A stretch of DNA of 64,000 nt from Methylobacillus sp. (lineage in GTDB: Bacteria > Pseudomonadota > Gammaproteobacteria > Burkholderiales > Methylophilaceae): NCBI GenBank assembly GCA_031277395.1, contig JAITML010000020.1, positions 1-64,000 of the forward strand, written 5' to 3'. Positions 1 to 64,000 of the stretch are shown one piece after another; the first letter of the stretch is position 1; each line of letters begins with the position of its first letter. The position numbers and the translations under genes are program-made. Under the pieces are notes generated by a model. The model had not been told where the DNA came from and did not search any database. It saw only the letters and a list, made by a program, of their open reading frames with translations.

Positions 1-111
1 CGTCAACGCGGCAAGGACTATTCACTCTTCCTCTCGGGACTGTATCGCACGGGTCTGGATGGCGACTCCTACGACTACGGACTCAAGGCGGGCATACGCT
101 GGGATTTTTGA
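1..111 (+). CDS. C-terminal end of an outer-membrane beta-barrel protein (partial)
   Basis: Only the last 36 codons lie in the window, ending at TGA 109-111. The peptide alternates polar and hydrophobic residues (DYSLFLSGLYRTG, then YDYGLKAGIRWDF) and ends in a terminal Phe preceded by aromatic and hydrophobic residues at alternate positions. This is the classic C-terminal signature recognised by the BAM complex in outer-membrane barrels. The family cannot be decided from this fragment. The barrel reading is an inference from the last strand only. Confidence 0.5.
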   Translation, partial: RQRGKDYSLFLSGLYRTGLDGDSYDYGLKAGIRWDF

Positions 112-190
112 GACAGGGACTAGAGACCAGGAACTAGGGACTGAGGATGGGTTTTTCTGAATCCTGTAACCTGAATCCTGTCTTCTGACC
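112..190. repeat. Short degenerate direct repeats between genes
   Basis: The spacer after the first stop codon contains an exact 11-base direct repeat, CTGAATCCTGT, at 157-167 and 171-181. Before it lies a degenerate repeat built on GGACTAG/GAACTAGGGACT (about 116-143). No coding potential is visible. It resembles low-complexity intergenic filler seen in some betaproteobacteria; function unknown. Confidence 0.5.
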
Positions 191-201
191 CCATCTTTAC
201 C

Positions 202-230
202 TTGAATGAATCGTGCTGTCCTATTAGTAT
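202..230 (+). promoter_or_regulatory. Candidate sigma-70 promoter for the bacteriohemerythrin gene
   Basis: TTGAAT at 202-207 and TAGTAT at 225-230 are separated by 17 bases, about 47 bases upstream of the ATG at 277. Two mismatches lie in each hexamer at most. This is a prediction from spacing and similarity only. Confidence 0.4.
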
Positions 231-276
231 CACAATATAAAAATTACAAAAACGAGATACTCAAGGAGAAAGACTT

Positions 277-789
277 ATGGCTGTTCTGCAGTGGACACCT
301 GATCTCAATACAGGGATTTCAGAAATAGACCAACAGCACCGTCGTATTTGCGAATACATCAACCGGCTCGACCGTGTGCTTGCGACGCATGACCGCAGCG
401 AGTTGGGCGCAGTCATTGAAGGTGTCGTGGAATATACCATGTCGCATTTTTCCTATGAGGAAAGCCTCATGGAGGATGCAGGTTACGGATTTGTCAATGC
501 CCACAGACGCGTGCACAAGATGGTCGTAAAGCGAATCAATGACCTCAGAGAGCGCTACAAGAAAGGCGAATACGTGGCAGCGGAGTTGCATGACATGCTT
601 TCACGCTGGCTGTTCAGCCATATTCGCAGTGAAGATCGCGCCTACCTCGGCGCCGTCAAGGTATTCCTGAGTAAAAATAGCGACTGGGATGCCGCCCAGC
701 GCGCAAAAATGGAAGCCGAGCAGGGCAGCGAGGGCGGCTGGATTAATCGGATATTCGGTGATATACCGGATGATGCAAACTTGAGGTAG
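277..789 (+). CDS. Bacteriohemerythrin
   Basis: 170-residue hemerythrin-domain protein carrying the complete seven-ligand di-iron set: His21, His57, Glu61, His76, His80, His115 and Asp120, the last in an HxxxxD motif. Such proteins bind O2 reversibly in the cytoplasm and are thought to store or deliver oxygen, or sense it, in microaerobes. The start ATG is preceded by AAGGAG at 263-268 with good spacing. It stands alone in its transcription unit. A tail of about 35 residues after the hemerythrin fold is Glu/Gly-rich and ends without a recognised domain. Family assignment is firm; the physiological role is inferred. A second, different hemerythrin gene lies at 43533. Confidence 0.93.
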   Translation: MAVLQWTPDLNTGISEIDQQHRRICEYINRLDRVLATHDRSELGAVIEGVVEYTMSHFSYEESLMEDAGYGFVNAHRRVHKMVVKRINDLRERYKKGEYVAAELHDMLSRWLFSHIRSEDRAYLGAVKVFLSKNSDWDAAQRAKMEAEQGSEGGWINRIFGDIPDDANLR

Positions 790-834
790 CGCTTTCCATC
801 GCACAAAGCGCGTGCGGACAAGCCGAAACCGTAT

Positions 835-3378
835 CTAGAGTTGCCACAGCAATTCAGCCTTGAGATTCGCGACTGTCTCCGGCGCGAGTTTTTCACCTTT
901 TGCTCCCGAAATCAGGAAGGTATCCTCGGCGCGTTTGCCCAGCGTGTTGATCTTGGCGGTATGCAAGCTGGCGCCGTGACGCAGCAAACTTTGCGCGATA
1001 CACGAAAGCAGGCCGGGGCGGTCGCCGGCGATGATGGAGAGTTGGTGGTTGTTTTTTGCTGGTTCCAGCGTCACGACGGGCTTTATGGGGAAATGTTTGA
1101 GCTGGCGGCTGATGCGCCCGCTCATGGGCGGAGGCGGGACTTTGTTGCTTTCCAGTTTTTTTGTGAGACCACGCTCGATGTCATTGAGTAGTTCCTTGTA
1201 GTGCAGCGCGTTGTTTTCTTCATCAAGCACGAGAAAACTGTCCAGCGCGTAGCCGTGCTGCGTGGTGTGGATGCGGGCTTCGACGATGTTGAATCCGGCG
1301 CGTTCAAAAAAGCTGCAAATGCAGGCGAAGAGATTTTCGCGGTCGTGTGTGTAGATCATCACTTGTATGCCTTCACCCGCAGAGCCGAGACGCGCACGCA
1401 CCACGGGTTTTTCCAGGTCGGCAGTAAGTAACTCACGAATATGCCAGGCGATTTCATGCGCTTCATTCCGCAGGAAATAGCTGCGACCGAACTTGCTCCA
1501 GAGCGGGCGATAAGCCTCGGGTTGGATCGCATCCTGAGCAAGCAGTTCGGCGGCTTGTTTTTGGCGCTCGGCGATCTCGGTTGCAGCGTTAGCCGGATGA
1601 CCTTGCAGCCATTTTTGTGTGAGGTGAAACAGGTTTTCCAGCAGCTTGGCTTTCCAGCCATTCCAGATGGCGGTACTGGTGCCGCGAATATCGGCCACGG
1701 TGAGCAGATAAAGCGCAATCAAGCGATGTTCCGTTTTGACGATGCGCGCGAAATTTTCAATGACGGCGGGATCGGAAAGATCCGATTTCTGCGCGGTGAG
1801 TGAAAGGGTGAGATGCTGCCCGACCAGCCACGCGACCAGCGCGGTGTCTTCTTTCGACAAGTCGTGCAATTTGCAGAAACGTCGCGCGTCAGCCATGCCC
1901 AATGTGGAGTGATCGCCTTCCCGACCTTTTGCTATGTCGTGAAAAAGCGCGGCAAGATAGAGCAGTTCCGGCTTGTCGAAATCGGCGATCAACCGGCTGC
2001 AAAACGGGAATTCATGCGTGAATTTCGGTACCGCGAAACGGCGCAGATTGCGCAGCACGTTGAGGATGTGTTCATCCACGGTATAGATGTGAAACAGATC
2101 GTGCTGCATCTGGCCTTCGATGCGCCCGAATGCGGGAATGTAGCGTCCGAGAATGCCATAGCGAGACATGCGTCGCAATGTTGCGGTGACGCCATGCGGC
2201 TGGCGCATGATTTCCATGAACAGGCGGCGGTTGTTCGCATCCATGCGGAATGTATGATTGATATGACTTTTCACGCGCCACAGATCGCGCAGGATGTTGG
2301 CGCTGAAACCGTTTAATTGCGGATGTTGTTCCAGCAGTAAAAACGCTTCAAAGATCGCGCCGGGCTGCTGTTGCAAAAGATCGGGCGCGCTTGCTTCAAG
2401 CAGATTGTCACGAATCTGGAATCGTGCATTGATGGCAGTCGGCGGATGATGCGGCAAAAACTGTTCCTGCAAGGCTTGCAGCAAAATCTCATTCATCAGG
2501 CGGATGAATTTCGCGCTGCGGTAGAAGCGCTGCATCATTTGCTCGCTCGCGCGTTTTTTCGGGCTGGCGACATAGCCCAGTTGCGCCGCGAGTTCATTCT
2601 GGAAATCGAACAACAATCTGTCCTCACGGCGCTTCGCGAGATAGTGCAGCCGCACGCGCAGCATCTGCATGAAAAGTTCCTGCCGCCGAATCTGCTGCGC
2701 TTCCTTGCGTGTAATCAAGCCGTTTTTGGCGAGCGTATTCCAACTGTTTCCCAGTCCGGTCGCATGGCTGATCCAGAGTATGTTCTGCAGATCGCGCAAA
2801 CCACCCGGACCATCCTTGAGGTTGGGTTCGAGATTGTAGGCAGTATCATTGAATTTGGCATGGCGCTCGTTTTGCTCGGTGATCTTGTCGCGCACGAATG
2901 CGACTGGATCAAGATTTTGGCGCAGTTGTAACTGCATGGATTTGAGCAACGCGCGACTGCCGATGATATAGCGCGCTTCGAGCAAACTGGTGCGTATGGT
3001 GACGTCTTGCGCGGATTCATCCACACATTCTTTTGGTGAACGCACACTGTGGCCGACAGCAAGGCCGATATCCCAAAATGTTCGGACAAGCAGTTCCAGC
3101 TGTTGATTGAACGCGGCGCCGTGATCATCCGGCAGCAGGATCAGCAAATCAATATCGGAATGTGGAAACAGTTCGCTGCGCCCGTAACCGCCGACTGCGC
3201 ATAGCGTCAAAGAAGAAGGTAAACCAGCCTGCTGCCAGAGATCGCGCAACAGTTCATCAATTAATTGCGCATGTTGTTTGAGCAAACGCGCGGTATCGGC
3301 AACTTCGCAAAAAGCGGTGTGGAGTTCGGCCTGGCTGTTTTGCAGCCGCTTACGCCAATACGCAATATCGTGGCTCAA
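835..3378 (-). CDS. glnD: [Protein-PII] uridylyltransferase / uridylyl-removing enzyme
   Basis: GlnD senses glutamine and adds or removes UMP on PII proteins, controlling nitrogen assimilation. Visible domains are an N-terminal nucleotidyltransferase (GGYGRS from residue 63, followed by SDID), a GlnD-type middle region, an HD hydrolase domain (His480-Asp481 in FHDIAKGREGDHS) and two C-terminal ACT domains (one with IYTHDRENLFACI, the last with IIAGDRPGLLS). I place the start at TTG 3376-3378, which overlaps the map stop codon as TTGA and gives 847 residues, normal for GlnD. The in-frame GTG at 3469-3471 would lie deep inside map and add 31 residues with no GlnD similarity. Translational coupling to map is likely. 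Confidence 0.95.
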   Translation of the reverse strand: MSHDIAYWRKRLQNSQAELHTAFCEVADTARLLKQHAQLIDELLRDLWQQAGLPSSLTLCAVGGYGRSELFPHSDIDLLILLPDDHGAAFNQQLELLVRTFWDIGLAVGHSVRSPKECVDESAQDVTIRTSLLEARYIIGSRALLKSMQLQLRQNLDPVAFVRDKITEQNERHAKFNDTAYNLEPNLKDGPGGLRDLQNILWISHATGLGNSWNTLAKNGLITRKEAQQIRRQELFMQMLRVRLHYLAKRREDRLLFDFQNELAAQLGYVASPKKRASEQMMQRFYRSAKFIRLMNEILLQALQEQFLPHHPPTAINARFQIRDNLLEASAPDLLQQQPGAIFEAFLLLEQHPQLNGFSANILRDLWRVKSHINHTFRMDANNRRLFMEIMRQPHGVTATLRRMSRYGILGRYIPAFGRIEGQMQHDLFHIYTVDEHILNVLRNLRRFAVPKFTHEFPFCSRLIADFDKPELLYLAALFHDIAKGREGDHSTLGMADARRFCKLHDLSKEDTALVAWLVGQHLTLSLTAQKSDLSDPAVIENFARIVKTEHRLIALYLLTVADIRGTSTAIWNGWKAKLLENLFHLTQKWLQGHPANAATEIAERQKQAAELLAQDAIQPEAYRPLWSKFGRSYFLRNEAHEIAWHIRELLTADLEKPVVRARLGSAGEGIQVMIYTHDRENLFACICSFFERAGFNIVEARIHTTQHGYALDSFLVLDEENNALHYKELLNDIERGLTKKLESNKVPPPPMSGRISRQLKHFPIKPVVTLEPAKNNHQLSIIAGDRPGLLSCIAQSLLRHGASLHTAKINTLGKRAEDTFLISGAKGEKLAPETVANLKAELLWQL

Positions 3379-4181
3379 GGTATTCGGATGAAAGAGGGCG
3401 GAGGCGGCGTGCCTGCGGAAAGCGTCATGATTTCGTAGCCGTCGGCGGTGACCAGCACGGTATGCTCCCACTGCGCGGACAGGCTGCGATCCTTGGTGAC
3501 TATGGTCCAGCCGTCGCCCATCTGGCGAATATCACGCTTGCCCGCGTTGATCATGGGTTCTATGGTGAAGATCATGCCCGCTTGCAGTTTGAGGCCGGCT
3601 CCCGGTCTGCCGTAGTGCAGCACCTGCGGGTCTTCGTGGAAATTTTTGCCTATGCCGTGGCCGCAGAATTCGCGCACCACGGAATAACCGCTTGTTTCGG
3701 CATGTTTCTGGATCGCATGGCCGATATCGCCCAGTGTCGCGTCGGGGCGCACCTGGGCGATGCCTATCCACATGCATTCGTAGGTAATGTCGCACAGGCG
3801 TTTGGCCTGGGGCGAAGGCGTACCAACGCAGAACATGCGGCTCGTGTCGCCGTGGTAGTCATTTTTGATGACGGTGATGTCGAGGTTGACGATATCGCCG
3901 CTCTTCAATATCTTGTCGCCCGGCACACCGTGGCAAACCTGCTGGTTGACCGAGGTGCAGATGGATTTGGGGTAGGGCGTGTATCCCGGCGGTGCATAAT
4001 TGAGCGGCGCCGGGATGGCGTTTTGCACATTGACCATGTAGTCGTGGCACAGCCGGTCGAGTTCGCCGGTAGTGACGCCGGGTTGCACGTATGGCGTGAT
4101 GTAATCCAGCACCTCGGACGCAAGCTTTCCGGCAATGCGCATTTTTTCGACTTCAATGTTGTTTTTAATTGTGACTTGCAT
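3375..4181 (-). CDS. map: Methionine aminopeptidase, type I
   Basis: Removes the initiator methionine from nascent cytosolic proteins. The five metal ligands of the pita-bread fold are all present with E. coli-like spacing: Asp101, Asp112, His175, Glu208 and Glu239. Length 268 residues is normal. The ATG at 4181 (MQVTIKNN) is chosen because the upstream in-frame extension lacks family similarity and runs into the rpsB promoter region. It is divergent from rpsB and forms a coupled pair with glnD downstream, a frequent order in Beta- and Gammaproteobacteria. Confidence 0.97.
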   Translation of the reverse strand: MQVTIKNNIEVEKMRIAGKLASEVLDYITPYVQPGVTTGELDRLCHDYMVNVQNAIPAPLNYAPPGYTPYPKSICTSVNQQVCHGVPGDKILKSGDIVNLDITVIKNDYHGDTSRMFCVGTPSPQAKRLCDITYECMWIGIAQVRPDATLGDIGHAIQKHAETSGYSVVREFCGHGIGKNFHEDPQVLHYGRPGAGLKLQAGMIFTIEPMINAGKRDIRQMGDGWTIVTKDRSLSAQWEHTVLVTADGYEIMTLSAGTPPPPSFIRIP

Positions 4182-4204
4182 AGGTATCAAAGACTGATTG
4201 CAGC

Positions 4205-4234
4205 TTGAGTTAGCAGGGGCGTTTATGGTAGCAT
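4205..4234 (+). promoter_or_regulatory. Candidate rpsB operon promoter
   Basis: TTGAGT at 4205-4210 and TAGCAT at 4229-4234 are 18 bases apart, in the 176-base divergent spacer between map and rpsB. Transcription would start near 4241, leaving a leader of about 115 bases that contains the hairpin described next. Confidence 0.4.
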
Positions 4235-4280
4235 ACGCCGCCCGATTCAATTGAATGTCCAATTGCACGGGAAATTCCCA

Positions 4281-4328
4281 CACACGTTCACGTATAGGGT
4301 GCCCATACCGGGTTGCTTGGAACGTGTG
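4281..4328 (+). promoter_or_regulatory. rpsB 5' leader hairpin, possible S2 autoregulatory element
   Basis: CACACGTTC at 4281-4289 pairs perfectly with GAACGTGTG at 4320-4328 (9 bp). Inside it, GTAT-GG (4292-4298, one bulged A) pairs with CC-ATAC (4303-4308) around a GTGC loop. The 3' arm ends 16 bases before the ribosome-binding site CAGGAG (4345-4350). E. coli rpsB-tsf is autoregulated by S2 through its leader; equivalence here is inferred from position and structure, not from a matched motif. Confidence 0.5.
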
Positions 4329-4357
4329 GAGGCTTAACCTTATACAGGAGTATAGAA

Positions 4358-5107
4358 ATGTCTGTGACCATGCGTCAAATGCTGGAAGCCGGGGTGCACT
4401 TCGGCCACCAAACCCGTTACTGGAATCCCCGTATGGCGCCGTTTATTTTCGGCGACCGCAACAAGATTCATATCGTCAACCTCGAAAAAACCCTGCCGAT
4501 GTTCGAAGACGCGCTCAAATACGTGCGTCAACTGGCCGCCAACAGGGGTCGTATTTTATTCGTCGGCACCAAGCGCCAAGCGCGCGAGATCATCAAGGAA
4601 GAAGCCCAGCGCGCAAGCTGCGCCTATATCAATCATCGCTGGCTGGGTGGCATGCTGACCAACTTCAAGACCGTCAAGCAATCCATCAAGCGCCTCGCCG
4701 ATTATCAGGCCATGATGGAAGACGGCAGCCTGGAAAGCCTGGGCAAGAAGGAAGTTCTCGGCTACAAGCGCGAGATCGAAAAGCTCGAACGCTCCATCGG
4801 TGGCATCAAGGAGATGGGCGGTCTGCCTGACGCAATTTTCATCGTTGATGTCGGCCACGAATCCGGCGCGGTGACGGAAGCAGGCAAGCTCGGCATTCCC
4901 GTGATCGGTATCGTCGATACCAACAATTCCCCGGAAGGTGTGACCTATGTCGTGCCGGGCAACGATGACTCCAGTCGCGCGATTCGCTTGTACGCACGCG
5001 GCGTCGCCGATGCCGTTCTCGAAGGCCGCAGCCAGACGATCAATGAAATCGTCAAGGCGGGCGCCGAAGAGGAATTTGTTGAAGAGCCTGCCGCTGCTGA
5101 AGAATAA
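4358..5107 (+). CDS. rpsB: 30S ribosomal protein S2
   Basis: 249 residues, full length. The N-terminal [19 protein letters not shown] and the later [19 protein letters not shown] and [11 protein letters not shown] blocks are diagnostic. The start ATG at 4358 follows CAGGAG by seven bases; an upstream in-frame ORF start at 4313 is within the leader hairpin and is not used. First gene of the rpsB-tsf-pyrH-frr cluster, followed by a strong intrinsic hairpin before tsf. The C terminus is acidic ([13 protein letters not shown]), as in many S2 proteins. Confidence 0.98.
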
Positions 5108-5113
5108 GCAGCC

Positions 5114-5137
5114 AAAAGGGGCGCAAGCCCCTTTTTT
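5114..5137 (+). terminator. Intrinsic terminator/attenuator between rpsB and tsf
   Basis: AAAAGGGGC (5114-5122) and GCCCCTTTT (5127-5135) form a perfect 9-bp stem around a GCAA tetraloop, followed by a T run ending at 5137. Since tsf follows in the same direction without an obvious separate promoter, it probably attenuates rather than ends the operon, giving more S2 than EF-Ts transcript. Confidence 0.8.
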
Positions 5138-5208
5138 ATATTTGCGGCGCAAGCCGGTTTTTATATCCGCAAGTTGCGGAAAAAGTTTCAAGTTCAGGAG
5201 AAATCAAG

Positions 5209-6090
5209 ATGGCGGAAATTACCGCAGGCATGGTGAAGGATTTGCGCGAGCGCACCGATGCCCCAATGATGGATTGCAAAAAAGCGTTGACCGAAGCCAA
5301 TGGCGATATGACGCGCGCCGAGGAAATCTTGCGCGTGCGTTTTGGCAACAGGGCCACCAAGGCCGCGGGCCGCGTGGCAGCGGAAGGTGCAGTTGGCATT
5401 TTCATCAGTGCCGATGCAAAACTGGGTTCCATGGTTGAAGTCAATTGCGAAACTGACTTTGTAACCAAAAACGACGAGTTCCTCGCGCTTACAAAAAATC
5501 TCGCGCACCTCGTTGCCACCCACAATCCGGCGGATCTTGCCGCGCTCTCCGCGCTCAAGATCGGCGACGCCACGGCGGAAGAAGTGCGTGCGCAACTGGT
5601 CGGCAAGATAGGCGAAAACATGACGATACGCCGCTTCGTGCGCACTGCTGCGCAAGGCAAGCTTGCGAGCTATGTGCATGGCGGCAAGATAGGCGTGCTG
5701 GTTGATCTCGTGGGTGGTGATGCTGCGCTGGGCAAGGATATCGCCATGCACATCGCCGCTGCCAAGCCGAAGGCACTGGATACTTCCGGCGTTGATGCCG
5801 AGTTGATTGAATCCGAACGCCGCGTGGCGACCGAAAAGGCAAAGGAAGCGGGCAAGCCGGAAGACATGCTGGCAAAAATCGCTGAAGGTTCCGTGCAGAA
5901 ATTTCTCAAGGAAGTTACGCTGCTCAATCAGGTGTTCGTCAAAGCCGAAGACGGCAAGCAGACCATCGCGGAACTGCTGAAATCCAAAGGCGCAAGCGTA
6001 GCCGGTTTCACGCTGTACATTGTGGGTGAAGGCATAGAGAAGAAAGTCAGCGACTTCGCTGCTGAAGTCGCCGCCGCTTCCAAGGTGTGA
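5209..6090 (+). CDS. tsf: Elongation factor Ts
   Basis: Guanine-nucleotide exchange factor that regenerates EF-Tu-GTP. The N-terminal UBA-like domain carries the signature [16 protein letters not shown], followed by the core domain with [16 protein letters not shown]. 293 residues, full length. Ribosome-binding site AGGAG lies eight bases before ATG. Second gene of the cluster, seven bases before pyrH. Confidence 0.98.
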
Positions 6091-6097
6091 TGTCTGC

Positions 6098-6814
6098 ATG
6101 ACTGCTCCCGCCTACAAACGCATACTGCTCAAGCTCTCCGGTGAAGCCCTCATGGGTGAGGACAGCTATGGCATTAATCGCACCACCATTGAACGCATCG
6201 TGACCGAGATCAAGGAAGTAGTTGATCTCGGTATCGAAGTCGGCGTGGTGATAGGCGGAGGCAATATTTTCCGTGGTGTCGCGCCGGCCGCCGCCGGCAT
6301 GGATAGAGCCACCGCGGATTACATGGGCATGATGGCGACCGTGATGAACGCACTCGCTTTGCAGGATGCGATGCGCCAGATCGGCCTCGTGAGTCGCGTG
6401 CAGTCCGCGCTCAATATCGAGCAAGTCGCCGAACCCTATATTCGCGGCAAGGCGATCCGCTATCTGGAAGAAGGTCGCGTGGTGATTTTCGGCGCGGGCA
6501 CCGGCAATCCGTTCTTCACCACCGACACCGCCGCCGCGTTGCGCGGCATGGAAATCAATGCCGACATCGTGCTCAAGGCGACCAAGGTTGACGGAATTTA
6601 CAGCGACGATCCCAAGACGCATCCCAATGCGATGCGCTACAAGACCTTGACGTTTGATGAGGCCATCATCAAAAACCTCAAGGTGATGGATGCGACCGCG
6701 CTGACGCTTTGCCGTGACCAGAAACTGCCGATTTGCGTGTTCAGCATCCTCAAGCAGGGCGCATTGAAGCGCGTGGTGCTGGGCGAAGACGAAGGCACAT
6801 CGGTGCTACCTTAG
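6098..6814 (+). CDS. pyrH: Uridylate kinase
   Basis: Bacterial UMP kinase of the amino-acid-kinase fold, converting UMP to UDP; a hexamer regulated by GTP and UTP. Seen: [14 protein letters not shown] near the N terminus, the glycine-rich [11 protein letters not shown], and [16 protein letters not shown] for UMP and ATP binding. 238 residues, normal length. Packed between tsf (7 bases) and frr (9 bases), so probably cotranscribed. Confidence 0.98.
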
Positions 6815-6823
6815 GAGAGCAAC

Positions 6824-7381
6824 ATGCTGAATGACATTAAAAAAACCGCTGAGCAAAAAATGCAGCGCGCGCTTGAGGCGCTCAAAAACGATCTGGCCAA
6901 GGTGCGTACCGGCCGTGCTCATGCAGGGCTGCTCGATCATGTGATGATTGAGTATTACGGCAGCATGGTGCCTATCAGCCAGGTTGGCAGCGTCAACGCG
7001 TCCGATGCGCGCACTCTGGTTGTCACGGCATGGGAAAAACCCATGCTGGCCAAGATTGAAAAAGCAATCCGCGAATCCGATCTCGGGCTGAACCCCGCCA
7101 ACAGCGGTGACATGCTGCGTGTTCCCATGCCGGCGCTTACCGAGGAGCGTCGCCGCGAGCTTATCAAAGTGGTCAAGAGCGAGGGCGAAAATGCCAAGGT
7201 GTCCGTGCGCAATGTGCGCCGCGATGCCAACGACCAGCTCAAAAAACTGCTCAAGGACAAGGATATCAGCGAGGATGACGAGCGTCGTGCGCAAGACGAA
7301 GTCCAGAAGCTGACCGACCGTTACGTCACCGAAGTGGACAAAGCCTTGCAGGTCAAGGAAGCCGACCTGATGGCGATTTGA
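6824..7381 (+). CDS. frr: Ribosome recycling factor
   Basis: 185-residue tRNA-mimic protein that, with EF-G, splits post-termination ribosomes. Characteristic N-terminal helix ([26 protein letters not shown]), the beta domain with VTAWEKPML and [15 protein letters not shown], and the C-terminal helices with [15 protein letters not shown]. The start is preceded by AGGAG. Follows pyrH by nine bases. Confidence 0.98.
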
Positions 7382-7429
7382 GCCGCCTCGTGTCAGACTG
7401 CATTTCATCCCCACGTTGAAAGGGCAGCC

Positions 7430-8185
7430 TTGGCTCGTTTCACCAGTTCCACTCAAGATATTCCGGCATCAACTCCGGTTCCGCGCCACATCGCCATCAT
7501 CATGGATGGCAACGGACGCTGGGCGAAAAAGCGTCTGCTGCCGCGCATGGTGGGTCACACGCGCGGCGTGGAAACCGTGCGTGACGTAGTCAAGCAATGC
7601 GTGGAACTCGGCGTGGAATATCTCACCCTGTTCGCCTTCAGCAGCGAAAACTGGCGACGCCCGCCCGACGAAGTGAAATTTCTCATGGGCTTGTTCATGG
7701 AGGCGCTCAAGCGCGAAGTGGTCAAGCTGCATCAAAACCAGATCCGCCTCGTGATGATAGGCGACCGTTCACGCTTTGATCCGCAATTATTGAGCGCCAT
7801 CGAAGAGGGTGAGCGGCTCACGCAGAACAACACACGCCTCACGCTCACCATTGCCGCCAACTACGGAGGCCGCTGGGATATCCAGCAGGCAATGCAGCGC
7901 ATGCTGGCTGCGAATCCCGCGCTGGTGAACGGCTTCAGCGAAAGCGATCTTTCCGAACATCTTTCCATGCGCTATGCGCCGGAGCCCGATCTTTTCATCC
8001 GCACCGGCGGCGAAAAACGCATCAGCAATTTTTTGTTATGGCAACTCGCCTACGCCGAGCTTTATTTCACCGATACACTCTGGCCGGATTTCAACGAAGA
8101 TGCTTTTATGCAAGCCATCCACTCCTACCGCCAACGCGAACGCCGCTTTGGTCGAACCAGCGAACAGGTGAGCGGGAATGCTTAA
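7430..8185 (+). CDS. uppS: Undecaprenyl diphosphate synthase (cis-prenyltransferase)
   Basis: Condenses isopentenyl diphosphate with farnesyl diphosphate to make the C55 lipid carrier for peptidoglycan and O-antigen synthesis. MDGNGRWAK contains catalytic Asp26 at the same number as in E. coli. Later blocks [10 protein letters not shown] and [20 protein letters not shown] are diagnostic. The start is TTG at 7430 after GAAAGGG; no ATG lies before the catalytic motif. 251 residues. Overlaps cdsA by eight bases. Confidence 0.96.
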
Positions 8186-9020
8186 GCAGCGTATGCTGAC
8201 GGCGGTGGTATTGCTCGCAGGCTTTCTTGCGGCGCTGTTTTATTTGCCGGAACTTTACTGGGATTTGCTTATGCTGGCTGTGATTTGCGCGGCGGCGTGG
8301 GAGTGGGGTAGATTGGCCGGATTCACACCGAGCGGTGCCAAAGTGTTTAGTGTGCTTGTTGCCATGCTTGGAATTGCAATAATCGTATTGACCGAACTAT
8401 GGATTCTGCCGAAAGACGAGCCCTTTATAGAAATGGCATTTTTCGCCCTGTTCATGGTGCCCGTCATTTTCTGGATGATTGCAGTACCACTTTGGATGAA
8501 GCTGCGGCCACATATCACCAACGGATTTTTTCTGGCTGCCATCGGATTTATCGTGTTATTGCCGACCTGGTTGGCTGTTGTCGGACTGCGTGACTCAAGC
8601 CCGTCCTTGCTTCTTGCTGTAATGGCAACGGTGTGGATTGCAGATATAGCAGCGTATTTCGTCGGCAAGCGTTTAGGCCGGCGCAAGCTGGCTCCAACCA
8701 TCAGTCCGGGAAAAACATGGGAAGGCGTCGTCGGCGCGTTGTGCGGCATTATGTTGTACGGCGCAGCCTTGTGTCTGATTTTTTCCGTGAGTTTCTGGGT
8801 GATTCCAGGCTTGCTTGTGCTTGTGGTAATGAGTGTCGTGGGTGACTTGTTCGAGTCATTGCTGAAACGACAGGCCGGCCTCAAGGACAGTAGTCACTTG
8901 CTGCCCGGTCACGGCGGAGTGCTGGATCGTATCGACGGTTTGACTTCGACTTTGCCGCTTGCATGTTGCGCGATCTACTTTTTTCCCGGCCTCGGTATTC
9001 TGAATCTGCTGCAGCTATGA
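8178..9020 (+). CDS. cdsA: Phosphatidate cytidylyltransferase (CDP-diacylglycerol synthase)
   Basis: Integral membrane enzyme that makes CDP-diacylglycerol from CTP and phosphatidic acid, the branch point for all phospholipids. About eight hydrophobic segments are visible, and the C-terminal CTP-transferase signature is complete: [13 protein letters not shown] then [11 protein letters not shown]. 280 residues, usual length. ATG lies inside the end of uppS, and its stop codon overlaps the dxr start (ATGA). Confidence 0.96.
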
Positions 9021-10207
9021 GTTCCCTCAAAAACATCACCATTCTCGGCTCCACCGGCACCATAGGTGTAAACACGCTGGACGTGATCGCGCGCCATCCA
9101 CAGCGTTATCGCGCTTATGCTCTCACCGCGCATACACGCATAGAGCCCTTGCTGGAACAGTGTCGCCATTTCAACCCTGTCTATGCCGTGGTAGGTGATG
9201 AAGCCGCTGCCGAGACGCTTGTCAGACAACTCAAAAACGAAAATCTGGAAACGCAGGTATTGTGCGGCGCAGAGGCGTTGGAGAAAGTGGTTTCCCTGCC
9301 TGAAGTGGATGCCGTGATGGCGGCCATTGTCGGCGCAGCGGGCTTGCGACCTGCGCTTGCGGCGGCGCGCGCGGGCAAGCGTGTATTGCTTGCCAACAAG
9401 GAAACCCTGGTGATGTCGGGCAAGTTGTTTATGGATGCCGTACGACAGAACGGCGCGACTTTGCTGCCCATAGACAGCGAGCACAATGCGATTTTTCAGG
9501 TGATGCCGCATGATATCGGGCGCGGATTGGAACAGTCCGGCGTCAGCAAAATTTTACTCACAGCCTCGGGGGGACCATTTCGCAAATGCACGACGGAAGA
9601 GCTTGCGCGTGTTACCCCTGCGCAAGCGTTGAACCACCCCAACTGGGTCATGGGGCCCAAAATCACGATAGACTCCGCCACATTGATGAACAAGGGGCTG
9701 GAAGTTATCGAAGCGCATTGGCTGTTCGACGCCACACCGGAGCAGATCGAAGTCGTGATCCATCCGCAAAGCGTGATTCATTCCATGGTGGAATACATAG
9801 ACGGCTCAGTACTTGCGCAACTTGGCAATCCCGATATGCGCACACCGATTGCCTATGCACTGGCGTGGCCGGAACGCATTCCGAGCGGTGTGGAATCGCT
9901 CGACTTGTTCAAAGTCGCGCGGCTTGATTTTGAAGTGCCGGATATGCACCGCTTTCCGTGTCTGCGTCTCGCGTTTGAGGCATTGCGGCGCGGCGGCACT
10001 GCGCCTGCAATTTTGAATGCCGCCAATGAAATTGCCGTGCAGGCTTTCCTCGGCAACCGCATCGGTTTCACGGATATTCCGCGCTTGATAGAGGAAACCT
10101 TGTCTGTGATGGCGATTGCCGAGGCGGCAAATCTGGAAGATCTGGTCGCTGCCGATCAAGCCGCACGACGCAAGGCAGAAAGCTGGGTGGAGGCCAAAGC
10201 CGCATGA
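9017..10207 (+). CDS. dxr: 1-deoxy-D-xylulose 5-phosphate reductoisomerase
   Basis: Second enzyme of the MEP isoprenoid pathway; forms methylerythritol phosphate from DXP with NADPH and a divalent metal. The nucleotide-binding loop [15 protein letters not shown] is at the N terminus, [12 protein letters not shown] and [13 protein letters not shown] (metal site) follow, and [21 protein letters not shown] is intact in the sequence. The ATG at 9017 overlaps the cdsA stop as ATGA; an earlier in-frame start at 8963 lies inside cdsA. 396 residues, normal length. Confidence 0.97.
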
Positions 10208-11571
10208 CCACCTTGCTCGCATTTCTGGTCACGCTGGGCGTGCTCATTACCATACACGAGTACGGCCACTATCGCGTGGCGCGACTCTGTGGCGTGAAGG
10301 TGCTGCAATTTTCAATCGGTTTTGGCCGTGCGCTCTACACACGCAAAACAGGCAAGGACGGCACGGAGTTCATACTTGCGGCGTTTCCGCTCGGCGGTTA
10401 TGTGCGCATGCTGGATGAACGCGAAGCGCCGGTACCGGAGCATGAATTGCATCGTGCGTTCAATCGTCAGGCGATCTGGAAACGCATGCTGGTCGTGCTC
10501 GCGGGGCCAATCGCCAATTTGACGCTTGCGGTGGCGCTTTACTGGCTGTTGTTCATGGTGGGTGTGAGCGGTATCAAACCCGTGGTGGGCGAGATTGCGC
10601 CCGATACGGCAGCGGCGAAAGCCGGCATGGTAGCGGGTGAAACTGTGCGCGCAATCGGCAGTGAGCCGGTCAATTCATGGCAGGATATGCGCTGGGAAGT
10701 GCTGCGGCAATCGCTCAAGAGCGGAGCAGTGGAAGTTGTGACGGACGGTGGCAGATACCAACTGGATGTTTCCTCCTTGTTGCATGACGATCCGACGCGC
10801 GACTTGTTTGATCAACTGGGTTTGAAGCAGTATTTGCCCGCGATACCCGCTGAAGTCGGTGAAGTGATCGCGGGCAGCCCCGCAGATAAAGGCGGACTGA
10901 AGAAGGGCGATAAAATCACGGCGGTCGGCGATTCCCCGATTGCGGAATGGGTGGAGTTTTTCAATATTGTGCGCGCCCATCCCGGCCAGCCGCTGGTAAT
11001 CAAGATAGAGCGCGATGGTCAGTCGCTCGCATTGGCAATTACCCCGGAATCCGTCCAGGAAGGCGGCAAAATCATGGGCCGCATCGGCGCGGGTGTGGAA
11101 AGCATGTCTGAGGGCAAGGCTGAAAAACTGCTGGCCGCGCACGGCCTTTTGGTCGAAACCCGCTACGCGCCTGGTTCCGCGCTGATTCATGCGCTGGATA
11201 AAAGCTGGGAAATGTCGGTATTCAGCCTGAAGATGATGTGGCGCATGGTGACGGGTGTGGCTTCCTGGAAAGGCATCGGCGGCCCGATCACGATTGCGGA
11301 TATTGCCGGAAAGAGCGCGCAAGCCGGATGGAAGGTGTTTTTTGGTACATTGGCATTCATCAGCCTCAGTCTGGGAATCTTGAATTTACTGCCCATTCCG
11401 GTTTTGGACGGCGGCCATTTGATGTATTATATGATCGAATTTTTGAAGGGCAGTCCGGTTTCGGAACGTGCCATGGAAATCGGACAGAAAACTGGATTTG
11501 CGTTATTGGGGCTGCTGATGATATTTGCCCTGTATAACGATATCAACCGACTCATCACAGGCTTCCATTAA
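10204..11571 (+). CDS. rseP: Site-2 intramembrane metalloprotease, sigma-E pathway
   Basis: Cleaves anti-sigma factor RseA within the membrane and clears signal peptide remnants. Zinc site His18-Glu19-His22 (HEYGH) sits in the first transmembrane helix, and the third ligand Asp402 is in [11 protein letters not shown], the same number as in E. coli RseP. Two PDZ domains lie between (about residues 115-195 and 205-290). 455 residues, four membrane segments. ATG overlaps the dxr stop. Placement before bamA and skp links it to envelope stress control. Confidence 0.97.
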
Positions 11572-13904
11572 TGAAAATCAAGCTCCTTATCTGCGTTTTG
11601 TTGCCGATACTCGGTCTGTATGCGGCATGCGCGCAGGCGATGGAACCGTTTGTCGTCAAGGATATTCGCGTGGAAGGTTTGCAGCGCACCGAACCCGGCA
11701 CGGTATTCAACTATCTGCCGGTCAAGGTGGGCGAGACCATGACCGACCAGCGTGCGGCGCAGGCGATCAAGGCCTTGTACTCTACCGGGTTTTTCAAGGA
11801 CGTGCGGCTGGAGCAGGAAGGCGACGTGCTGGTGGTGACGGTGCAGGAGCGTCCCGCGATTGCACAGATTGATTTCAGCGGCAACAAATCCTTCCCGAGC
11901 GACAAGATGAAGGAAGGACTGAAGCAGATCGGCCTCGCCGAAGGCATGATTTTTGACCGTTCCATGTTAGACAAAGCCGAGCAGGAAATTAAACGTCAAT
12001 ATCTCAGCCAGGGCAAATACAGCGCGACCGTAAAAACCATCATCAACCCGCTCGAGCGCAATCGCGTTTCGGTGCGTTTCGAGATTGTGGAAGGCATAGT
12101 CGCCAAGATACGCAACATCAACATCGTCGGCAATCAGGTGTTCGACGACAAAACCCTGCTGGAAGAATTCAAGCTGACCACGCCCAACTGGCTGAGCTGG
12201 TGGACCAAGGACGACCAATACTCCAAACAGGCGCTGACCGCCGATCTGGAGGCGCTGCGTTCGTTTTACATGAATCGGGGATATCTGGAATTCAACGTTG
12301 AGTCCACACAGGTTTCGATCACACCGGACAAGCGCGATATTTACATCACGATCAATGTCAGCGAAGGCGAAAAATACACGGTCACGGATGTCAAAATGGC
12401 CGGTGAAACCCTGGTGCCCGAGGATGAGTTGCGCCAATTGATTGCCGTGCAGCCGGGTGAGGTGTTCAACCGCGAAAAACTGACCGAGACCAGCAAGGCG
12501 ATCGGCGATCGGCTCGGCAACGACGGCTATGCCTTCGCCAATGTGAATGCCGTGCCGGAGATGGACAAGGAAAAACACACGGTCGCGTTTACCTTCTTTG
12601 TTGATCCGGGTCGCCGAGTGTATGTGCGCCGCATCAACCTGACAGGCAACACGCGCACACGCGATGAAGTGCTGCGCCGCGAAATGCGGCAGATGGAAGC
12701 CGGCTGGTACGCGGCAGACAAGATCAATCGCTCCAAGGAGCGCCTCAATCGTCTTAACTACTTTGAAGAAGTCAATGTCGAAACTCCGGCAGTTCCCGGC
12801 ACGGCCGATCAGGTTGACGTGAACATCGACGTGACCGAAAAATCGACTGGCAGCATCATGTTCGGCGCAGGCTTGTCGAGCTCGGAAGGCGTGGTGCTGG
12901 GCGTCACCGTGAGCCAGGCCAACTTTCTGGGTACCGGCAACAGTGTGGTCGCACAGGTGAACACCGGCAAGGTGAACACCACATACTCGATGTCCTACAC
13001 CGACCCTTACTTCACCACCGACGGCATCAGCCGCGGCTTCAACGTCTATCGCAGGGATGTGGACGCGAGCTCGCTCAGCATCGGTGATTACGGTACTTCT
13101 TCCTATGGCATAGGCATGAACTTCGGCATTCCGCTCAATGAGCGGGACATGTTCAGCACAGGCCTCACACTGGATTACACCAGCATTGACCTCAATTCCA
13201 ACAGCCCGGATAGGTACAAAAAATATTGCGGAAGCAATACTGGTTGCGATAACACAACCTTGCAACTGAACGCCGGCTGGGCGCACGATACGCGCGACAA
13301 CATCCAGTTTCCGAACAAGGGTGTGCTGCAACGACTGACCGGTGAAGTCGGTTTGCCGGGGCTGGATCAGGAATACTACAAGCTCAATTACCAGCACACC
13401 TGGTACAAGGATTTCACCAAGAGCATGACGCTGATGCTGAACGGCGAAGCAGGTTATGCCAATAGCTATGGCAGCAACGAATTTCCGTTCTTCAAGAATT
13501 TCTATGCGGGCGGCGTGAGCTCCGTGCGCGGCTTCAAAACCAGTTCGCTCGGTCCGCACGATGTTGATTCGGTCACGGGCGACGATTACGCGGTGGGTGG
13601 CACCAAACGTGTGGTTACGAGCGCCGAATTATTCTTTCCGGTGCCACTCATCAAGGATTCCCGCCAATTCCGCCTGAGTGCCTTCCTTGATGCGGGTTCG
13701 GTCTGGGGTGAAACCGGTTCCACGGCTTCGAATATTCCCGGGACGTGCTCCGGCGCCGGCGATTGTTTGCGTTACTCCACGGGTGTTGGCGTGAGCTGGT
13801 TTTCCCCATTTGGCCCGATCAAGCTTGTGCTGGCCAAGCCGCTTAACGAGAAATCGGGTGATGATACGGAAATGCTGCAATTCCAGTTGGGATCGCAATT
13901 TTAA
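11571..13904 (+). CDS. bamA: Outer membrane protein assembly factor BamA
   Basis: Core of the BAM complex that folds barrels into the outer membrane. A signal peptide ends near AACAQA, followed by five POTRA domains (about residues 25-425, opening with VVKDIRVEGLQRTEPGTVF) and a 16-strand Omp85 barrel. Barrel signature KNFYAGGVSSVRGF is the conserved VRGF/Y loop-6 motif. It ends QLGSQF with the terminal Phe. 777 residues. ATG shares one base with the rseP stop. Confidence 0.98.
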   Translation: MKIKLLICVLLPILGLYAACAQAMEPFVVKDIRVEGLQRTEPGTVFNYLPVKVGETMTDQRAAQAIKALYSTGFFKDVRLEQEGDVLVVTVQERPAIAQIDFSGNKSFPSDKMKEGLKQIGLAEGMIFDRSMLDKAEQEIKRQYLSQGKYSATVKTIINPLERNRVSVRFEIVEGIVAKIRNINIVGNQVFDDKTLLEEFKLTTPNWLSWWTKDDQYSKQALTADLEALRSFYMNRGYLEFNVESTQVSITPDKRDIYITINVSEGEKYTVTDVKMAGETLVPEDELRQLIAVQPGEVFNREKLTETSKAIGDRLGNDGYAFANVNAVPEMDKEKHTVAFTFFVDPGRRVYVRRINLTGNTRTRDEVLRREMRQMEAGWYAADKINRSKERLNRLNYFEEVNVETPAVPGTADQVDVNIDVTEKSTGSIMFGAGLSSSEGVVLGVTVSQANFLGTGNSVVAQVNTGKVNTTYSMSYTDPYFTTDGISRGFNVYRRDVDASSLSIGDYGTSSYGIGMNFGIPLNERDMFSTGLTLDYTSIDLNSNSPDRYKKYCGSNTGCDNTTLQLNAGWAHDTRDNIQFPNKGVLQRLTGEVGLPGLDQEYYKLNYQHTWYKDFTKSMTLMLNGEAGYANSYGSNEFPFFKNFYAGGVSSVRGFKTSSLGPHDVDSVTGDDYAVGGTKRVVTSAELFFPVPLIKDSRQFRLSAFLDAGSVWGETGSTASNIPGTCSGAGDCLRYSTGVGVSWFSPFGPIKLVLAKPLNEKSGDDTEMLQFQLGSQF

Positions 13905-13948
13905 TGAGTCATGTTGAGATGCAAGAGTCTAAAGTCAGGAGAAATCAA

Positions 13949-14458
13949 TTGAATAAACTGTTGAAATTTTTATTGGCAAGCTGTTTTTCGCTGGCTGCAA
14001 TTACTGCGACTGCGGCGCCCGCTGATCTGAAAGTGGGTTATGTGCAGGTGGACAAGATTTTGCAAGAGGCTCCGCAAACCATAGAGAGCGGGAAAAAACT
14101 GGAAGCCGAATTCAAGCCGCGCACGCAGGAACTGGAGCGCATGCAAAAGCAGATTCAGGATCAGCAAGCCGCGCTGGACAAAGACGGACTGACCTTGTCC
14201 GAAACCGACCGCCGCAATCGCGAGCGCGATATCGCCAACAATAATCTGGAATTCCAGCGCAAGCAGCGTGAGCTGCGCGAAGATATCAACCTGCGCAAGA
14301 ACGAAGAACTTTCCTCGTTGCAGGATCGCATCAACAAGGCGGTAACCTCGGTGGCGGAGAGCGAAGGCTATGATCTGGTGGTCTATGGCGGCGTTGCTTA
14401 CGCCAGCAAGAAAGTGGACATCACCGACAAGGTGCTGAAAGCACTCGGCAAGAAATAA
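13949..14458 (+). CDS. skp: Periplasmic chaperone Skp/OmpH
   Basis: Trimeric periplasmic chaperone that carries unfolded outer-membrane proteins to BamA. I choose TTG at 13949: AGGAG at 13937-13941 is well spaced, and the resulting 169-residue protein begins with a typical signal peptide (NKLLKFLLASCFSLAAITATAAPA). The ATG at 13904 overlapping the bamA stop would put 15 polar residues before the signal. The mature part begins LKVGYVQVDKILQEAP and has a long charged coiled coil with EFQRKQRELRED, as in the OmpH family. Confidence 0.92.
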   Translation: MNKLLKFLLASCFSLAAITATAAPADLKVGYVQVDKILQEAPQTIESGKKLEAEFKPRTQELERMQKQIQDQQAALDKDGLTLSETDRRNRERDIANNNLEFQRKQRELREDINLRKNEELSSLQDRINKAVTSVAESEGYDLVVYGGVAYASKKVDITDKVLKALGKK

Positions 14459-14473
14459 TTTATTGCGACTGCC

Positions 14474-15508
14474 ATGCGTGTCAGCTATTCCCTGCGCGAA
14501 ATCGCGGAACAGCTTGGAGGTCAGGTTCTGGGTGATGGCGAAGTGCTTGTTTCCCGCATGGCTTCGCTTGCGAATGCCCGGCCGGGCGATTTGAGCTTTC
14601 TCGCGGATTCGAAATATCGCGCGCTGCTGGAAACGACGCGCGCTTCCGCCGTCATTGTTGACGCTACCGCCGATACCCGTCTGCCGCGCATTGTAACTGA
14701 CAACCCGTATGCTTATTTCGCGCGGGTTTCAGCTTTGCTGAACCCTGTGGCAACGGCGGCTCCCGGAAAACATCCGACCGCAGTAATCGCCGACACAGCC
14801 ATAGTGGCGGAATCCGCATCCATAGGCGCGCATGCCGTTATCGGACGCGATGCGCGCATAGGTGAGCACGCCGTCATAGGCGCAGGCTCGGTGATCGGTG
14901 ACGGCACAAGCATAGGCGACAACAGCGTATTGCACGCCAATGTCACGGTGTATCACGACTGCGAAATCGGTGCGGATTGCGTGCTCAGTTCCGGTGTGGT
15001 GATCGGCGCAGACGGTTTCGGCTATGCGGAAGACGGCGGACGCTGGGTCAAGATTCCGCAAGTAGGGCGGGTGCTTATCGGTGACCGGGTGGAAATCGGT
15101 GCGCATACCACCATAGATCGTGGCGCATTGGATGATACGGTGATTGAGGAAGGCGTCAAGCTGGATAACCTCATACAAATCGCTCACAATTGCAGGATAG
15201 GCGCGCATACCGTGGTTGCAGGCTGTGTTGGCATCGCGGGTAGCGCCCGCATAGGTCGGCATTGCCGCATAGGCGGAGCGGCCATGATACTGGGCCATCT
15301 CGATATTGCGGATGGCGTTACTATTTCTCCGGGGAGCATGATTACCCGTTCGCTGGGAAAGGCGGATACCTATACTGCGCTGATGCCTTTCCAGTCACAT
15401 GCCAAATGGCTGAAAATGGCGGCGCATCTTCGTCGTCTTGGCGAGCTGGTCGATCATGTTGCCCAGCTTGAAAATGAGATTGAGGCCTTGAAAAAGGAAA
15501 AACAATGA
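14474..15508 (+). CDS. lpxD: UDP-3-O-(3-hydroxyacyl)glucosamine N-acyltransferase
   Basis: Third step of lipid A synthesis: transfers a 3-hydroxyacyl chain from ACP to the 2-amino group. An N-terminal uridine-binding domain (about 1-100) is followed by a left-handed beta helix of hexapeptide repeats such as [20 protein letters not shown], then a C-terminal helix. The active-site His sits in [14 protein letters not shown]. 344 residues, normal length. The stop overlaps the fabZ start as ATGA. Confidence 0.97.
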
Positions 15509-15957
15509 ACACCATCAGCATGGATATCAACGAGATACTGGAATATCTGCCCCATCGTTACCCTTTTTTGTTGCTGGATCGCGTGGTTTCGCTGAAAGTG
15601 GAAAAGGAAATCGTTGCGCTCAAGAACATCACGATCAACGAGCCGTTTTTCCCCGGCCATTTTCCCCATTATCCGGTGATGCCTGGCGTGCTGATTGTGG
15701 AGGCAATGGCACAGGCAGCGGCTATTTTGTCGTTCAAGACCATGGGACTCAAACCTTCCGATGATTCGGTCTATTATTTCGCGGGCATTGATAGCGCGCG
15801 CTTCAAAAAACCGGTGTTTCCGGGCGACCAATTGATGCTCAAGGTCAAGATGGAGCGTATTATGCGCGGCATAGGAAAATACACCGGCCAGGCGCTGGTA
15901 AATGACGAGGTTGTCGCGGAAGCGAGCCTGCTTTGCACGCTGAAAGTCGTCAAGTGA
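15505..15957 (+). CDS. fabZ: 3-hydroxyacyl-[ACP] dehydratase FabZ
   Basis: Dehydrates beta-hydroxyacyl-ACP in fatty acid elongation with a hot-dog fold. Catalytic His52 (FFPGHFP) and Glu66 ([11 protein letters not shown]) are both present. 150 residues. It competes with LpxA for hydroxyacyl-ACP, and here it sits between lpxD and lpxA with overlapping junctions on both sides. Confidence 0.97.
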
Positions 15958-16727
15958 TCCATCAAAGTGCGATTATTGACCCCAAGGCTGAAATTGCCCC
16001 GGATGCGGAAATCGGCGCATTCTCCATCATAGGCGCGGGCGCGCGCATCGGCAGCGGTACGCGCATCGGCCATCATGTCGTGATTCAGGGCGATACCACG
16101 ATAGGTCGCGATAATCGCATTTTCCATTTCTGCTCACTTGGCGAAGAACCGCAGGATAAAAAATACAAGGGCGAGCCGACCGCGCTGGAAATCGGCGACG
16201 GCAACACCATACGCGAATATTGCACTTTCAGCCGCGGCACGATACAAGACGGTGGCGTGACTCGCATCGGCAATGACAACTGGATCATGGCCTATTCGCA
16301 CATCGCCCACGATTGCCAGGTCGGCAGCCACACCATCATCGCAAACAGCTCAGCACTCGCGGGGCATGTGGTCGTGCATGATCATGCCGTACTCGGCGGC
16401 TCCACGCTGGTACACCAATTCTGCAAAATCGGCGCGCATGTAATGACGGCGGGTGGCACCGTGCTGTTCAAGGATGTTCCGCCCTACGTGACTGTTGGTG
16501 GCGGCGTTCATGCTGAACCGCATGGCATCAATGCAGAAGGACTCAAACGCCGCGGCTTTTCAGCCGAGACCATTGCAGAAATCAAACGCGCCTACAAGAC
16601 GCTCTACAAATCGAATCTGACTCTGGAAGAAGCCAAAATCGAACTGGCTGAACAGCGCAAAACCTGCCCGGAAATCGGCTTGTTCCTCGATTTTCTTGAC
16701 ACCTCCACACGCGGCATCGTCCGCTGA
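15954..16727 (+). CDS. lpxA: UDP-N-acetylglucosamine O-acyltransferase
   Basis: First step of lipid A synthesis. Hexapeptide-repeat beta helix ([17 protein letters not shown] and onward), the catalytic His region [20 protein letters not shown], and the C-terminal helical domain from [10 protein letters not shown] take GTG at 15954, which overlaps the fabZ TGA and gives IHQSAIIDP at the N terminus as in other LpxA proteins (257 residues, close to 262 in E. coli). A start at 15933 would add seven unrelated residues. Confidence 0.96.
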
Positions 16728-16733
16728 TTTCGC

Positions 16734-17870
16734 ATGACTGTGATCGGAATTGTGGCAGGCGAAGCTTCCGGCGACCTGCTGGGCAGTCATTTGATACGCG
16801 CGCTTAAACAGCATCGCCCCGATCTTCAATTTGTCGGCATCGCCGGCCCGAAGATGCAGATGGAAGGCGCGGTTTCGCTGTTTCCTATGGAGAGGCTCGC
16901 CGTACGCGGACTGTTTGAAGTACTCAAACATCTATTCGGCATATTGCGCATACGGCGCGGTTTGCTCGCGCATTTCAAACATCATCCACCCGATCTTTTT
17001 ATCGGCATAGACGCGCCCGATTTCAATCTCGGGCTGGAACGCAAGCTCAAAGACATGGGCATCCCGACCGTGCACTATGTCAGCCCTTCAATCTGGGCAT
17101 GGCGCAGAGGGCGCATCAAAAAAATCAAACGCGCGGTATCCCGCATCCTTGTGTTGTTTCCGTTTGAAGCGCCGCTTTACGAACAGGCCAGTGTGCCGGT
17201 CACCTACGTGGGCCATCCGCTCGCAGATGAATTTCCCATGCAACCGGATCCGCTGCGAGCGCGCAAGGAGCTTGGTCTTGCGCCTGACGAGCCAGTATTT
17301 GCCCTGCTGCCGGGGAGTCGTCAAGGCGAGCTGGATTCTCTCGCAGACCTGTTCGTGCAGAGCGCGCTGCTGATCTGGCAACAAATGCCGGAAGCATGTT
17401 TTCTCGTGCCGGTCGTTTCGCAGGAAACGCGCCGGAAATTTGAAGCGACACTGACAAAACACCAGGCGGAGCAACTTCCTGTCCGGATTTTATCCGGCCA
17501 ATCGCATCTTGCGATGGAGGCCGCCGATGCTGTCATTGTTGCATCTGGCACCGCCACGCTGGAAGCGGCGCTGCTGAAAAAACCCATGCTCATCACCTAC
17601 CGCATCTCATCACTAAGCTGGTGGCTGCTAAAACGCATGATACATGTGCCCTATGTCGGGCTACCCAACATACTCGCAGGGAAGCTCGTCGTTCCGGAAT
17701 TATTGCAAGATGACGCGACGCCGGAAAAGGTAGCGGAAACCGTGCTTCGTCTGCTCACTGATAAAAGTGTCGCGGCGGAAATGCGGAGTGAGTTTGAGAA
17801 AATTCATGCGACCTTGCGCCAGAATACCGCCGAAAAAGCCGCGCAAGCGGTTCTGGAAATGCTGAAGTGA
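16734..17870 (+). CDS. lpxB: Lipid-A-disaccharide synthase
   Basis: GT19 enzyme joining UDP-2,3-diacylglucosamine and lipid X. Seen: [16 protein letters not shown] at the N terminus, [18 protein letters not shown], the [20 protein letters not shown] block, and [10 protein letters not shown]. 378 residues, normal length. It begins six bases after lpxA and its stop overlaps the rnhB start. Confidence 0.97.
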
Positions 17871-18445
17871 AACTCGTGTGCGGCGTTGATGAAGCGGGCA
17901 GGGGGGCATTGGCCGGAGCGGTGTATGCAGCCGCAGTGATTCTTGATCCTGCTAACCCCATTGCGGGCATTGCCGACTCCAAAACCCTGTCGGAAAAAAA
18001 GCGCGATGCGCTGGCCGCAGCCATCAAACAAAATGCGCTCGCATGGTGTATCGCTGCCGCCAGCGTGGAGGAAATAGATCGCCTCAATATTCTGCAAGCC
18101 ACGCTGCTCGCAATGAAACGCGCCGTGGAAGGTTTGCAACACGCGCCGCATGAAGTTCTGGTTGATGGATTGCATTGCCCGGATGTTGCCTTTCCGACGC
18201 AAGCCGTGGTGAAAGGCGACGGCAAGGTGTTGGAGATCGGCGCTGCTTCCATCCTCGCCAAGACCGCGCGTGACGAAGAAATGCGTCGCCTCGACCGGGA
18301 ATATCCCCATTACGCTTTTGCGCGTCATAAAGGCTATCCTACGGCGGAACACCTCGCCTTGCTGGAACAATATGGCGCATGCGCCGTGCATAGACGCAGC
18401 TACGCGCCGGTCGGGAAGGTGTTGATGGCGGGAGAAACAAGATGA
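17867..18445 (+). CDS. rnhB: Ribonuclease HII
   Basis: Cuts RNA in RNA-DNA hybrids and removes misincorporated ribonucleotides. Catalytic Asp8-Glu9 lie in [15 protein letters not shown]; later KTLSEKKR, a further acidic residue in VLVDG, and [13 protein letters not shown] match the family. GTG start overlaps the lpxB TGA. 192 residues. End of the long envelope cluster. Confidence 0.96.
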
Positions 18446-18504
18446 ACGGGAAGATCAAACTACAACTGGTTGCGTTGGCTGTTTGTTTGCTGCTGCCATT
18501 TTAA
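18442..18504 (+). CDS. Possible 20-residue hydrophobic leader peptide
   Basis: ATG at 18442 overlaps the rnhB stop as ATGA and opens a 20-codon frame ending at TAA 18502-18504, ten bases before the pldA ATG. The product is basic then hydrophobic (MNGKIKLQ, then [12 protein letters not shown]), like a minimal membrane peptide. The pldA ribosome-binding site starts right at its stop codon, so translation could be coupled. It may equally be chance; no family is recognised. Confidence 0.3.
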
Positions 18505-18514
18505 AGAGGATCCA

Positions 18515-19678
18515 ATGAACTCTTGCCGACTGTATCTATTTTTTCTGTTGCAAACTCTGGCTTTCCCCGCGCTTGCGATGGAGGCTGATTGGTTGATCGT
18601 GAGCCGCTCGGAAAATATTGCTGCGGGGCAGGATATCGAGTTGCAGGTGATCCGCCCTGCGGATACATCAGCGTGGCCTGAAACGCTGGAACTGCGGCTC
18701 ATCTCCGGCAACGGGTCTGAATCCCGTATCGCCTTGCAGCCAGATACCGATACTAGTTCCGATACGATGCGCCGCGCCTATTCCGGCAAGCTATCCGTTC
18801 CGTTACAGGGAGTGGTGCGTGCCGAACTCGCAAACATGCCTTCCAACCGGCTTGCGCTGGTCGCCGAAGAGCCGCAAACCAGCGATCAGCCATCACCGTC
18901 CACAAGCGAGGCTGTTGCTGCCTCGCATCAAGAAGAGGAAACCGCGACGCAAGCCGACATGGGTGAAGACAATCGCTTACCTGCGCTTACCGTCAACGAG
19001 CCCATGTATTTTCTCCTGGGAAAAGATGGCGAGGCGCGCTTTCAACTGAGTTTCAAGTACCGCATATTTTCGCCAGAAAGCTCGACAGTCGAGCTCGCGC
19101 CTTTTCGTCGAGGTTTGTATTTCGCCTACACGCAAAATTCGTTCTGGGAGCTTGGCGAAGATTCCAAACCATTTCGCGATACAAGCTATCGCCCGTCGCT
19201 GTTCTGGCAGGATCGCATCACCGGGCCAGCCTGGTTTCCCCAAACCTGGAAAGCGGGTTTCGAGCACGAATCCAACGGCAAGGATGGCGAAGATTCACGT
19301 AGCATGAATACCCTGTTTTTCGAGCCGCGCTGGCAATATGAATTTGCCGATGGCAGTCTGCTGAGCTTCAATCCGCGCATTCGATCCTATATCGAAAAGA
19401 AGGAAAATCCGGATATTCAGCATTACCGTGGTTATGTGAACTGGCGCGCGCAGTACGGCTGGGAGGATAGCTGGAAATTTGCGCTCAATTATGTGCAGGG
19501 AACGGAAGGGTATGCTGCGGCGCAACTTGATGCTTCCTATCCGATCGGAACCAACATCTTTTCCAATATCGGCAGTTTTATCCATTTCCAGTATTTCAGC
19601 GGCTATGGCGAAACTCTGCTCGAATACAACAAACGCAAGTCCGATCAATTCCGTATCGGTATTTCCATCGTGCGCTAA
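18515..19678 (+). CDS. pldA: Outer membrane phospholipase A
   Basis: Calcium-dependent OMPLA that hydrolyses phospholipids that reach the outer leaflet. Catalytic residues are visible in FEHESNGKDG: His, Ser two residues on, and an Asn exactly 12 residues after the Ser, the H142/S144/N156 pattern of E. coli. YFAYTQNSFWEL and PSLFWQ are also typical. A signal peptide (FLLQTLAFPALA) precedes an N-terminal extension of about 160 residues rich in Glu, Ser and Pro before the barrel, longer than in E. coli. ATG at 18515 follows AAAGAGGA. 387 residues. Confidence 0.92.
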   Translation: MNSCRLYLFFLLQTLAFPALAMEADWLIVSRSENIAAGQDIELQVIRPADTSAWPETLELRLISGNGSESRIALQPDTDTSSDTMRRAYSGKLSVPLQGVVRAELANMPSNRLALVAEEPQTSDQPSPSTSEAVAASHQEEETATQADMGEDNRLPALTVNEPMYFLLGKDGEARFQLSFKYRIFSPESSTVELAPFRRGLYFAYTQNSFWELGEDSKPFRDTSYRPSLFWQDRITGPAWFPQTWKAGFEHESNGKDGEDSRSMNTLFFEPRWQYEFADGSLLSFNPRIRSYIEKKENPDIQHYRGYVNWRAQYGWEDSWKFALNYVQGTEGYAAAQLDASYPIGTNIFSNIGSFIHFQYFSGYGETLLEYNKRKSDQFRIGISIVR

Positions 19679-19709
19679 ACATGCAGATTTCAACACGATG
19701 CTTGCATCA

Positions 19710-20669
19710 ATGAAGCAGCCATCTTCTCCCGTGAATCCACCGCCGGCCATTTTTCTCATGGGGCCGACCGCAAGCGGCAAGACGGGACTTGCCATCGCGT
19801 TGGCGCGGCATTTTCCTGTCGAGATTATCAGCGTGGATTCGGCGCTTGTTTATCGTGACATGAATATCGGCACCGCCAAGCCGGATGCGGCGACACTCGC
19901 GCGCATACCGCATCATTTGATAGACATACTCTCACCGGAAGCATCGTATTCTGCCGCGCAGTTTCGCGCTGATGCGCTAGCTCTTATGGCCGACATCACC
20001 CAGCGTGGAAAAATGCCATTGCTGGTCGGCGGGACGATGCTGTATTTCAAAACGCTGGAAGGCGGCATCAGCGAATTGCCTCAAGCCGATCCTGCGGTAC
20101 GGCGGCAACTGGAAGCGGATGCCGCGCAACATGGCTGGCCTGCGCTGCATCAACGCCTCGCTGAAATCGATCCCACCACAGCGGCGCGGCTGGAACCCGG
20201 CGATACGCAGCGCGTTCAACGCGCGCTGGAAGTCTATCTTGTGTCCGGCAAGCCGTTGTCGGCGTACTTTGTGGAAGATCAGAAATCCAGGCTTCCGTAC
20301 AGCTTGCTCAAGCTTGCTTTGCTGCCTTTCGACCGCGCCGTGCTGCATGAGCGCATCGCGCATCGTTTCGATCTTATGCTGGAACAAGGTCTGGTTGATG
20401 AACTGAGCAGTTTGCGTCGTCGCTACAAACTTTATCCCGAATTGCCAGCCATGAAATGCGTGGGCTATCGGCAGGCGTGGCAATACCTCGAAGGCGAGAT
20501 GGATGAATCCGCTTTGCGCGAAACCGGAATCGCGGCCACTCGTCAACTCGCAAAACGCCAGTTGACCTGGCTGCGCAGTATGGACGAACTGACGGAGCTG
20601 GATTGTTTGAGCAGCGAATTGGCCGAAAAAGCGTCTGTGGCGGTTGGCAATTTTCTTCGTGTCGCATAG
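19710..20669 (+). CDS. miaA: tRNA dimethylallyltransferase
   Basis: Adds a dimethylallyl group to A37 of tRNAs that read UNN codons. P-loop GPTASGKTGLAIALA, then ISVDSALVYRDMNIGTAKP and DTQRVQRALEVY are diagnostic; MKCVGYRQAWQYL is the C-terminal tRNA contact. About 319 residues. The start is uncertain between ATG 19710 and ATG 19698; neither has a good ribosome-binding site, and both follow the pldA stop closely. Confidence 0.94.
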   Translation: MKQPSSPVNPPPAIFLMGPTASGKTGLAIALARHFPVEIISVDSALVYRDMNIGTAKPDAATLARIPHHLIDILSPEASYSAAQFRADALALMADITQRGKMPLLVGGTMLYFKTLEGGISELPQADPAVRRQLEADAAQHGWPALHQRLAEIDPTTAARLEPGDTQRVQRALEVYLVSGKPLSAYFVEDQKSRLPYSLLKLALLPFDRAVLHERIAHRFDLMLEQGLVDELSSLRRRYKLYPELPAMKCVGYRQAWQYLEGEMDESALRETGIAATRQLAKRQLTWLRSMDELTELDCLSSELAEKASVAVGNFLRVA

Positions 20670-20705
20670 AAGCTGATTGCAAAACCGCCACTTCGTATTG
20701 AATTC

Positions 20706-21596
20706 ATGAGTATTGTAAAAAATTCAGCAACAAAACATCCGTCAGTGGCGACCTTCGGCTTGCTGTTCGGCGCGACCGTATGGGGGATGATCTGGTATCC
20801 CTATCGCCTGTTGGAGCAAGCAGGAGTCTCCGGCGCGCACGCGAGTTTTTTGACCTATGCGATCGCGCTGCTTATCGGTTTGGTGATTTTCGCGCGGCAC
20901 TGGCGCGAGCTGGGGCGTGACCCGCTAACCGTGCTTGTGCTCGCGCTGGCTGCCGGATGGTGCAATCTCGCCTATGTGCTGGCGGTGATCGACGGCGAAG
21001 TGGTGCGCATCATGCTGCTGTTTTATCTTTCGCCGCTTTGGACCTTGCTGCTCGCGCGTATTTTGTTGCATGAACGCGCAGGAAAGCGCGGCACGCTGGT
21101 CATTATCTCCTCGCTGTGCGGCGCATTCATCATGCTGTGGGAGCCCGCGCACGGATTTCCGCTGCCGCGCAGCATCGCGGAATGGCTGGCGCTGTCGTCG
21201 GGCGCCGCATTTGCCGTGACCAATGTGCTGACGCGTCGCGCCACGCATCTTTCGCTCGCGCAAAAATCCGTCGCAGTCTGGGGTGGTGTGGCGGTGCTGG
21301 GATTGGTATTTTTGCTGTTTTCGGATCAGCCCGTCATCAGCATTTCCTCCGGTCACTGGTGGCTGATGCTGCTCATGGGCGTGGTACTGCTGGTTACCAC
21401 GCTGCTCGTACAATATGGCGTCACGCATACACTGGCAACGCGCGCGGCGGTGATTTTTCTGTTCGAACTGGTCGTCGCCACGCTATTCGCATGGATGATG
21501 GCGAATGAAACACCGAGTATGCGCGAGCTCATAGGCGGCACGATGATAGTCGCCGCCACGCTTTTTAGCGCCGCGCCGAAAAATACGCAGACGTGA
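20706..21596 (+). CDS. DMT-family (EamA) transporter
   Basis: 296-residue polytopic protein with about ten hydrophobic segments in two repeats of five, the EamA layout. TWPYR-like features are weak (WGMIWYPYRLLEQAG in helix 1), and the second half carries GTMIVAATLFSAAP near the end. Family members export metabolites such as amino acids, but substrate cannot be told. It lies 36 bases after miaA without a clear promoter. Confidence 0.82.
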   Translation: MSIVKNSATKHPSVATFGLLFGATVWGMIWYPYRLLEQAGVSGAHASFLTYAIALLIGLVIFARHWRELGRDPLTVLVLALAAGWCNLAYVLAVIDGEVVRIMLLFYLSPLWTLLLARILLHERAGKRGTLVIISSLCGAFIMLWEPAHGFPLPRSIAEWLALSSGAAFAVTNVLTRRATHLSLAQKSVAVWGGVAVLGLVFLLFSDQPVISISSGHWWLMLLMGVVLLVTTLLVQYGVTHTLATRAAVIFLFELVVATLFAWMMANETPSMRELIGGTMIVAATLFSAAPKNTQT

Positions 21597-21622
21597 ACTT
21601 TTTTCATAGTAAAAGATACAGA

Positions 21623-21652
21623 TACCCGATATTATTATTACGGGTAATACCC
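21623..21652 (+). promoter_or_regulatory. Overlapping palindromes upstream of an exported protein gene
   Basis: TACCCG (21623-21628) pairs with CGGGTA (21641-21646), and the second arm also begins the palindrome GGGTAATACCC (21642-21652). The two cannot form at once. The site lies 26 bases before the next start and could be an operator; no regulator is known. Confidence 0.35.
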
Positions 21653-21677
21653 AAAAGCGATAAAAAGGGAGCTGAAA

Positions 21678-22124
21678 TTGAAGGTGAAATCCGCGCTGCT
21701 ATCTCTTGCACTGTTCTGCGCCACGGGCGCGGCGCAGGCTGCTCCCGGTATATTGTCCGCCATCGAAAGCGAAGATCTCAAACCCGTGCCCGAAGCTGTC
21801 AGTCTGGCCATCGGCAAACAGGCAGGCGAGTGCCAGTTGCAAGGCGAAAAAATCGCCTTGTCACCAAATAGAAAAATCACCACATGGTTTGTCACTACGG
21901 CGGATGCCTGTGACTGGGGTGCGGCAAATGGCCCCATCTGGCTGGTCGCCGAGCGCGAAGCAAGCAAGCCGGTCGTGATACTCAGCACAGGTGGAGCCGC
22001 CGTGAGGATCGTCAACAACCAGAACAGCGATTTCCCGGACATTGCCATTGCGGGTGGCTCCGCCGGAGACAACGACAAAAATGCCATCTATTCTTTTAAC
22101 GGGAAAAAGTACGTCAAGAAATGA
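21678..22124 (+). CDS. Exported protein of unknown function
   Basis: 148 residues. A clear signal peptide (VKSALLSLALFCATGAAQA, cleavage before APG) leads to a mature domain with two Cys (GECQLQGE and DACDWG) that may form a disulfide. The C terminus reads GDNDKNAIYSFNGKKYVKK. No family recognised. The start is probably TTG at 21678, six bases after GGGAG; GTG at 21684 is also possible. Likely periplasmic. Confidence 0.75.
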   Translation: MKVKSALLSLALFCATGAAQAAPGILSAIESEDLKPVPEAVSLAIGKQAGECQLQGEKIALSPNRKITTWFVTTADACDWGAANGPIWLVAEREASKPVVILSTGGAAVRIVNNQNSDFPDIAIAGGSAGDNDKNAIYSFNGKKYVKK

Positions 22125-22134
22125 GCCGAATGCT

Positions 22135-22572
22135 ATGCAACGCCTGATTATCCCCGGAGTAGTGGAACTAACCGCGCTTGATATGGCGACTTCCGCGCGA
22201 CTTTTTCTGATCGGATCGCTGCCGGAAAATGAAACCGTGTGGGGCGATATAGAGGTAAGCGTGATCAGCGATGATTCGGCAGCCATCACGCCGCAACAAT
22301 CCACGCGCATCGCCGAAGTGCTGGCCGCCCATGCGCATATTTTGAATCTCGCCGCGGAGTTTGTTTCCATCAGCTCGGGTGTATCGCTGGAATTGCTGCA
22401 ACTGGGGCTGCCTGCGTTCAGCTTTTATCGCGATACGGAGCACTCCCCACTTGAAATGACCGTGCATTTTCAAGCGTGTGTGCTCTGCCCGGAGGCGGGG
22501 ATCGTGGTTGATTTTGAGGGCGACATCCCTTTTGGCTGGTCAGATGTGATGGATGTCGAGGATTATTCATAG
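22135..22572 (+). CDS. Hypothetical protein
   Basis: 145-residue acidic, soluble-looking protein with no signal or membrane segment. It begins MQRLIIPGVVELTALDMATSARLF and has a Cys pair in QACVLCPEAG. The ATG at 22135 lies ten bases after the previous gene's stop; an upstream in-frame start at 22042 lies within that gene. No family recognised. Confidence 0.65.
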   Translation: MQRLIIPGVVELTALDMATSARLFLIGSLPENETVWGDIEVSVISDDSAAITPQQSTRIAEVLAAHAHILNLAAEFVSISSGVSLELLQLGLPAFSFYRDTEHSPLEMTVHFQACVLCPEAGIVVDFEGDIPFGWSDVMDVEDYS

Positions 22573-22573
22573 A

Positions 22574-22592
22574 GACGGGTTTCAGCCCCGTC
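22574..22592. terminator. Hairpin between convergent genes
   Basis: GACGGG (22574-22579) and CCCGTC (22587-22592) form a 6-bp stem with a 7-base loop between the converging ends of the hypothetical gene and the glycosyltransferase gene. There is no T run, so terminator activity is uncertain. Confidence 0.35.
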
Positions 22593-22597
22593 GTGCC

Positions 22598-24445
22598 TCA
22601 TTGTCCGGGCTCTGCAACAGAAAAAGATAGTGGCGGCAAATTTTGTTCATGTCGCTGCCACATTTGCCGATATGCGGTTTCAAGATTGCACGTGAAGCGC
22701 GGCGTATCGAATAACGGCGCATGCGAGCGCCCTGTGATCAGGCGTTCGCGCAAAGCGGTCAGCCGCGCCGAGTTGGCGGCAAGCTGGATCGCGACAGATT
22801 CATATTCCTCGTAGCTATGCGTGACAAGTTCCGGCAATCCCGCCGCTTGCAGCAAGCTGGCCGCGACGCGAGAGGTGAAGGTCGCGCCGAGCATGGTCAG
22901 CAGCGGCAATCCCGCCCACAGCGCGTCACTGGCCGAGGTATGCGCGTTATAGGGCGCGGTGTCAAGAAAAAGATCGGCGCAACGATGCCGCGCGATGTGT
23001 TCCGCCTGTGTCGTTCGTGGCGCGAAAATGATCCGGTCGGGGTGGACACCACGCGCCTCGGCCTCACGTCGCAGATTGGCTTTTGCCCAAGCATTGCATT
23101 CCAGCAGCCACAGCACGCTATGCGGAATTTCTGAAATAATTTTCATCCAACTATCAAATAGTTGTGGCGTAATCTTAAAGTTTTGGTTGAAACAACAAAA
23201 TACAGTTTTATCCTTGGGTAGGCCGCATGAAATACGTGTTGGCGTGGGCGCGTCGGGGCGTGTGTGATTATTCGGCTGGTAGCAATCCGGCAGCCAGGCG
23301 AATTGCTCGCTGTAGTGCGCAGCTTCGCTTTCGGGCGTGATGGTGTGATCCGTGAGCAGATAATCCGCGAACGGCGCGCCCAGCGTGCCCGGAAAACCCA
23401 GCCAGTTGACCTGCACCGGCGCGGGTCGGAGCGCCAAAATCGCGCTGCGGCTGTGGTGCGTGTAGCCAGTCAAATCCACGAGAATATCAATATGATCGTC
23501 AAAAATTCGCTGCGCGGCCTGTTGCAGTGAAAGCGGGCGGATGTCGCGAAAATGGTCGAAAGCGTGTTCCCAGCGTTTGCGCGTGTCGCTTTTATCATCC
23601 GCGCCGCAGGAGTAGCCAAAAATCTCGAAACCTTGCCGGTCATGCAGTTCCATGAGCTCCAGCGCGAGTGTGGCCAAAGGATGTTCGCGGAAATCCGCCG
23701 AAAGATAGCCAATGCGCAGACGTGAATTGGCTTTGCGCGCGCGCAAGGCGGAAAGCCGCTCCGGCACGGGTTCCAAGCCTTTGAAACGGTTTTTTACCCA
23801 ATGTTTGCTGCATAGCTGCTGCTCGGCGGCAGTCGTGCCGGGGAGCGACAGAAACGCAAACGGCGCAATCTCTGCCTGCGGTTCTTCGCGCACGAGGCGG
23901 CGAATTTCCACGATTTGCTCATCCCAATCCCGCCAGTCGCAAATATGCTGGCGCTGATGCAGCAAATGCATGCGCGCATGATGCAAACGCGGATTGAGTT
24001 TTAGCGCGGTTTGATAACAGGCGATGGCCTCATCGAGTTGCCCAAGCTCACGCAACACATTACCGAGATTGTTGTGGCAATCCGCATCGCTCGGATCAAT
24101 TTGCAGCGCCGCGCGATAACTTGCTGCGGCCTGTTGCGGCCTGCCCAATTCACGCAGCGCGTTGCCCAGATTGTAATGCGCGGCAAGCTGGCCGGGATCC
24201 GCCTTCAACGAAGCCGCAAACTGCGAAGCAGCCTCCTCAAAGCGCCCCAGCGCGAACAGCGCATTGCCGAGTTGCAGCAAAATCTGCGGGTGGCCGGGCG
24301 CGAGCTTGAGCGCGGTTTTGAAAGTCTCCAGCGCAAGATCGGGATTATCCTGTAATTGCAGATTGCCCAGCTCGTAACGCAATGCAGGATTGCGCGGATC
24401 GCGTTTGATGGCTTGTTGCAGTTGCTGGCACTGTGGAGATGGCAT
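22598..24445 (-). CDS. TPR-containing GT41 glycosyltransferase (OGT/SPINDLY-like)
   Basis: 615 residues. The N-terminal 160 or so residues hold four to five TPR units (for example HYNLGNALRELGRPQQAAASYRAALQIDP, shown here by NLGNALRELG and NNLGNVLRELG). The C-terminal half is the GT41 catalytic region: LRIGYLSADFREHPLA, HIDILVDLTGYTHHSR, VQVNWLGFPGTLGAPFADY and DLFLDTAPYNAHTSASDALWAG. Bacterial relatives are putative O-GlcNAc-type transferases or adhesin glucosyltransferases; the acceptor is unknown. Stands alone, with no adhesin next to it. An 80-base stretch at 23131-23210 has only 22 G/C. Confidence 0.88.
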   Translation of the reverse strand: MPSPQCQQLQQAIKRDPRNPALRYELGNLQLQDNPDLALETFKTALKLAPGHPQILLQLGNALFALGRFEEAASQFAASLKADPGQLAAHYNLGNALRELGRPQQAAASYRAALQIDPSDADCHNNLGNVLRELGQLDEAIACYQTALKLNPRLHHARMHLLHQRQHICDWRDWDEQIVEIRRLVREEPQAEIAPFAFLSLPGTTAAEQQLCSKHWVKNRFKGLEPVPERLSALRARKANSRLRIGYLSADFREHPLATLALELMELHDRQGFEIFGYSCGADDKSDTRKRWEHAFDHFRDIRPLSLQQAAQRIFDDHIDILVDLTGYTHHSRSAILALRPAPVQVNWLGFPGTLGAPFADYLLTDHTITPESEAAHYSEQFAWLPDCYQPNNHTRPDAPTPTRISCGLPKDKTVFCCFNQNFKITPQLFDSWMKIISEIPHSVLWLLECNAWAKANLRREAEARGVHPDRIIFAPRTTQAEHIARHRCADLFLDTAPYNAHTSASDALWAGLPLLTMLGATFTSRVAASLLQAAGLPELVTHSYEEYESVAIQLAANSARLTALRERLITGRSHAPLFDTPRFTCNLETAYRQMWQRHEQNLPPLSFSVAEPGQ

Positions 24446-24469
24446 GGACAGATTCTACATGACTCCCGT

Positions 24470-26413
24470 TTATGGTTGAGTTCCCACCCGTGCTCCAACC
24501 AGCCGCCTGAGCCCGCGTTCACGCAGCAAAAACCGGTTGGGATCAAGTGCGCGGGCGAGGGTGGCATCCATGGGCAGGGGTTCGTTTTCAAGCATGGCGG
24601 CGATGAATTCGGCGCAGAGCGGGGCGGTCAGCATACCTTTGGAACCGTGCGCAATATTGACGTGCAAGCCTTCCAGCCACGGTAAATCACTTGGCGATTT
24701 GCGGCTGCCGATCTCATAGCGTTCCGCGAGCAGCGTTGCATCCAGCAGCGGTCCGGCCATGGGCAGATAATCGGGTGACGCGCAGCGCAACGAAACACGT
24801 CCGTTGAGCCTGGATGGATCAAGCTCTTTCCCGCCCAAGCCATCGTGCAGCGCAGGCGAAAGCGCGCGCAGCATGGCAAGGTTGCGCGCGTGATCTTGCG
24901 GGCGCAGCGCGAGATCGGCATCGTCGGGCGAAAACGAAGCGCCGACGCAATGGCTGCCTTCCCGCGCCGGGCTGATATAGCCTTCGGTGCAAACTACGGC
25001 TTTGAGCCGGCGGCTGGTTTCCGTCGCGGGGATTTGTGTGATCTGTCCGCGCACGGGTTCCAGTGGCAGATGCGGCGCGAAGCGCAGACTGTCATTGGCC
25101 GTGCAAATGATGACGACTGGCGCGACGGCAACGATGCCATTGTGATCACATACCTGCCAGCCGTCACATTTTTTTTCCAGTGCGAGCGGTTCGCATGAAA
25201 ACTTTTTCCGGATTGCCGGATGATTTGCCAGCGCGTCGCATAGTGCGGGCGGATGTAACCACGCGCCATCTGGAAACCACAGTCCGCCGTGCGGCATTTC
25301 CAATCCGGTTAATTCACCGGCCTCGGCAGCGGTGACAGCACACACCAGATATTCGGGCAAGGCGCGCGCGGCGACTTCAGCGCAACGCCGGGCTTCACGG
25401 GCGTTGAATGCCTGCTGCAACAGTCCGCAATTATCCCAATCGCGGCCTTTTTCCAGCAGCATTTCCGCGAGGCGCAGCGTGTGCAAAAAACCACCCAACG
25501 CAATCCGGCTGAGCGGAATGTCATGGCCGGAAAGACGCGGGTAGAGCACACCCTGCGGATTGCCTGAAGCTTCCTGCGCGAGTGCCGCGTGTCGTTCGAT
25601 GAGCGTGACTTGCCAACCACGAACAGCCAATGCATGAGCGGAAGATGCGCCCGCGATACCACCACCGATGATGACCGCGTGTTTTTTCGTGGGCGTGCCC
25701 AAATCGGGCGAAGTTGAAAACTCTCCGCGCAGCATCTCCCGCTTGCTGCCGTAGCCTTGTGTTTTTTCCACGGCGAATCCGGCGGCCTGCAATCCGCGCC
25801 GTACCAAACCCGCGCTTGTGAACGTAGCGAAAGTGCAGCCGGGCGAAGCCAGGCGGGCGATCTCGTGAAAGATTTCCGGTTGCCACAGTTCCGGATTTTT
25901 TGCGGGCGAAAATCCGTCGAGAAACCACGCATCCACGCCGGCCTTGAGTTGTGGCAAGGTCGCGCGCGCATCGCCGATCAGCAATGTCAACGTAACGCGC
26001 CCGCCGTCGAATACCAGTTGCTGCCAGCCGGGAACAATGCGGTGATAACGCGCAGTGAGCATCCGGGAAAATTCCGCGAGTTCCGGCCACATCGCCAATG
26101 CGCGTTGCAAATCGTCATGCGCGAGCGGAAATTTCTCCGTGCTTACGAAATGCAGCCGTGCGTGTGCAGGAGCCGTTTCACGCCAAAGCTGCCACGCGCA
26201 GAGAAAATTAAGCCCGGTGCCGAAACCGGTTTCAGCAATGGTGAAACGGTCGCGGGCAAGCGACATCCAGCGTTCCTGCAAACGATTACTGCACAGAAAA
26301 ACGTGGCGCGTTTCGGCAATGCCGGAATCGCGCGAAAAATAAACATCGTCGTACAGCGTGGAAACAGGCTGGCCGTCCTGCCAGTCCAGCAATTTGGGTT
26401 GCGCGGTATTCAT
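24470..26413 (-). CDS. mnmC: Bifunctional tRNA mnm5s2U biosynthesis protein MnmC
   Basis: Completes 5-methylaminomethyl-2-thiouridine at the tRNA wobble base. The N-terminal methyltransferase domain (about 1-235) has TIAETGFGTGLNFLCAW and AWFLDGFSPAKNPELW; the C-terminal FAD oxidoreductase domain has AVIIGGGIAGASSAHALA with the Glu-containing LIERH. 647 residues, near the 668 of E. coli. ATG at 26413 (MNTAQPKLLDW) is chosen; the upstream in-frame extension to 26719 overlaps the divergent methyltransferase gene and is not real. Confidence 0.95.
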   Translation of the reverse strand: MNTAQPKLLDWQDGQPVSTLYDDVYFSRDSGIAETRHVFLCSNRLQERWMSLARDRFTIAETGFGTGLNFLCAWQLWRETAPAHARLHFVSTEKFPLAHDDLQRALAMWPELAEFSRMLTARYHRIVPGWQQLVFDGGRVTLTLLIGDARATLPQLKAGVDAWFLDGFSPAKNPELWQPEIFHEIARLASPGCTFATFTSAGLVRRGLQAAGFAVEKTQGYGSKREMLRGEFSTSPDLGTPTKKHAVIIGGGIAGASSAHALAVRGWQVTLIERHAALAQEASGNPQGVLYPRLSGHDIPLSRIALGGFLHTLRLAEMLLEKGRDWDNCGLLQQAFNAREARRCAEVAARALPEYLVCAVTAAEAGELTGLEMPHGGLWFPDGAWLHPPALCDALANHPAIRKKFSCEPLALEKKCDGWQVCDHNGIVAVAPVVIICTANDSLRFAPHLPLEPVRGQITQIPATETSRRLKAVVCTEGYISPAREGSHCVGASFSPDDADLALRPQDHARNLAMLRALSPALHDGLGGKELDPSRLNGRVSLRCASPDYLPMAGPLLDATLLAERYEIGSRKSPSDLPWLEGLHVNIAHGSKGMLTAPLCAEFIAAMLENEPLPMDATLARALDPNRFLLRERGLRRLVGARVGTQP

Positions 26414-26437
26414 GGTTGAGGCATATTTTCGCACGAT

Positions 26438-26962
26438 ATGCACACTCCCCACGAATCGCCTTCCCCCTGGCTGATCCGCCATGCCCCCTTGATTCCGAAA
26501 AACGGGCTTGTGCTTGATCTCGCGTGCGGCAGCGGGCGCAACACGCGCTGGCTGGCGGAGCAGGGCTGGCGCGTATGTTCGGCGGATATCGACGAGGCAG
26601 CAATAGCCGGGTTGCGAGATGTTTTGAATGTGCAGGCGATGGTGGCTGATATTGAAAACAATGCGTGGCCGTTCGGAGAGCAAACGTTTGATGGCATTGT
26701 GGTGTGCCGCTATCTGCATCGTCCGTTGTTACCCAGACTCGCAGAATCGCTCGCCTCAGGCGGCGTGTTGATTTATGAAACTTTTATGCGCGGGCAGGAG
26801 CAATTTGGCCGCCCGAAAAATCCGGATTTTCTGTTGCGCCCCGATGAACTGCGTGAAGTTTATGAAAAAGAACTGACCATCGTTGCTTTTGAGCAAGGCA
26901 TCATGCAGGGATCGCATCTCGCAATGATGCAACGACTGTGCGCGATTCGGAATGCAGGTTGA
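26438..26962 (+). CDS. Class I SAM-dependent methyltransferase
   Basis: 174 residues with motif I LVLDLACGSGRNTRWLAEQG and an acidic end of strand 2 (CSADID), a short methyltransferase related to the TehB/UbiE-like group. Motif GGVLIYETFMRGQEQFGRPKNPDFLLRP is common in small housekeeping methyltransferases of Proteobacteria. Substrate unknown. Divergent from mnmC with 24 bases between the starts. Confidence 0.85.
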   Translation: MHTPHESPSPWLIRHAPLIPKNGLVLDLACGSGRNTRWLAEQGWRVCSADIDEAAIAGLRDVLNVQAMVADIENNAWPFGEQTFDGIVVCRYLHRPLLPRLAESLASGGVLIYETFMRGQEQFGRPKNPDFLLRPDELREVYEKELTIVAFEQGIMQGSHLAMMQRLCAIRNAG

Positions 26963-27037
26963 TTCGCCTCACGCAAGACGCGCATAATGTGCAGTCCATC
27001 AATTCATTCCCACATAAAAACTGGTTTCCAAAAAATC

Positions 27038-28819
27038 ATGAAAATTTTTCCTCTGGCCGCAGTTGCGCTGGCCCTCATCCTGCAAGCTTGCAGCCAACAG
27101 CCGGTCATGCAAAACGCATCCATAAAAGATTGGCCGAGTTATGGCCGCGACTATTCCAATAATCGTTTTTCACCGCTTACGCAGATCAATCGTGAAAGCG
27201 CGGGGCACCTGACTTCGGCCTGGGTGTATCGCAGCGGAGTGAAGGCGACATTTCAGGCCACGCCCATTGTGGTGGATGGCGTGATGTATCTTTCCCTGCC
27301 GTTTAACCATGTAGTTGCGCTCGATGCGAAAACCGGCGCTCAACTTTGGCGTTACGAACACAAGCGTCGCGAAGGGTGGAGCATGTGTTGCGGGCCGGGC
27401 AATCGCGGTGTTGCGGTGAGTGGCGGCAAGGTTTATATCGGCACTGTGGATGCGCGGTTGATCGCACTCGACGCGAAAACCGGACAGGTGATCTGGGATA
27501 TCGACGCGGTCAGTGAAAATGTGAACACCGAAGGCATAGATGATTTGCACGCGGATGATCCGCTGAGCCGCGATAAAGTCACAGGCGGCACGGGCGTTGG
27601 CATTGCGATGGCGCCGGTCATCTATCAGGGCAAGGTAATCGTGGGCATCACCGGCGTGGGCTATGGTCTGCACATCGACGCACCGCGTGAGGATGCGCCG
27701 CTTGGCGCGGTGATCGGCGTGGCGGGGCGCTATGGCCGCCCCGGTTTCCTCGCCGCGTTTGATGCGGAAACCGGCAAGCGGATATGGCAATTCGACACGG
27801 TTCCTCCGCAAGGTTGGGAAGGGCAGTTCAGTGCAACCACGCCGGACGGCATTCCTCTCAACCGCGACATTGTCCGTGAAAAAGCCGCACTCGCGCAGTA
27901 TGAGGATGCATGGCGTTATGGCGGCGGCTCGGCATGGACTACACCGGCGATTGACCCCAAGCTGGGTCTGCTCTATTTCGGCACCGGCAATCCTTCACCG
28001 CAAATGGATGATGTTTCGCGCCCTGGTGACAATCTTTATACCGTGTCGCTCGTCGCGCTCGACATTGCCACCGGCAAGCTGCGCTGGCATTACCAGCAGG
28101 TGCCGCATGACATCTGGGGCTACGATGTCGCCAGTCCGCCTGTATTATTTGATTTCAAACGCGACGGAAAAACCATTCCCGCCGTTGGTCACGCAAGCAA
28201 AACGGGCTGGTTTTATGTGCATGATCGCGCCACCGGCGAGCTGCTGCTGAAATCCGAAGCCTTCGTGCCGCAATCCAATATGTTCACGCATGCCACGTCG
28301 CAAGGCACGCGTATTTATCCCGGCGTGTTCGGCGGCGTCAACTGGTCGCCGAGCGCGGTGGATGAGGCGCATCATCTGGCCTTCGTCGCCGCCATGCACA
28401 TGCCGGTGCGTTACACGTTGCGCGAAACCCCGGCCAGCGGCGACAAACCCGCCATACGCTACACCGTCTCGGAACCGATAGACGAGCCGAAATGGGGATT
28501 ACTCTCGGCGATTGATCTCGTTACCGGAAAAATCCAGTGGCAGCAAAAAACGCCGGAACCGCTGGTCGGCGGCGTGCTCGCAACCGCAGGTGGCGTGTTG
28601 TTCACCGGCGAGGGCAGCGGCAACTTCAACGCCTACGACAGCGCCACCGGCAAACTCTTGTGGCAAGCCAAGGCGGAAGCAGGTGTGAACGCGCCGCCTA
28701 TAACCTATGAAATCGACGGCGATCAATACGTGGCTGTTGCCGCCGGAGGCAACGCGATCTGGGGTTACAAGCAAGGCGACTATGTGCTCGTCTTCAAACT
28801 CGACAAGGCCGAAAAATGA
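27038..28819 (+). CDS. PQQ-dependent dehydrogenase, predicted outer-membrane lipoprotein
   Basis: 593 residues. The lipobox Leu15-Gln-Ala-Cys18 is followed by Ser19, predicting an outer-membrane lipoprotein facing the periplasm. The rest is the eight-bladed quinoprotein propeller, with tryptophan-docking repeats such as ALDAKTGAQLWRYEH, AFDAETGKRIWQFD and SAIDLVTGKIQWQQ. Adjacent Cys117-Cys118 (SMCCGPGNRG) match the vicinal disulfide over PQQ. No haem-binding CxxCH is present, so it is not a quinohaemoprotein. In the active-site stretch PHDIWGYD, Gly361 replaces the Asp usual in WDYD; Asp363 remains. Substrate unknown (alcohol or sugar). No pqq synthesis genes are in the window. Start ATG at 27038. 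Confidence 0.87.
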   Translation: MKIFPLAAVALALILQACSQQPVMQNASIKDWPSYGRDYSNNRFSPLTQINRESAGHLTSAWVYRSGVKATFQATPIVVDGVMYLSLPFNHVVALDAKTGAQLWRYEHKRREGWSMCCGPGNRGVAVSGGKVYIGTVDARLIALDAKTGQVIWDIDAVSENVNTEGIDDLHADDPLSRDKVTGGTGVGIAMAPVIYQGKVIVGITGVGYGLHIDAPREDAPLGAVIGVAGRYGRPGFLAAFDAETGKRIWQFDTVPPQGWEGQFSATTPDGIPLNRDIVREKAALAQYEDAWRYGGGSAWTTPAIDPKLGLLYFGTGNPSPQMDDVSRPGDNLYTVSLVALDIATGKLRWHYQQVPHDIWGYDVASPPVLFDFKRDGKTIPAVGHASKTGWFYVHDRATGELLLKSEAFVPQSNMFTHATSQGTRIYPGVFGGVNWSPSAVDEAHHLAFVAAMHMPVRYTLRETPASGDKPAIRYTVSEPIDEPKWGLLSAIDLVTGKIQWQQKTPEPLVGGVLATAGGVLFTGEGSGNFNAYDSATGKLLWQAKAEAGVNAPPITYEIDGDQYVAVAAGGNAIWGYKQGDYVLVFKLDKAEK

Positions 28820-29196
28820 AATTTTTTCTGACCGCATTCGCCACGCTGCTCCTGGGCGCGAGCTTCACCGCATCCGCCGCCGTTACCGGCAAAGAACTGC
28901 TCAATCGTTGCACCGCTGCCGAAAAGTCGGTGGACAGCAAGGATGAACTCACTAGCGAAGAAGCCTTGGACGGAATGTGGTGCATGGGCTACATGTCCGG
29001 CCTGCTCGACGGTTTCAGCGTCAACGATTACACCGTGGGCGGCGCCAAAGTCATGTGCGTGCCGGAAGAGGGGCTGACGCGCACGCAAGCCCTGCGTATC
29101 GTCAACAAATGGTTCCGCGAGAACCCGGATGCGCTTTCCAAAAATGGCCGAAGAGGCGCGTTGCTTGCGCTGGCAAGCGCGTATCCGTGCAAGTAA
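28816..29196 (+). CDS. Rap1a/Tai-family exported protein
   Basis: 126 residues with signal peptide (FFLTAFATLLLGASFTASA) and the Rap1a family pattern: GKELLNRCTAAE, then GMWCMGYMSGLLDGF, VMCVPEEGLTRTQAL, and the terminal ASAYPCK, giving four Cys at conserved positions. The founding members are immunity proteins against a Serratia T6SS effector, but most relatives stand alone. Here the ATG overlaps the PQQ dehydrogenase stop (ATGA), so the two are translated together. No effector gene is nearby, so an accessory role for the dehydrogenase is more plausible than immunity (inference). Confidence 0.8.
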   Translation: MKFFLTAFATLLLGASFTASAAVTGKELLNRCTAAEKSVDSKDELTSEEALDGMWCMGYMSGLLDGFSVNDYTVGGAKVMCVPEEGLTRTQALRIVNKWFRENPDALSKNGRRGALLALASAYPCK

Positions 29197-29224
29197 AAGA
29201 TGCATTCACGCTTGAGTGAAATGA

Positions 29225-29251
29225 AAAAGCCGATTCATCGAATCGGCTTTT
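29225..29251. terminator. Bidirectional terminator between the Rap1a-like gene and the tRNA operon
   Basis: AAAAGCCGATT (29225-29235) and AATCGGCTTTT (29241-29251) make a perfect 11-bp stem with a 5-base loop. The A and T runs on the outer ends allow termination on either strand, for the Rap1a-like gene (plus) and the tRNA operon (minus). Confidence 0.85.
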
Positions 29252-29258
29252 CGTAATA

Positions 29259-29334
29259 TGGCGTCCCCACGGGGATTCGAACCCCGGTACTCACCGTGAA
29301 AGGGTGATGTCCTAGGCCTCTAGACGATGGGGAC
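29259..29334 (-). tRNA. tRNA-Glu (UUC)
   Basis: 76-base tRNA on the minus strand with encoded CCA. Acceptor GTCCCC pairs with GGGGAC, discriminator G; anticodon loop CTTTCAC gives UUC; T arm GGTTCGAATCC is intact. Second tRNA of the operon, 14 bases after tRNA-Ala. Confidence 0.97.
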
Positions 29335-29348
29335 AGGACGTTCTTTTT

Positions 29349-29424
<76 letters not shown>

Positions 29425-29438
29425 GAAAAAGAGTGCGC

Positions 29439-29467
29439 ATCATAAAGAGATGGGGGCGAATTGTCAA
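29439..29467 (-). promoter_or_regulatory. Near-consensus sigma-70 promoter of the tRNA operon
   Basis: On the minus strand TTGACA (29467-29462) and TATGAT (29444-29439) are spaced by exactly 17 bases. Start of transcription would be about eight bases before tRNA-Ala. A GC-rich discriminator (GCGCAC) follows the -10 hexamer, typical of stringently controlled stable-RNA promoters. Confidence 0.85.
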
Positions 29468-29534
29468 CGCTTTTCACGCTGCAAGCAAAACCTTCTCACC
29501 TCGTAATTTCCGCATATTTTTAGCGGGAATCCAA

Positions 29535-30773
29535 TCAGGGTGAGCAGAATATTTTTTCTCCCAACATCGCCAATCGCGCCGCACCGTAGGCGGCTTCGGT
29601 GTGGGGCGCAACGCTGATGGTAACCCCTATCGTTCGCTCGCGGATTTTTGTCCACGCGGCGTTATTTGCGCCGCCACCTGCGGTGAGGATGGCGCGTAAT
29701 GGGGTTGCGCCTAGTTGTTCCAGCAGCCGATAGCCGAGATTTTCGATGCGTGCGAGGCTTTCCAGCAGACCTTGCAGATAGGTTGCGTCATCGTTGGGGC
29801 GCGGCTCAAGGCGCGGCGCGAGCGCGGGGTCGTTGATGGGGAAACGTTCGCCGGGGGCAGGCAGGGGATAGTAATCAAGATTGGTGGACTGGTTTGGATT
29901 GAGTTGCGAACTCAATGCCGCAAGCCGTTCGCGGCCAAAAATTTGTTCCAGCGTTTTGCCGCCGCAGTTGGAGGCGCCGCCGACCAGCCACATGTTTCCA
30001 TAACGATGACTATAAATGCCGTGCTTGGGCGATTCAACGCGCGTTCGACTCAGCAATTTCAGCACGAGCGTGGAGCCGAGTGAGGTGACAGCCATGCCGG
30101 GTTCGGTTGCGCCACTTGCGAAAAATGCGGCGATGCTGTCGGTAGTTTCGGCGCGTATCACGCAGCTTTCCGGCAGACCGAATAAAGCGGCGGCTTGCGG
30201 CGTAATAACTCCCAACTCGCTGCCGGGTTCGCGCACTTGCGGCAGCAATGCGGCGTATTTCGCGTTGCGCATTTCCTCCGGGTACGCAAGTTTTTCCACG
30301 TCGTAGCCGAGTTTCAGGCTGTTGCAATAATCGCTCAGGCCGGGTTTTCCATGCAGCAGAAATGCGAGCCAGTCGGCTTGGTGCAGAAAATAACGCGCGG
30401 ATCGTGCTTCGGGTTGCTGCAAAAACCACAGCAGTTTGGCGAGCGTGGAGGATGTGTTTGCCTGCGTGTAGCGGTTGTCATTGTAGAGAATTGCGGGCAA
30501 CAAAGGCTGGCCGGTTTCGTCGCATAACAGCGCGGTGCCTGAGGTTCCGCAAAAGGCGAGGGCGGCAATGCGATGACGCAAATCAGCGGGGATGGCGATG
30601 ATGAGTTGCCGCAATACCTGCTGCCATTCCTGCCAGATGTTTTCGGAAAAGGAAACGCCGGTCTGGAAATGTTCCGCTCCGGCGGAATTGATCAGGCTGA
30701 TGCGCGCGCCGCTGGTGCCGAAGTCCAGACCGAGAAAAAGCGGTTCACCCGCGAATGTTGGACTGATGCTCAA
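29535..30773 (-). CDS. FGGY-family carbohydrate kinase
   Basis: 412 residues with the two-domain sugar kinase fold: [17 protein letters not shown] (phosphate 1), [15 protein letters not shown], then the second domain with [14 protein letters not shown] and [19 protein letters not shown] (adenosine/phosphate 2). It resembles the shorter D-ribulose/xylulose kinase-like group shared by cyanobacteria and plants; substrate is uncertain. Start is TTG at 30773, the only candidate before the first motif, which overlaps the end of queF by 29 bases, so the pair is probably cotranscribed. Confidence 0.85.
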
Positions 30774-31164
30774 ACTGCGTCAGATCCACGCGCGGAGCCG
30801 GTTGCCAGCCGGGTTTGCGGTGCTCGGCCACGACATTGGTGAAGATGCCGCCACGCACGAAGAATTTGGCGGTGAGGCGCATGAATCTTGGCTGCGTCGC
30901 AGCGACGAGATCATCAAGAATGCGGTTGGTGACGTCTTCGTGGAACGCACCTTCGTCACGGAACGACCAAATATAGAGTTTGAGGCTTTTCAGCTCCACG
31001 CATTTTTGGTCGGGAACGTAGTCGAGATACAGGGTCGCGAAGTCGGGTTGGCCGGTTTTTGGGCACAAACAGGTAAATTCAGGAATTTCCATATGTATGT
31101 GGAAATCCCGATTGGGATGCGGGTTTTCGAAGATTTCGAGCGTTTTGCCGGGTTGACTAGGCAT
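30745..31164 (-). CDS. queF: NADPH-dependent 7-cyano-7-deazaguanine reductase
   Basis: Reduces preQ0 to preQ1 in queuosine synthesis. Short unimodular form of 139 residues with [14 protein letters not shown] (nucleophile Cys34, acid Asp41) and [13 protein letters not shown] at 31164 (MPSQPGK) is used; the in-frame start at 31200 adds 12 unrelated residues. QueD, the earlier enzyme of this route, is at 62037. Confidence 0.95.
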
Positions 31165-31214
31165 GATGAGTTCCGTATAAATCAAACCCGGATTATACAA
31201 AGAAGTGTCTTTCG

Positions 31215-34200
31215 ATGCGCCTTACTCATCTCAAACTTGCCGGATTCAAATCCTTCGTCGATCCGACCACGCTGCATATTTCCGGCCAGCGCGTGGGCGT
31301 CGTCGGTCCCAATGGCTGTGGCAAATCCAATGTGATGGAGGCCGTGCGCTGGGTGCTGGGTGAATCCTCGGCCAAGGAAATGCGCGGCGAATCCATGCAG
31401 GACGTGATTTTCAACGGCTCCGCCAATCGCAAACCGGTTTCACGCGCGAGCGTCGAATTGCTGTTTGACAATAGCCTGGGCGGTGCGAGCGGCGAATGGG
31501 CGCAATATGCCGAAATCTCGGTCAAGCGCGTGCTGCACCGCGACAGCGGCTCAACCTATTACATCAACAATACGCCGGTACGACGGCGCGATGTGGCGGA
31601 TCTGTTTCTTGGCACCGGCCTTGGTGGCCGCGCCTATGCCATCATCGGGCAAAACACCATTTCACGCATCGTTGAAGCCAAACCTGAAGAATTGCGCGTG
31701 TTTCTCGAAGAAGCCGCCGGGATATCCAAATACAAGGAACGGCGACGCGAAACCGAGTTGCGTTTGCGCGACACGCGGGAAAATCTGGTGCGTGTGGAAG
31801 ATATCCGGCAGGAGCTGAACAAACAAATCGAACGGCTGGAATCGCAAGCCGTGGTCGCGCAGGAATATCACCAGTTGCGCGAGGCGCAGGCCAAGGCGCA
31901 GGCGCAATTCTGGCTGTTGAAGAAACGCGATGCGGGCGCGGCTTGGGAGCGGTCGCAGCGGCAAGTGGAAAAACTCGTGATCGAGTTGGAGGCGCAGACC
32001 GCGCAATTGCGCAAAACCGAAGCCGAACTGGAGCAGTTGCGGCAGGAGCATCATGCCGGAGGCGAGGCGGTGCAGGTTGCGCAGGGTCGTTATTACGAAG
32101 CCAATGCGCAGGTTTCCGCGCTGGAACAGCAACTGCGCCATACCCACGAAACCCGTGAACGTTTAGCGCAGCAATTGCGCCAGATCGAAAGTGAGCAGGA
32201 ACGCGCCGCGATTCAGAAGGAAGAACATGGCCGCCAATTTGAAGCCCAGCGTGCGCAGCAGCAACAAGCCACCGCCGATGCGGAACGCGCCGAGCAGGAT
32301 TTGCAGACGGCGCGTGCGAGCCTGCCCGCCGCCGAGCAACAGGCAAGTGATGCGCAGACTGCATTCAATAAAGTCCAGACCACCATTGCGCAAAACGAGC
32401 AACAGGTTCAGTTGGAGCTTACGCATCTTGGACACGCGCGCCGCTCGCTCGCCGAGATCAACATGCGGCTGGAGCGGCTTGCCGAGGAAAGCCGGCAACT
32501 GGTATTGCCCGATCCCGACATACTCGCTGTCAAGGAGAATGACAGCACGGTGCTGCAACAGGAACTTTCCGCGCTCGAAACGGCGCTGGCAAAACACACC
32601 GAGGCGGAATCCGGCCAAGTCGAACAACTGAAAAATCTGCAACAGGAAACCCAGCGCCACGCCCATGCAATTGCGCAAGCCGAGGCGCAACTGGCCGCAT
32701 TGCAGAAATTGCAGCAAGCCTTGGGACATGAGGACAAGCTGGACGGCTGGTTGTCGCGTTTCGGCATCGCGGGTGAAAAGCGGCTGTGGCAATTCCTTGA
32801 AGTCGCATCCGGCTGCGAAACCGCGCTGGAAGGTGTGCTGGGTGCGCGTTTGAACGCGATACCGGGCGCGCAGACAAGCTCGGTCAGACCGCCATCCGCC
32901 GTGGTGTTGTTTGATGAAGGCGAGGGCGGTAGTACCGCTCGCGCCCATGCGGCAGGCTGGAAACCATTGGGTGAATTCGTGCAGACCGCCAACGTGAAAT
33001 TGCGCGGCGTGCTGGATGATTGGCTCACCAATGTCTGGCTCGCACCCGAAGGTTGCGACATCGGCGCGGCGCGCAGGCAATTGAATCCCGGCGAATGGCT
33101 GGTAACGCGCGAGGGTGATGTTTACACCCGCCACAGCACTGCACTTTATGTGCCGCAATCCGGTTTGCACGGCGTGCTGGAACGCCAGCGGGAACTGGCG
33201 CAAATTGCAGCCGACTTGCCCGCGCTCAAGGAAAAACAACAAGCACAGGAAGCCGCGCTGCAGGCGGCGGAGCAGGCATTGCAAAACCTGCGTCGCGAGA
33301 TTGCCGATACGCAAACCGCGCAGCGCCAGAAAACCTCCGCCTTGCACACCGCACGTCTGGAATTTCAGCGGCTGGAACAGCAGCAGCAGCATATCCGCGA
33401 CCGTCAGCAACAGTTGACGCTGGAACGCAGCGGTTTGGCGGAGCAAAAAACCGGAATCGAAGCGCAATTCTCGGAACGTGACAAGGCAATTGCCGCGCTG
33501 CAAGCCGGAATGGACGATTTGCGCGCGGAGTGCGACAGCGCCGGACGGCTGCGGCAGGAGGCCGATTCGGCGCTCCGGCAAGCGCAGGAACGCTTGATGG
33601 AAGCAGAAAAACTGGCGCAACACCAAGCATTTTCTGTGAAGATAATATTAAATAATATCAATGAGTTAGAAAATAAAATTAAAGATATAGATGAAGTTAT
33701 ATTAGCGTTGGCGGAACGCAAAATCGAGACTGAAAATCAGTTGGCGCAAGCCTCGCTCGATACCTTGAATTCCGATCTGGAAGCTGCGCTTGAAGTGCGT
33801 CGGCAAGGTGAGGAAGGGCTGGCCGAAGCGCGCAATGTATTGTCCGGGATTGAGCAGCGTTTGCTTGAAATGGAGCGCGCCCGCCTGCAAACCGAGCAGC
33901 AGCTTCATCCGCTGCGCGATAAGCTGGAGCAGGGGCGTTTGCAGGAACAACAGGCGCGGCTGCATTTGGAAAGCTGCACGGAACAGCTTGCCACAATGGA
34001 GGTAGACGAGACGAAGCTGGAAGAGGATTTGCCAAAGAACGCCAAAGCCGACGAGTTTGATCGCGAAATAAAGCGTCTTGAGGGGGTGATCGAAGCCATG
34101 GGCGCAGTCAATCTCGCGGCGATACAGGAGTTGGCGAGCGAGCGCGAGCGCAAGACCTATCTCGACAGCCAGGCCACTGACCTGGAGGAGGCGGTGGCGA

Positions 34201-34721
34201 CGCTGGAAGGGGCGATCCATCGCATAGATCGCGAAACGCGCAGCCGCTTGCAGGAAACCTATGACGAAGCCAACCGGCATTTCGGCGAATTGTTCGCCAC
34301 GCTGTTTGATGGCGGACAAGCGCAGCTGCAACTGCTGGGCGACGAAATCCTGGATACCGGCATACAGGTTTTCGCGCAACCGCCCGGCAAGAAAAACACC
34401 AGCATCCATCTGCTTTCCGGTGGTGAAAAGGCGCTCACCGCAATCGCGCTTGTATTTGCGCTGTTCCGCCTCAATCCCGCGCCGTTCTGCCTGATGGACG
34501 AAGTCGATGCGCCGCTTGATGACAGCAATACCGAACGCTTCTGCAACCTCGTCAGCAAAATGGCCGAACGCACCCAGTTCATGTTCGTGAGCCACAACAA
34601 AATCACCATGGAAATGGCGCAGCAACTGATAGGCGTCACCATGCAGGAATCCGGCGTGTCGCGCATTGTGGAAGTGGACATGGAAGCGGCAATGAAAATG
34701 CAGACGGAGATGGCGGCGTAA
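31215..34721 (+). CDS. smc: Chromosome segregation protein SMC
   Basis: 1168-residue condensin ATPase. N-terminal head with Walker [17 protein letters not shown], coiled coil rich in Gln/Ala/Glu, hinge (about 505-640, including [12 protein letters not shown]), returning coil, and C-terminal head with signature [18 protein letters not shown] and Walker [16 protein letters not shown]. It likely acts with ScpAB, which are not in the window. A 60-base tract at 33641-33700 (residues about 810-829, Asn/Ile/Lys-rich) has only nine G or C, unlike the rest of the gene. Start ATG 51 bases from divergent queF. Confidence 0.97.
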
Positions 34722-34765
34722 GCTGCTTTGCATTGCCGGGATTCGCAGGCTCGTTCCAATCTACG

Positions 34766-34771
34766 TATAAT
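34766..34771 (+). promoter_or_regulatory. Candidate -10 element of the zipA-ligA unit
   Basis: A perfect TATAAT at 34766-34771 lies 35 bases before the zipA start, in the 85-base gap after smc. No good -35 hexamer is found at 16-18 bases, so the promoter is tentative. Confidence 0.3.
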
Positions 34772-34806
34772 TCGGGGAATGACGAAAATAACAGGAGCTC
34801 GATAGC

Positions 34807-39013
<4,207 letters not shown>

Positions 39014-39014
39014 G

Positions 39015-39782
39015 ATGAAAGTTTTCAGGGCTGCATTACTGGCTGTCGCGTTGCTGTTCACGCATGCCTTGGCCCATGCTGAAATCCTCACCGTTGCTGT
39101 AGCCGCAAACATGAAATTCGTATTCGGTGACTTGGCCGCCGTGTTTACTAAAGAGAGCGGCATCGCCATCCAGCCTGTCTATAATTCTTCCGGAAAACTT
39201 GTCGCGCAGGTGCGGGAGGGTGCGCCCTATGATGTGTTTCTCGCTGCCGACATGGAGTTTCCTGCCAAGCTGGTTGAATCCGGGCAGGCCGCAGCAAAAC
39301 CCGAAATTTATGCCTACGGCAAACTCGTATTATGGACGCTCAATGACAAGCTTGATCTGGGTTCGCTGGCTGTGTTGCGCGATGCGCGTGTCAGGAAAAT
39401 CGCCATCGCCAATCCCAAAGTCGCGCCTTATGGCCGCTTGGCGATGAATGTCGTGCATGGCATTGCGAATAATCATGGCAAATCGCCGAGCGCGGATATC
39501 ATGTCCAAGTTGGTCTATGCCGAGGATATCGCGCAAGTCGCGATGCTGGTCGATAGCGGCAATGCCGATGTCGGCCTGACGGCGAAATCGCTGCTTATGT
39601 CGTCCGAGAATGCAAGGCGTGGATACTGGATGGATATTCCCGGCGATGAAGTCGCCCAAGGCGCGGTCATCCTGAAATACGGCCAGAGCAAACACGGCGA
39701 GGCGGCGCGCAAGTTTTACGATTTTTTGTATTCGGCACGGGCGCGCGCGATATTGGAAAAATTTGGTTACGGCTTGCCATGA
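39015..39782 (+). CDS. modA: Molybdate ABC transporter, periplasmic binding protein
   Basis: 255 residues. Signal peptide (FRAALLAVALLFTHALAHA) and ModA features: VAVAANMKFVFGDLAAVF, YNSSGKLVAQVREGAPYDVFLAAD, the IANPKVAPYGRLA block and GYGLP end. Binds molybdate, possibly tungstate. ATG at 39015 begins one base after the TPR gene stop. The stop overlaps the TOBE gene start (ATGA). Confidence 0.93.
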   Translation: MKVFRAALLAVALLFTHALAHAEILTVAVAANMKFVFGDLAAVFTKESGIAIQPVYNSSGKLVAQVREGAPYDVFLAADMEFPAKLVESGQAAAKPEIYAYGKLVLWTLNDKLDLGSLAVLRDARVRKIAIANPKVAPYGRLAMNVVHGIANNHGKSPSADIMSKLVYAEDIAQVAMLVDSGNADVGLTAKSLLMSSENARRGYWMDIPGDEVAQGAVILKYGQSKHGEAARKFYDFLYSARARAILEKFGYGLP

Positions 39783-40243
39783 ATCAACTAAAAGGAATCA
39801 TCACCGCCATCCAAAGTAACGGGCATTTGTCGCTCGTTGACGTCAGCATTGGCAGCGACACATTCACTTCCATCCTGCTCGAAACACCGGAAAATACGCC
39901 TTGGCTCAAACTCAACAATCCGGTCGAGCTCATGTTCAAGGCAACCGAAGTGGCGCTTGGCAAAAATTTGTCCGGGATGCTCAGCCTGCGCAATCGCATT
40001 CCCGCCACGGTGCGCGGTATCCGGCGCGGCGAAATTTTGAGCGAGGTTGAACTGGATTATCGCGGCCAGCCGTTTTATAGCATCGTCACCACACGCGCCG
40101 TCGAACGGCTGGAGCTCGTGGTGGGCGATGTTGTGGAGGCGCTCGTTAAGTCCAACGAAATGTCGCTCAGAGAGATCGCGCAAGAACCCCCCTCCTCCCA
40201 TCACGAAAGCAGGGCAGGGGAGAACGGGGGGAATCCGTCATGA
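39779..40243 (+). CDS. TOBE/Mop-domain molybdate-binding protein
   Basis: 154 residues with two successive TOBE/Mop units (from LKGIITAIQSNGHLSLVDVSIG and from LRNRIPATVRGIRRGEILSEVELDYRG), each a small beta barrel binding molybdate. It may store cytoplasmic molybdate or modulate the transporter, since ModC here lacks a long C-terminal TOBE pair. The last 20 residues (from EPPSSHHESRAG) are coded by a C-run/G-run palindrome and look grafted on. The stop overlaps the modB ATG. Confidence 0.85.
   Translation: MNQLKGIITAIQSNGHLSLVDVSIGSDTFTSILLETPENTPWLKLNNPVELMFKATEVALGKNLSGMLSLRNRIPATVRGIRRGEILSEVELDYRGQPFYSIVTTRAVERLELVVGDVVEALVKSNEMSLREIAQEPPSSHHESRAGENGGNPS
40187..40231 (+). repeat. GC palindromic element at the 3' end of the TOBE gene
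   Basis: Six Cs at 40187-40192 and CCTCC are mirrored by AGGGGAG and six Gs at 40226-40231, forming an imperfect inverted repeat inside coding sequence just before modB. The composition resembles the palindromic element after glgA. Confidence 0.45.
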
Positions 40244-40911
40244 ACTACGATTGGGCGCCGCTGCTGCTGAGCTTCAAGCTTGCCGCCGTGACGACGCTGA
40301 TACTTGCCGTGATCGGCATCCCTTTCGCATGGTGGTTATCCATCACGCGGACGCGCTTCAAGCCCGCGCTGGAAGCTTTGGTCAGCATGCCGCTGGTATT
40401 GCCGCCTTCCGTGCTGGGTTTTTACTTGCTGCTTGCGTTCAGCCCCAATAATTTTTTCGGAAAATTTATCGATGACTGGTTCGGCGTGCGACTTGCATTC
40501 AGCTTCGAAGGGCTCGTGATCGCCTCGGTTATTTTCAGCCTGCCATTCATGGTGCATCCGGTGCAATCCGGCTTTCAAAGCCTGCCGGCTTCGCTTTCGG
40601 AGGCCGCATACACACTGGGCAAGTCGCGTTTCGTCACTTTTTTGCGCGTGCTGCTGCCCAATATCAAACCCTCGCTGCTTGCAGGCATCGTGCTCGCATT
40701 TGCGCATACGATAGGCGAATTTGGCGTGGTTTTGATGATAGGCGGCAAGTTGCCGAATGAAACACTCACAGCCTCCATCGCCATTTACGATGAAGTGGAA
40801 TCAATGCACTACGCGACCGCAAATTTCTACGCGATGATACTGTTTGCGATCTGCTTCACGATTTTGCTCGTGGTATATGTGTTCAATAAACGAATTTTGC
40901 GGGCAGGCTGA
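40240..40911 (+). CDS. modB: Molybdate ABC transporter permease
   Basis: 223-residue inner-membrane permease with about five to six transmembrane helices. The EAA-like loop that contacts ModC reads SLSEAAYTLGKSRFVTFLRVLLPNIKPSLLAG, followed by GEFGVVLMIGG. Start ATG overlaps the TOBE stop by four bases; its stop shares a base with modC. Confidence 0.94.
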   Translation: MNYDWAPLLLSFKLAAVTTLILAVIGIPFAWWLSITRTRFKPALEALVSMPLVLPPSVLGFYLLLAFSPNNFFGKFIDDWFGVRLAFSFEGLVIASVIFSLPFMVHPVQSGFQSLPASLSEAAYTLGKSRFVTFLRVLLPNIKPSLLAGIVLAFAHTIGEFGVVLMIGGKLPNETLTASIAIYDEVESMHYATANFYAMILFAICFTILLVVYVFNKRILRAG

Positions 40912-41780
40912 TGCAAATTACCCTGCATAAAACTCTTAACGGCCCGCAAGGTGTATTCACGCTGAATGTCGATCTGCGCGTGGAAGAGGGTGAACTGCTG
41001 GTGCTGACCGGCGCTTCCGGCGCGGGGAAAACCATGTTGCTGCGCTGTGTGGCCGGGCTGGAGAAGCCGGATTCCGGCGTCATCCGCTACCGCGATGAAA
41101 GCTGGTATGACAGCGCGCACGGCATCTGTCTGCCCATACAGCAGCGCCATGCCGGATTCATGTTTCAGGACTACGCGCTTTTTCCCAACTTGACGGTGCG
41201 CGGTAATATCGAATTCGCGCAACGCAAAGGCGCATCGCGCAAGCGTGTGGATGAGCTGCTGGAAATGATGGCGCTGGGTGATCTGCAGCACAGCAAGCCA
41301 GCCACGCTGTCGGGCGGGCAGAAACAGCGCGCCGCACTCGCTCGCGCGCTTGCCTCCGAGCCGCGATTGCTGCTGCTTGACGAGCCGCTCTCCGCGCTGG
41401 ATCGTGAAACCCGGCTGCGCTTGCAGGACGAGATCCTCAACATGCACCGTCAGTTCGGGCTGACCACGCTATTGGTCAGCCACGATATTAGCGAAATTTA
41501 CAAACTTTCTCGCCGCGTTGTCATACTCGAATCCGGCCTCATTGCACGTGAAGGCGCTCCGGCGGACGTATTCGGCGCCGGACGCGATGGCGGAAAATTC
41601 CGCTTCGCTGGCGAAGTGCTCGCAATCGAGCAGGCCGATGTCGTATTCGCCATCTCCATCCTCGTCGGCAACCAAATCGTACGCATCATTGCCACTCCCG
41701 ATGAAGCCGCCCAACTAAAAGTCGGCAGCCGCATCATGCTGCTTTCCAAGGCGTTCAATCCGATGTTGCAGGTAGTTTGA
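40911..41780 (+). CDS. modC: Molybdate ABC transporter ATP-binding protein
   Basis: 289 residues. Walker A TGASGAGKTMLLRC, Q-loop FMFQDYALFPNLTV, signature LSGGQKQRAALARALA, Walker B LLLLDEPLSALD and H-loop VSHDISE. The C-terminal part (about 230-289) is a single short regulatory domain, shorter than the E. coli ModC form (352 residues). Last gene of the mod operon. Confidence 0.93.
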   Translation: MQITLHKTLNGPQGVFTLNVDLRVEEGELLVLTGASGAGKTMLLRCVAGLEKPDSGVIRYRDESWYDSAHGICLPIQQRHAGFMFQDYALFPNLTVRGNIEFAQRKGASRKRVDELLEMMALGDLQHSKPATLSGGQKQRAALARALASEPRLLLLDEPLSALDRETRLRLQDEILNMHRQFGLTTLLVSHDISEIYKLSRRVVILESGLIAREGAPADVFGAGRDGGKFRFAGEVLAIEQADVVFAISILVGNQIVRIIATPDEAAQLKVGSRIMLLSKAFNPMLQVV

Positions 41781-41857
41781 TGTGGGCAGGGTTAGTTATG
41801 GAAGCCAGCTTGGAAGAGAGGTTGGTTGGGCGGAATCATATTAGCGAGGTTGAAGAA

Positions 41858-41878
41858 TATATTATTTAACATAATATA
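41858..41878. repeat. AT-only palindrome between modC and rrf2
   Basis: TATATTAT (41858-41865) and ATAATATA (41871-41878) pair perfectly around TTAAC. It lies in the 150-base gap between converging genes, which otherwise shows nothing coding. It may be a weak terminator or protein-binding site. Confidence 0.35.
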
Positions 41879-41930
41879 CATTATGCGAAACACAGGATGC
41901 GGAGCGAAGGCACGGCAAACACCTTCCAAC

Positions 41931-42404
41931 TCAGGACGGAACATCACCAGCTTGGATCTCCTGCGTATAAGGCAATTCATGTATCTGGTACTTGCCGGAC
42001 TTCACCGCGCCGCCCAGCAATTCCAGCGTCTGCTTTTCCAGAAAAGTAATAAGGCTGGTTTTTATGGGATGCCAGTGGTCGTGAACTGGGCATTTGGTGG
42101 TGGGGTCGCAGACTTTGAAGCCGAGCAGGCATTCCTGGGTGAATATGCTGTTTTCGGTGATGGAGAGGATATGCAGCAGGTTAATGTCACTGGCAGGTCT
42201 TCCCAGGCTGAAACCGCCGCCCGGGCCTGGGGTGGATTTCGCAAGCCCCTGCCCGGTCAGTTGCGGCATAATGGAGGAGAGATAGCTCGGCGGCAGGCCA
42301 AGTTTGCGGGCGATATCGTTGCCGGTTACCTTGACTTCCGGCTCCAGCGTGGCGAGGTAGATCATGGCCTGGAGCGCGTACTGGCTGGTTTTGGAAATCA
42401 TCAT
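41931..42404 (-). CDS. Rrf2-family transcriptional regulator, probably Fe-S binding
   Basis: 157 residues. The winged helix (SKTSQYALQAMIYLA, then ARKLGLPPSYLSSIMPQLTGQGLAKSTPGPGGGFSL) is the Rrf2 fold, and three Cys in CLLGFKVCDPTTKCPVH (C-x6-C-x5-C) match cluster ligands in NsrR/IscR-type members. A NO- or iron-responsive repressor is likely. It overlaps the DUF3079 gene by four bases and lies next to a Dnr-type regulator. The start could also be the second Met codon at 42401. Confidence 0.87.
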   Translation of the reverse strand: MMISKTSQYALQAMIYLATLEPEVKVTGNDIARKLGLPPSYLSSIMPQLTGQGLAKSTPGPGGGFSLGRPASDINLLHILSITENSIFTQECLLGFKVCDPTTKCPVHDHWHPIKTSLITFLEKQTLELLGGAVKSGKYQIHELPYTQEIQAGDVPS

Positions 42405-42598
42405 TTGGCAGCTTCTTCATTTCCGGTTACGGGTTCCACCACACCGAGTTTCTCCCAGCCTTCGCCGAAAAGCTCGATCGGATGCTGGGTGCGCTCGGTA
42501 CCGTTGCCGCACATCATGGATTGCACCGAGCAATACTTATCGCATCCCCAGCATATGCGTTCGGGATGAGGCGGGTTCAACGGAAACTTTTTCGCCAT
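42401..42598 (-). CDS. DUF3079 small Cys-rich protein
   Basis: 65 residues; the first 45 match the DUF3079 pattern: KKFPLNPPHPERICWGCDKYC, then MMCGNGTERTQHPIELFG. Four Cys (C-x2-C-x3-C-x7-C) could bind zinc or an Fe-S cluster. Function is unknown. It is the first gene of a two-gene unit with rrf2, reading away from the Dnr-type gene across a 141-base divergent spacer. The tail after WEKLG is not conserved as far as I know. Confidence 0.85.
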   Translation of the reverse strand: MAKKFPLNPPHPERICWGCDKYCSVQSMMCGNGTERTQHPIELFGEGWEKLGVVEPVTGNEEAAK

Positions 42599-42624
42599 GA
42601 TTTTTGGGAGTCCGGAGTACGCTT

Positions 42625-42642
42625 GATCAAAGTGGGATCAAA
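42625..42642. promoter_or_regulatory. GATCAAA direct repeat in the divergent regulatory spacer
   Basis: GATCAAA occurs at 42625-42631 and 42636-42642, one helical turn apart; the first overlaps the palindrome TTGATCAA (42623-42630). Half-sites resemble the ATCAA arm of an FNR/Dnr box but the spacing does not fit a canonical box. May control DUF3079-rrf2 or the Dnr-type gene. Confidence 0.35.
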
Positions 42643-42739
42643 ATATACTTTGTCAATGTGGCTGTACATGACTTGAATCAAAAGATGCGCGTTCTGCATA
42701 TCTCCTCTAAGATACTGCTTGAAACACACGAGAATCAAA

Positions 42740-43426
42740 ATGGCACAATTCAATATCCTCCAGCTACTACCCAGATTTCACCTTTTCAGCGCGCTCGCGC
42801 AAAAGCAGTTGGCCTATGTGGCCAACGAGGCGTCACATCTGGCCATACCGCGTGGTGGCATGGTGTTCAATCGCGGGGATACGGCAAGCAATCTTTACAT
42901 GCTGATTTCCGGCCAGATCAAGCTTGCCGTCAATTCGCCGCAAGGTTCTGAAAAAGTGATTTGTTTCATCGGGCCGGGTGAAAGCTTCGGTGAGGCGGTG
43001 ATTTTCCTCGACCAGGCCACCTTCCCTGTGTACGCGCAGGCTACAACCGACTCCCAGTTATTGCTGGTCCCCAAACAGGTCATCTTCACGCTGCTGGAGT
43101 GTGACATGACCGTATCGCGCAAGATGCTGGCCGGGCTTTCGATGCGCAACCGGCAACTGGTGCAGGACATTGAATCGGTCGCCCTGCTCACCTCCACCCA
43201 GCGGCTGATCGGCTATCTGCTGCAAATTGTCGCGGAGGCGGGAGATGCCACGCATGTAACATTGCCCGCGAGCAAAACGATGATCGCCTCGTTGTTGAAT
43301 CTCACGCCGGAGACTCTCTCCCGCACCATGCTCAAATTACAGCAGCAAGGGCTGATCGAAGTTAACGGCAAGAAAATCACCATCATGGACATGTCGGGGC
43401 TGCGCGCCTATGGAACCTTGTCGTGA
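42740..43426 (+). CDS. Crp/Fnr-family regulator, Dnr-like
   Basis: 228 residues: N-terminal cyclic-nucleotide-binding-like barrel (LISGQIKLAVNSPQGSEKVICFIGPGESFGEAVIFLD), dimer helix, and HTH with TMIASLLNLTPETLSRTMLKLQQQGLI, where E-x2-S-R reads TTGA half-sites. The N terminus lacks the FNR [4Fe-4S] Cys set, so it fits the Dnr/NO-haem or related groups. The ATG at 42740 is preferred to an in-frame TTG at 42719. A box for this type of regulator lies just downstream, before the hemerythrin gene. Confidence 0.85.
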   Translation: MAQFNILQLLPRFHLFSALAQKQLAYVANEASHLAIPRGGMVFNRGDTASNLYMLISGQIKLAVNSPQGSEKVICFIGPGESFGEAVIFLDQATFPVYAQATTDSQLLLVPKQVIFTLLECDMTVSRKMLAGLSMRNRQLVQDIESVALLTSTQRLIGYLLQIVAEAGDATHVTLPASKTMIASLLNLTPETLSRTMLKLQQQGLIEVNGKKITIMDMSGLRAYGTLS

Positions 43427-43449
43427 CACAATACAACTTGTCACCATGC

Positions 43450-43463
43450 TTGACCTGCATCAA
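43450..43463 (+). promoter_or_regulatory. FNR/Dnr-type operator upstream of the hemerythrin gene
   Basis: TTGAC-CTGC-ATCAA at 43450-43463 matches the TTGAT-N4-ATCAA consensus at nine of ten positions. A -10-like TAAGTT lies at 43486-43491; a start near 43498 would put the box centre at about -41.5, the class II activation position. The Dnr-like gene sits immediately upstream. Confidence 0.75.
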
Positions 43464-43532
43464 AGAAAAAAATCGCCAGCGAACGTAAGTTTCAAATTCC
43501 GATAGAGAGACCGGTTCCGGCCGGAGGATAGT

Positions 43533-44054
43533 ATGAAAATCGCGCACAAAATAACGCCGCAGATGCGGATGGCGGAGCTCATCGACCTCATCGAAGAAAC
43601 ACACCATACCTTCACCCGATCCGAACTTGCCCGTATCAGCGAACTGATCGAAGATCCCGAAGTCGCTGCGCTTCCGCGCTTACCCGAATTGCGGGCATGT
43701 TTTCAAGCCATAAACAACGATCTCGTCTCGCATCTGCAAAAAGAAGAGCAAATCCTCTTCCCCTATATCGCCCTTCTCGATGACGATATGCGCCCCCTGC
43801 CCTCCTCCTGCTTCAGCAGCGTTGCACAGCCCATGCGCGTGATGATATTCGAGCACAAAACACTTCGGGAGCTGCTGATCACCCTGCGCGCGCTCACCGA
43901 TCATTACCAGCCCAAAGCCGACGATGCGCTGCAGATATTCTTGCTCTACGCCTCCCTCGCGGCGCTGGATGAAGATTTGGTGGAGCATATGCATTGGGAA
44001 GATGATGTGCTTTTTCCGCGCGCGCTGGAGGAAGAAAAGCGGCGGCGAAGCTGA
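43533..44054 (+). CDS. Hemerythrin HHE-domain protein, RIC/YtfE-like
   Basis: 173 residues with the HHE-type di-iron pattern: His in EETHHTF, HLQKEEQILFP, EHKTLREL and HMHWEDDVLFPRA. This order resembles the C-terminal domain of YtfE/ScdA (RIC) proteins that repair NO-damaged iron centres, but the N-terminal ScdA Cys domain is absent. Good ribosome-binding site (GGAGGA, 43523-43528). Probably activated by the Dnr-type protein under NO or low oxygen. Iron binding follows from the motifs; the NO role is inferred. Confidence 0.85.
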   Translation: MKIAHKITPQMRMAELIDLIEETHHTFTRSELARISELIEDPEVAALPRLPELRACFQAINNDLVSHLQKEEQILFPYIALLDDDMRPLPSSCFSSVAQPMRVMIFEHKTLRELLITLRALTDHYQPKADDALQIFLLYASLAALDEDLVEHMHWEDDVLFPRALEEEKRRRS

Positions 44055-44058
44055 TAAT

Positions 44059-44076
44059 TCCCCTTCGGTGAGGGGA
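44059..44076. terminator. Hairpin between the hemerythrin gene and radA
   Basis: TCCCCT (44059-44064) pairs with AGGGGA (44071-44076) over a 6-base loop, directly between converging genes and ending within three bases of the radA stop. No long T run. Confidence 0.5.
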
Positions 44077-44078
44077 AA

Positions 44079-45437
44079 TTACCCCCGCAATACCGCCATC
44101 GCCTGATCCACGCGCTCCACGGCCACGACTTCCAATCCGGAAATCGCTTGTTTGGGCTTGTTGGCTTTGGGGACTATGGCCTTGGTAAAGCCGAGCTTGG
44201 CCGCTTCTTTGAGACGCTCCTGGCCGCGCTGCACAGGGCGCACTTCTCCGGCCAAACCAACCTCACCAAACACTATAAGTTTCTCTTGTAATGGTTTGTT
44301 TTTTAACGAAGAAACAATTGCCATAAGCACGGCTAAATCGGCGGCGGGCTCCGCGATTCTCACGCCGCCCACGGCGTTGATAAAAACATCCTGATCGTAG
44401 CAGGCAACACCTGCATGCCGGTGCAGCACGGCGAGCAGCATCGCGAGCCGGTTTTGTTCCAGCCCCACGCACAAGCGTCTGGGATTGGGCGCGTGTGCCT
44501 CATCCACCAGCGCTTGTACTTCGACCAGTAGCGGCCGCGTACCTTCCTGCGTCACGGTGATGCAGGAGCCGGCGACCTGTTCGGCGTGCTGCGAGAGAAA
44601 AAGCGCAGACGGATTGCTGACTTCGCGCAGGCCTTTTTCAGTCATCGCGAACACGCCCAGTTCGTTGATCGCGCCGAAACGGTTTTTGAACGCGCGCACG
44701 AGGCGGAAACTGGAATTGGGGTCGCCCTCAAAATACAACACGGTATCGACGATGTGCTCCAGCACACGCGGCCCTGCCAGCGCGCCCTCCTTGGTTACAT
44801 GGCCAACCAAAATTACGGTAATGGCCAGCTGTTTGGCAATGCGCGTGAGTTGCGCCGAGCATTCACGCACTTGCGCCACGGAACCGGGCGCAGATTGCAG
44901 CGCCTCGGAATACAGGGTTTGAATCGAGTCGATCACGGCCACATCCGGCTTGTGCGTTTGCAGCATCGCGGTGATTTTTTCAAGATTGATTTCCGCAAGC
45001 AGTTCGACCGGGCTCGCATCCAACCCCAGCCGTTTGGCGCGCATTGCGATTTGGTGCGCCGACTCCTCACCGCTCACATAGACCACGCGCTGCTGATGAC
45101 CGATATGACACAAGGTCTGCAGTAACAGAGTCGATTTACCTATGCCCGGATCGCCGCCGATAAGCACCACGCCGCCCGACACCAAACCACCGCCCAATAC
45201 ACGATCAAATTCCGCGATGCCGGTCGGATGGCGCGGCACCTCCACCGCATCAACTTCTGCGAGCTTTTGCAAACCCGCATTCTGCGGCGCGAGCGCGGCG
45301 AAACGGCTTGCGGACGAGGTTTCCGCAATGGTTTCGACCAGCGTGTTCCATGCATTGCATGCCGGGCATTGCCCCTGCCACTTGGGCGCCTGCCCGCCGC
45401 ATTCGGTGCAGGTATAAACGGTTTTTGCCTTAGCCAT
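44079..45437 (-). CDS. radA: DNA repair protein RadA
   Basis: 452 residues. N-terminal C4 zinc finger ([21 protein letters not shown]), RecA-like ATPase with Walker [15 protein letters not shown] and the RadA-specific KNRFG motif, and a C-terminal Lon-like domain with [16 protein letters not shown]. It promotes branch migration in recombination. ATG at 45437 ([10 protein letters not shown]). A 50-base stretch at 44271-44320 has only 14 G/C. Overlaps alr by eight bases. Confidence 0.96.
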
Positions 45438-46500
45438 GTTCTTTGAATGGAACCCGCGCCGCCACGGCGCACAATAATTCATACCCTATCGTGCCGCACA
45501 TTTGCGCCACCGCATCAACCGGCACCTGTTTGCCCCATAATTCAACGGGGCTGCCGATGGCGGCTTCGGGAATATCGCTTATATCCACGCCCAGCATATC
45601 CATTGAAACCCGTCCCAGCGTGCGCGTCATTTTTCCAGCCACGGCAATCGGCGTGCCGGTCGGCGCGTGGCGCGGATAGCCGTCGGCATAGCCACAGGCG
45701 ACCGTGCCTACGCGCATGGGTTTTTCTGCAATAAAACAACGGCCATAACCTATTCCATCTCCGGCCTGCAACGTCTGCACCGCAATGACTTCACTCTGAA
45801 ATGTCATCGCGGGTTGCAAATCATGTTGCGCCGCGCTTTCACGCGTGAACGGCGTGGCACCGTACAGCATGATGCCGGGGCGTACCCAGTCCACGCAGGT
45901 TTTCGGATAACGCAGAATCGCAGCGGAATTGGCCAGTGTGCGCGGCGCACTGATGCCATCGGTCAGTTGCTTGAACAACGTCAACTGGTCGGCAATGCCC
46001 GGGGCTTCATCCGCCGTGGCGAAGTGCGTCATCAAGGTGATTGCATTCACTGCCTTGCAAATACGTAGGCGTTCGTAAAAATTTGGGAAGTCTTTGTCGG
46101 CCACGCCCAACCGGTTCATGCCGGTGTTGATCTTGAGGAAAACATCCAGCGGCGGCAAATCATGCGCTACTTCCAGCATCCGCAATTGCGGCTCGGAATG
46201 CACAACCACGGAAATGTGATGCCGCGCTGCCAATGGCAATTCATCGGCTTCGAACAGCCCTTCCAATGCAAGCAGCGTTTGCTGAAACCCAGCTTCGCGC
46301 AATGTCACGGCTTCCGCCAGCGACAGTACGCCAAAGCCATCCGCATCCTTCAAGGCTTGCGCCACACGCAGCATGCCATGCCCGTAGCCGTTGGCTTTGA
46401 TAACCGCCAGTATTTTGGAATGCGGCGCATGACGCCGCGCGACCATGAGATTGTGACGCAGCGCGTCAGTGTGGATGATGGCCTGGATGGGGCGTGTCAT
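45430..46500 (-). CDS. alr: Alanine racemase
   Basis: 356-residue PLP enzyme making D-alanine for peptidoglycan. PLP Lys lies in [12 protein letters not shown]; catalytic Tyr in [21 protein letters not shown] is the C-terminal signature. ATG at 46500 ([10 protein letters not shown]) is chosen over an upstream start at 46563 that would run into dnaB. Its start lies ten bases after the dnaB stop. Confidence 0.95.
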
Positions 46501-46510
46501 GCCGAGCGCG

Positions 46511-47896
46511 TCATGTCGGATAATCATCCGCACCGTAGCTGTTGCCGCCCGCGAAATTTTCAAAGCGGGTGTGTTCGCCGAGGAAGGTCATGCGCACGGT
46601 GCCTATGGGGCCGTTACGCTGTTTGCCGATGATGATTTCCGCTGTGCCTTTGTCCGGGCTGTCAGCGTTGTAAACTTCATCGCGATAGATGAACAAAATC
46701 AGGTCGGCGTCCTGCTCAATGGCGCCCGACTCGCGCAGATCCGACATTACGGGACGCTTGTTCGGACGCTGTTCCAGCCCGCGGTTAAGCTGCGAAAGCG
46801 CGACCACCGGCACATCCAGCTCCTTCGCGAGCGCCTTGAGCGAACGCGAGATTTCCGAGATTTCCGTCGCGCGATTTTCGCCGGGGCGTGTTGCGGTCAT
46901 CAGTTGCAAATAATCAACGACGATCAAACCGAGCTTGCCGACCTGGCGGTGCAAGCGCCGCGCGCGCGCGCGTACTTCGAGCGCGTTGAGGCCTGCACTT
47001 TCATCAATGAAAATCGGCGCGTCATTGAGCTTGCCGAGCGCGGTAGTGAGCCGTACCCAATCTTCATCTTCAAGACGGCCAGTGCGCATGTGATGCTGAT
47101 CGAGCCGTCCGACGGAGCCTATCATGCGCATCGCAAGCTGCGCCGCACCCATTTCCATGGAAAATACCGCCACCGGCAAGCCGGATTCCAGCGCCACATT
47201 TTCAGCAATATTGAGCGAAAGCGCGGTCTTGCCCATGGAAGGACGCCCCGCGACAATCACCAAATCGCCCGGCTGCAGGCCAGAAGTCTTGGAATCGAGA
47301 TCGGAAAAACCGGTGGCCACGCCGGTCACGTCGCTGGGATTTTCGCGCTGGAATAACCGGTCGATGCGGTCGGCCACCTGCGGCAACAGCGTTTTTATAT
47401 CGACAAAGCCTTCGGCGCTGCGCTTGCCGCCTTCGGCCAGCGAAAAAATTCTGGCTTCCGCCTCGTCCAGCAATTGCGCCGCATCCTTGCCCTGCGGATT
47501 GAACGCGCTTTCGGCAATCCCGGAGCCGACTTCGACCAGATTGCGCATGATCGCCCGCTCGCGCACGATCTCGGCATAACGGCGGATATTCGCGGCAGAA
47601 GGCGTACTCTGCGCAAGCACGCCGAGATAAGCGATGCCGCCCACGCTGCTGAGCTCCGCAGTACTATCCAGCGACTCCGCCACAGTCACGATATCGGCGG
47701 GCTTGCTCTGCTCAATGAGGCGGCTGATATGTTCGTAGATGACGCGATGATCGTGGCGATAAAAATCGGTAGCGGCGATCAGATCCGCCACTTTGTCGAG
47801 CGCCTCGTTTTCAAGCAGCAAGCCGCCCAGCAGGGATTGCTCGGCCTCGACCGAATGCGGGGGAAGTTTAAGGGATGTGAGCGTGTCGTCGGCCAT
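46511..47896 (-). CDS. dnaB: Replicative DNA helicase DnaB
   Basis: 461-residue hexameric helicase. N-terminal domain from [15 protein letters not shown], linker, and RecA-like domain with Walker [28 protein letters not shown] and [17 protein letters not shown]. No intein. The ATG lies five bases after a perfect TATAAT (47907-47902 on the minus strand) with no Shine-Dalgarno sequence, so the message might be leaderless. Heads a dnaB-alr-radA run. Confidence 0.97.
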
Positions 47897-47901
47897 GCTG
47901 G

Positions 47902-47907
47902 ATTATA
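47902..47907 (-). promoter_or_regulatory. TATAAT directly before dnaB
   Basis: A perfect -10 hexamer on the minus strand ends five bases before the dnaB ATG. If it is used, transcription would begin at or beside the A of ATG. The -35 region at 17-base spacing (GGTCGA) is poor, so use is unproven. Confidence 0.35.
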
Positions 47908-47944
47908 ACGCAAGCCGTTCGCTTTCGACCCGGCACGAAAAATG

Positions 47945-47970
47945 AAAAAGGCTGCCGAAGCAGCCTTTTT
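47945..47970. terminator. Intrinsic terminator of the rpsF-priB-rpsR-rplI operon
   Basis: AAAAAGGCTGC (47945-47955) and GCAGCCTTTTT (47960-47970) form a perfect 11-bp stem with a CGAA tetraloop, 22 bases after the rplI stop on the minus strand. Both arms end in A or T runs, so it can act in either direction. Confidence 0.9.
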
Positions 47971-47991
47971 CTGTTACCGCGAACTACCTGA

Positions 47992-48438
47992 TTACTCGCC
48001 CAGCACGGAGATGGTGATATCTACCACAGCGTCGGCGTGCAACGCGATGCTGACAGGGTGATCGCCTATGGTTTTAAGCGGGCCGTTGGGCATGCGGATT
48101 TCGGATTTGTGGATTTCAAAGCCTTGCGCGGTGAGCGCTTCGGCAATGTCGTGATTGGTCACGGAGCCGAATAAACGGCCATCCACACCGGCTTTCTGCG
48201 TGAGTTGCAGCATGAAACCGGCGATCTTCTCAGCGCGCGCCTGGGCGGCGGCAAGGATTTCGGCCTGTTTCTTTTCCAGTTCGGCGCGGCGAGCGGCAAA
48301 TTCGGCCTTGTTGGCTTCGGTCGCGCGCTTGGCTTTGCCTTGCGGGATGAGGAAGTTGCGGCCATAGCCGTCCTTGACCTTGACGATATCGCCCAGGGTG
48401 CCCAGATTGGTGACTTTTTCGAGCAGAATGACTTGCAT
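47992..48438 (-). CDS. rplI: 50S ribosomal protein L9
   Basis: 148 residues. N-terminal domain [32 protein letters not shown] with the conserved linker helix and C-terminal domain ending [18 protein letters not shown]. Last gene of the S6 operon, 15 bases after rpsR. Confidence 0.97.
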
Positions 48439-48453
48439 TGTGATGACTCCCTC

Positions 48454-48681
48454 TTAGTGCTTGTCGCAGTAAGGCATCAGGGCCAGGAAACGGGCGCGCT
48501 TGATGGCCGTGGTCAGTTGGCGCTGATAGCGGGCTTTGGTACCCGTAATGCGCGCAGGAATGATTTTTCCGTTTTCATTGATGAAGTCTTTCAGCAGATC
48601 GACATCCTTGTAATCGACTTCCTTGATGCCCTCTGCCGAAAAACGGCAGTAGCGGCGGCGGCGGAACATATCGCGTGACAT
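48454..48681 (-). CDS. rpsR: 30S ribosomal protein S18
   Basis: 75 residues with [11 protein letters not shown] and [29 protein letters not shown] in the usual order. Binds S6 on the small subunit. Three bases after priB. Confidence 0.98.
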
Positions 48682-48684
48682 GAT

Positions 48685-48987
48685 TTAACCTTTCTCAATA
48701 ATCTCTAATTCGTTTATGTGCAGTTTTAACTGGCGGCTGTTGCGGCTTCCCCGGTTGAGAAATCCCGCGACCCGGATCCTGTTCCCCGGCTTGAGCGTTT
48801 TGGCCTGCTCGGCCAGTTGCGCCATTGCCACAACGGGAACTTCGCATTCTGTCTGTCTTTTCATGCCCGCTTCGCTTTGTTGCGAAACATGTTTGAGCGT
48901 GAATGCAAGAAGCGGAATGCCTGCCGGGGTGTAACGCAGATCGGCGACTTCCGTCACCTCGCCACTCAGCAGCAGCCGGTTATCCAC
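48685..48987 (-). CDS. priB: Primosomal replication protein N (PriB)
   Basis: 100-residue OB-fold protein of the replication restart primosome (NRLLLSGEVTEVADLRYTPAGIPLLAF at the start, HINELEII at the end). It binds ssDNA and PriA. Its place between rpsF and rpsR is the standard proteobacterial order and confirms the weakly conserved sequence. Confidence 0.93.
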   Translation of the reverse strand: MDNRLLLSGEVTEVADLRYTPAGIPLLAFTLKHVSQQSEAGMKRQTECEVPVVAMAQLAEQAKTLKPGNRIRVAGFLNRGSRNSRQLKLHINELEIIEKG

Positions 48988-48994
48988 GTGCTGC

Positions 48995-49381
48995 TCAAGC
49001 CTCGATGGCTTCTTCCGCAGCTTCCTCCGATGCGTCTTCCTTGTTCAGTACAGACTTGGCTTTTTCTTCCTTCATCATCGGCGAAGGCGCGATTACCGCT
49101 TCCTTCATTGCGACGGTCAGGTGACGCAGCACGGCATCGTTGAACTTGAATGCGTTTTCCAGCTCGGCCAGCACTTCCTGACCGCACTCAATGTTCATGA
49201 GCACATAGTGCGCCTTGTGGATTTTCTGGATCGGATAAGACAGTTGGCGACGCCCCCAGTCTTCCAGGCGGTGCAAGGTACCGCCGCCGGTGGTCACAAG
49301 CGTGCGATAACGCTCGATCATTGCAGGCACCTGCTCGCTCTGATCCGGATGAACGATGAATACAACTTCATAATGTCGCAT
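48995..49381 (-). CDS. rpsF: 30S ribosomal protein S6
   Basis: 128 residues: [50 protein letters not shown] and LKFND-type [13 protein letters not shown]. Acidic tail as in other S6. ATG at 49381 follows AAGGAG; an upstream in-frame start at 49432 lies in the leader hairpin region. Confidence 0.97.
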
Positions 49382-49402
49382 AAATTCTCCTTGTGGATTA
49401 AA

Positions 49403-49430
49403 GCCGCCTGTTATGCGAAAACAGTGCGGC
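49403..49430 (-). promoter_or_regulatory. rpsF 5' leader hairpin
   Basis: GCCGC-CTGTT (49403-49412) pairs with AACAG-GCGGC (49420-49430, one bulged base at 49425) around a 7-base loop, 22 bases before the rpsF ATG on the minus strand. S6:S18 is known to bind its own leader in many bacteria; whether this hairpin is that site is inferred from position. Confidence 0.5.
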
Positions 49431-49450
49431 AAGGGGTTGAAGAGCGCAGG

Positions 49451-49479
49451 ATTGTAGTGGAATTTCGTTTGGAAATCAA
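49451..49479 (-). promoter_or_regulatory. Sigma-70 promoter of the rpsF operon
   Basis: Minus strand TTGATT (49479-49474) and TACAAT (49456-49451) are spaced by 17 bases, about 70 bases before rpsF. One or two mismatches per hexamer; it is the best promoter match in the gap. Confidence 0.75.
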
Positions 49480-49494
49480 ACTGCTTTGATTATT

Positions 49495-49875
49495 TCAATT
49501 TCTCAACAAATGCACTGTCCAGATTCCTAGCCCCGTCAGCGCAAGCGAGCCCAGCAGATGCAGGGAAATGTGCGCGGCGAGCAGGCCGTAGTGCTCTCGC
49601 TGGAGCAACGAGATGGCTTCGGCGGAAAAAGTTGAAAATGTAGTCAATCCACCGAGAAAGCCGGTCATGGCAAACAAGCGGGTTTCCAGCGAAAGGCTGG
49701 GCAGCATGGCCATGCAGATGCCGATGAAATAACCGCCGACGAGATTGGCGGCGAGCGTTCCGCTGGAATACGGCAAAGCGGGGAACAGCGGGTTCAGCAG
49801 CAGCCCCAAACCCCAACGCATCCAGGCTCCAAGCGCTGCACCTATGCCTACGGCGGCGAATCCGGCTATGCTCAT
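49495..49875 (-). CDS. crcB: Fluoride ion exporter CrcB/Fluc
   Basis: 126 residues with four hydrophobic helices. Family marks: GAALGAWMRWGLGLLL, GTLAANLVGGYFIG with the pore Asn, and GFLGGLTTFSTFSAEA with the Phe/Thr/Ser track. Functions as a dual-topology dimer. Its ATG overlaps the zwf stop (ATGA); no crcB-type fluoride riboswitch precedes it, since the upstream sequence is zwf coding. Confidence 0.95.
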   Translation of the reverse strand: MSIAGFAAVGIGAALGAWMRWGLGLLLNPLFPALPYSSGTLAANLVGGYFIGICMAMLPSLSLETRLFAMTGFLGGLTTFSTFSAEAISLLQREHYGLLAAHISLHLLGSLALTGLGIWTVHLLRN

Positions 49876-51356
49876 CAGTCGTTACGCCATTCCTGATCGC
49901 TGCACTCGAACAGTTTTTCCGTGTCGGGGCCCCAGCTTCCAGCGGGATAGTCGCTGATCGGCGCGGTGTTTTTCGCCCAGGCTTTCTGGATATTATCGAC
50001 CACGCGCCATGCCCATTCCACTTCGTCGAAGCGGATGAACAGCGTCTTGTCGCCGCGTATCACGTCCAGCAGCAACGCCTGATACGCTTCCAGCGGTTTT
50101 TCGTCAGCCTGCCGATAAGAGGCGTTGAGCGATACCATGCGGGTTTTCATGCCCAGCCCCGGCGCGCGCACATGCATTTCCATGTGCATATCCTCGGTCG
50201 GTTGCAGCGTCAGATAAATCCAGTTTGGCTCGATTTCTTCCAGATCACCTTCGTGGAACAGATGCTGCGGCGGATGCCGGAAACGGATCGCAATTGTGGA
50301 TTGTGTTTTCGCCATGCGCTTGCCGGTACGCAGATAAAACGGCACGCCGCGCCAGCGCCAGTTGTCGATATGAAATGTGGCAGCGACATAGGTTTCCATA
50401 TTGGAATCCTCGGACACGCCCTCTTCTTCCATGTAACCCTTCACCGGCTGCCCCTTGATGGAACCTGCGGCGTAGCGCGCTCGCACGACCTGATTCTCCA
50501 CCTGATCAACCGGAATGATGCGCATGGATTTCAGCACCTTGACCTTTTCGTCACGCACCGAGTCGGCTTCCATCGAGGCCGGCGGCTCCATCGCAACCAC
50601 GGTCAGCAGTTGCATCAAATGATTTTGCAGCATGTCGCGCATCGCGCCGCCGGATTTGTCATAGTAGTCGGCACGCGTGCCTATGCCGAGATCTTCCGCC
50701 ACGGTGATTTGCACATGGTTGATGAAGTTGCGGTTCCACAACGGTTCCATCAGCGTGTTGGCGAAACGGAACACGAGCAGATTCTGCACGGTTTCCTTGC
50801 CGAGATAATGGTCGATGCGGTAAATCTGTTCTTCGCTGAAATGCTTGTGCAGTACGCGGTTGAGTTCCTGCGCGGTTTCGAGGTCGGTGCCGAAAGGTTT
50901 TTCGACAACAATGCGGTGCAGGCCGAGCGGGCGGGAAAATCCGAATTCATCCAGATAGTTGATGACCGTGTTGAAATCTCTCGGGATGATGGAAAGATAA
51001 AACACGATATGGCTTTCGGGCGCAGCTTTTTTGGCAAGACAATCCTTGAGCCTTTGATAAAGATTGGCATCGCGCAAATCGCCCATGAAGTAAGTAAAAC
51101 GCTGGGCAAAACGGGCGGCGATGGCCGCATCAACCTTGTCGCCGAATTTGTCGCGCAGCACTTTGTCGACATGCTCTCTCCAGCTTTCCGTGCTATGTTC
51201 CTGACGGCCGAGCGCCAGAATATTCATCGTCACGGGAATGCGCCCCGCGACTTCAAGGTTGTACAGCGAAGGAATCAGTTTGATCGTGGCCAGATTTCCG
51301 GTCGCACCGAAAATGACGAAATGACACGGTGGTGAAAGTGTCTCTTGCTTGCTCAT
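49875..51356 (-). CDS. zwf: Glucose-6-phosphate 1-dehydrogenase
   Basis: 493 residues. N-terminal [20 protein letters not shown] (NADP fold) and active-site [21 protein letters not shown]; binding block [24 protein letters not shown] follows. First step of the oxidative pentose phosphate or Entner-Doudoroff route. Follows gnd by 18 bases and precedes crcB. Confidence 0.96.
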
Positions 51357-51374
51357 TTTTATATCTCCTGTGTT

Positions 51375-52280
51375 TTACTTTGCTTTTATCGCATGACCGC
51401 CAAAACCCTTGCGCATCATGGCCAGCATTTTATTGCCGAATTCCACCTTGCCCTGGCTTGCGAAACGCGCCATAAGCGCAGTTGCGATCGCGGGTGCAGG
51501 TGTGCCTTGCGCGATGGATTCGTTGATCGTCCATCGCCCTTCTCCGGAGTCTTCTACATACGGCTCAATCTTGTCCAGTTGCTGATCGGACGCGAGAAAT
51601 TGCGTGGTCAGTTCCAGCAGCCAGCTTCGTATCACGCTGTCCTGCCACATGCCGGATACGGCGGCAAGATCAAGCTCGAATTCCGTCTTGCCTTTGAGCA
51701 GCGAAAAACCTTCCGCATAAACCTGCATGAGACCATATTCGATACCGTTGTGCACCATCTTCACGAAATGCCCCGCGCCGCTCGGGCCGCAGTGCAGCCA
51801 GCCCTGATCCGGGTGTGGCGCGAGCGCCTGAAACAGCGGCGTGACATTCGCCACAACTTCTTTTTCGCCACCCACCATCAGCGCATAGCCGTTTTGCAAT
51901 CCCCAGATGCCGCCCGCAGTACCGACATCGAGATAGTTGATTCCGTGCGCCTTCATCGCGGTCGCACGCGCTTGCGATTCCTGATAATTGGAATTGCCGC
52001 CTTCGATGATGGTGTCGCCCGCCGACAAGAGATCACCCAGCGCGGTCAATGTGCTTTCGGTCGGCTTGCCCGAAGGCAACATGAGCCAGACCACGCGCGG
52101 TGTTTGCAGCTTGCTCACCGCGTCTGCCAGAGAATCCGACGGAACCAGCCCGCATTCGCGCGCCAGAGATTGAGTTACTTCGTTTTCGAGGTTATAACCC
52201 ACGACTTCATGACCTGCGCCGCGCAAGCGCCGCGCCATGTTCGCGCCCATTTTACCCAGACCTACCATTGCCACTTGCAA
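51375..52280 (-). CDS. gnd: 6-phosphogluconate dehydrogenase, short (YqeC-type)
   Basis: 301-residue decarboxylating enzyme. MVGLGKMGANMARRLRGAGH is the nucleotide fold; GPSGAGHFVKMVHNGIEYG carries the catalytic Lys; GEGRWTINESI is in the C-terminal domain. The short form (about 300 residues) is usually NAD-preferring, unlike the 470-residue E. coli Gnd. First gene of gnd-zwf-crcB, divergent from glgA. Confidence 0.93.
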   Translation of the reverse strand: MQVAMVGLGKMGANMARRLRGAGHEVVGYNLENEVTQSLARECGLVPSDSLADAVSKLQTPRVVWLMLPSGKPTESTLTALGDLLSAGDTIIEGGNSNYQESQARATAMKAHGINYLDVGTAGGIWGLQNGYALMVGGEKEVVANVTPLFQALAPHPDQGWLHCGPSGAGHFVKMVHNGIEYGLMQVYAEGFSLLKGKTEFELDLAAVSGMWQDSVIRSWLLELTTQFLASDQQLDKIEPYVEDSGEGRWTINESIAQGTPAPAIATALMARFASQGKVEFGNKMLAMMRKGFGGHAIKAK

Positions 52281-52488
52281 GATAATTTTCCTTCATCATT
52301 TGAAGCGCGAACATTGCCTTACCCGCGCCAGACCGGTATTCTAACAGGGTTGGATGCATGACGGTGAAGCCGGAATCCTTAAAATTACACATCCGCTGAT
52401 AAATCAGGGAACCGTCCAATAAACACCGTTTGTCCCGAGTTGCAAGGGACGAACGAAAAGTTGTTATCTTCTACAGAAAGACACTTCG

Positions 52489-53934
52489 TTGCGTATTCTC
52501 TACGTTACCTCCGAAGCCTTTCCGCTCGTCAAAACCGGCGGATTGGCCGATGTCAGCGGCTCACTTCCGGCTGCGCTCAAACATCTTGGCGCAGATGCGC
52601 GCATACTGATTCCCGGTTATCCGCAGGTGCTCGCAAATCTGCGTGATCCGCAGCCGCTCATCGAATTGAAATGGCTGCCCGCGATAGGCAATGTGCAACT
52701 TATCGGCGGCCACATGCCCGATACCGGCGTGCCCGTGATCGTCATTGAGCACCGCGATTTATATGACCGTAGCGGCGGCCCCTACTCCGACACGCTCGGA
52801 CAGGAATGGGGCGATAACGCGTTACGTTTTGGCATTCTCTCGCGCATCGCCGCGATTCTGTCGTCAAAAATCAGCCCGCTGGTGGACTGGATACCCGATA
52901 TCGTCCATTTCAACGACTGGCAAGCCGGCCTGACGGCGGCTTATATGCGCTACTCGGGCGCGCCTCACGCCAAATCGGTGCTGGGCATACACAATCTCGC
53001 GTTTCAGGGAAATTTTCCGCCGGAATGGGTGGAAAAACTCGGCCTGCCGCGACAGGCATTCGCACCTGAAGGCCTTGAGTTTTATGGTCATTTATCCTTT
53101 CTCAAGGCCGGTATCTATTACGCTGACGCCATCACCACCGTCAGCCCTTCCTATGCGCGGGAAATCCAGACGGCGGAATACGGCTTCGGCCTGCAAGGGC
53201 TGCTCGCGCACCGCGCGCGCGACATTCACGGCATCTTGAACGGCATAGACACACAGGAATGGAACCCGGCCAAAGACCCGTACCTGCCGCAAAATTACGA
53301 CGGCAATTCACTGGATAAAAAAGTCAGAGTCAAACAGGCGCTGCAACAAAGATCAGGCTTGCATGAAGATGCCGCCGCCCCATTGCTCGGAGTGGTAAGC
53401 CGACTCACGCACCAGAAAGGCTTGGATCTGTTGCTGCACTGCGCTCCCGCGCTGCTGGAACAAGGCTGTCAACTGGCGCTACTGGGCAGCGGCGACCCCG
53501 CGCTGGAACAAGGCTTTATGCTGCTCGCGCAACAACATCCGCGCCAGGTCAGCGTAAGTATTGGCTACAACGAAGCCCTCTCTCACCACATCATGGCGGG
53601 CGCGGACATGTTCGTCATGCCCTCGCGTTTTGAGCCGTGTGGATTAAATCAGATGTACGGCCTGCGCTACGGCACTCCGCCTGTCGTGCGCCGCACCGGC
53701 GGCCTCGCTGACTCGGTGATGGATACCAACGAATTTACCCTCAACCGCAAAACCGCCACCGGTTTCGTTTTCGATCTCGCCACCCCGGAAGATTTGCTCG
53801 CCACCTTACTCCGTGCCCTCGCAAGCTACGGCGACAAAAATCAGTGGAGCGCCATACAAACCAACGGCATGAAAACCGACCTGGATTGGAACCGCAGCGC
53901 GCAGGCGTATCTGGAAATCTACCGCTCGCTATAA
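52489..53934 (+). CDS. glgA: Glycogen synthase (ADP-glucose), GT5
   Basis: 481 residues. RILYVTSEAFPLVKTGGLADVSGSLP holds the KTGGLADV ADP-glucose loop; HFNDWQAGLTA, GIHNLAFQG and SRFEPCGLNQMYGLRYGTPPVVRRTGGL are typical. Makes alpha-1,4-glucan. The start is TTG at 52489; no ATG lies before the first motif. The 208-base divergent gap with gnd includes an imperfect GTCCC/GGGAC repeat but no strong promoter match. No glgB or glgC in view. Confidence 0.94.
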   Translation: MRILYVTSEAFPLVKTGGLADVSGSLPAALKHLGADARILIPGYPQVLANLRDPQPLIELKWLPAIGNVQLIGGHMPDTGVPVIVIEHRDLYDRSGGPYSDTLGQEWGDNALRFGILSRIAAILSSKISPLVDWIPDIVHFNDWQAGLTAAYMRYSGAPHAKSVLGIHNLAFQGNFPPEWVEKLGLPRQAFAPEGLEFYGHLSFLKAGIYYADAITTVSPSYAREIQTAEYGFGLQGLLAHRARDIHGILNGIDTQEWNPAKDPYLPQNYDGNSLDKKVRVKQALQQRSGLHEDAAAPLLGVVSRLTHQKGLDLLLHCAPALLEQGCQLALLGSGDPALEQGFMLLAQQHPRQVSVSIGYNEALSHHIMAGADMFVMPSRFEPCGLNQMYGLRYGTPPVVRRTGGLADSVMDTNEFTLNRKTATGFVFDLATPEDLLATLLRALASYGDKNQWSAIQTNGMKTDLDWNRSAQAYLEIYRSL

Positions 53935-53959
53935 AATCCGGAATCGCTCTGCCTGCGTG

Positions 53960-54111
53960 CTACCCCTCTCCCCAACCCCGGCCCCCTCGCTTAGCTCTCC
54001 CCCAAGGGGCGAGGGGCTTTGCGAGCCCCGTCCTCCCCTTCGTCATTTCCACGAGAAGCCTGCACCTGCTCCCCTCTCCCCGCGTGGGAGAGGGTTGGGG
54101 AGAGGGGGTAG
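53960..54111. repeat. Composite GC-rich palindromic repeat element
   Basis: CTACCCCTCTCCCCAACCC at 53960-53978 is mirrored by GGGTTGGGGAGAGGGGGTAG at 54092-54111 (one-base length difference). Inside are smaller hairpins: CCCCTCGC (53983-53990) with GCGAGGGG (54009-54016), and CCCTCTCCC/GGGAGAGGG around 54072-54093. This type of element is usually repeated through a genome like REP/BIME sequences. It fills most of the 300-base gap after glgA. Confidence 0.7.
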
Positions 54112-54151
54112 AAAAGAGTGCTAGCGCGAGGAGATTACACGCGCGATAAAT

Positions 54152-54212
54152 TGATAACGGGTGTGAGTTAAGCGGCTCGCGTCAGCGAGTCCGCTCGAAC
54201 GAAGGGTTAGGC
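54152..54212 (-). other. attC-like integron recombination site
   Basis: Read on the minus strand, 22 bases after the GNAT stop codon: R'' GCCTAAC (54212-54206), L'' TTCGTTCGAGCGG (54203-54191), a hairpin CTCGC-TGAC-GCGAG, then L' CCGCTTAACTC (54175-54165) and an R' core CGTTATC (54159-54153). Order, length (61 bases) and sequence closely follow the aadA-type attC (CTAAC, TTCGTTCAAGC, GCTTAACTCA, GTTA). R' departs from GTTRRRY, so the site may be decayed. No integrase or second site is seen. Confidence 0.7.
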
Positions 54213-54234
54213 AATTATGAGCTATTAGCATGAT

Positions 54235-54678
54235 CTACTTGGCTTTCTTGGTGTAAACGTGCTGCGTCTTGACTCGCTCATAGCCGATAGATTCATAGAA
54301 CGGATGCGAGTGTTTTCGCGCGGTGTTCGAGCGAACGGTTAGTGTAGTTAGGCCACGACTATACGCCCATTCTTCTGCGGCTTGGACAAGGTTTCGACCT
54401 ACGCCATGCCGTCTGGCTGTGGTATCGACGACCATGCCTACTATTTCGCACTTACTTCCGCTTTCAATGGAAACGCGGTGTTCTATATGTATCCACCCAA
54501 GCAAACGCTCTCCCTGTGCTGCGACGATAACGGCATGATGTCCTTCCGGCAATATTTCCCTAAGTCTCCGCGTCATTTCCTTCGGCTCCGACGAATAGCC
54601 GAGTTCTTCCGATAACCGCGATATTTCCGCTGCATCGGAAATCCGTGCGGGGCGTACTTTAGTGCGTGTTGCATCCAT
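54235..54678 (-). CDS. GNAT-family N-acetyltransferase, probable integron gene cassette
   Basis: 147 residues. GNAT fold with acetyl-CoA loop VDTTARRHGVGRNLV (R-x-x-G-x-G/A type) in motif A, AEEWAYSRGL, and C-terminal FYESIGYERV. Acceptor unknown; many cassette-borne GNATs act on small molecules or antibiotics, but nothing here identifies one. It is followed by an attC-like site and preceded by an AT-rich, possibly promoter-bearing stretch (54737-54808). Base composition is visibly lower in G+C than the core genes around it, consistent with acquisition. Confidence 0.82.
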   Translation of the reverse strand: MDATRTKVRPARISDAAEISRLSEELGYSSEPKEMTRRLREILPEGHHAVIVAAQGERLLGWIHIEHRVSIESGSKCEIVGMVVDTTARRHGVGRNLVQAAEEWAYSRGLTTLTVRSNTARKHSHPFYESIGYERVKTQHVYTKKAK

Positions 54679-54697
54679 GACTTCCAGTAACCGATTG

Positions 54698-54737
54698 TAA
54701 GCGGCGTTCGGATTCTTAAGCCTAATCCGAAACTTAC
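54698..54737. repeat. Inverted repeat before the GNAT gene
   Basis: TTCGGATT (54707-54714) and AATCCGAA (54724-54731) pair perfectly over a 9-base loop, and GTAAG (54698-54702) can extend to CTTAC (54733-54737). On the minus strand the loop contains ATTAGGC, one base from an attC R' core (GTTAGGC). May mark the other cassette boundary or be a regulatory hairpin. Confidence 0.4.
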
Positions 54738-54808
54738 CGCCCTTTAATTTAAAGTAATTTATTAATTTATAGAATTAACTTATTGAATATAATCATTAAT
54801 ATATCCCA

Positions 54809-55597
54809 TCACTTAAACGCTTCCGCCATAAACGCCAGCCCCTTGCGCCATGAATCTGCATCGGCTGCCGGATCGTAAGCTATCGGCATATTGAACTCCT
54901 TGCCAAGCTTGTCCGCATCGGGGCTGGTGAAGGAATGCTGCGCGCCCGGATAGGTCACGATTTCCGCTACCACGCCCGCATCCGCCATCTCTTTGCGAAA
55001 TGCCGCGACTTGTTCCGCCGGAATGAAGGGATCAGCTTCGCCGGTATAAGATGCCATGCGCGCCTGTACCTTGCCGGGCTCGGCGGGATTTTGGGTGCTC
55101 AAGCCGCCGTGAAAACTTTCCACAACCTTGAGCGGCATGCCCGATCGCGCCATGTTCAGTACCACCGTGCCTCCCATGCAATAGCCGATGGCGCCGATAA
55201 CATCCGCGTTCACGGTCGGTTCCTGCTTGAGCAGCGAAAGCGCAGCTTCAAAACGCGCTTGGGCGAGTGCCGCATTACCGGAAATTACACTGGAGAATTT
55301 CTTGGCATCTTCAGGATGGTGCGCGTGTTTTCCGTCGCCGTACATATCCAGCGCCATTGCCGTGTAGCCCTGCTCCGCCAGCATGCGGGCACGTTTGCGC
55401 GCGTAGTCGTTGAGCCCCCACCATTCATGCACCACCAGCACGCCGGGGCGCTTGCCTTGTATCGAGTCATCCCAGACGATATAACCTTTCAGTTGGGTAC
55501 CGTCCGATTCGTAGCTGACTTCCTTTTCCTGAATCGCGGCATGGGCGACGCTTGCAGCGGAAAACAGCAGGATGCCCAGCAATAAAAACTTTTTCAT
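54809..55597 (-). CDS. Exported dienelactone hydrolase-family protein
   Basis: 262 residues. Signal peptide (KFLLLGILLFSAASVAHAA) and alpha/beta-hydrolase core: VHEWWGLNDYARKRA, nucleophile Cys140 in GAIGYCMGGTVVL, the acid in YTGEADPFIP and His in PGAQHSFTSP. Dienelactone hydrolases use a Cys-Asp-His triad on lactones; the periplasmic substrate is unknown. ATG at 55597; the upstream extension to 55633 overlaps the next gene. Confidence 0.88.
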   Translation of the reverse strand: MKKFLLLGILLFSAASVAHAAIQEKEVSYESDGTQLKGYIVWDDSIQGKRPGVLVVHEWWGLNDYARKRARMLAEQGYTAMALDMYGDGKHAHHPEDAKKFSSVISGNAALAQARFEAALSLLKQEPTVNADVIGAIGYCMGGTVVLNMARSGMPLKVVESFHGGLSTQNPAEPGKVQARMASYTGEADPFIPAEQVAAFRKEMADAGVVAEIVTYPGAQHSFTSPDADKLGKEFNMPIAYDPAADADSWRKGLAFMAEAFK

Positions 55598-55623
55598 GGC
55601 TTTTCCTTCTTTCGGATTCGGAG

Positions 55624-56124
55624 TTACAGGCACGGATTCATCACCGGCTCACGCGGAACGGCGAGCAGATGTTTCACCTGTTCCCTGATTTTATCCGGCG
55701 ACATGCTGCGGATTTCGTTGATGATGGGGTCGTCAGGTTGGGCGCAATATTCCTTGATTTGCTCCGGGCTGGCAGTACCGGTCACGCGGTGTTTGAATTC
55801 GTCCAGATTCGCCTGTGTCGGGCGCTCGGATGAGTTTGCGATGATGAATTTATCAATATCGACGATGGCCGCATCAATCGCATCATCCGCAGGTTTGCGC
55901 GGTTTTTGGCACGCTGCTGTTATCGCCTGGACTTCCACATAGATCGCCCAGGAACAAAGCACGGCGCCGTGCCCGCTGGTATCCACCTGGGCTGAAAGCC
56001 CTTTCTCATCAGTCACCGTCTCCACCGGTTTTTTGGTCCCGTCCACTGCCGGATCATTCTGCGCCAGTGCGGAAATGCTTGCGGTGAGCAAGATGGCAGA
56101 TAAAAGAAGGTTGCTATGTTTCAT
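55624..56124 (-). CDS. Exported protein of unknown function
   Basis: 166 residues. Signal peptide (LLLSAILLTASISALA, mature from QNDPAVDG). The mature part has four Cys (VLCSWAIYV, ITAACQKP, KEYCAQPD and MNPCL at the C terminus), likely as disulfides. No family recognised. It begins just upstream of the hydrolase gene and follows the next protein by about 30 bases, suggesting one transcript. Confidence 0.7.
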   Translation of the reverse strand: MKHSNLLLSAILLTASISALAQNDPAVDGTKKPVETVTDEKGLSAQVDTSGHGAVLCSWAIYVEVQAITAACQKPRKPADDAIDAAIVDIDKFIIANSSERPTQANLDEFKHRVTGTASPEQIKEYCAQPDDPIINEIRSMSPDKIREQVKHLLAVPREPVMNPCL

Positions 56125-56153
56125 TTGATCTCTCCGGTTGTTTGGGTCAGGTT

Positions 56154-56672
56154 TTACAACGATTGATCGTCAATCTCCACCAACTGCCAGCACGAATCAA
56201 CCCGCTTGAAATTGTAGCGAATTTGCAGCATGTCGCTTTCGGGGCTGCGATACATGATGTGGCCGGAAGTTGCATCGTCCTGCTCTATGCTTGCTTCATA
56301 GCCTTGTTCCTTGATGCTTTCCGGCGATTCCACCAGTAGTGGCATGGACATTTCCTGTTCGCCAAGCCATTTGGTTACGGGTTTGGGTTCCGGTTCGGAA
56401 TTGATATCCACTATCGACGTAACCTGCAACGGCCATTGCGTGTACTCCGCCTGCGCCTTGCTATGCGTAAATACTTCCGCGAAATCCTTGAAATCGGAGC
56501 CGCAAACCAGCTCTTTGGAATGCGCTTCGCTCGTTTCCAGCGCGGTTTTAAAATCCTTGTCGTGCTGTTCTGCTGTGGGCTGATCGTGTTGTTTATCCAG
56601 ATACACAAAATAAATCAATGCCACAACCGCGCCCGTAAGCGCAAATGCGATGACTTTTGTTGAGGTTTTCAT
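56154..56672 (-). CDS. Membrane-anchored protein of unknown function
   Basis: 172 residues. One N-terminal hydrophobic segment (VIAFALTGAVVALIYFVYL) without a clear cleavage site, then a charged periplasmic domain rich in Glu/Asp with two Cys (ELVCGSDF and DSCWQL). The C-terminal RYNFKRVDSCWQLVEI resembles a small beta domain. No family recognised. Confidence 0.68.
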   Translation of the reverse strand: MKTSTKVIAFALTGAVVALIYFVYLDKQHDQPTAEQHDKDFKTALETSEAHSKELVCGSDFKDFAEVFTHSKAQAEYTQWPLQVTSIVDINSEPEPKPVTKWLGEQEMSMPLLVESPESIKEQGYEASIEQDDATSGHIMYRSPESDMLQIRYNFKRVDSCWQLVEIDDQSL

Positions 56673-56764
56673 TTTTGATTTCTCCGACTCAATGTTTCCT
56701 TTTGCGCTTGCTTAAAGCTGCCGAGGCGAATTTGTTGAGCCACTTCGCCCCTCTTCCAAAGAAT

Positions 56765-56802
56765 CAAGGAGGTCTGTCCGATTGACCGGACCAGCCTCCT
56801 TG
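56765..56802. terminator. Long imperfect hairpin downstream of the DUF4344 gene
   Basis: CAAGGAGG (56765-56772) pairs with CCTCCTTG (56795-56802); inner CTG and TCCG pair with CAG and CGGA with one bulge on each side. It lies 20 bases after the DUF4344 stop on the minus strand. No clear U run, so termination is plausible but not certain. Confidence 0.55.
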
Positions 56803-56821
56803 TTAACGAACCGCATGCCAA

Positions 56822-59062
56822 TCAGTCGGCAAACGGATTGGATTTTCCATCCCATTCCAGCGAGTTTTTGCCGGATGAGTTGTTCTTGCTGTTTGTATCC
56901 ATCGCATTCAGCACACGCGGTGAAAAGTGCGGATCAAGCAAACGGAGCCATGAATTCAGGATTTTGTTGTACTCGTCGCCGCAGCGAGCGGCGCGCGCCT
57001 GCGGCAAGGTGCCGTTGGTGACGAGAACATTGTAGGGTTTCGCGCCGGAGCCATAGGCGAGGCACAGCATGTTGAAATACCGCTGCGCGTCCAGCGAGTG
57101 CTCATCCGCATAATGCGCCATGGTCGGGTTGGTCTTGCTGCTGTTGACCTGGAACCAAACCGAGTTCAGTTTCAAAATACGCGCTCTTTCATTTTCGGTT
57201 TCGGTGTTCATTTTCAACAGCATGATGGTCGCCAGTTGATCGACCGAATCTTCTTCGCGCCCCACGGCGGGCAGTTTGAGCATGTCAATCAACGCATGGC
57301 CGGTTTCATGCAGCAGAATGAAGCGCACGTTGTCGCGGATGAATTCGGCAATGAATTTCTTCGGGTCTTTCATGCCCTTGGACAAGCCTTCCGCCATGGT
57401 GTACAAGCTGTCTATCATCTCGTAGCAAAGCACGATGAAGGAGTCGCCGGGATTGTAAAAGGCGTTTACCGTGCCACACTCTTCCGCCGAGTAATTAAGC
57501 TGCCGCGGCAGAACAAAAGCGCCATCCAGCGTGGAAATTTCGGGGATGCTGGAGAGCAGATGCTCGCTGCCCGCCCATTTGAAGGCGTATTGCAGACTGG
57601 GTGTTTGAGGCGGGTAATAGTGATACACAAAACGCAGACCGCGGCCATCTGACGTTACCAGCGATCCGTCACGCGGGGGCGGCAGCGCGCCATCACGTTG
57701 TTCAATGATTTCCTGGCCGCTGCCGGAATTTGTGGTATTGCTACCGGCGTTACCACCGGTATTGCCGCCACCGGATGATTTTCCACCCGATTCCTTTATC
57801 AGCTTGAGCAAGGTGGGAAACGTCGGCTCACCTTTGGCGGCATCGTCGCCAAATGGGTAAAAACTGCTCGACATCAACACGGAAATATTTTCATAGATTT
57901 TCGTGTCGCCCTGCTCTATCCATCCCAGATCATAACCACGAACTTCCTTGCCGCGTTGCTCGGCGCGCGCATAGAACGCCTGTCCGTTCACGCGACCTGC
58001 GATGATGAAAAAGTTCGGTTTGACGAGTTGGTAGGTAATCGTCGTCTTCTGCCCCTGCGCCCGATTGGTCAGTTCGCTCATTACCTCATTCAGGCTCATG
58101 TTTACCCGAAATGTCATGAGCGACAGTTTTCTATCCTGCGTATCCAGTATTTCTCCGCCCCACGCGCTGTCGTTTCGGTCCAGAGTTAAAACGGCGGCGG
58201 GATAATAGATGCTCATGCCGGTGCGGGTTTTCAGCGGTTGCCAGTTGATCTTGTTCTGGATATCCAGCGCGAAAACGGCAAGTTCCACGGCGTCTTTCGC
58301 CGCCAGTTTGCCGGTGGCGGGGCGCTGGCTTTCCTTCTGGTATTTGGCAATCGCATCGCGCGTGGTCTTGCCGAAATTGCCGTCGGCAAAGCCGTTGTAA
58401 TAGCCTGCCAGTATCAATCCCTCCTGCACGATCCGTTTTTCCCAGATATTGAGCGCACTTTCAATGTCGCCGCTGCTCGCAGGTGGAGCGGAGCTTCCGC
58501 CGGAAGCCGGCGTGGAACCGCCGGATTTCCGGTATTTGCTCTCGTTTTTCGTGATGCACTCCCGCATGGCTGCGACGGCCGAGCTTCCGGTGCTCTCAAA
58601 ACTGAAGGTGATGTTTTGCAAGTTGTCCGGCATCACGAGCGTGAAGTACTTGGTATTTTGTATGGTGTTGAGAAAGCCTTTTTCTTCAATCTGCAGGATT
58701 TCCAGGCTGTTTTTGGACTGGGCATTGAATTTGAAATCCGCTCCGCCGATAACCTTGTTGGAGGCATCGTAATTATTCCAGCGCAGCGTGCCGCTCCCTT
58801 GTGGGTTCATGTTCCAGAGCACGTCCTTCACATAGATCCAGAGCTCGCCGTCGATCAGCGAGCGATGGATCTCTATGATGGAGCCGTCCGTCATCTGGCT
58901 TGAGGCGAAACACGTCGCCTGATTATCGGTAGCGGTACCGCTTACCGCCCAGAATTTGTCGGTTCCCTTGTTGTAAAACGTGGTGGAATCGGCTTGGGCG
59001 CTGCCCATCCCGCAAGCCAAAAGCAGAAATGTGAAAATTGATAGCGTCGTCCGGCGCAACAT
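56822..59062 (-). CDS. Exported DUF4344 putative metallopeptidase with peptidoglycan-binding domain
   Basis: 746 residues. Signal peptide (LSIFTFLLLACGMGSAQA), an N-terminal beta domain (about 25-170), a Ser/Gly/Pro linker, a peptidoglycan-binding domain (about 205-265, LAGYYNGFADGNFGKTTRDAIAKYQ), a middle region (270-420), a Gly/Asn/Ser linker (430-460), and a C-terminal DUF4344 domain with zinc motif His585-Glu586-x-x-His589 (HETGH) and the downstream Glu/Asp-rich REEDSVDQLAT. DUF4344 proteins are predicted metalloproteases; the target is not known. Wall binding plus protease suggests envelope remodelling. It ends 150 bases before the membrane-anchored protein gene, in the same direction. 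Confidence 0.82.
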   Translation of the reverse strand: MLRRTTLSIFTFLLLACGMGSAQADSTTFYNKGTDKFWAVSGTATDNQATCFASSQMTDGSIIEIHRSLIDGELWIYVKDVLWNMNPQGSGTLRWNNYDASNKVIGGADFKFNAQSKNSLEILQIEEKGFLNTIQNTKYFTLVMPDNLQNITFSFESTGSSAVAAMRECITKNESKYRKSGGSTPASGGSSAPPASSGDIESALNIWEKRIVQEGLILAGYYNGFADGNFGKTTRDAIAKYQKESQRPATGKLAAKDAVELAVFALDIQNKINWQPLKTRTGMSIYYPAAVLTLDRNDSAWGGEILDTQDRKLSLMTFRVNMSLNEVMSELTNRAQGQKTTITYQLVKPNFFIIAGRVNGQAFYARAEQRGKEVRGYDLGWIEQGDTKIYENISVLMSSSFYPFGDDAAKGEPTFPTLLKLIKESGGKSSGGGNTGGNAGSNTTNSGSGQEIIEQRDGALPPPRDGSLVTSDGRGLRFVYHYYPPQTPSLQYAFKWAGSEHLLSSIPEISTLDGAFVLPRQLNYSAEECGTVNAFYNPGDSFIVLCYEMIDSLYTMAEGLSKGMKDPKKFIAEFIRDNVRFILLHETGHALIDMLKLPAVGREEDSVDQLATIMLLKMNTETENERARILKLNSVWFQVNSSKTNPTMAHYADEHSLDAQRYFNMLCLAYGSGAKPYNVLVTNGTLPQARAARCGDEYNKILNSWLRLLDPHFSPRVLNAMDTNSKNNSSGKNSLEWDGKSNPFAD

Positions 59063-59255
59063 GGGTTTGAATCTTTCTTCAAAAGATTACTGAAATGAAC
59101 ATTATGTGCTTCACATTACCAGAGTTTATTGTCTTTGAATACTGATTGCCATGCCCGTTGCCATCAAGGCAACCGCCTCGGCGAACAGTTCGGCAAAACA
59201 GCGAAAAATCATTCAAATCGGGTGTATGAAAACAGAAAATAACGACAGGCTACGA

Positions 59256-59804
59256 CTATTCCAGCTTAATGAAGTTCTCGCGGTAATAGCGCAGCTCATC
59301 TATGGATTCGTGGATGTCGGCGAGCGCCGTGTGCTTGCTGGTTTTTTTGAAGCCGTCATAGACCCTGGGCGCCCAACGGCGGGCGAGCTCCTTGAACGTG
59401 CTGACGTCGAGATTGCGGTAGTGGAAGTATTTTTCCAGACGTGGCATGTAGTTGGCCATGAAGCGCCTGTCCTGGCAGATGGAATTGCCGCACATCGGCG
59501 ATTTTCCCGCGCCGACCCACGGTTTGAGAAAGGCGAGCATTTGTTCTTCGGCTTCGGCTTCGGTCAGTGTGGCGGCTTTCACCTTGTCGATCAGCCCGGA
59601 TTTGCCATGCGTGCCTTTGTTCCATGCGTCCATGCCGTCCAGTACGGCATCAGCCTGATGTACGACCAGCGCGGGCGATTCGGCGAGAATTTCCAGATTG
59701 GCATTGGTGATAACGACAGCGAGTTCGAGGATTTTATCGCTGTCGGGCAAAAGGCCGCTCATTTCCATGTCGATCCAAATCAGATTATCGCTATCTTGTG
59801 CCAT
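59256..59804 (-). CDS. orn: Oligoribonuclease
   Basis: 182 residues of the DEDDh exonuclease family, degrading 2-5 nt RNAs and pGpG. Asp12 and Glu14 (WIDMEMSGL), SICQDRRFM and [14 protein letters not shown] provide the acidic and His residues. The 193-base gap before it (59063-59255) shows no gene. Divergent from the M48 protease gene. Confidence 0.97.
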
Positions 59805-59865
59805 AATAATCCGCGTGCCTTTCCATATTCAATGAGCGCAAAGTGTAACCGAAAACGGACTTCCG

Positions 59866-61104
59866 ATGACTGCATTCACAACCCTGTTTTTAAGCCTTTT
59901 GATCCTGAGCGCAGTGATACAACTGTGGCTGGGGCGTCGCCATATCGCGTATATTCAGTCGCATCGCGATGCCGTTCCGGCGGCATTTTCCGCCGATATC
60001 AGTCTGGAATCGCACCAAAAAGCCGCTGATTATTCCGCCGCCAAAACCCGCCTCGGCATGATACAAGGCATGGTCGAAATGGCCTTGCTTTGGGCATTCA
60101 CGCTGGGCGGCGTCTTGCAATGGCTGGATGGCGCGTGGGGCAGCGCATGGCCGGTGGCTGTGCTCGTGCACGGCGCGCTGGTTATCCTGTCCGCCTTTGT
60201 CATCAGCAGTTTGATCGGCCTTCCGTTCGACTATTACAAAACCTTCGTCATTGACGAACATTTCGGTTTCAACAAAATGACGCGCGCGATGTTCTTCATC
60301 GACTTGCTCAAATCCACGCTGGTCGGGCTGGCGCTCGGTGTTCCGCTGCTGTTTGCCGCGTTGTGGTTGATGTATGTTTCGGGTGAAATGTGGTGGCTTT
60401 ATCTGTGGCTGTTGTGGACAGGTTTCAATCTGCTCATGCTGACGATTTATCCCACGCTGATCGCGCCTTTGTTCAACAAGTTTTCACCGCTCTCCGACGA
60501 AACGCTCAAAACACGCATCGAAAGCCTGCTGACCCGTTGCGGGTTCAAATCGCAAGGCTTGTTCGTCATGGACGGATCGCGCCGCAGCAGCCACGGCAAT
60601 GCTTATTTCACCGGCTTTGGCGCAGCCAAGCGCGTGGTATTTTTCGACACCCTGCTTGATCGCCTGAATGCGGATGAAATAGAGGCTGTGCTCGCGCATG
60701 AGCTTGGTCATTTCAAACACAAGCACATCATCAAGCGGATCATTCTCATGTTCGTCGCAAGCTTTCTCGGCCTTGCCCTGCTTGGCTGGCTCGCTCATCA
60801 GCCCTGGTTTTTTACGGGGCTGGGCGTAGCCAATGCGAGCAACTATATGGCGCTGCTGCTGTTCATTCTCGTCAGCCCCGTATTCACTTTGTTGCTGCGC
60901 CCGCTGTTCGCGCTCTATTCGCGCAAAAACGAGTTTGAAGCGGATGAGTATGCGGCGCAACACGCAAGCGCGCAGCATCTCATTGAGGCGCTCGTGAAAC
61001 TGTATCGCGACAATGCTTCCACGCTCACGCCCGACCCGCTGCATTCCGCCTTCTACGATTCGCATCCACCCGCCAGCATCCGTATCGCCCGCTTGCAAGC
61101 ATGA
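59866..61104 (+). CDS. M48-family metalloprotease (Ste24-like)
   Basis: 412-residue integral membrane zinc protease. His278-Glu279-x-x-His282 (AHELGHFKH) and the later EFEADEYAA (third ligand) are present, with about seven transmembrane segments and the N-terminal half typical of CAAX-protease-like Ste24. In bacteria these act on membrane protein quality control. Its stop overlaps the rsgA ATG. Confidence 0.92.
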   Translation: MTAFTTLFLSLLILSAVIQLWLGRRHIAYIQSHRDAVPAAFSADISLESHQKAADYSAAKTRLGMIQGMVEMALLWAFTLGGVLQWLDGAWGSAWPVAVLVHGALVILSAFVISSLIGLPFDYYKTFVIDEHFGFNKMTRAMFFIDLLKSTLVGLALGVPLLFAALWLMYVSGEMWWLYLWLLWTGFNLLMLTIYPTLIAPLFNKFSPLSDETLKTRIESLLTRCGFKSQGLFVMDGSRRSSHGNAYFTGFGAAKRVVFFDTLLDRLNADEIEAVLAHELGHFKHKHIIKRIILMFVASFLGLALLGWLAHQPWFFTGLGVANASNYMALLLFILVSPVFTLLLRPLFALYSRKNEFEADEYAAQHASAQHLIEALVKLYRDNASTLTPDPLHSAFYDSHPPASIRIARLQA

Positions 61105-61982
61105 GCGCCACGCAACTGGCCGGCCTCGTCATCGCTGCCTTTGGCAAACGCTACGATGTCGAACTGGATGATGGCCGTCAGATCAGTTGCGTGACACGCG
61201 GCAAAAAGAGCGATCTCGCCTGCGGTGATCACGTCGAAATCAAGCTGACCGCCGATGCGGAGGGCGTGGTGGAAAACATTCTGCCGCGCCGCAGCCTGCT
61301 CTATCGCAGCAATGAATACCGCCGCAAACTGCTCGCGGCCAACGTCACTCAAATCATCATCGTCGTCGCCGTCGAGCCAAGTTTTTACGAAGATCTGGTC
61401 AATCGTTGCCTCATCGCTGCCGAAACTGCCGGTATCCGGGCGCTGATTCTGCTCAACAAAAATGATTTACCCGATGCCGACGCCGCGCTTGAAAAATTGC
61501 AACCGTTCTGCGCGCTTGGTTACGATGTTCTGCCGCTTTCCGCGAAACGCGATGTTTCGCAACTCCGCGCCCGGCTACATGGCCATACCAACGTACTCGT
61601 GGGGCAATCCGGCATGGGCAAATCCACGCTCGTCAATGCCCTGCTCCCCGATGCGAAAACGCGCACACAGGAAATCTCGGCGGTGCTGGACAGCGGTAAA
61701 CATACGACCACAGCCGCCCGCCTCTACCATCTGGATGCAAAAAGCGACCTCATTGATTCGCCGGGTTTGCAGGAATTCGGCCTCCATCATTTAAGCGTGG
61801 ACGAGATGGAACAGGCATTTGTCGAATTTCGCCCGTATTTGGGTAAATGCCGCTTCAACAACTGCCGCCACATGAAGGAACCGGATTGCGCGGTATTGAA
61901 CGCAGCACGTGACGGAAAAATCAGCGAGCGGCGTTTGCAGTCTTATCAGAAACTGCTCACCGAGCTGCATCAAAGCCAATAA
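61101..61982 (+). CDS. rsgA: Ribosome small subunit-dependent GTPase A
   Basis: 293 residues: OB domain, circularly permuted GTPase (NKNDLPD, then GQSGMGKSTLVNALLP, then DSPGLQEFGL) and C-terminal zinc motif CRFNNCRHMKEPDCAV. Assists late 30S maturation. Starts on the M48 stop codon. Confidence 0.97.
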   Translation: MSATQLAGLVIAAFGKRYDVELDDGRQISCVTRGKKSDLACGDHVEIKLTADAEGVVENILPRRSLLYRSNEYRRKLLAANVTQIIIVVAVEPSFYEDLVNRCLIAAETAGIRALILLNKNDLPDADAALEKLQPFCALGYDVLPLSAKRDVSQLRARLHGHTNVLVGQSGMGKSTLVNALLPDAKTRTQEISAVLDSGKHTTTAARLYHLDAKSDLIDSPGLQEFGLHHLSVDEMEQAFVEFRPYLGKCRFNNCRHMKEPDCAVLNAARDGKISERRLQSYQKLLTELHQSQ

Positions 61983-62023
61983 CCCCGCCGCGATGAACAA
62001 GATAGTTACTCGCGCTCGCCTGT

Positions 62024-62029
62024 TATAAT
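62024..62029 (+). promoter_or_regulatory. TATAAT directly before queD
   Basis: A perfect -10 hexamer lies seven bases before the queD ATG (62037). Transcription would start at or next to the ATG, giving a leaderless message; there is no Shine-Dalgarno sequence in between. No good -35 is seen. Confidence 0.4.
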
Positions 62030-62036
62030 TGTCCTC

Positions 62037-62483
62037 ATGCAAATCACTACCCGCCTTGAATTCGACGCCGGTCACCGCATTCCCTGCCACAAAAGCCAGT
62101 GCCGCAATCTGCACGGGCATCGCTACGCCATCGAAATCACTTTGTCGGGCGACGTGATCCAGCAGGAAAACAGCCCGGAGCAAGGCATGGTGATGGATTT
62201 TTCGGATGTGAAGGCCATCGCACGCAAAGCCGTAGTGGATGCTTGGGATCACGCCTTTTTGGTCTATCAAGGCGACACCGTGGTGCGCGAATTTCTGCAA
62301 ACCCTGCCCAACCATAAAACCGTCGTCATGCAAACCGTTCCCACCGCCGAAAACATGGCTGCCGAAGCATTCCGCATTCTCGACGCGCTATATCAGGACA
62401 GCTACGGCAACCATCTGCGTCTGGAACGGGTGCGCCTGTTTGAAACGCCCAACAGTTGGGCAGACGCTCTCAGGCAGGAATAG
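62037..62483 (+). CDS. queD: 6-carboxy-5,6,7,8-tetrahydropterin synthase
   Basis: 148-residue pterin-fold enzyme of the queuosine route (also like 6-pyruvoyl-tetrahydropterin synthase). Zinc ligands His13, His26, His28 and catalytic Cys22 (C-x3-HGH) are intact. Later VMDFSDVKAI and PTAENMAAEAFRIL match the family. With queF at 30745, it supports a queuosine pathway in this organism. Confidence 0.93.
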   Translation: MQITTRLEFDAGHRIPCHKSQCRNLHGHRYAIEITLSGDVIQQENSPEQGMVMDFSDVKAIARKAVVDAWDHAFLVYQGDTVVREFLQTLPNHKTVVMQTVPTAENMAAEAFRILDALYQDSYGNHLRLERVRLFETPNSWADALRQE

Positions 62484-62532
62484 CAGCCCGCATGTTGTCA
62501 GCGCTAAGCAAACATAACCCAACGTTTTGCAA

Positions 62533-63366
62533 ATGAGCGTTGTAGCCGCAAGTCTTGCCGCAGTAGCATTCGGCGCCGGTGATTTCTTTGGCGGCGTCGC
62601 CGCGCGCCGTTCGAGCTGGCGAGTAGTTGTCCCGGCGGCGCTCGGCATGGGACTACTGGTGCTGGGTGTAGCCGACTACTTTTTCGGCGATGCTTCCGGA
62701 ACAGCCTCGCCGCCCATGATGTGGTGTTTGTGCGCCGGTTTTGGGCTCGCCATCGGCCTGTCATTACTCTATCGCGCGCTGGCTGAAGGCCGCATGACCG
62801 AAGTCGCTCCCATCACCGCGATAGTCGCAATCGCAATACCTGCCGTTGTGGATATTGTGCTGGGCAAAACCGTGACGCTCACCCTGATTTTGGGGCTGGT
62901 GCTTGCCTGTGCCAGCGCCGCCCTCTTGTCGGGACTCAGCGGGCGGGGTTCAAAGCCGCGTGACCGCTCCAGCCTGCTCATCGCAATCGGCGCCGGAGCC
63001 AGCCTCGCCGTTTTCTACATCGGACTTGATCAAATCAGCGCGGCAAACGCCGGAGTTCATGGTGTTCTGATCGTACGCGTCGTGGCTTTTGTCAGCACCG
63101 CCGTCTTCGCCTTGGGGCAAGCAAGGTCTGCGTTCCAGTTGCGCAGCTTTGCCTGGGCAACCGGAGCAGGTCTGTTTGACGGAGCGGCCAACCTGCTTCT
63201 GGCGCAGGCATTTATCGACGGCGGACTGGCTGAAACTTCAGCGATTGCCTCGCTCTACCCCGGATCAACCATCCTGCTCGCGATTGCATTCCTCGGAGAG
63301 CGCCCCTCGAAAATCCAGTACGCGGGCTTGGCGCTGGCTGTCCCGGCGATTTTTCTGTTGAGATAA
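62533..63366 (+). CDS. EamA-family transporter
   Basis: 277 residues with about ten hydrophobic segments in two halves, ending EAM-like FLGERPSKIQYAGLALAVPAIFLL. The start is ATG 62533, with an in-frame TTG two codons earlier. Substrate unknown. Unrelated in sequence detail to the DMT transporter at 20706. Confidence 0.8.
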   Translation: MSVVAASLAAVAFGAGDFFGGVAARRSSWRVVVPAALGMGLLVLGVADYFFGDASGTASPPMMWCLCAGFGLAIGLSLLYRALAEGRMTEVAPITAIVAIAIPAVVDIVLGKTVTLTLILGLVLACASAALLSGLSGRGSKPRDRSSLLIAIGAGASLAVFYIGLDQISAANAGVHGVLIVRVVAFVSTAVFALGQARSAFQLRSFAWATGAGLFDGAANLLLAQAFIDGGLAETSAIASLYPGSTILLAIAFLGERPSKIQYAGLALAVPAIFLLR

Positions 63367-63458
63367 AGACAAGGCTGCTAAACCCGAATCTTGGTTAAAT
63401 AGCACCCAGTCAAAATTTTGTAAGTTATATCTTGCAAAATTATATAAATACACCAATA

Positions 63459-63731
63459 ATGTCATCTATGACTGACAAAATTTACCTCCTTAGCGAACTT
63501 GGCTCAGCACTCAAAGCCCAGAGAAAAGCTGCCGGCCTTTCAAAAACCAAGCTCGCCCAACACGCCGGTAAAGTGCGCGAAGTTATCTATCGCCTTGAAT
63601 CCGGCGAGGATGTAACGGTGTCCTCACTACTGGCTGTGCTTGGGGCGCTGGGGCTGACGCTGCAAATCAGCAAGGACGGCATGCCCACCATGCAGGAAGT
63701 CGCGGCGCGCTTCGCGCAAGATGATGATTGA
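63459..63731 (+). CDS. hipB: HipB-like XRE antitoxin
   Basis: About 90 residues with a helix-turn-helix (LGSALKAQRKAAGLSKTKLAQHAGKVREVIYRLESGEDVTVSSLLAVLGALGL), matching HipB antitoxins that bind HipA and repress the operon. The start is uncertain between ATG 63459 and 63468. The preceding AT-rich 63421-63458 would hold the promoter. Stop overlaps the next gene by up to 11 bases. Confidence 0.88.
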   Translation: MSSMTDKIYLLSELGSALKAQRKAAGLSKTKLAQHAGKVREVIYRLESGEDVTVSSLLAVLGALGLTLQISKDGMPTMQEVAARFAQDDD

Positions 63732-64000
63732 ATCCGTCATGCTCCCCGAAAAAATCCCTCTGCTGCAAGTCTCCATCGGTAACGAACCCAATGCAGGACA
63801 ATTGATCAAACGCTCGACTTACGAATTCCGCTATCTGGCCCCGCAAGCTGAACAGCCTTGCGTCGCACTGCTGATGCCGGCCAGCGCGCAACTGACCTGG
63901 CAAGACGGCGATCTGTTTCCCGTCATGGATCAGAACCTTCCCGAAGGTGATTTGTTCATGCGGCTGCGCGCCGCGTTCCCCAAGCAACCGCTGAGCCCCA
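63721..64000 (+). CDS. hipA: HipA-family kinase toxin, N-terminal part (cut by window end)
   Basis: About 93 residues are visible. LLQVSIGNEPNAGQLIKRSTYEFRYLAP and FPVMDQNLPEGDLFMRLRAAF match the HipA N-terminal domain that precedes the Ser/Thr kinase. HipA toxins phosphorylate GltX or similar targets. Start ATG 63721 or 63724 within hipB; 63739 also possible. The kinase domain is beyond the window. Confidence 0.87.
   Translation, partial: MMIESVMLPEKIPLLQVSIGNEPNAGQLIKRSTYEFRYLAPQAEQPCVALLMPASAQLTWQDGDLFPVMDQNLPEGDLFMRLRAAFPKQPLSP

Follow-up and report, generated by a model that had tools for sequence, protein, structure and literature searches.

The window analysed here is a stretch of 64,000 nucleotides. 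On its minus strand, downstream of a gene of the dienelactone-hydrolase family that reads in the same direction, there is a small gene for a GNAT acetyltransferase followed by an integron attC site. The gene and its site are convergent with glgA. The following features were identified:

54120 to 54157, minus strand: putative right target flank, which begins TTATCAATTTATC after the cassette and was placed by the G^TT crossover rule
54152 to 54212, minus strand: attC site as integrated, with R'' (GCCTAAC), L'', hairpin, L' and an R' composed of G (cassette) and TTATCA (target)
54158 to 54725, minus strand: complete gene cassette of 568 bp with complementary ends; TTAGGC opens it at 54725 and the G of R' closes it at 54158
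54235 to 54678, minus strand: GNAT acetyltransferase gene, 147 aa (PF00583, E 6e-16)
54726 to 54760, minus strand: putative left target flank, which ends AAGTTTCGGA before the cassette and was placed by the cassette end

The R'' box of the attC site, GCCTAAC, lies at 54212-54206 on the minus strand, fits RYYYAAC and begins 22 bases past the GNAT stop. It is followed on the same strand by TTCGTTCGAGCGG, a hairpin of CTCGC and GCGAG, CCGCTTAACTC and GTTATCA, which ends at 54152 and gives a total of 61 bases (minus-strand letters of 54152-54212, GCCTAACCCTTCGTTCGAGCGGACTCGCTGACGCGAGCCGCTTAACTCACACCCGTTATCA). Model alignment and folding indicate that L'' and L' pair, that L'' carries an extra base and that the central hairpin is present, and the length of 61 bp compares with a range of 57-141 bp. 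An earlier note on this DNA had described 61 bases in the box order and spacing of aadA-type sites, 22 bases past the GNAT stop, and the boxes are as it described them. It had also proposed a search by covariance model and a fold of the bottom strand, and both agreed with an attC. The model, R1, was based on 13 attC sites taken from other genomes in the same family or order; the present genome contributed none. Its sole match at E<=10 in the 64-kb window was exactly 54152-54212 on the minus strand, with 38.1 bits and an E-value of 2.3e-9 that is rough because the calibration was short. On the arrays of relatives, R1 gives about 30-77 bits for most sites. The bottom strand folds at -16.1 kcal/mol with a full 7-bp R helix when R' is restored from the other cassette end, and at -12.8 kcal/mol as integrated. 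A scan at the Rfam gathering level returned two tRNAs only and no match to an attC family, and a BLAST search of the 73-base site against plasmids returned no match. The segment 54152-54212 is a genuine integron recombination site that closes a one-gene cassette, and its recombination by an integrase is predicted from the sequence.

Integron integrases (IntI) recombine the folded bottom strand of the attC of a circular cassette with a target, at the G^TT of R'. This crossover position is also given in PMC12901181. An inserted cassette should therefore begin with TTRRRY and end with G. In the window, TTAGGC is found at 54725-54720 (minus), and the strand upstream of the GNAT gene reads TTTCGGA/TTAGGCTTAAG, with the slash at the joint. 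Joined to the G at 54158, the hexamer becomes GTTAGGC, the exact complement of R'' (7/7). TTAGGC occurs four times in the window, both strands counted, and one of these is inside the 130 nt that separate the upstream stop from the GNAT start (0.004 expected). Thus, the two marks of a gene cassette, an open reading frame closely followed by an attC and a 5' end complementary to R'', are present. The cassette has a G+C content of 51.8%, and the window 55.8%.

The R' box as integrated, GTTATCA, does not fit GTTRRRY, but this does not count against a terminal attC whose target is not an att site. The earlier note had taken this for a partly decayed 3' core, a reading that is not preferred here. 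The TTAGGC that would complete the box sits at the opposite end of the cassette, and target DNA is therefore the best reading of the letters in its place. On this view the 3' core has not mutated: G alone comes from the cassette and the rest from the target, as expected when a cassette enters DNA other than attI or attC. Mutational decay of R' is disfavoured. It requires three changes in R' with L' and L'' intact, and the letters absent there are present at the other cassette end. The last base of the left target is A, and the canonical crossover has G.

In the genomes searched, no close relative of the GNAT was found (best 42% identity), and none of the matches had a neighbouring attC above noise. 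Plasmids held distant GNATs only, below 40% identity among the matches listed, and viral contigs held none. A search of a bacterial genome collection gave one match of 27 residues, which was uninformative. Matches to the NCBIfam models for AAC(6') and other GNATs scored far below the cut-offs, and therefore no substrate is proposed.

The cassette lies between glgA and orn. The names orn, lpdA, glcD, ffs, dnaX, glyS, zwf and gnd were assigned by reading the sequences. The gap between glgA and orn is 137 bp in G001, which alone among the compared genomes belongs to the same genus, versus 5322 bp in the present genome, where it contains the cassette, the hydrolase gene and further genes. The 5.3-kb stretch absent from G001 runs from 53934 to 59256; apart from the cassette, it carries the hydrolase gene and three more genes. 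In the other searched family members, the matches to glgA and orn are about 350-490 bp apart, with one exception of 2.9 kb (G018). The interval is without the cassette in relatives, and in G001 it is without the direct flanks as well; therefore, the exact empty site was not seen. It was also not found by way of the hydrolase gene, since the nearest match to this gene among the 40 genomes searched was a distant one (46%). The comparison of this gap that the earlier note had suggested thus gave a cassette-free interval in G001, but one from which the hydrolase region itself is missing. The note's description of a stray cassette in a core chromosome stands in part. The cassette is stray and chromosomal, with no integrase nearby, but its neighbourhood is not conserved core, as glgA and orn are close together in relatives. 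No terminator-like site was found in 53900-54900. A REP-like element at 53987-54111 is a dispersed repeat, of which the genome has about 40 full or partial copies. Guidance of the insertion by this repeat is unsupported, since the repeat is dispersed and no link to insertion was found.

A number of other attC sites are present in the genome. R1 found 20 sites, all but one of them at E<0.01, spread over contigs C19, C83, C69, C77 (the window), C13, C45, C28, C42 and C40. The assembly is a draft of 84 contigs with a completeness of 99.99%, and on C13, C19 and C83 an attC lies no more than a few hundred bases from a contig end. The ends of C19 and C83 overlap, and the two together carry a single array of about ten cassettes, the first of which joins lpdA at its stop codon. 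At this junction, AAACG/TTAGGC, the stop TAG is supplied by the cassette end; the terminal site of the array is eroded. In G001, lpdA is directly followed by a glcD-like gene, and in the present genome the array stands between the same two genes. On C40, a single cassette is located between the SRP RNA gene (ffs) and dnaX, and the gap is 391 bp versus 61-130 bp in seven relatives. The cassette-free target is thus seen in relatives for both the lpdA-glcD and the ffs-dnaX loci. In addition, there is a single attC ahead of glyS (C42), a single cassette on C45 and small arrays on C28 and C69. The earlier note had pictured a cassette alone beside a REP-like element. The element is real, but the cassette is not a one-off, with about 20 attC sites at several places in the genome. 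Some of these loci have at least two clustered attC sites, which is the criterion for a CALIN. The window site falls outside it, as R1 found no second attC in the 64 kb. Nor is the window site a complete integron, since an attI-like leader was looked for and not found there and neighbouring intI and attI are absent.

Other genes were noticed at two of these loci. On C13, a full Qat anti-phage set (QatA-D) and an AbiEii-like gene are found just before the attC at the contig end. By eye, the genes of the small array on C28 (66871-69800) include two that look like a toxin-antitoxin pair and one whose product is similar to the formaldehyde-activating GFA family.

Most of the attC sites in the genome belong to one sequence type, ATTGCATTCAACCCGGAC. 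The window attC groups instead with the site that opens the lpdA array, its closest attC (93% identical), and with the C13 site. Beyond the caution of the earlier note, nothing was found in favour of a chance hairpin resembling an attC, and this close match within a real array, the E-value of about 2e-9 and the complementary cassette ends exclude it for practical purposes. It is also very unlikely that a longer array once stood at this locus and left the window cassette as its only remnant. The small arrays elsewhere and the decay of terminal sites, as at the lpdA array, would suit such a history, but both ends of the single cassette complement perfectly and no second site was found in the window. 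Survival from an array is less likely than arrival of the cassette within the 5.3-kb stretch, which is weighed below.

Integron integrases were searched for as well. In the assembly, no intact one was found over the family cut-off. Two recombinase frames match the family below the cut-off and were taken as XerC/XerD. Integrases over the cut-off were identified in 22 of 60 relatives. The locus on C69 (50641-53030) comprises an array of five cassettes, preceded by an attI-like leader, and a short stub that resembles intI and is broken by an in-frame stop. The leader carries a promoter-like TTGACA-N17-TAGACA. Beyond it, and divergent as an intI should be, the frame reads METKPPTLPGQLCDAI, the stop and then VQHYSMHTEDQYVF, which resembles the N-termini of IntI proteins. 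The stub has about 27 residues, with 0.057 as its best E-value when the cassette loci were searched. The C69 locus is probably a dead chromosomal integron and the ancestral one of the genome, an assignment to which position contributes no less than similarity. A leader with 70% similarity is present ahead of the C45 cassette. A third attI-like segment, at C53:10876-10940, is shorter (80% over 66 bp) and lies between an apparent RNase P RNA gene and an ORF, with no attC found there by R1.

An intact integrase could possibly be located in an assembly gap, and the system would then still be active. The number of contigs and the ends of C13, C19 and C83 near attC sites leave some room for this. 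However, nothing was over the cut-off at this completeness, intI appears as a stub on C69 and sites are eroded, so a hidden integrase is quite improbable.

The window cassette was probably put as a single complete unit by an integron integrase into ordinary chromosomal sequence, at a secondary site of the attG type downstream of the hydrolase gene, and the integrase is probably extinct. IntI would have joined the bottom strand of the attC of a circular GNAT cassette, at G^TT, to a chromosomal target. The target before insertion would have read ...TTTCGGA/TTATCAATT..., or had G at the joint. The product would be target...GGA/TTAGGC...cassette...CACCCG/TTATC...target. Events of the same kind probably set cassettes, single or in small arrays, at several other positions of the genome, with the C69 array, its leader and its stub as the probable dead ancestral integron. 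There being no integrase, the window cassette would therefore be fixed. The lineage's own integrase, now extinct, presumably made the insertion, and presumably none is hidden in an assembly gap. The earlier note had remarked that a cassette alone beside a REP-like element would be an unusual off-target insertion, and that no integrase was in view. The lack of an integrase is confirmed, both nearby and, for an intact one, in the whole assembly; several other such places exist in the genome.

The main rival is that the cassette came ready-made. It would have been inserted in another strain or a mobile element and would have arrived as part of the 5.3 kb, specific to this lineage, that separate glgA from orn. 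The whole stretch, rather than the cassette alone, is extra relative to G001, and the window attC is of another type than most attC sites of the genome. However, its closest attC is in the same genome, and the lpdA-glcD and ffs-dnaX cassettes stand in regions common to relatives; therefore, insertion did happen within the lineage. A ready-made arrival is accordingly considered rather unlikely, and insertion by the lineage's integrase is preferred.

Tentatively, the genome may be a fossil record of a chromosomal integron that, before dying, scattered single cassettes and small arrays to unrelated places, some of them by lpdA, ffs-dnaX and glyS, where they are now fixed. Integration of cassettes at attG sites has reportedly been shown in the laboratory. 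If true, the fossil record would be a natural counterpart of laboratory attG experiments, and it would point to integrons as a source of genes that stay in a genome after the integrase itself is gone.

Events of this kind are known, and the window cassette adds a clear and well delimited new case. Insertion of cassettes at attG sites is already known (Loot et al. 2024, Nat Microbiol 9:228, as cited in PMC12444791 and PMC12901181). The likeness to attG insertion is that chromosomal DNA other than attI or attC has received a cassette at G^TT; the window case differs in being natural and old, with an A as the left target base. Clusters of attC without an integrase, and single ones too, are already described in PMC9024848. 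The window shares with single-attC CALINs one attC with its gene and no integrase nearby, but here both cassette ends are delimited and several more such places are found in the genome. In Xanthomonas, CALINs are located at several chromosomal loci away from the ancestral integron, along with integron decay (PMC12444791). Cassettes at several chromosomal loci and integrase decay are common to both, but the present genome is of another lineage, some of its loci have a single cassette and its intI is reduced to a stub. The aadA-type cassettes of class 1 integrons are alike in attC box order, spacing and size; the window cassette differs from them in having no integron platform and in its gene, a GNAT with no proposed substrate. 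The interest lies in the number of cassette places in one genome, together with a probable dead integron. Natural cases with both ends readable and with cassette-free relatives open two questions to study: which sites outside integrons take up cassettes, and how the cassettes fare after integrase loss.

Five family members, G001 among them, each have several attC sites and no integron integrase over the cut-off. Loss of the integrase that leaves cassettes behind may therefore be common in the family.
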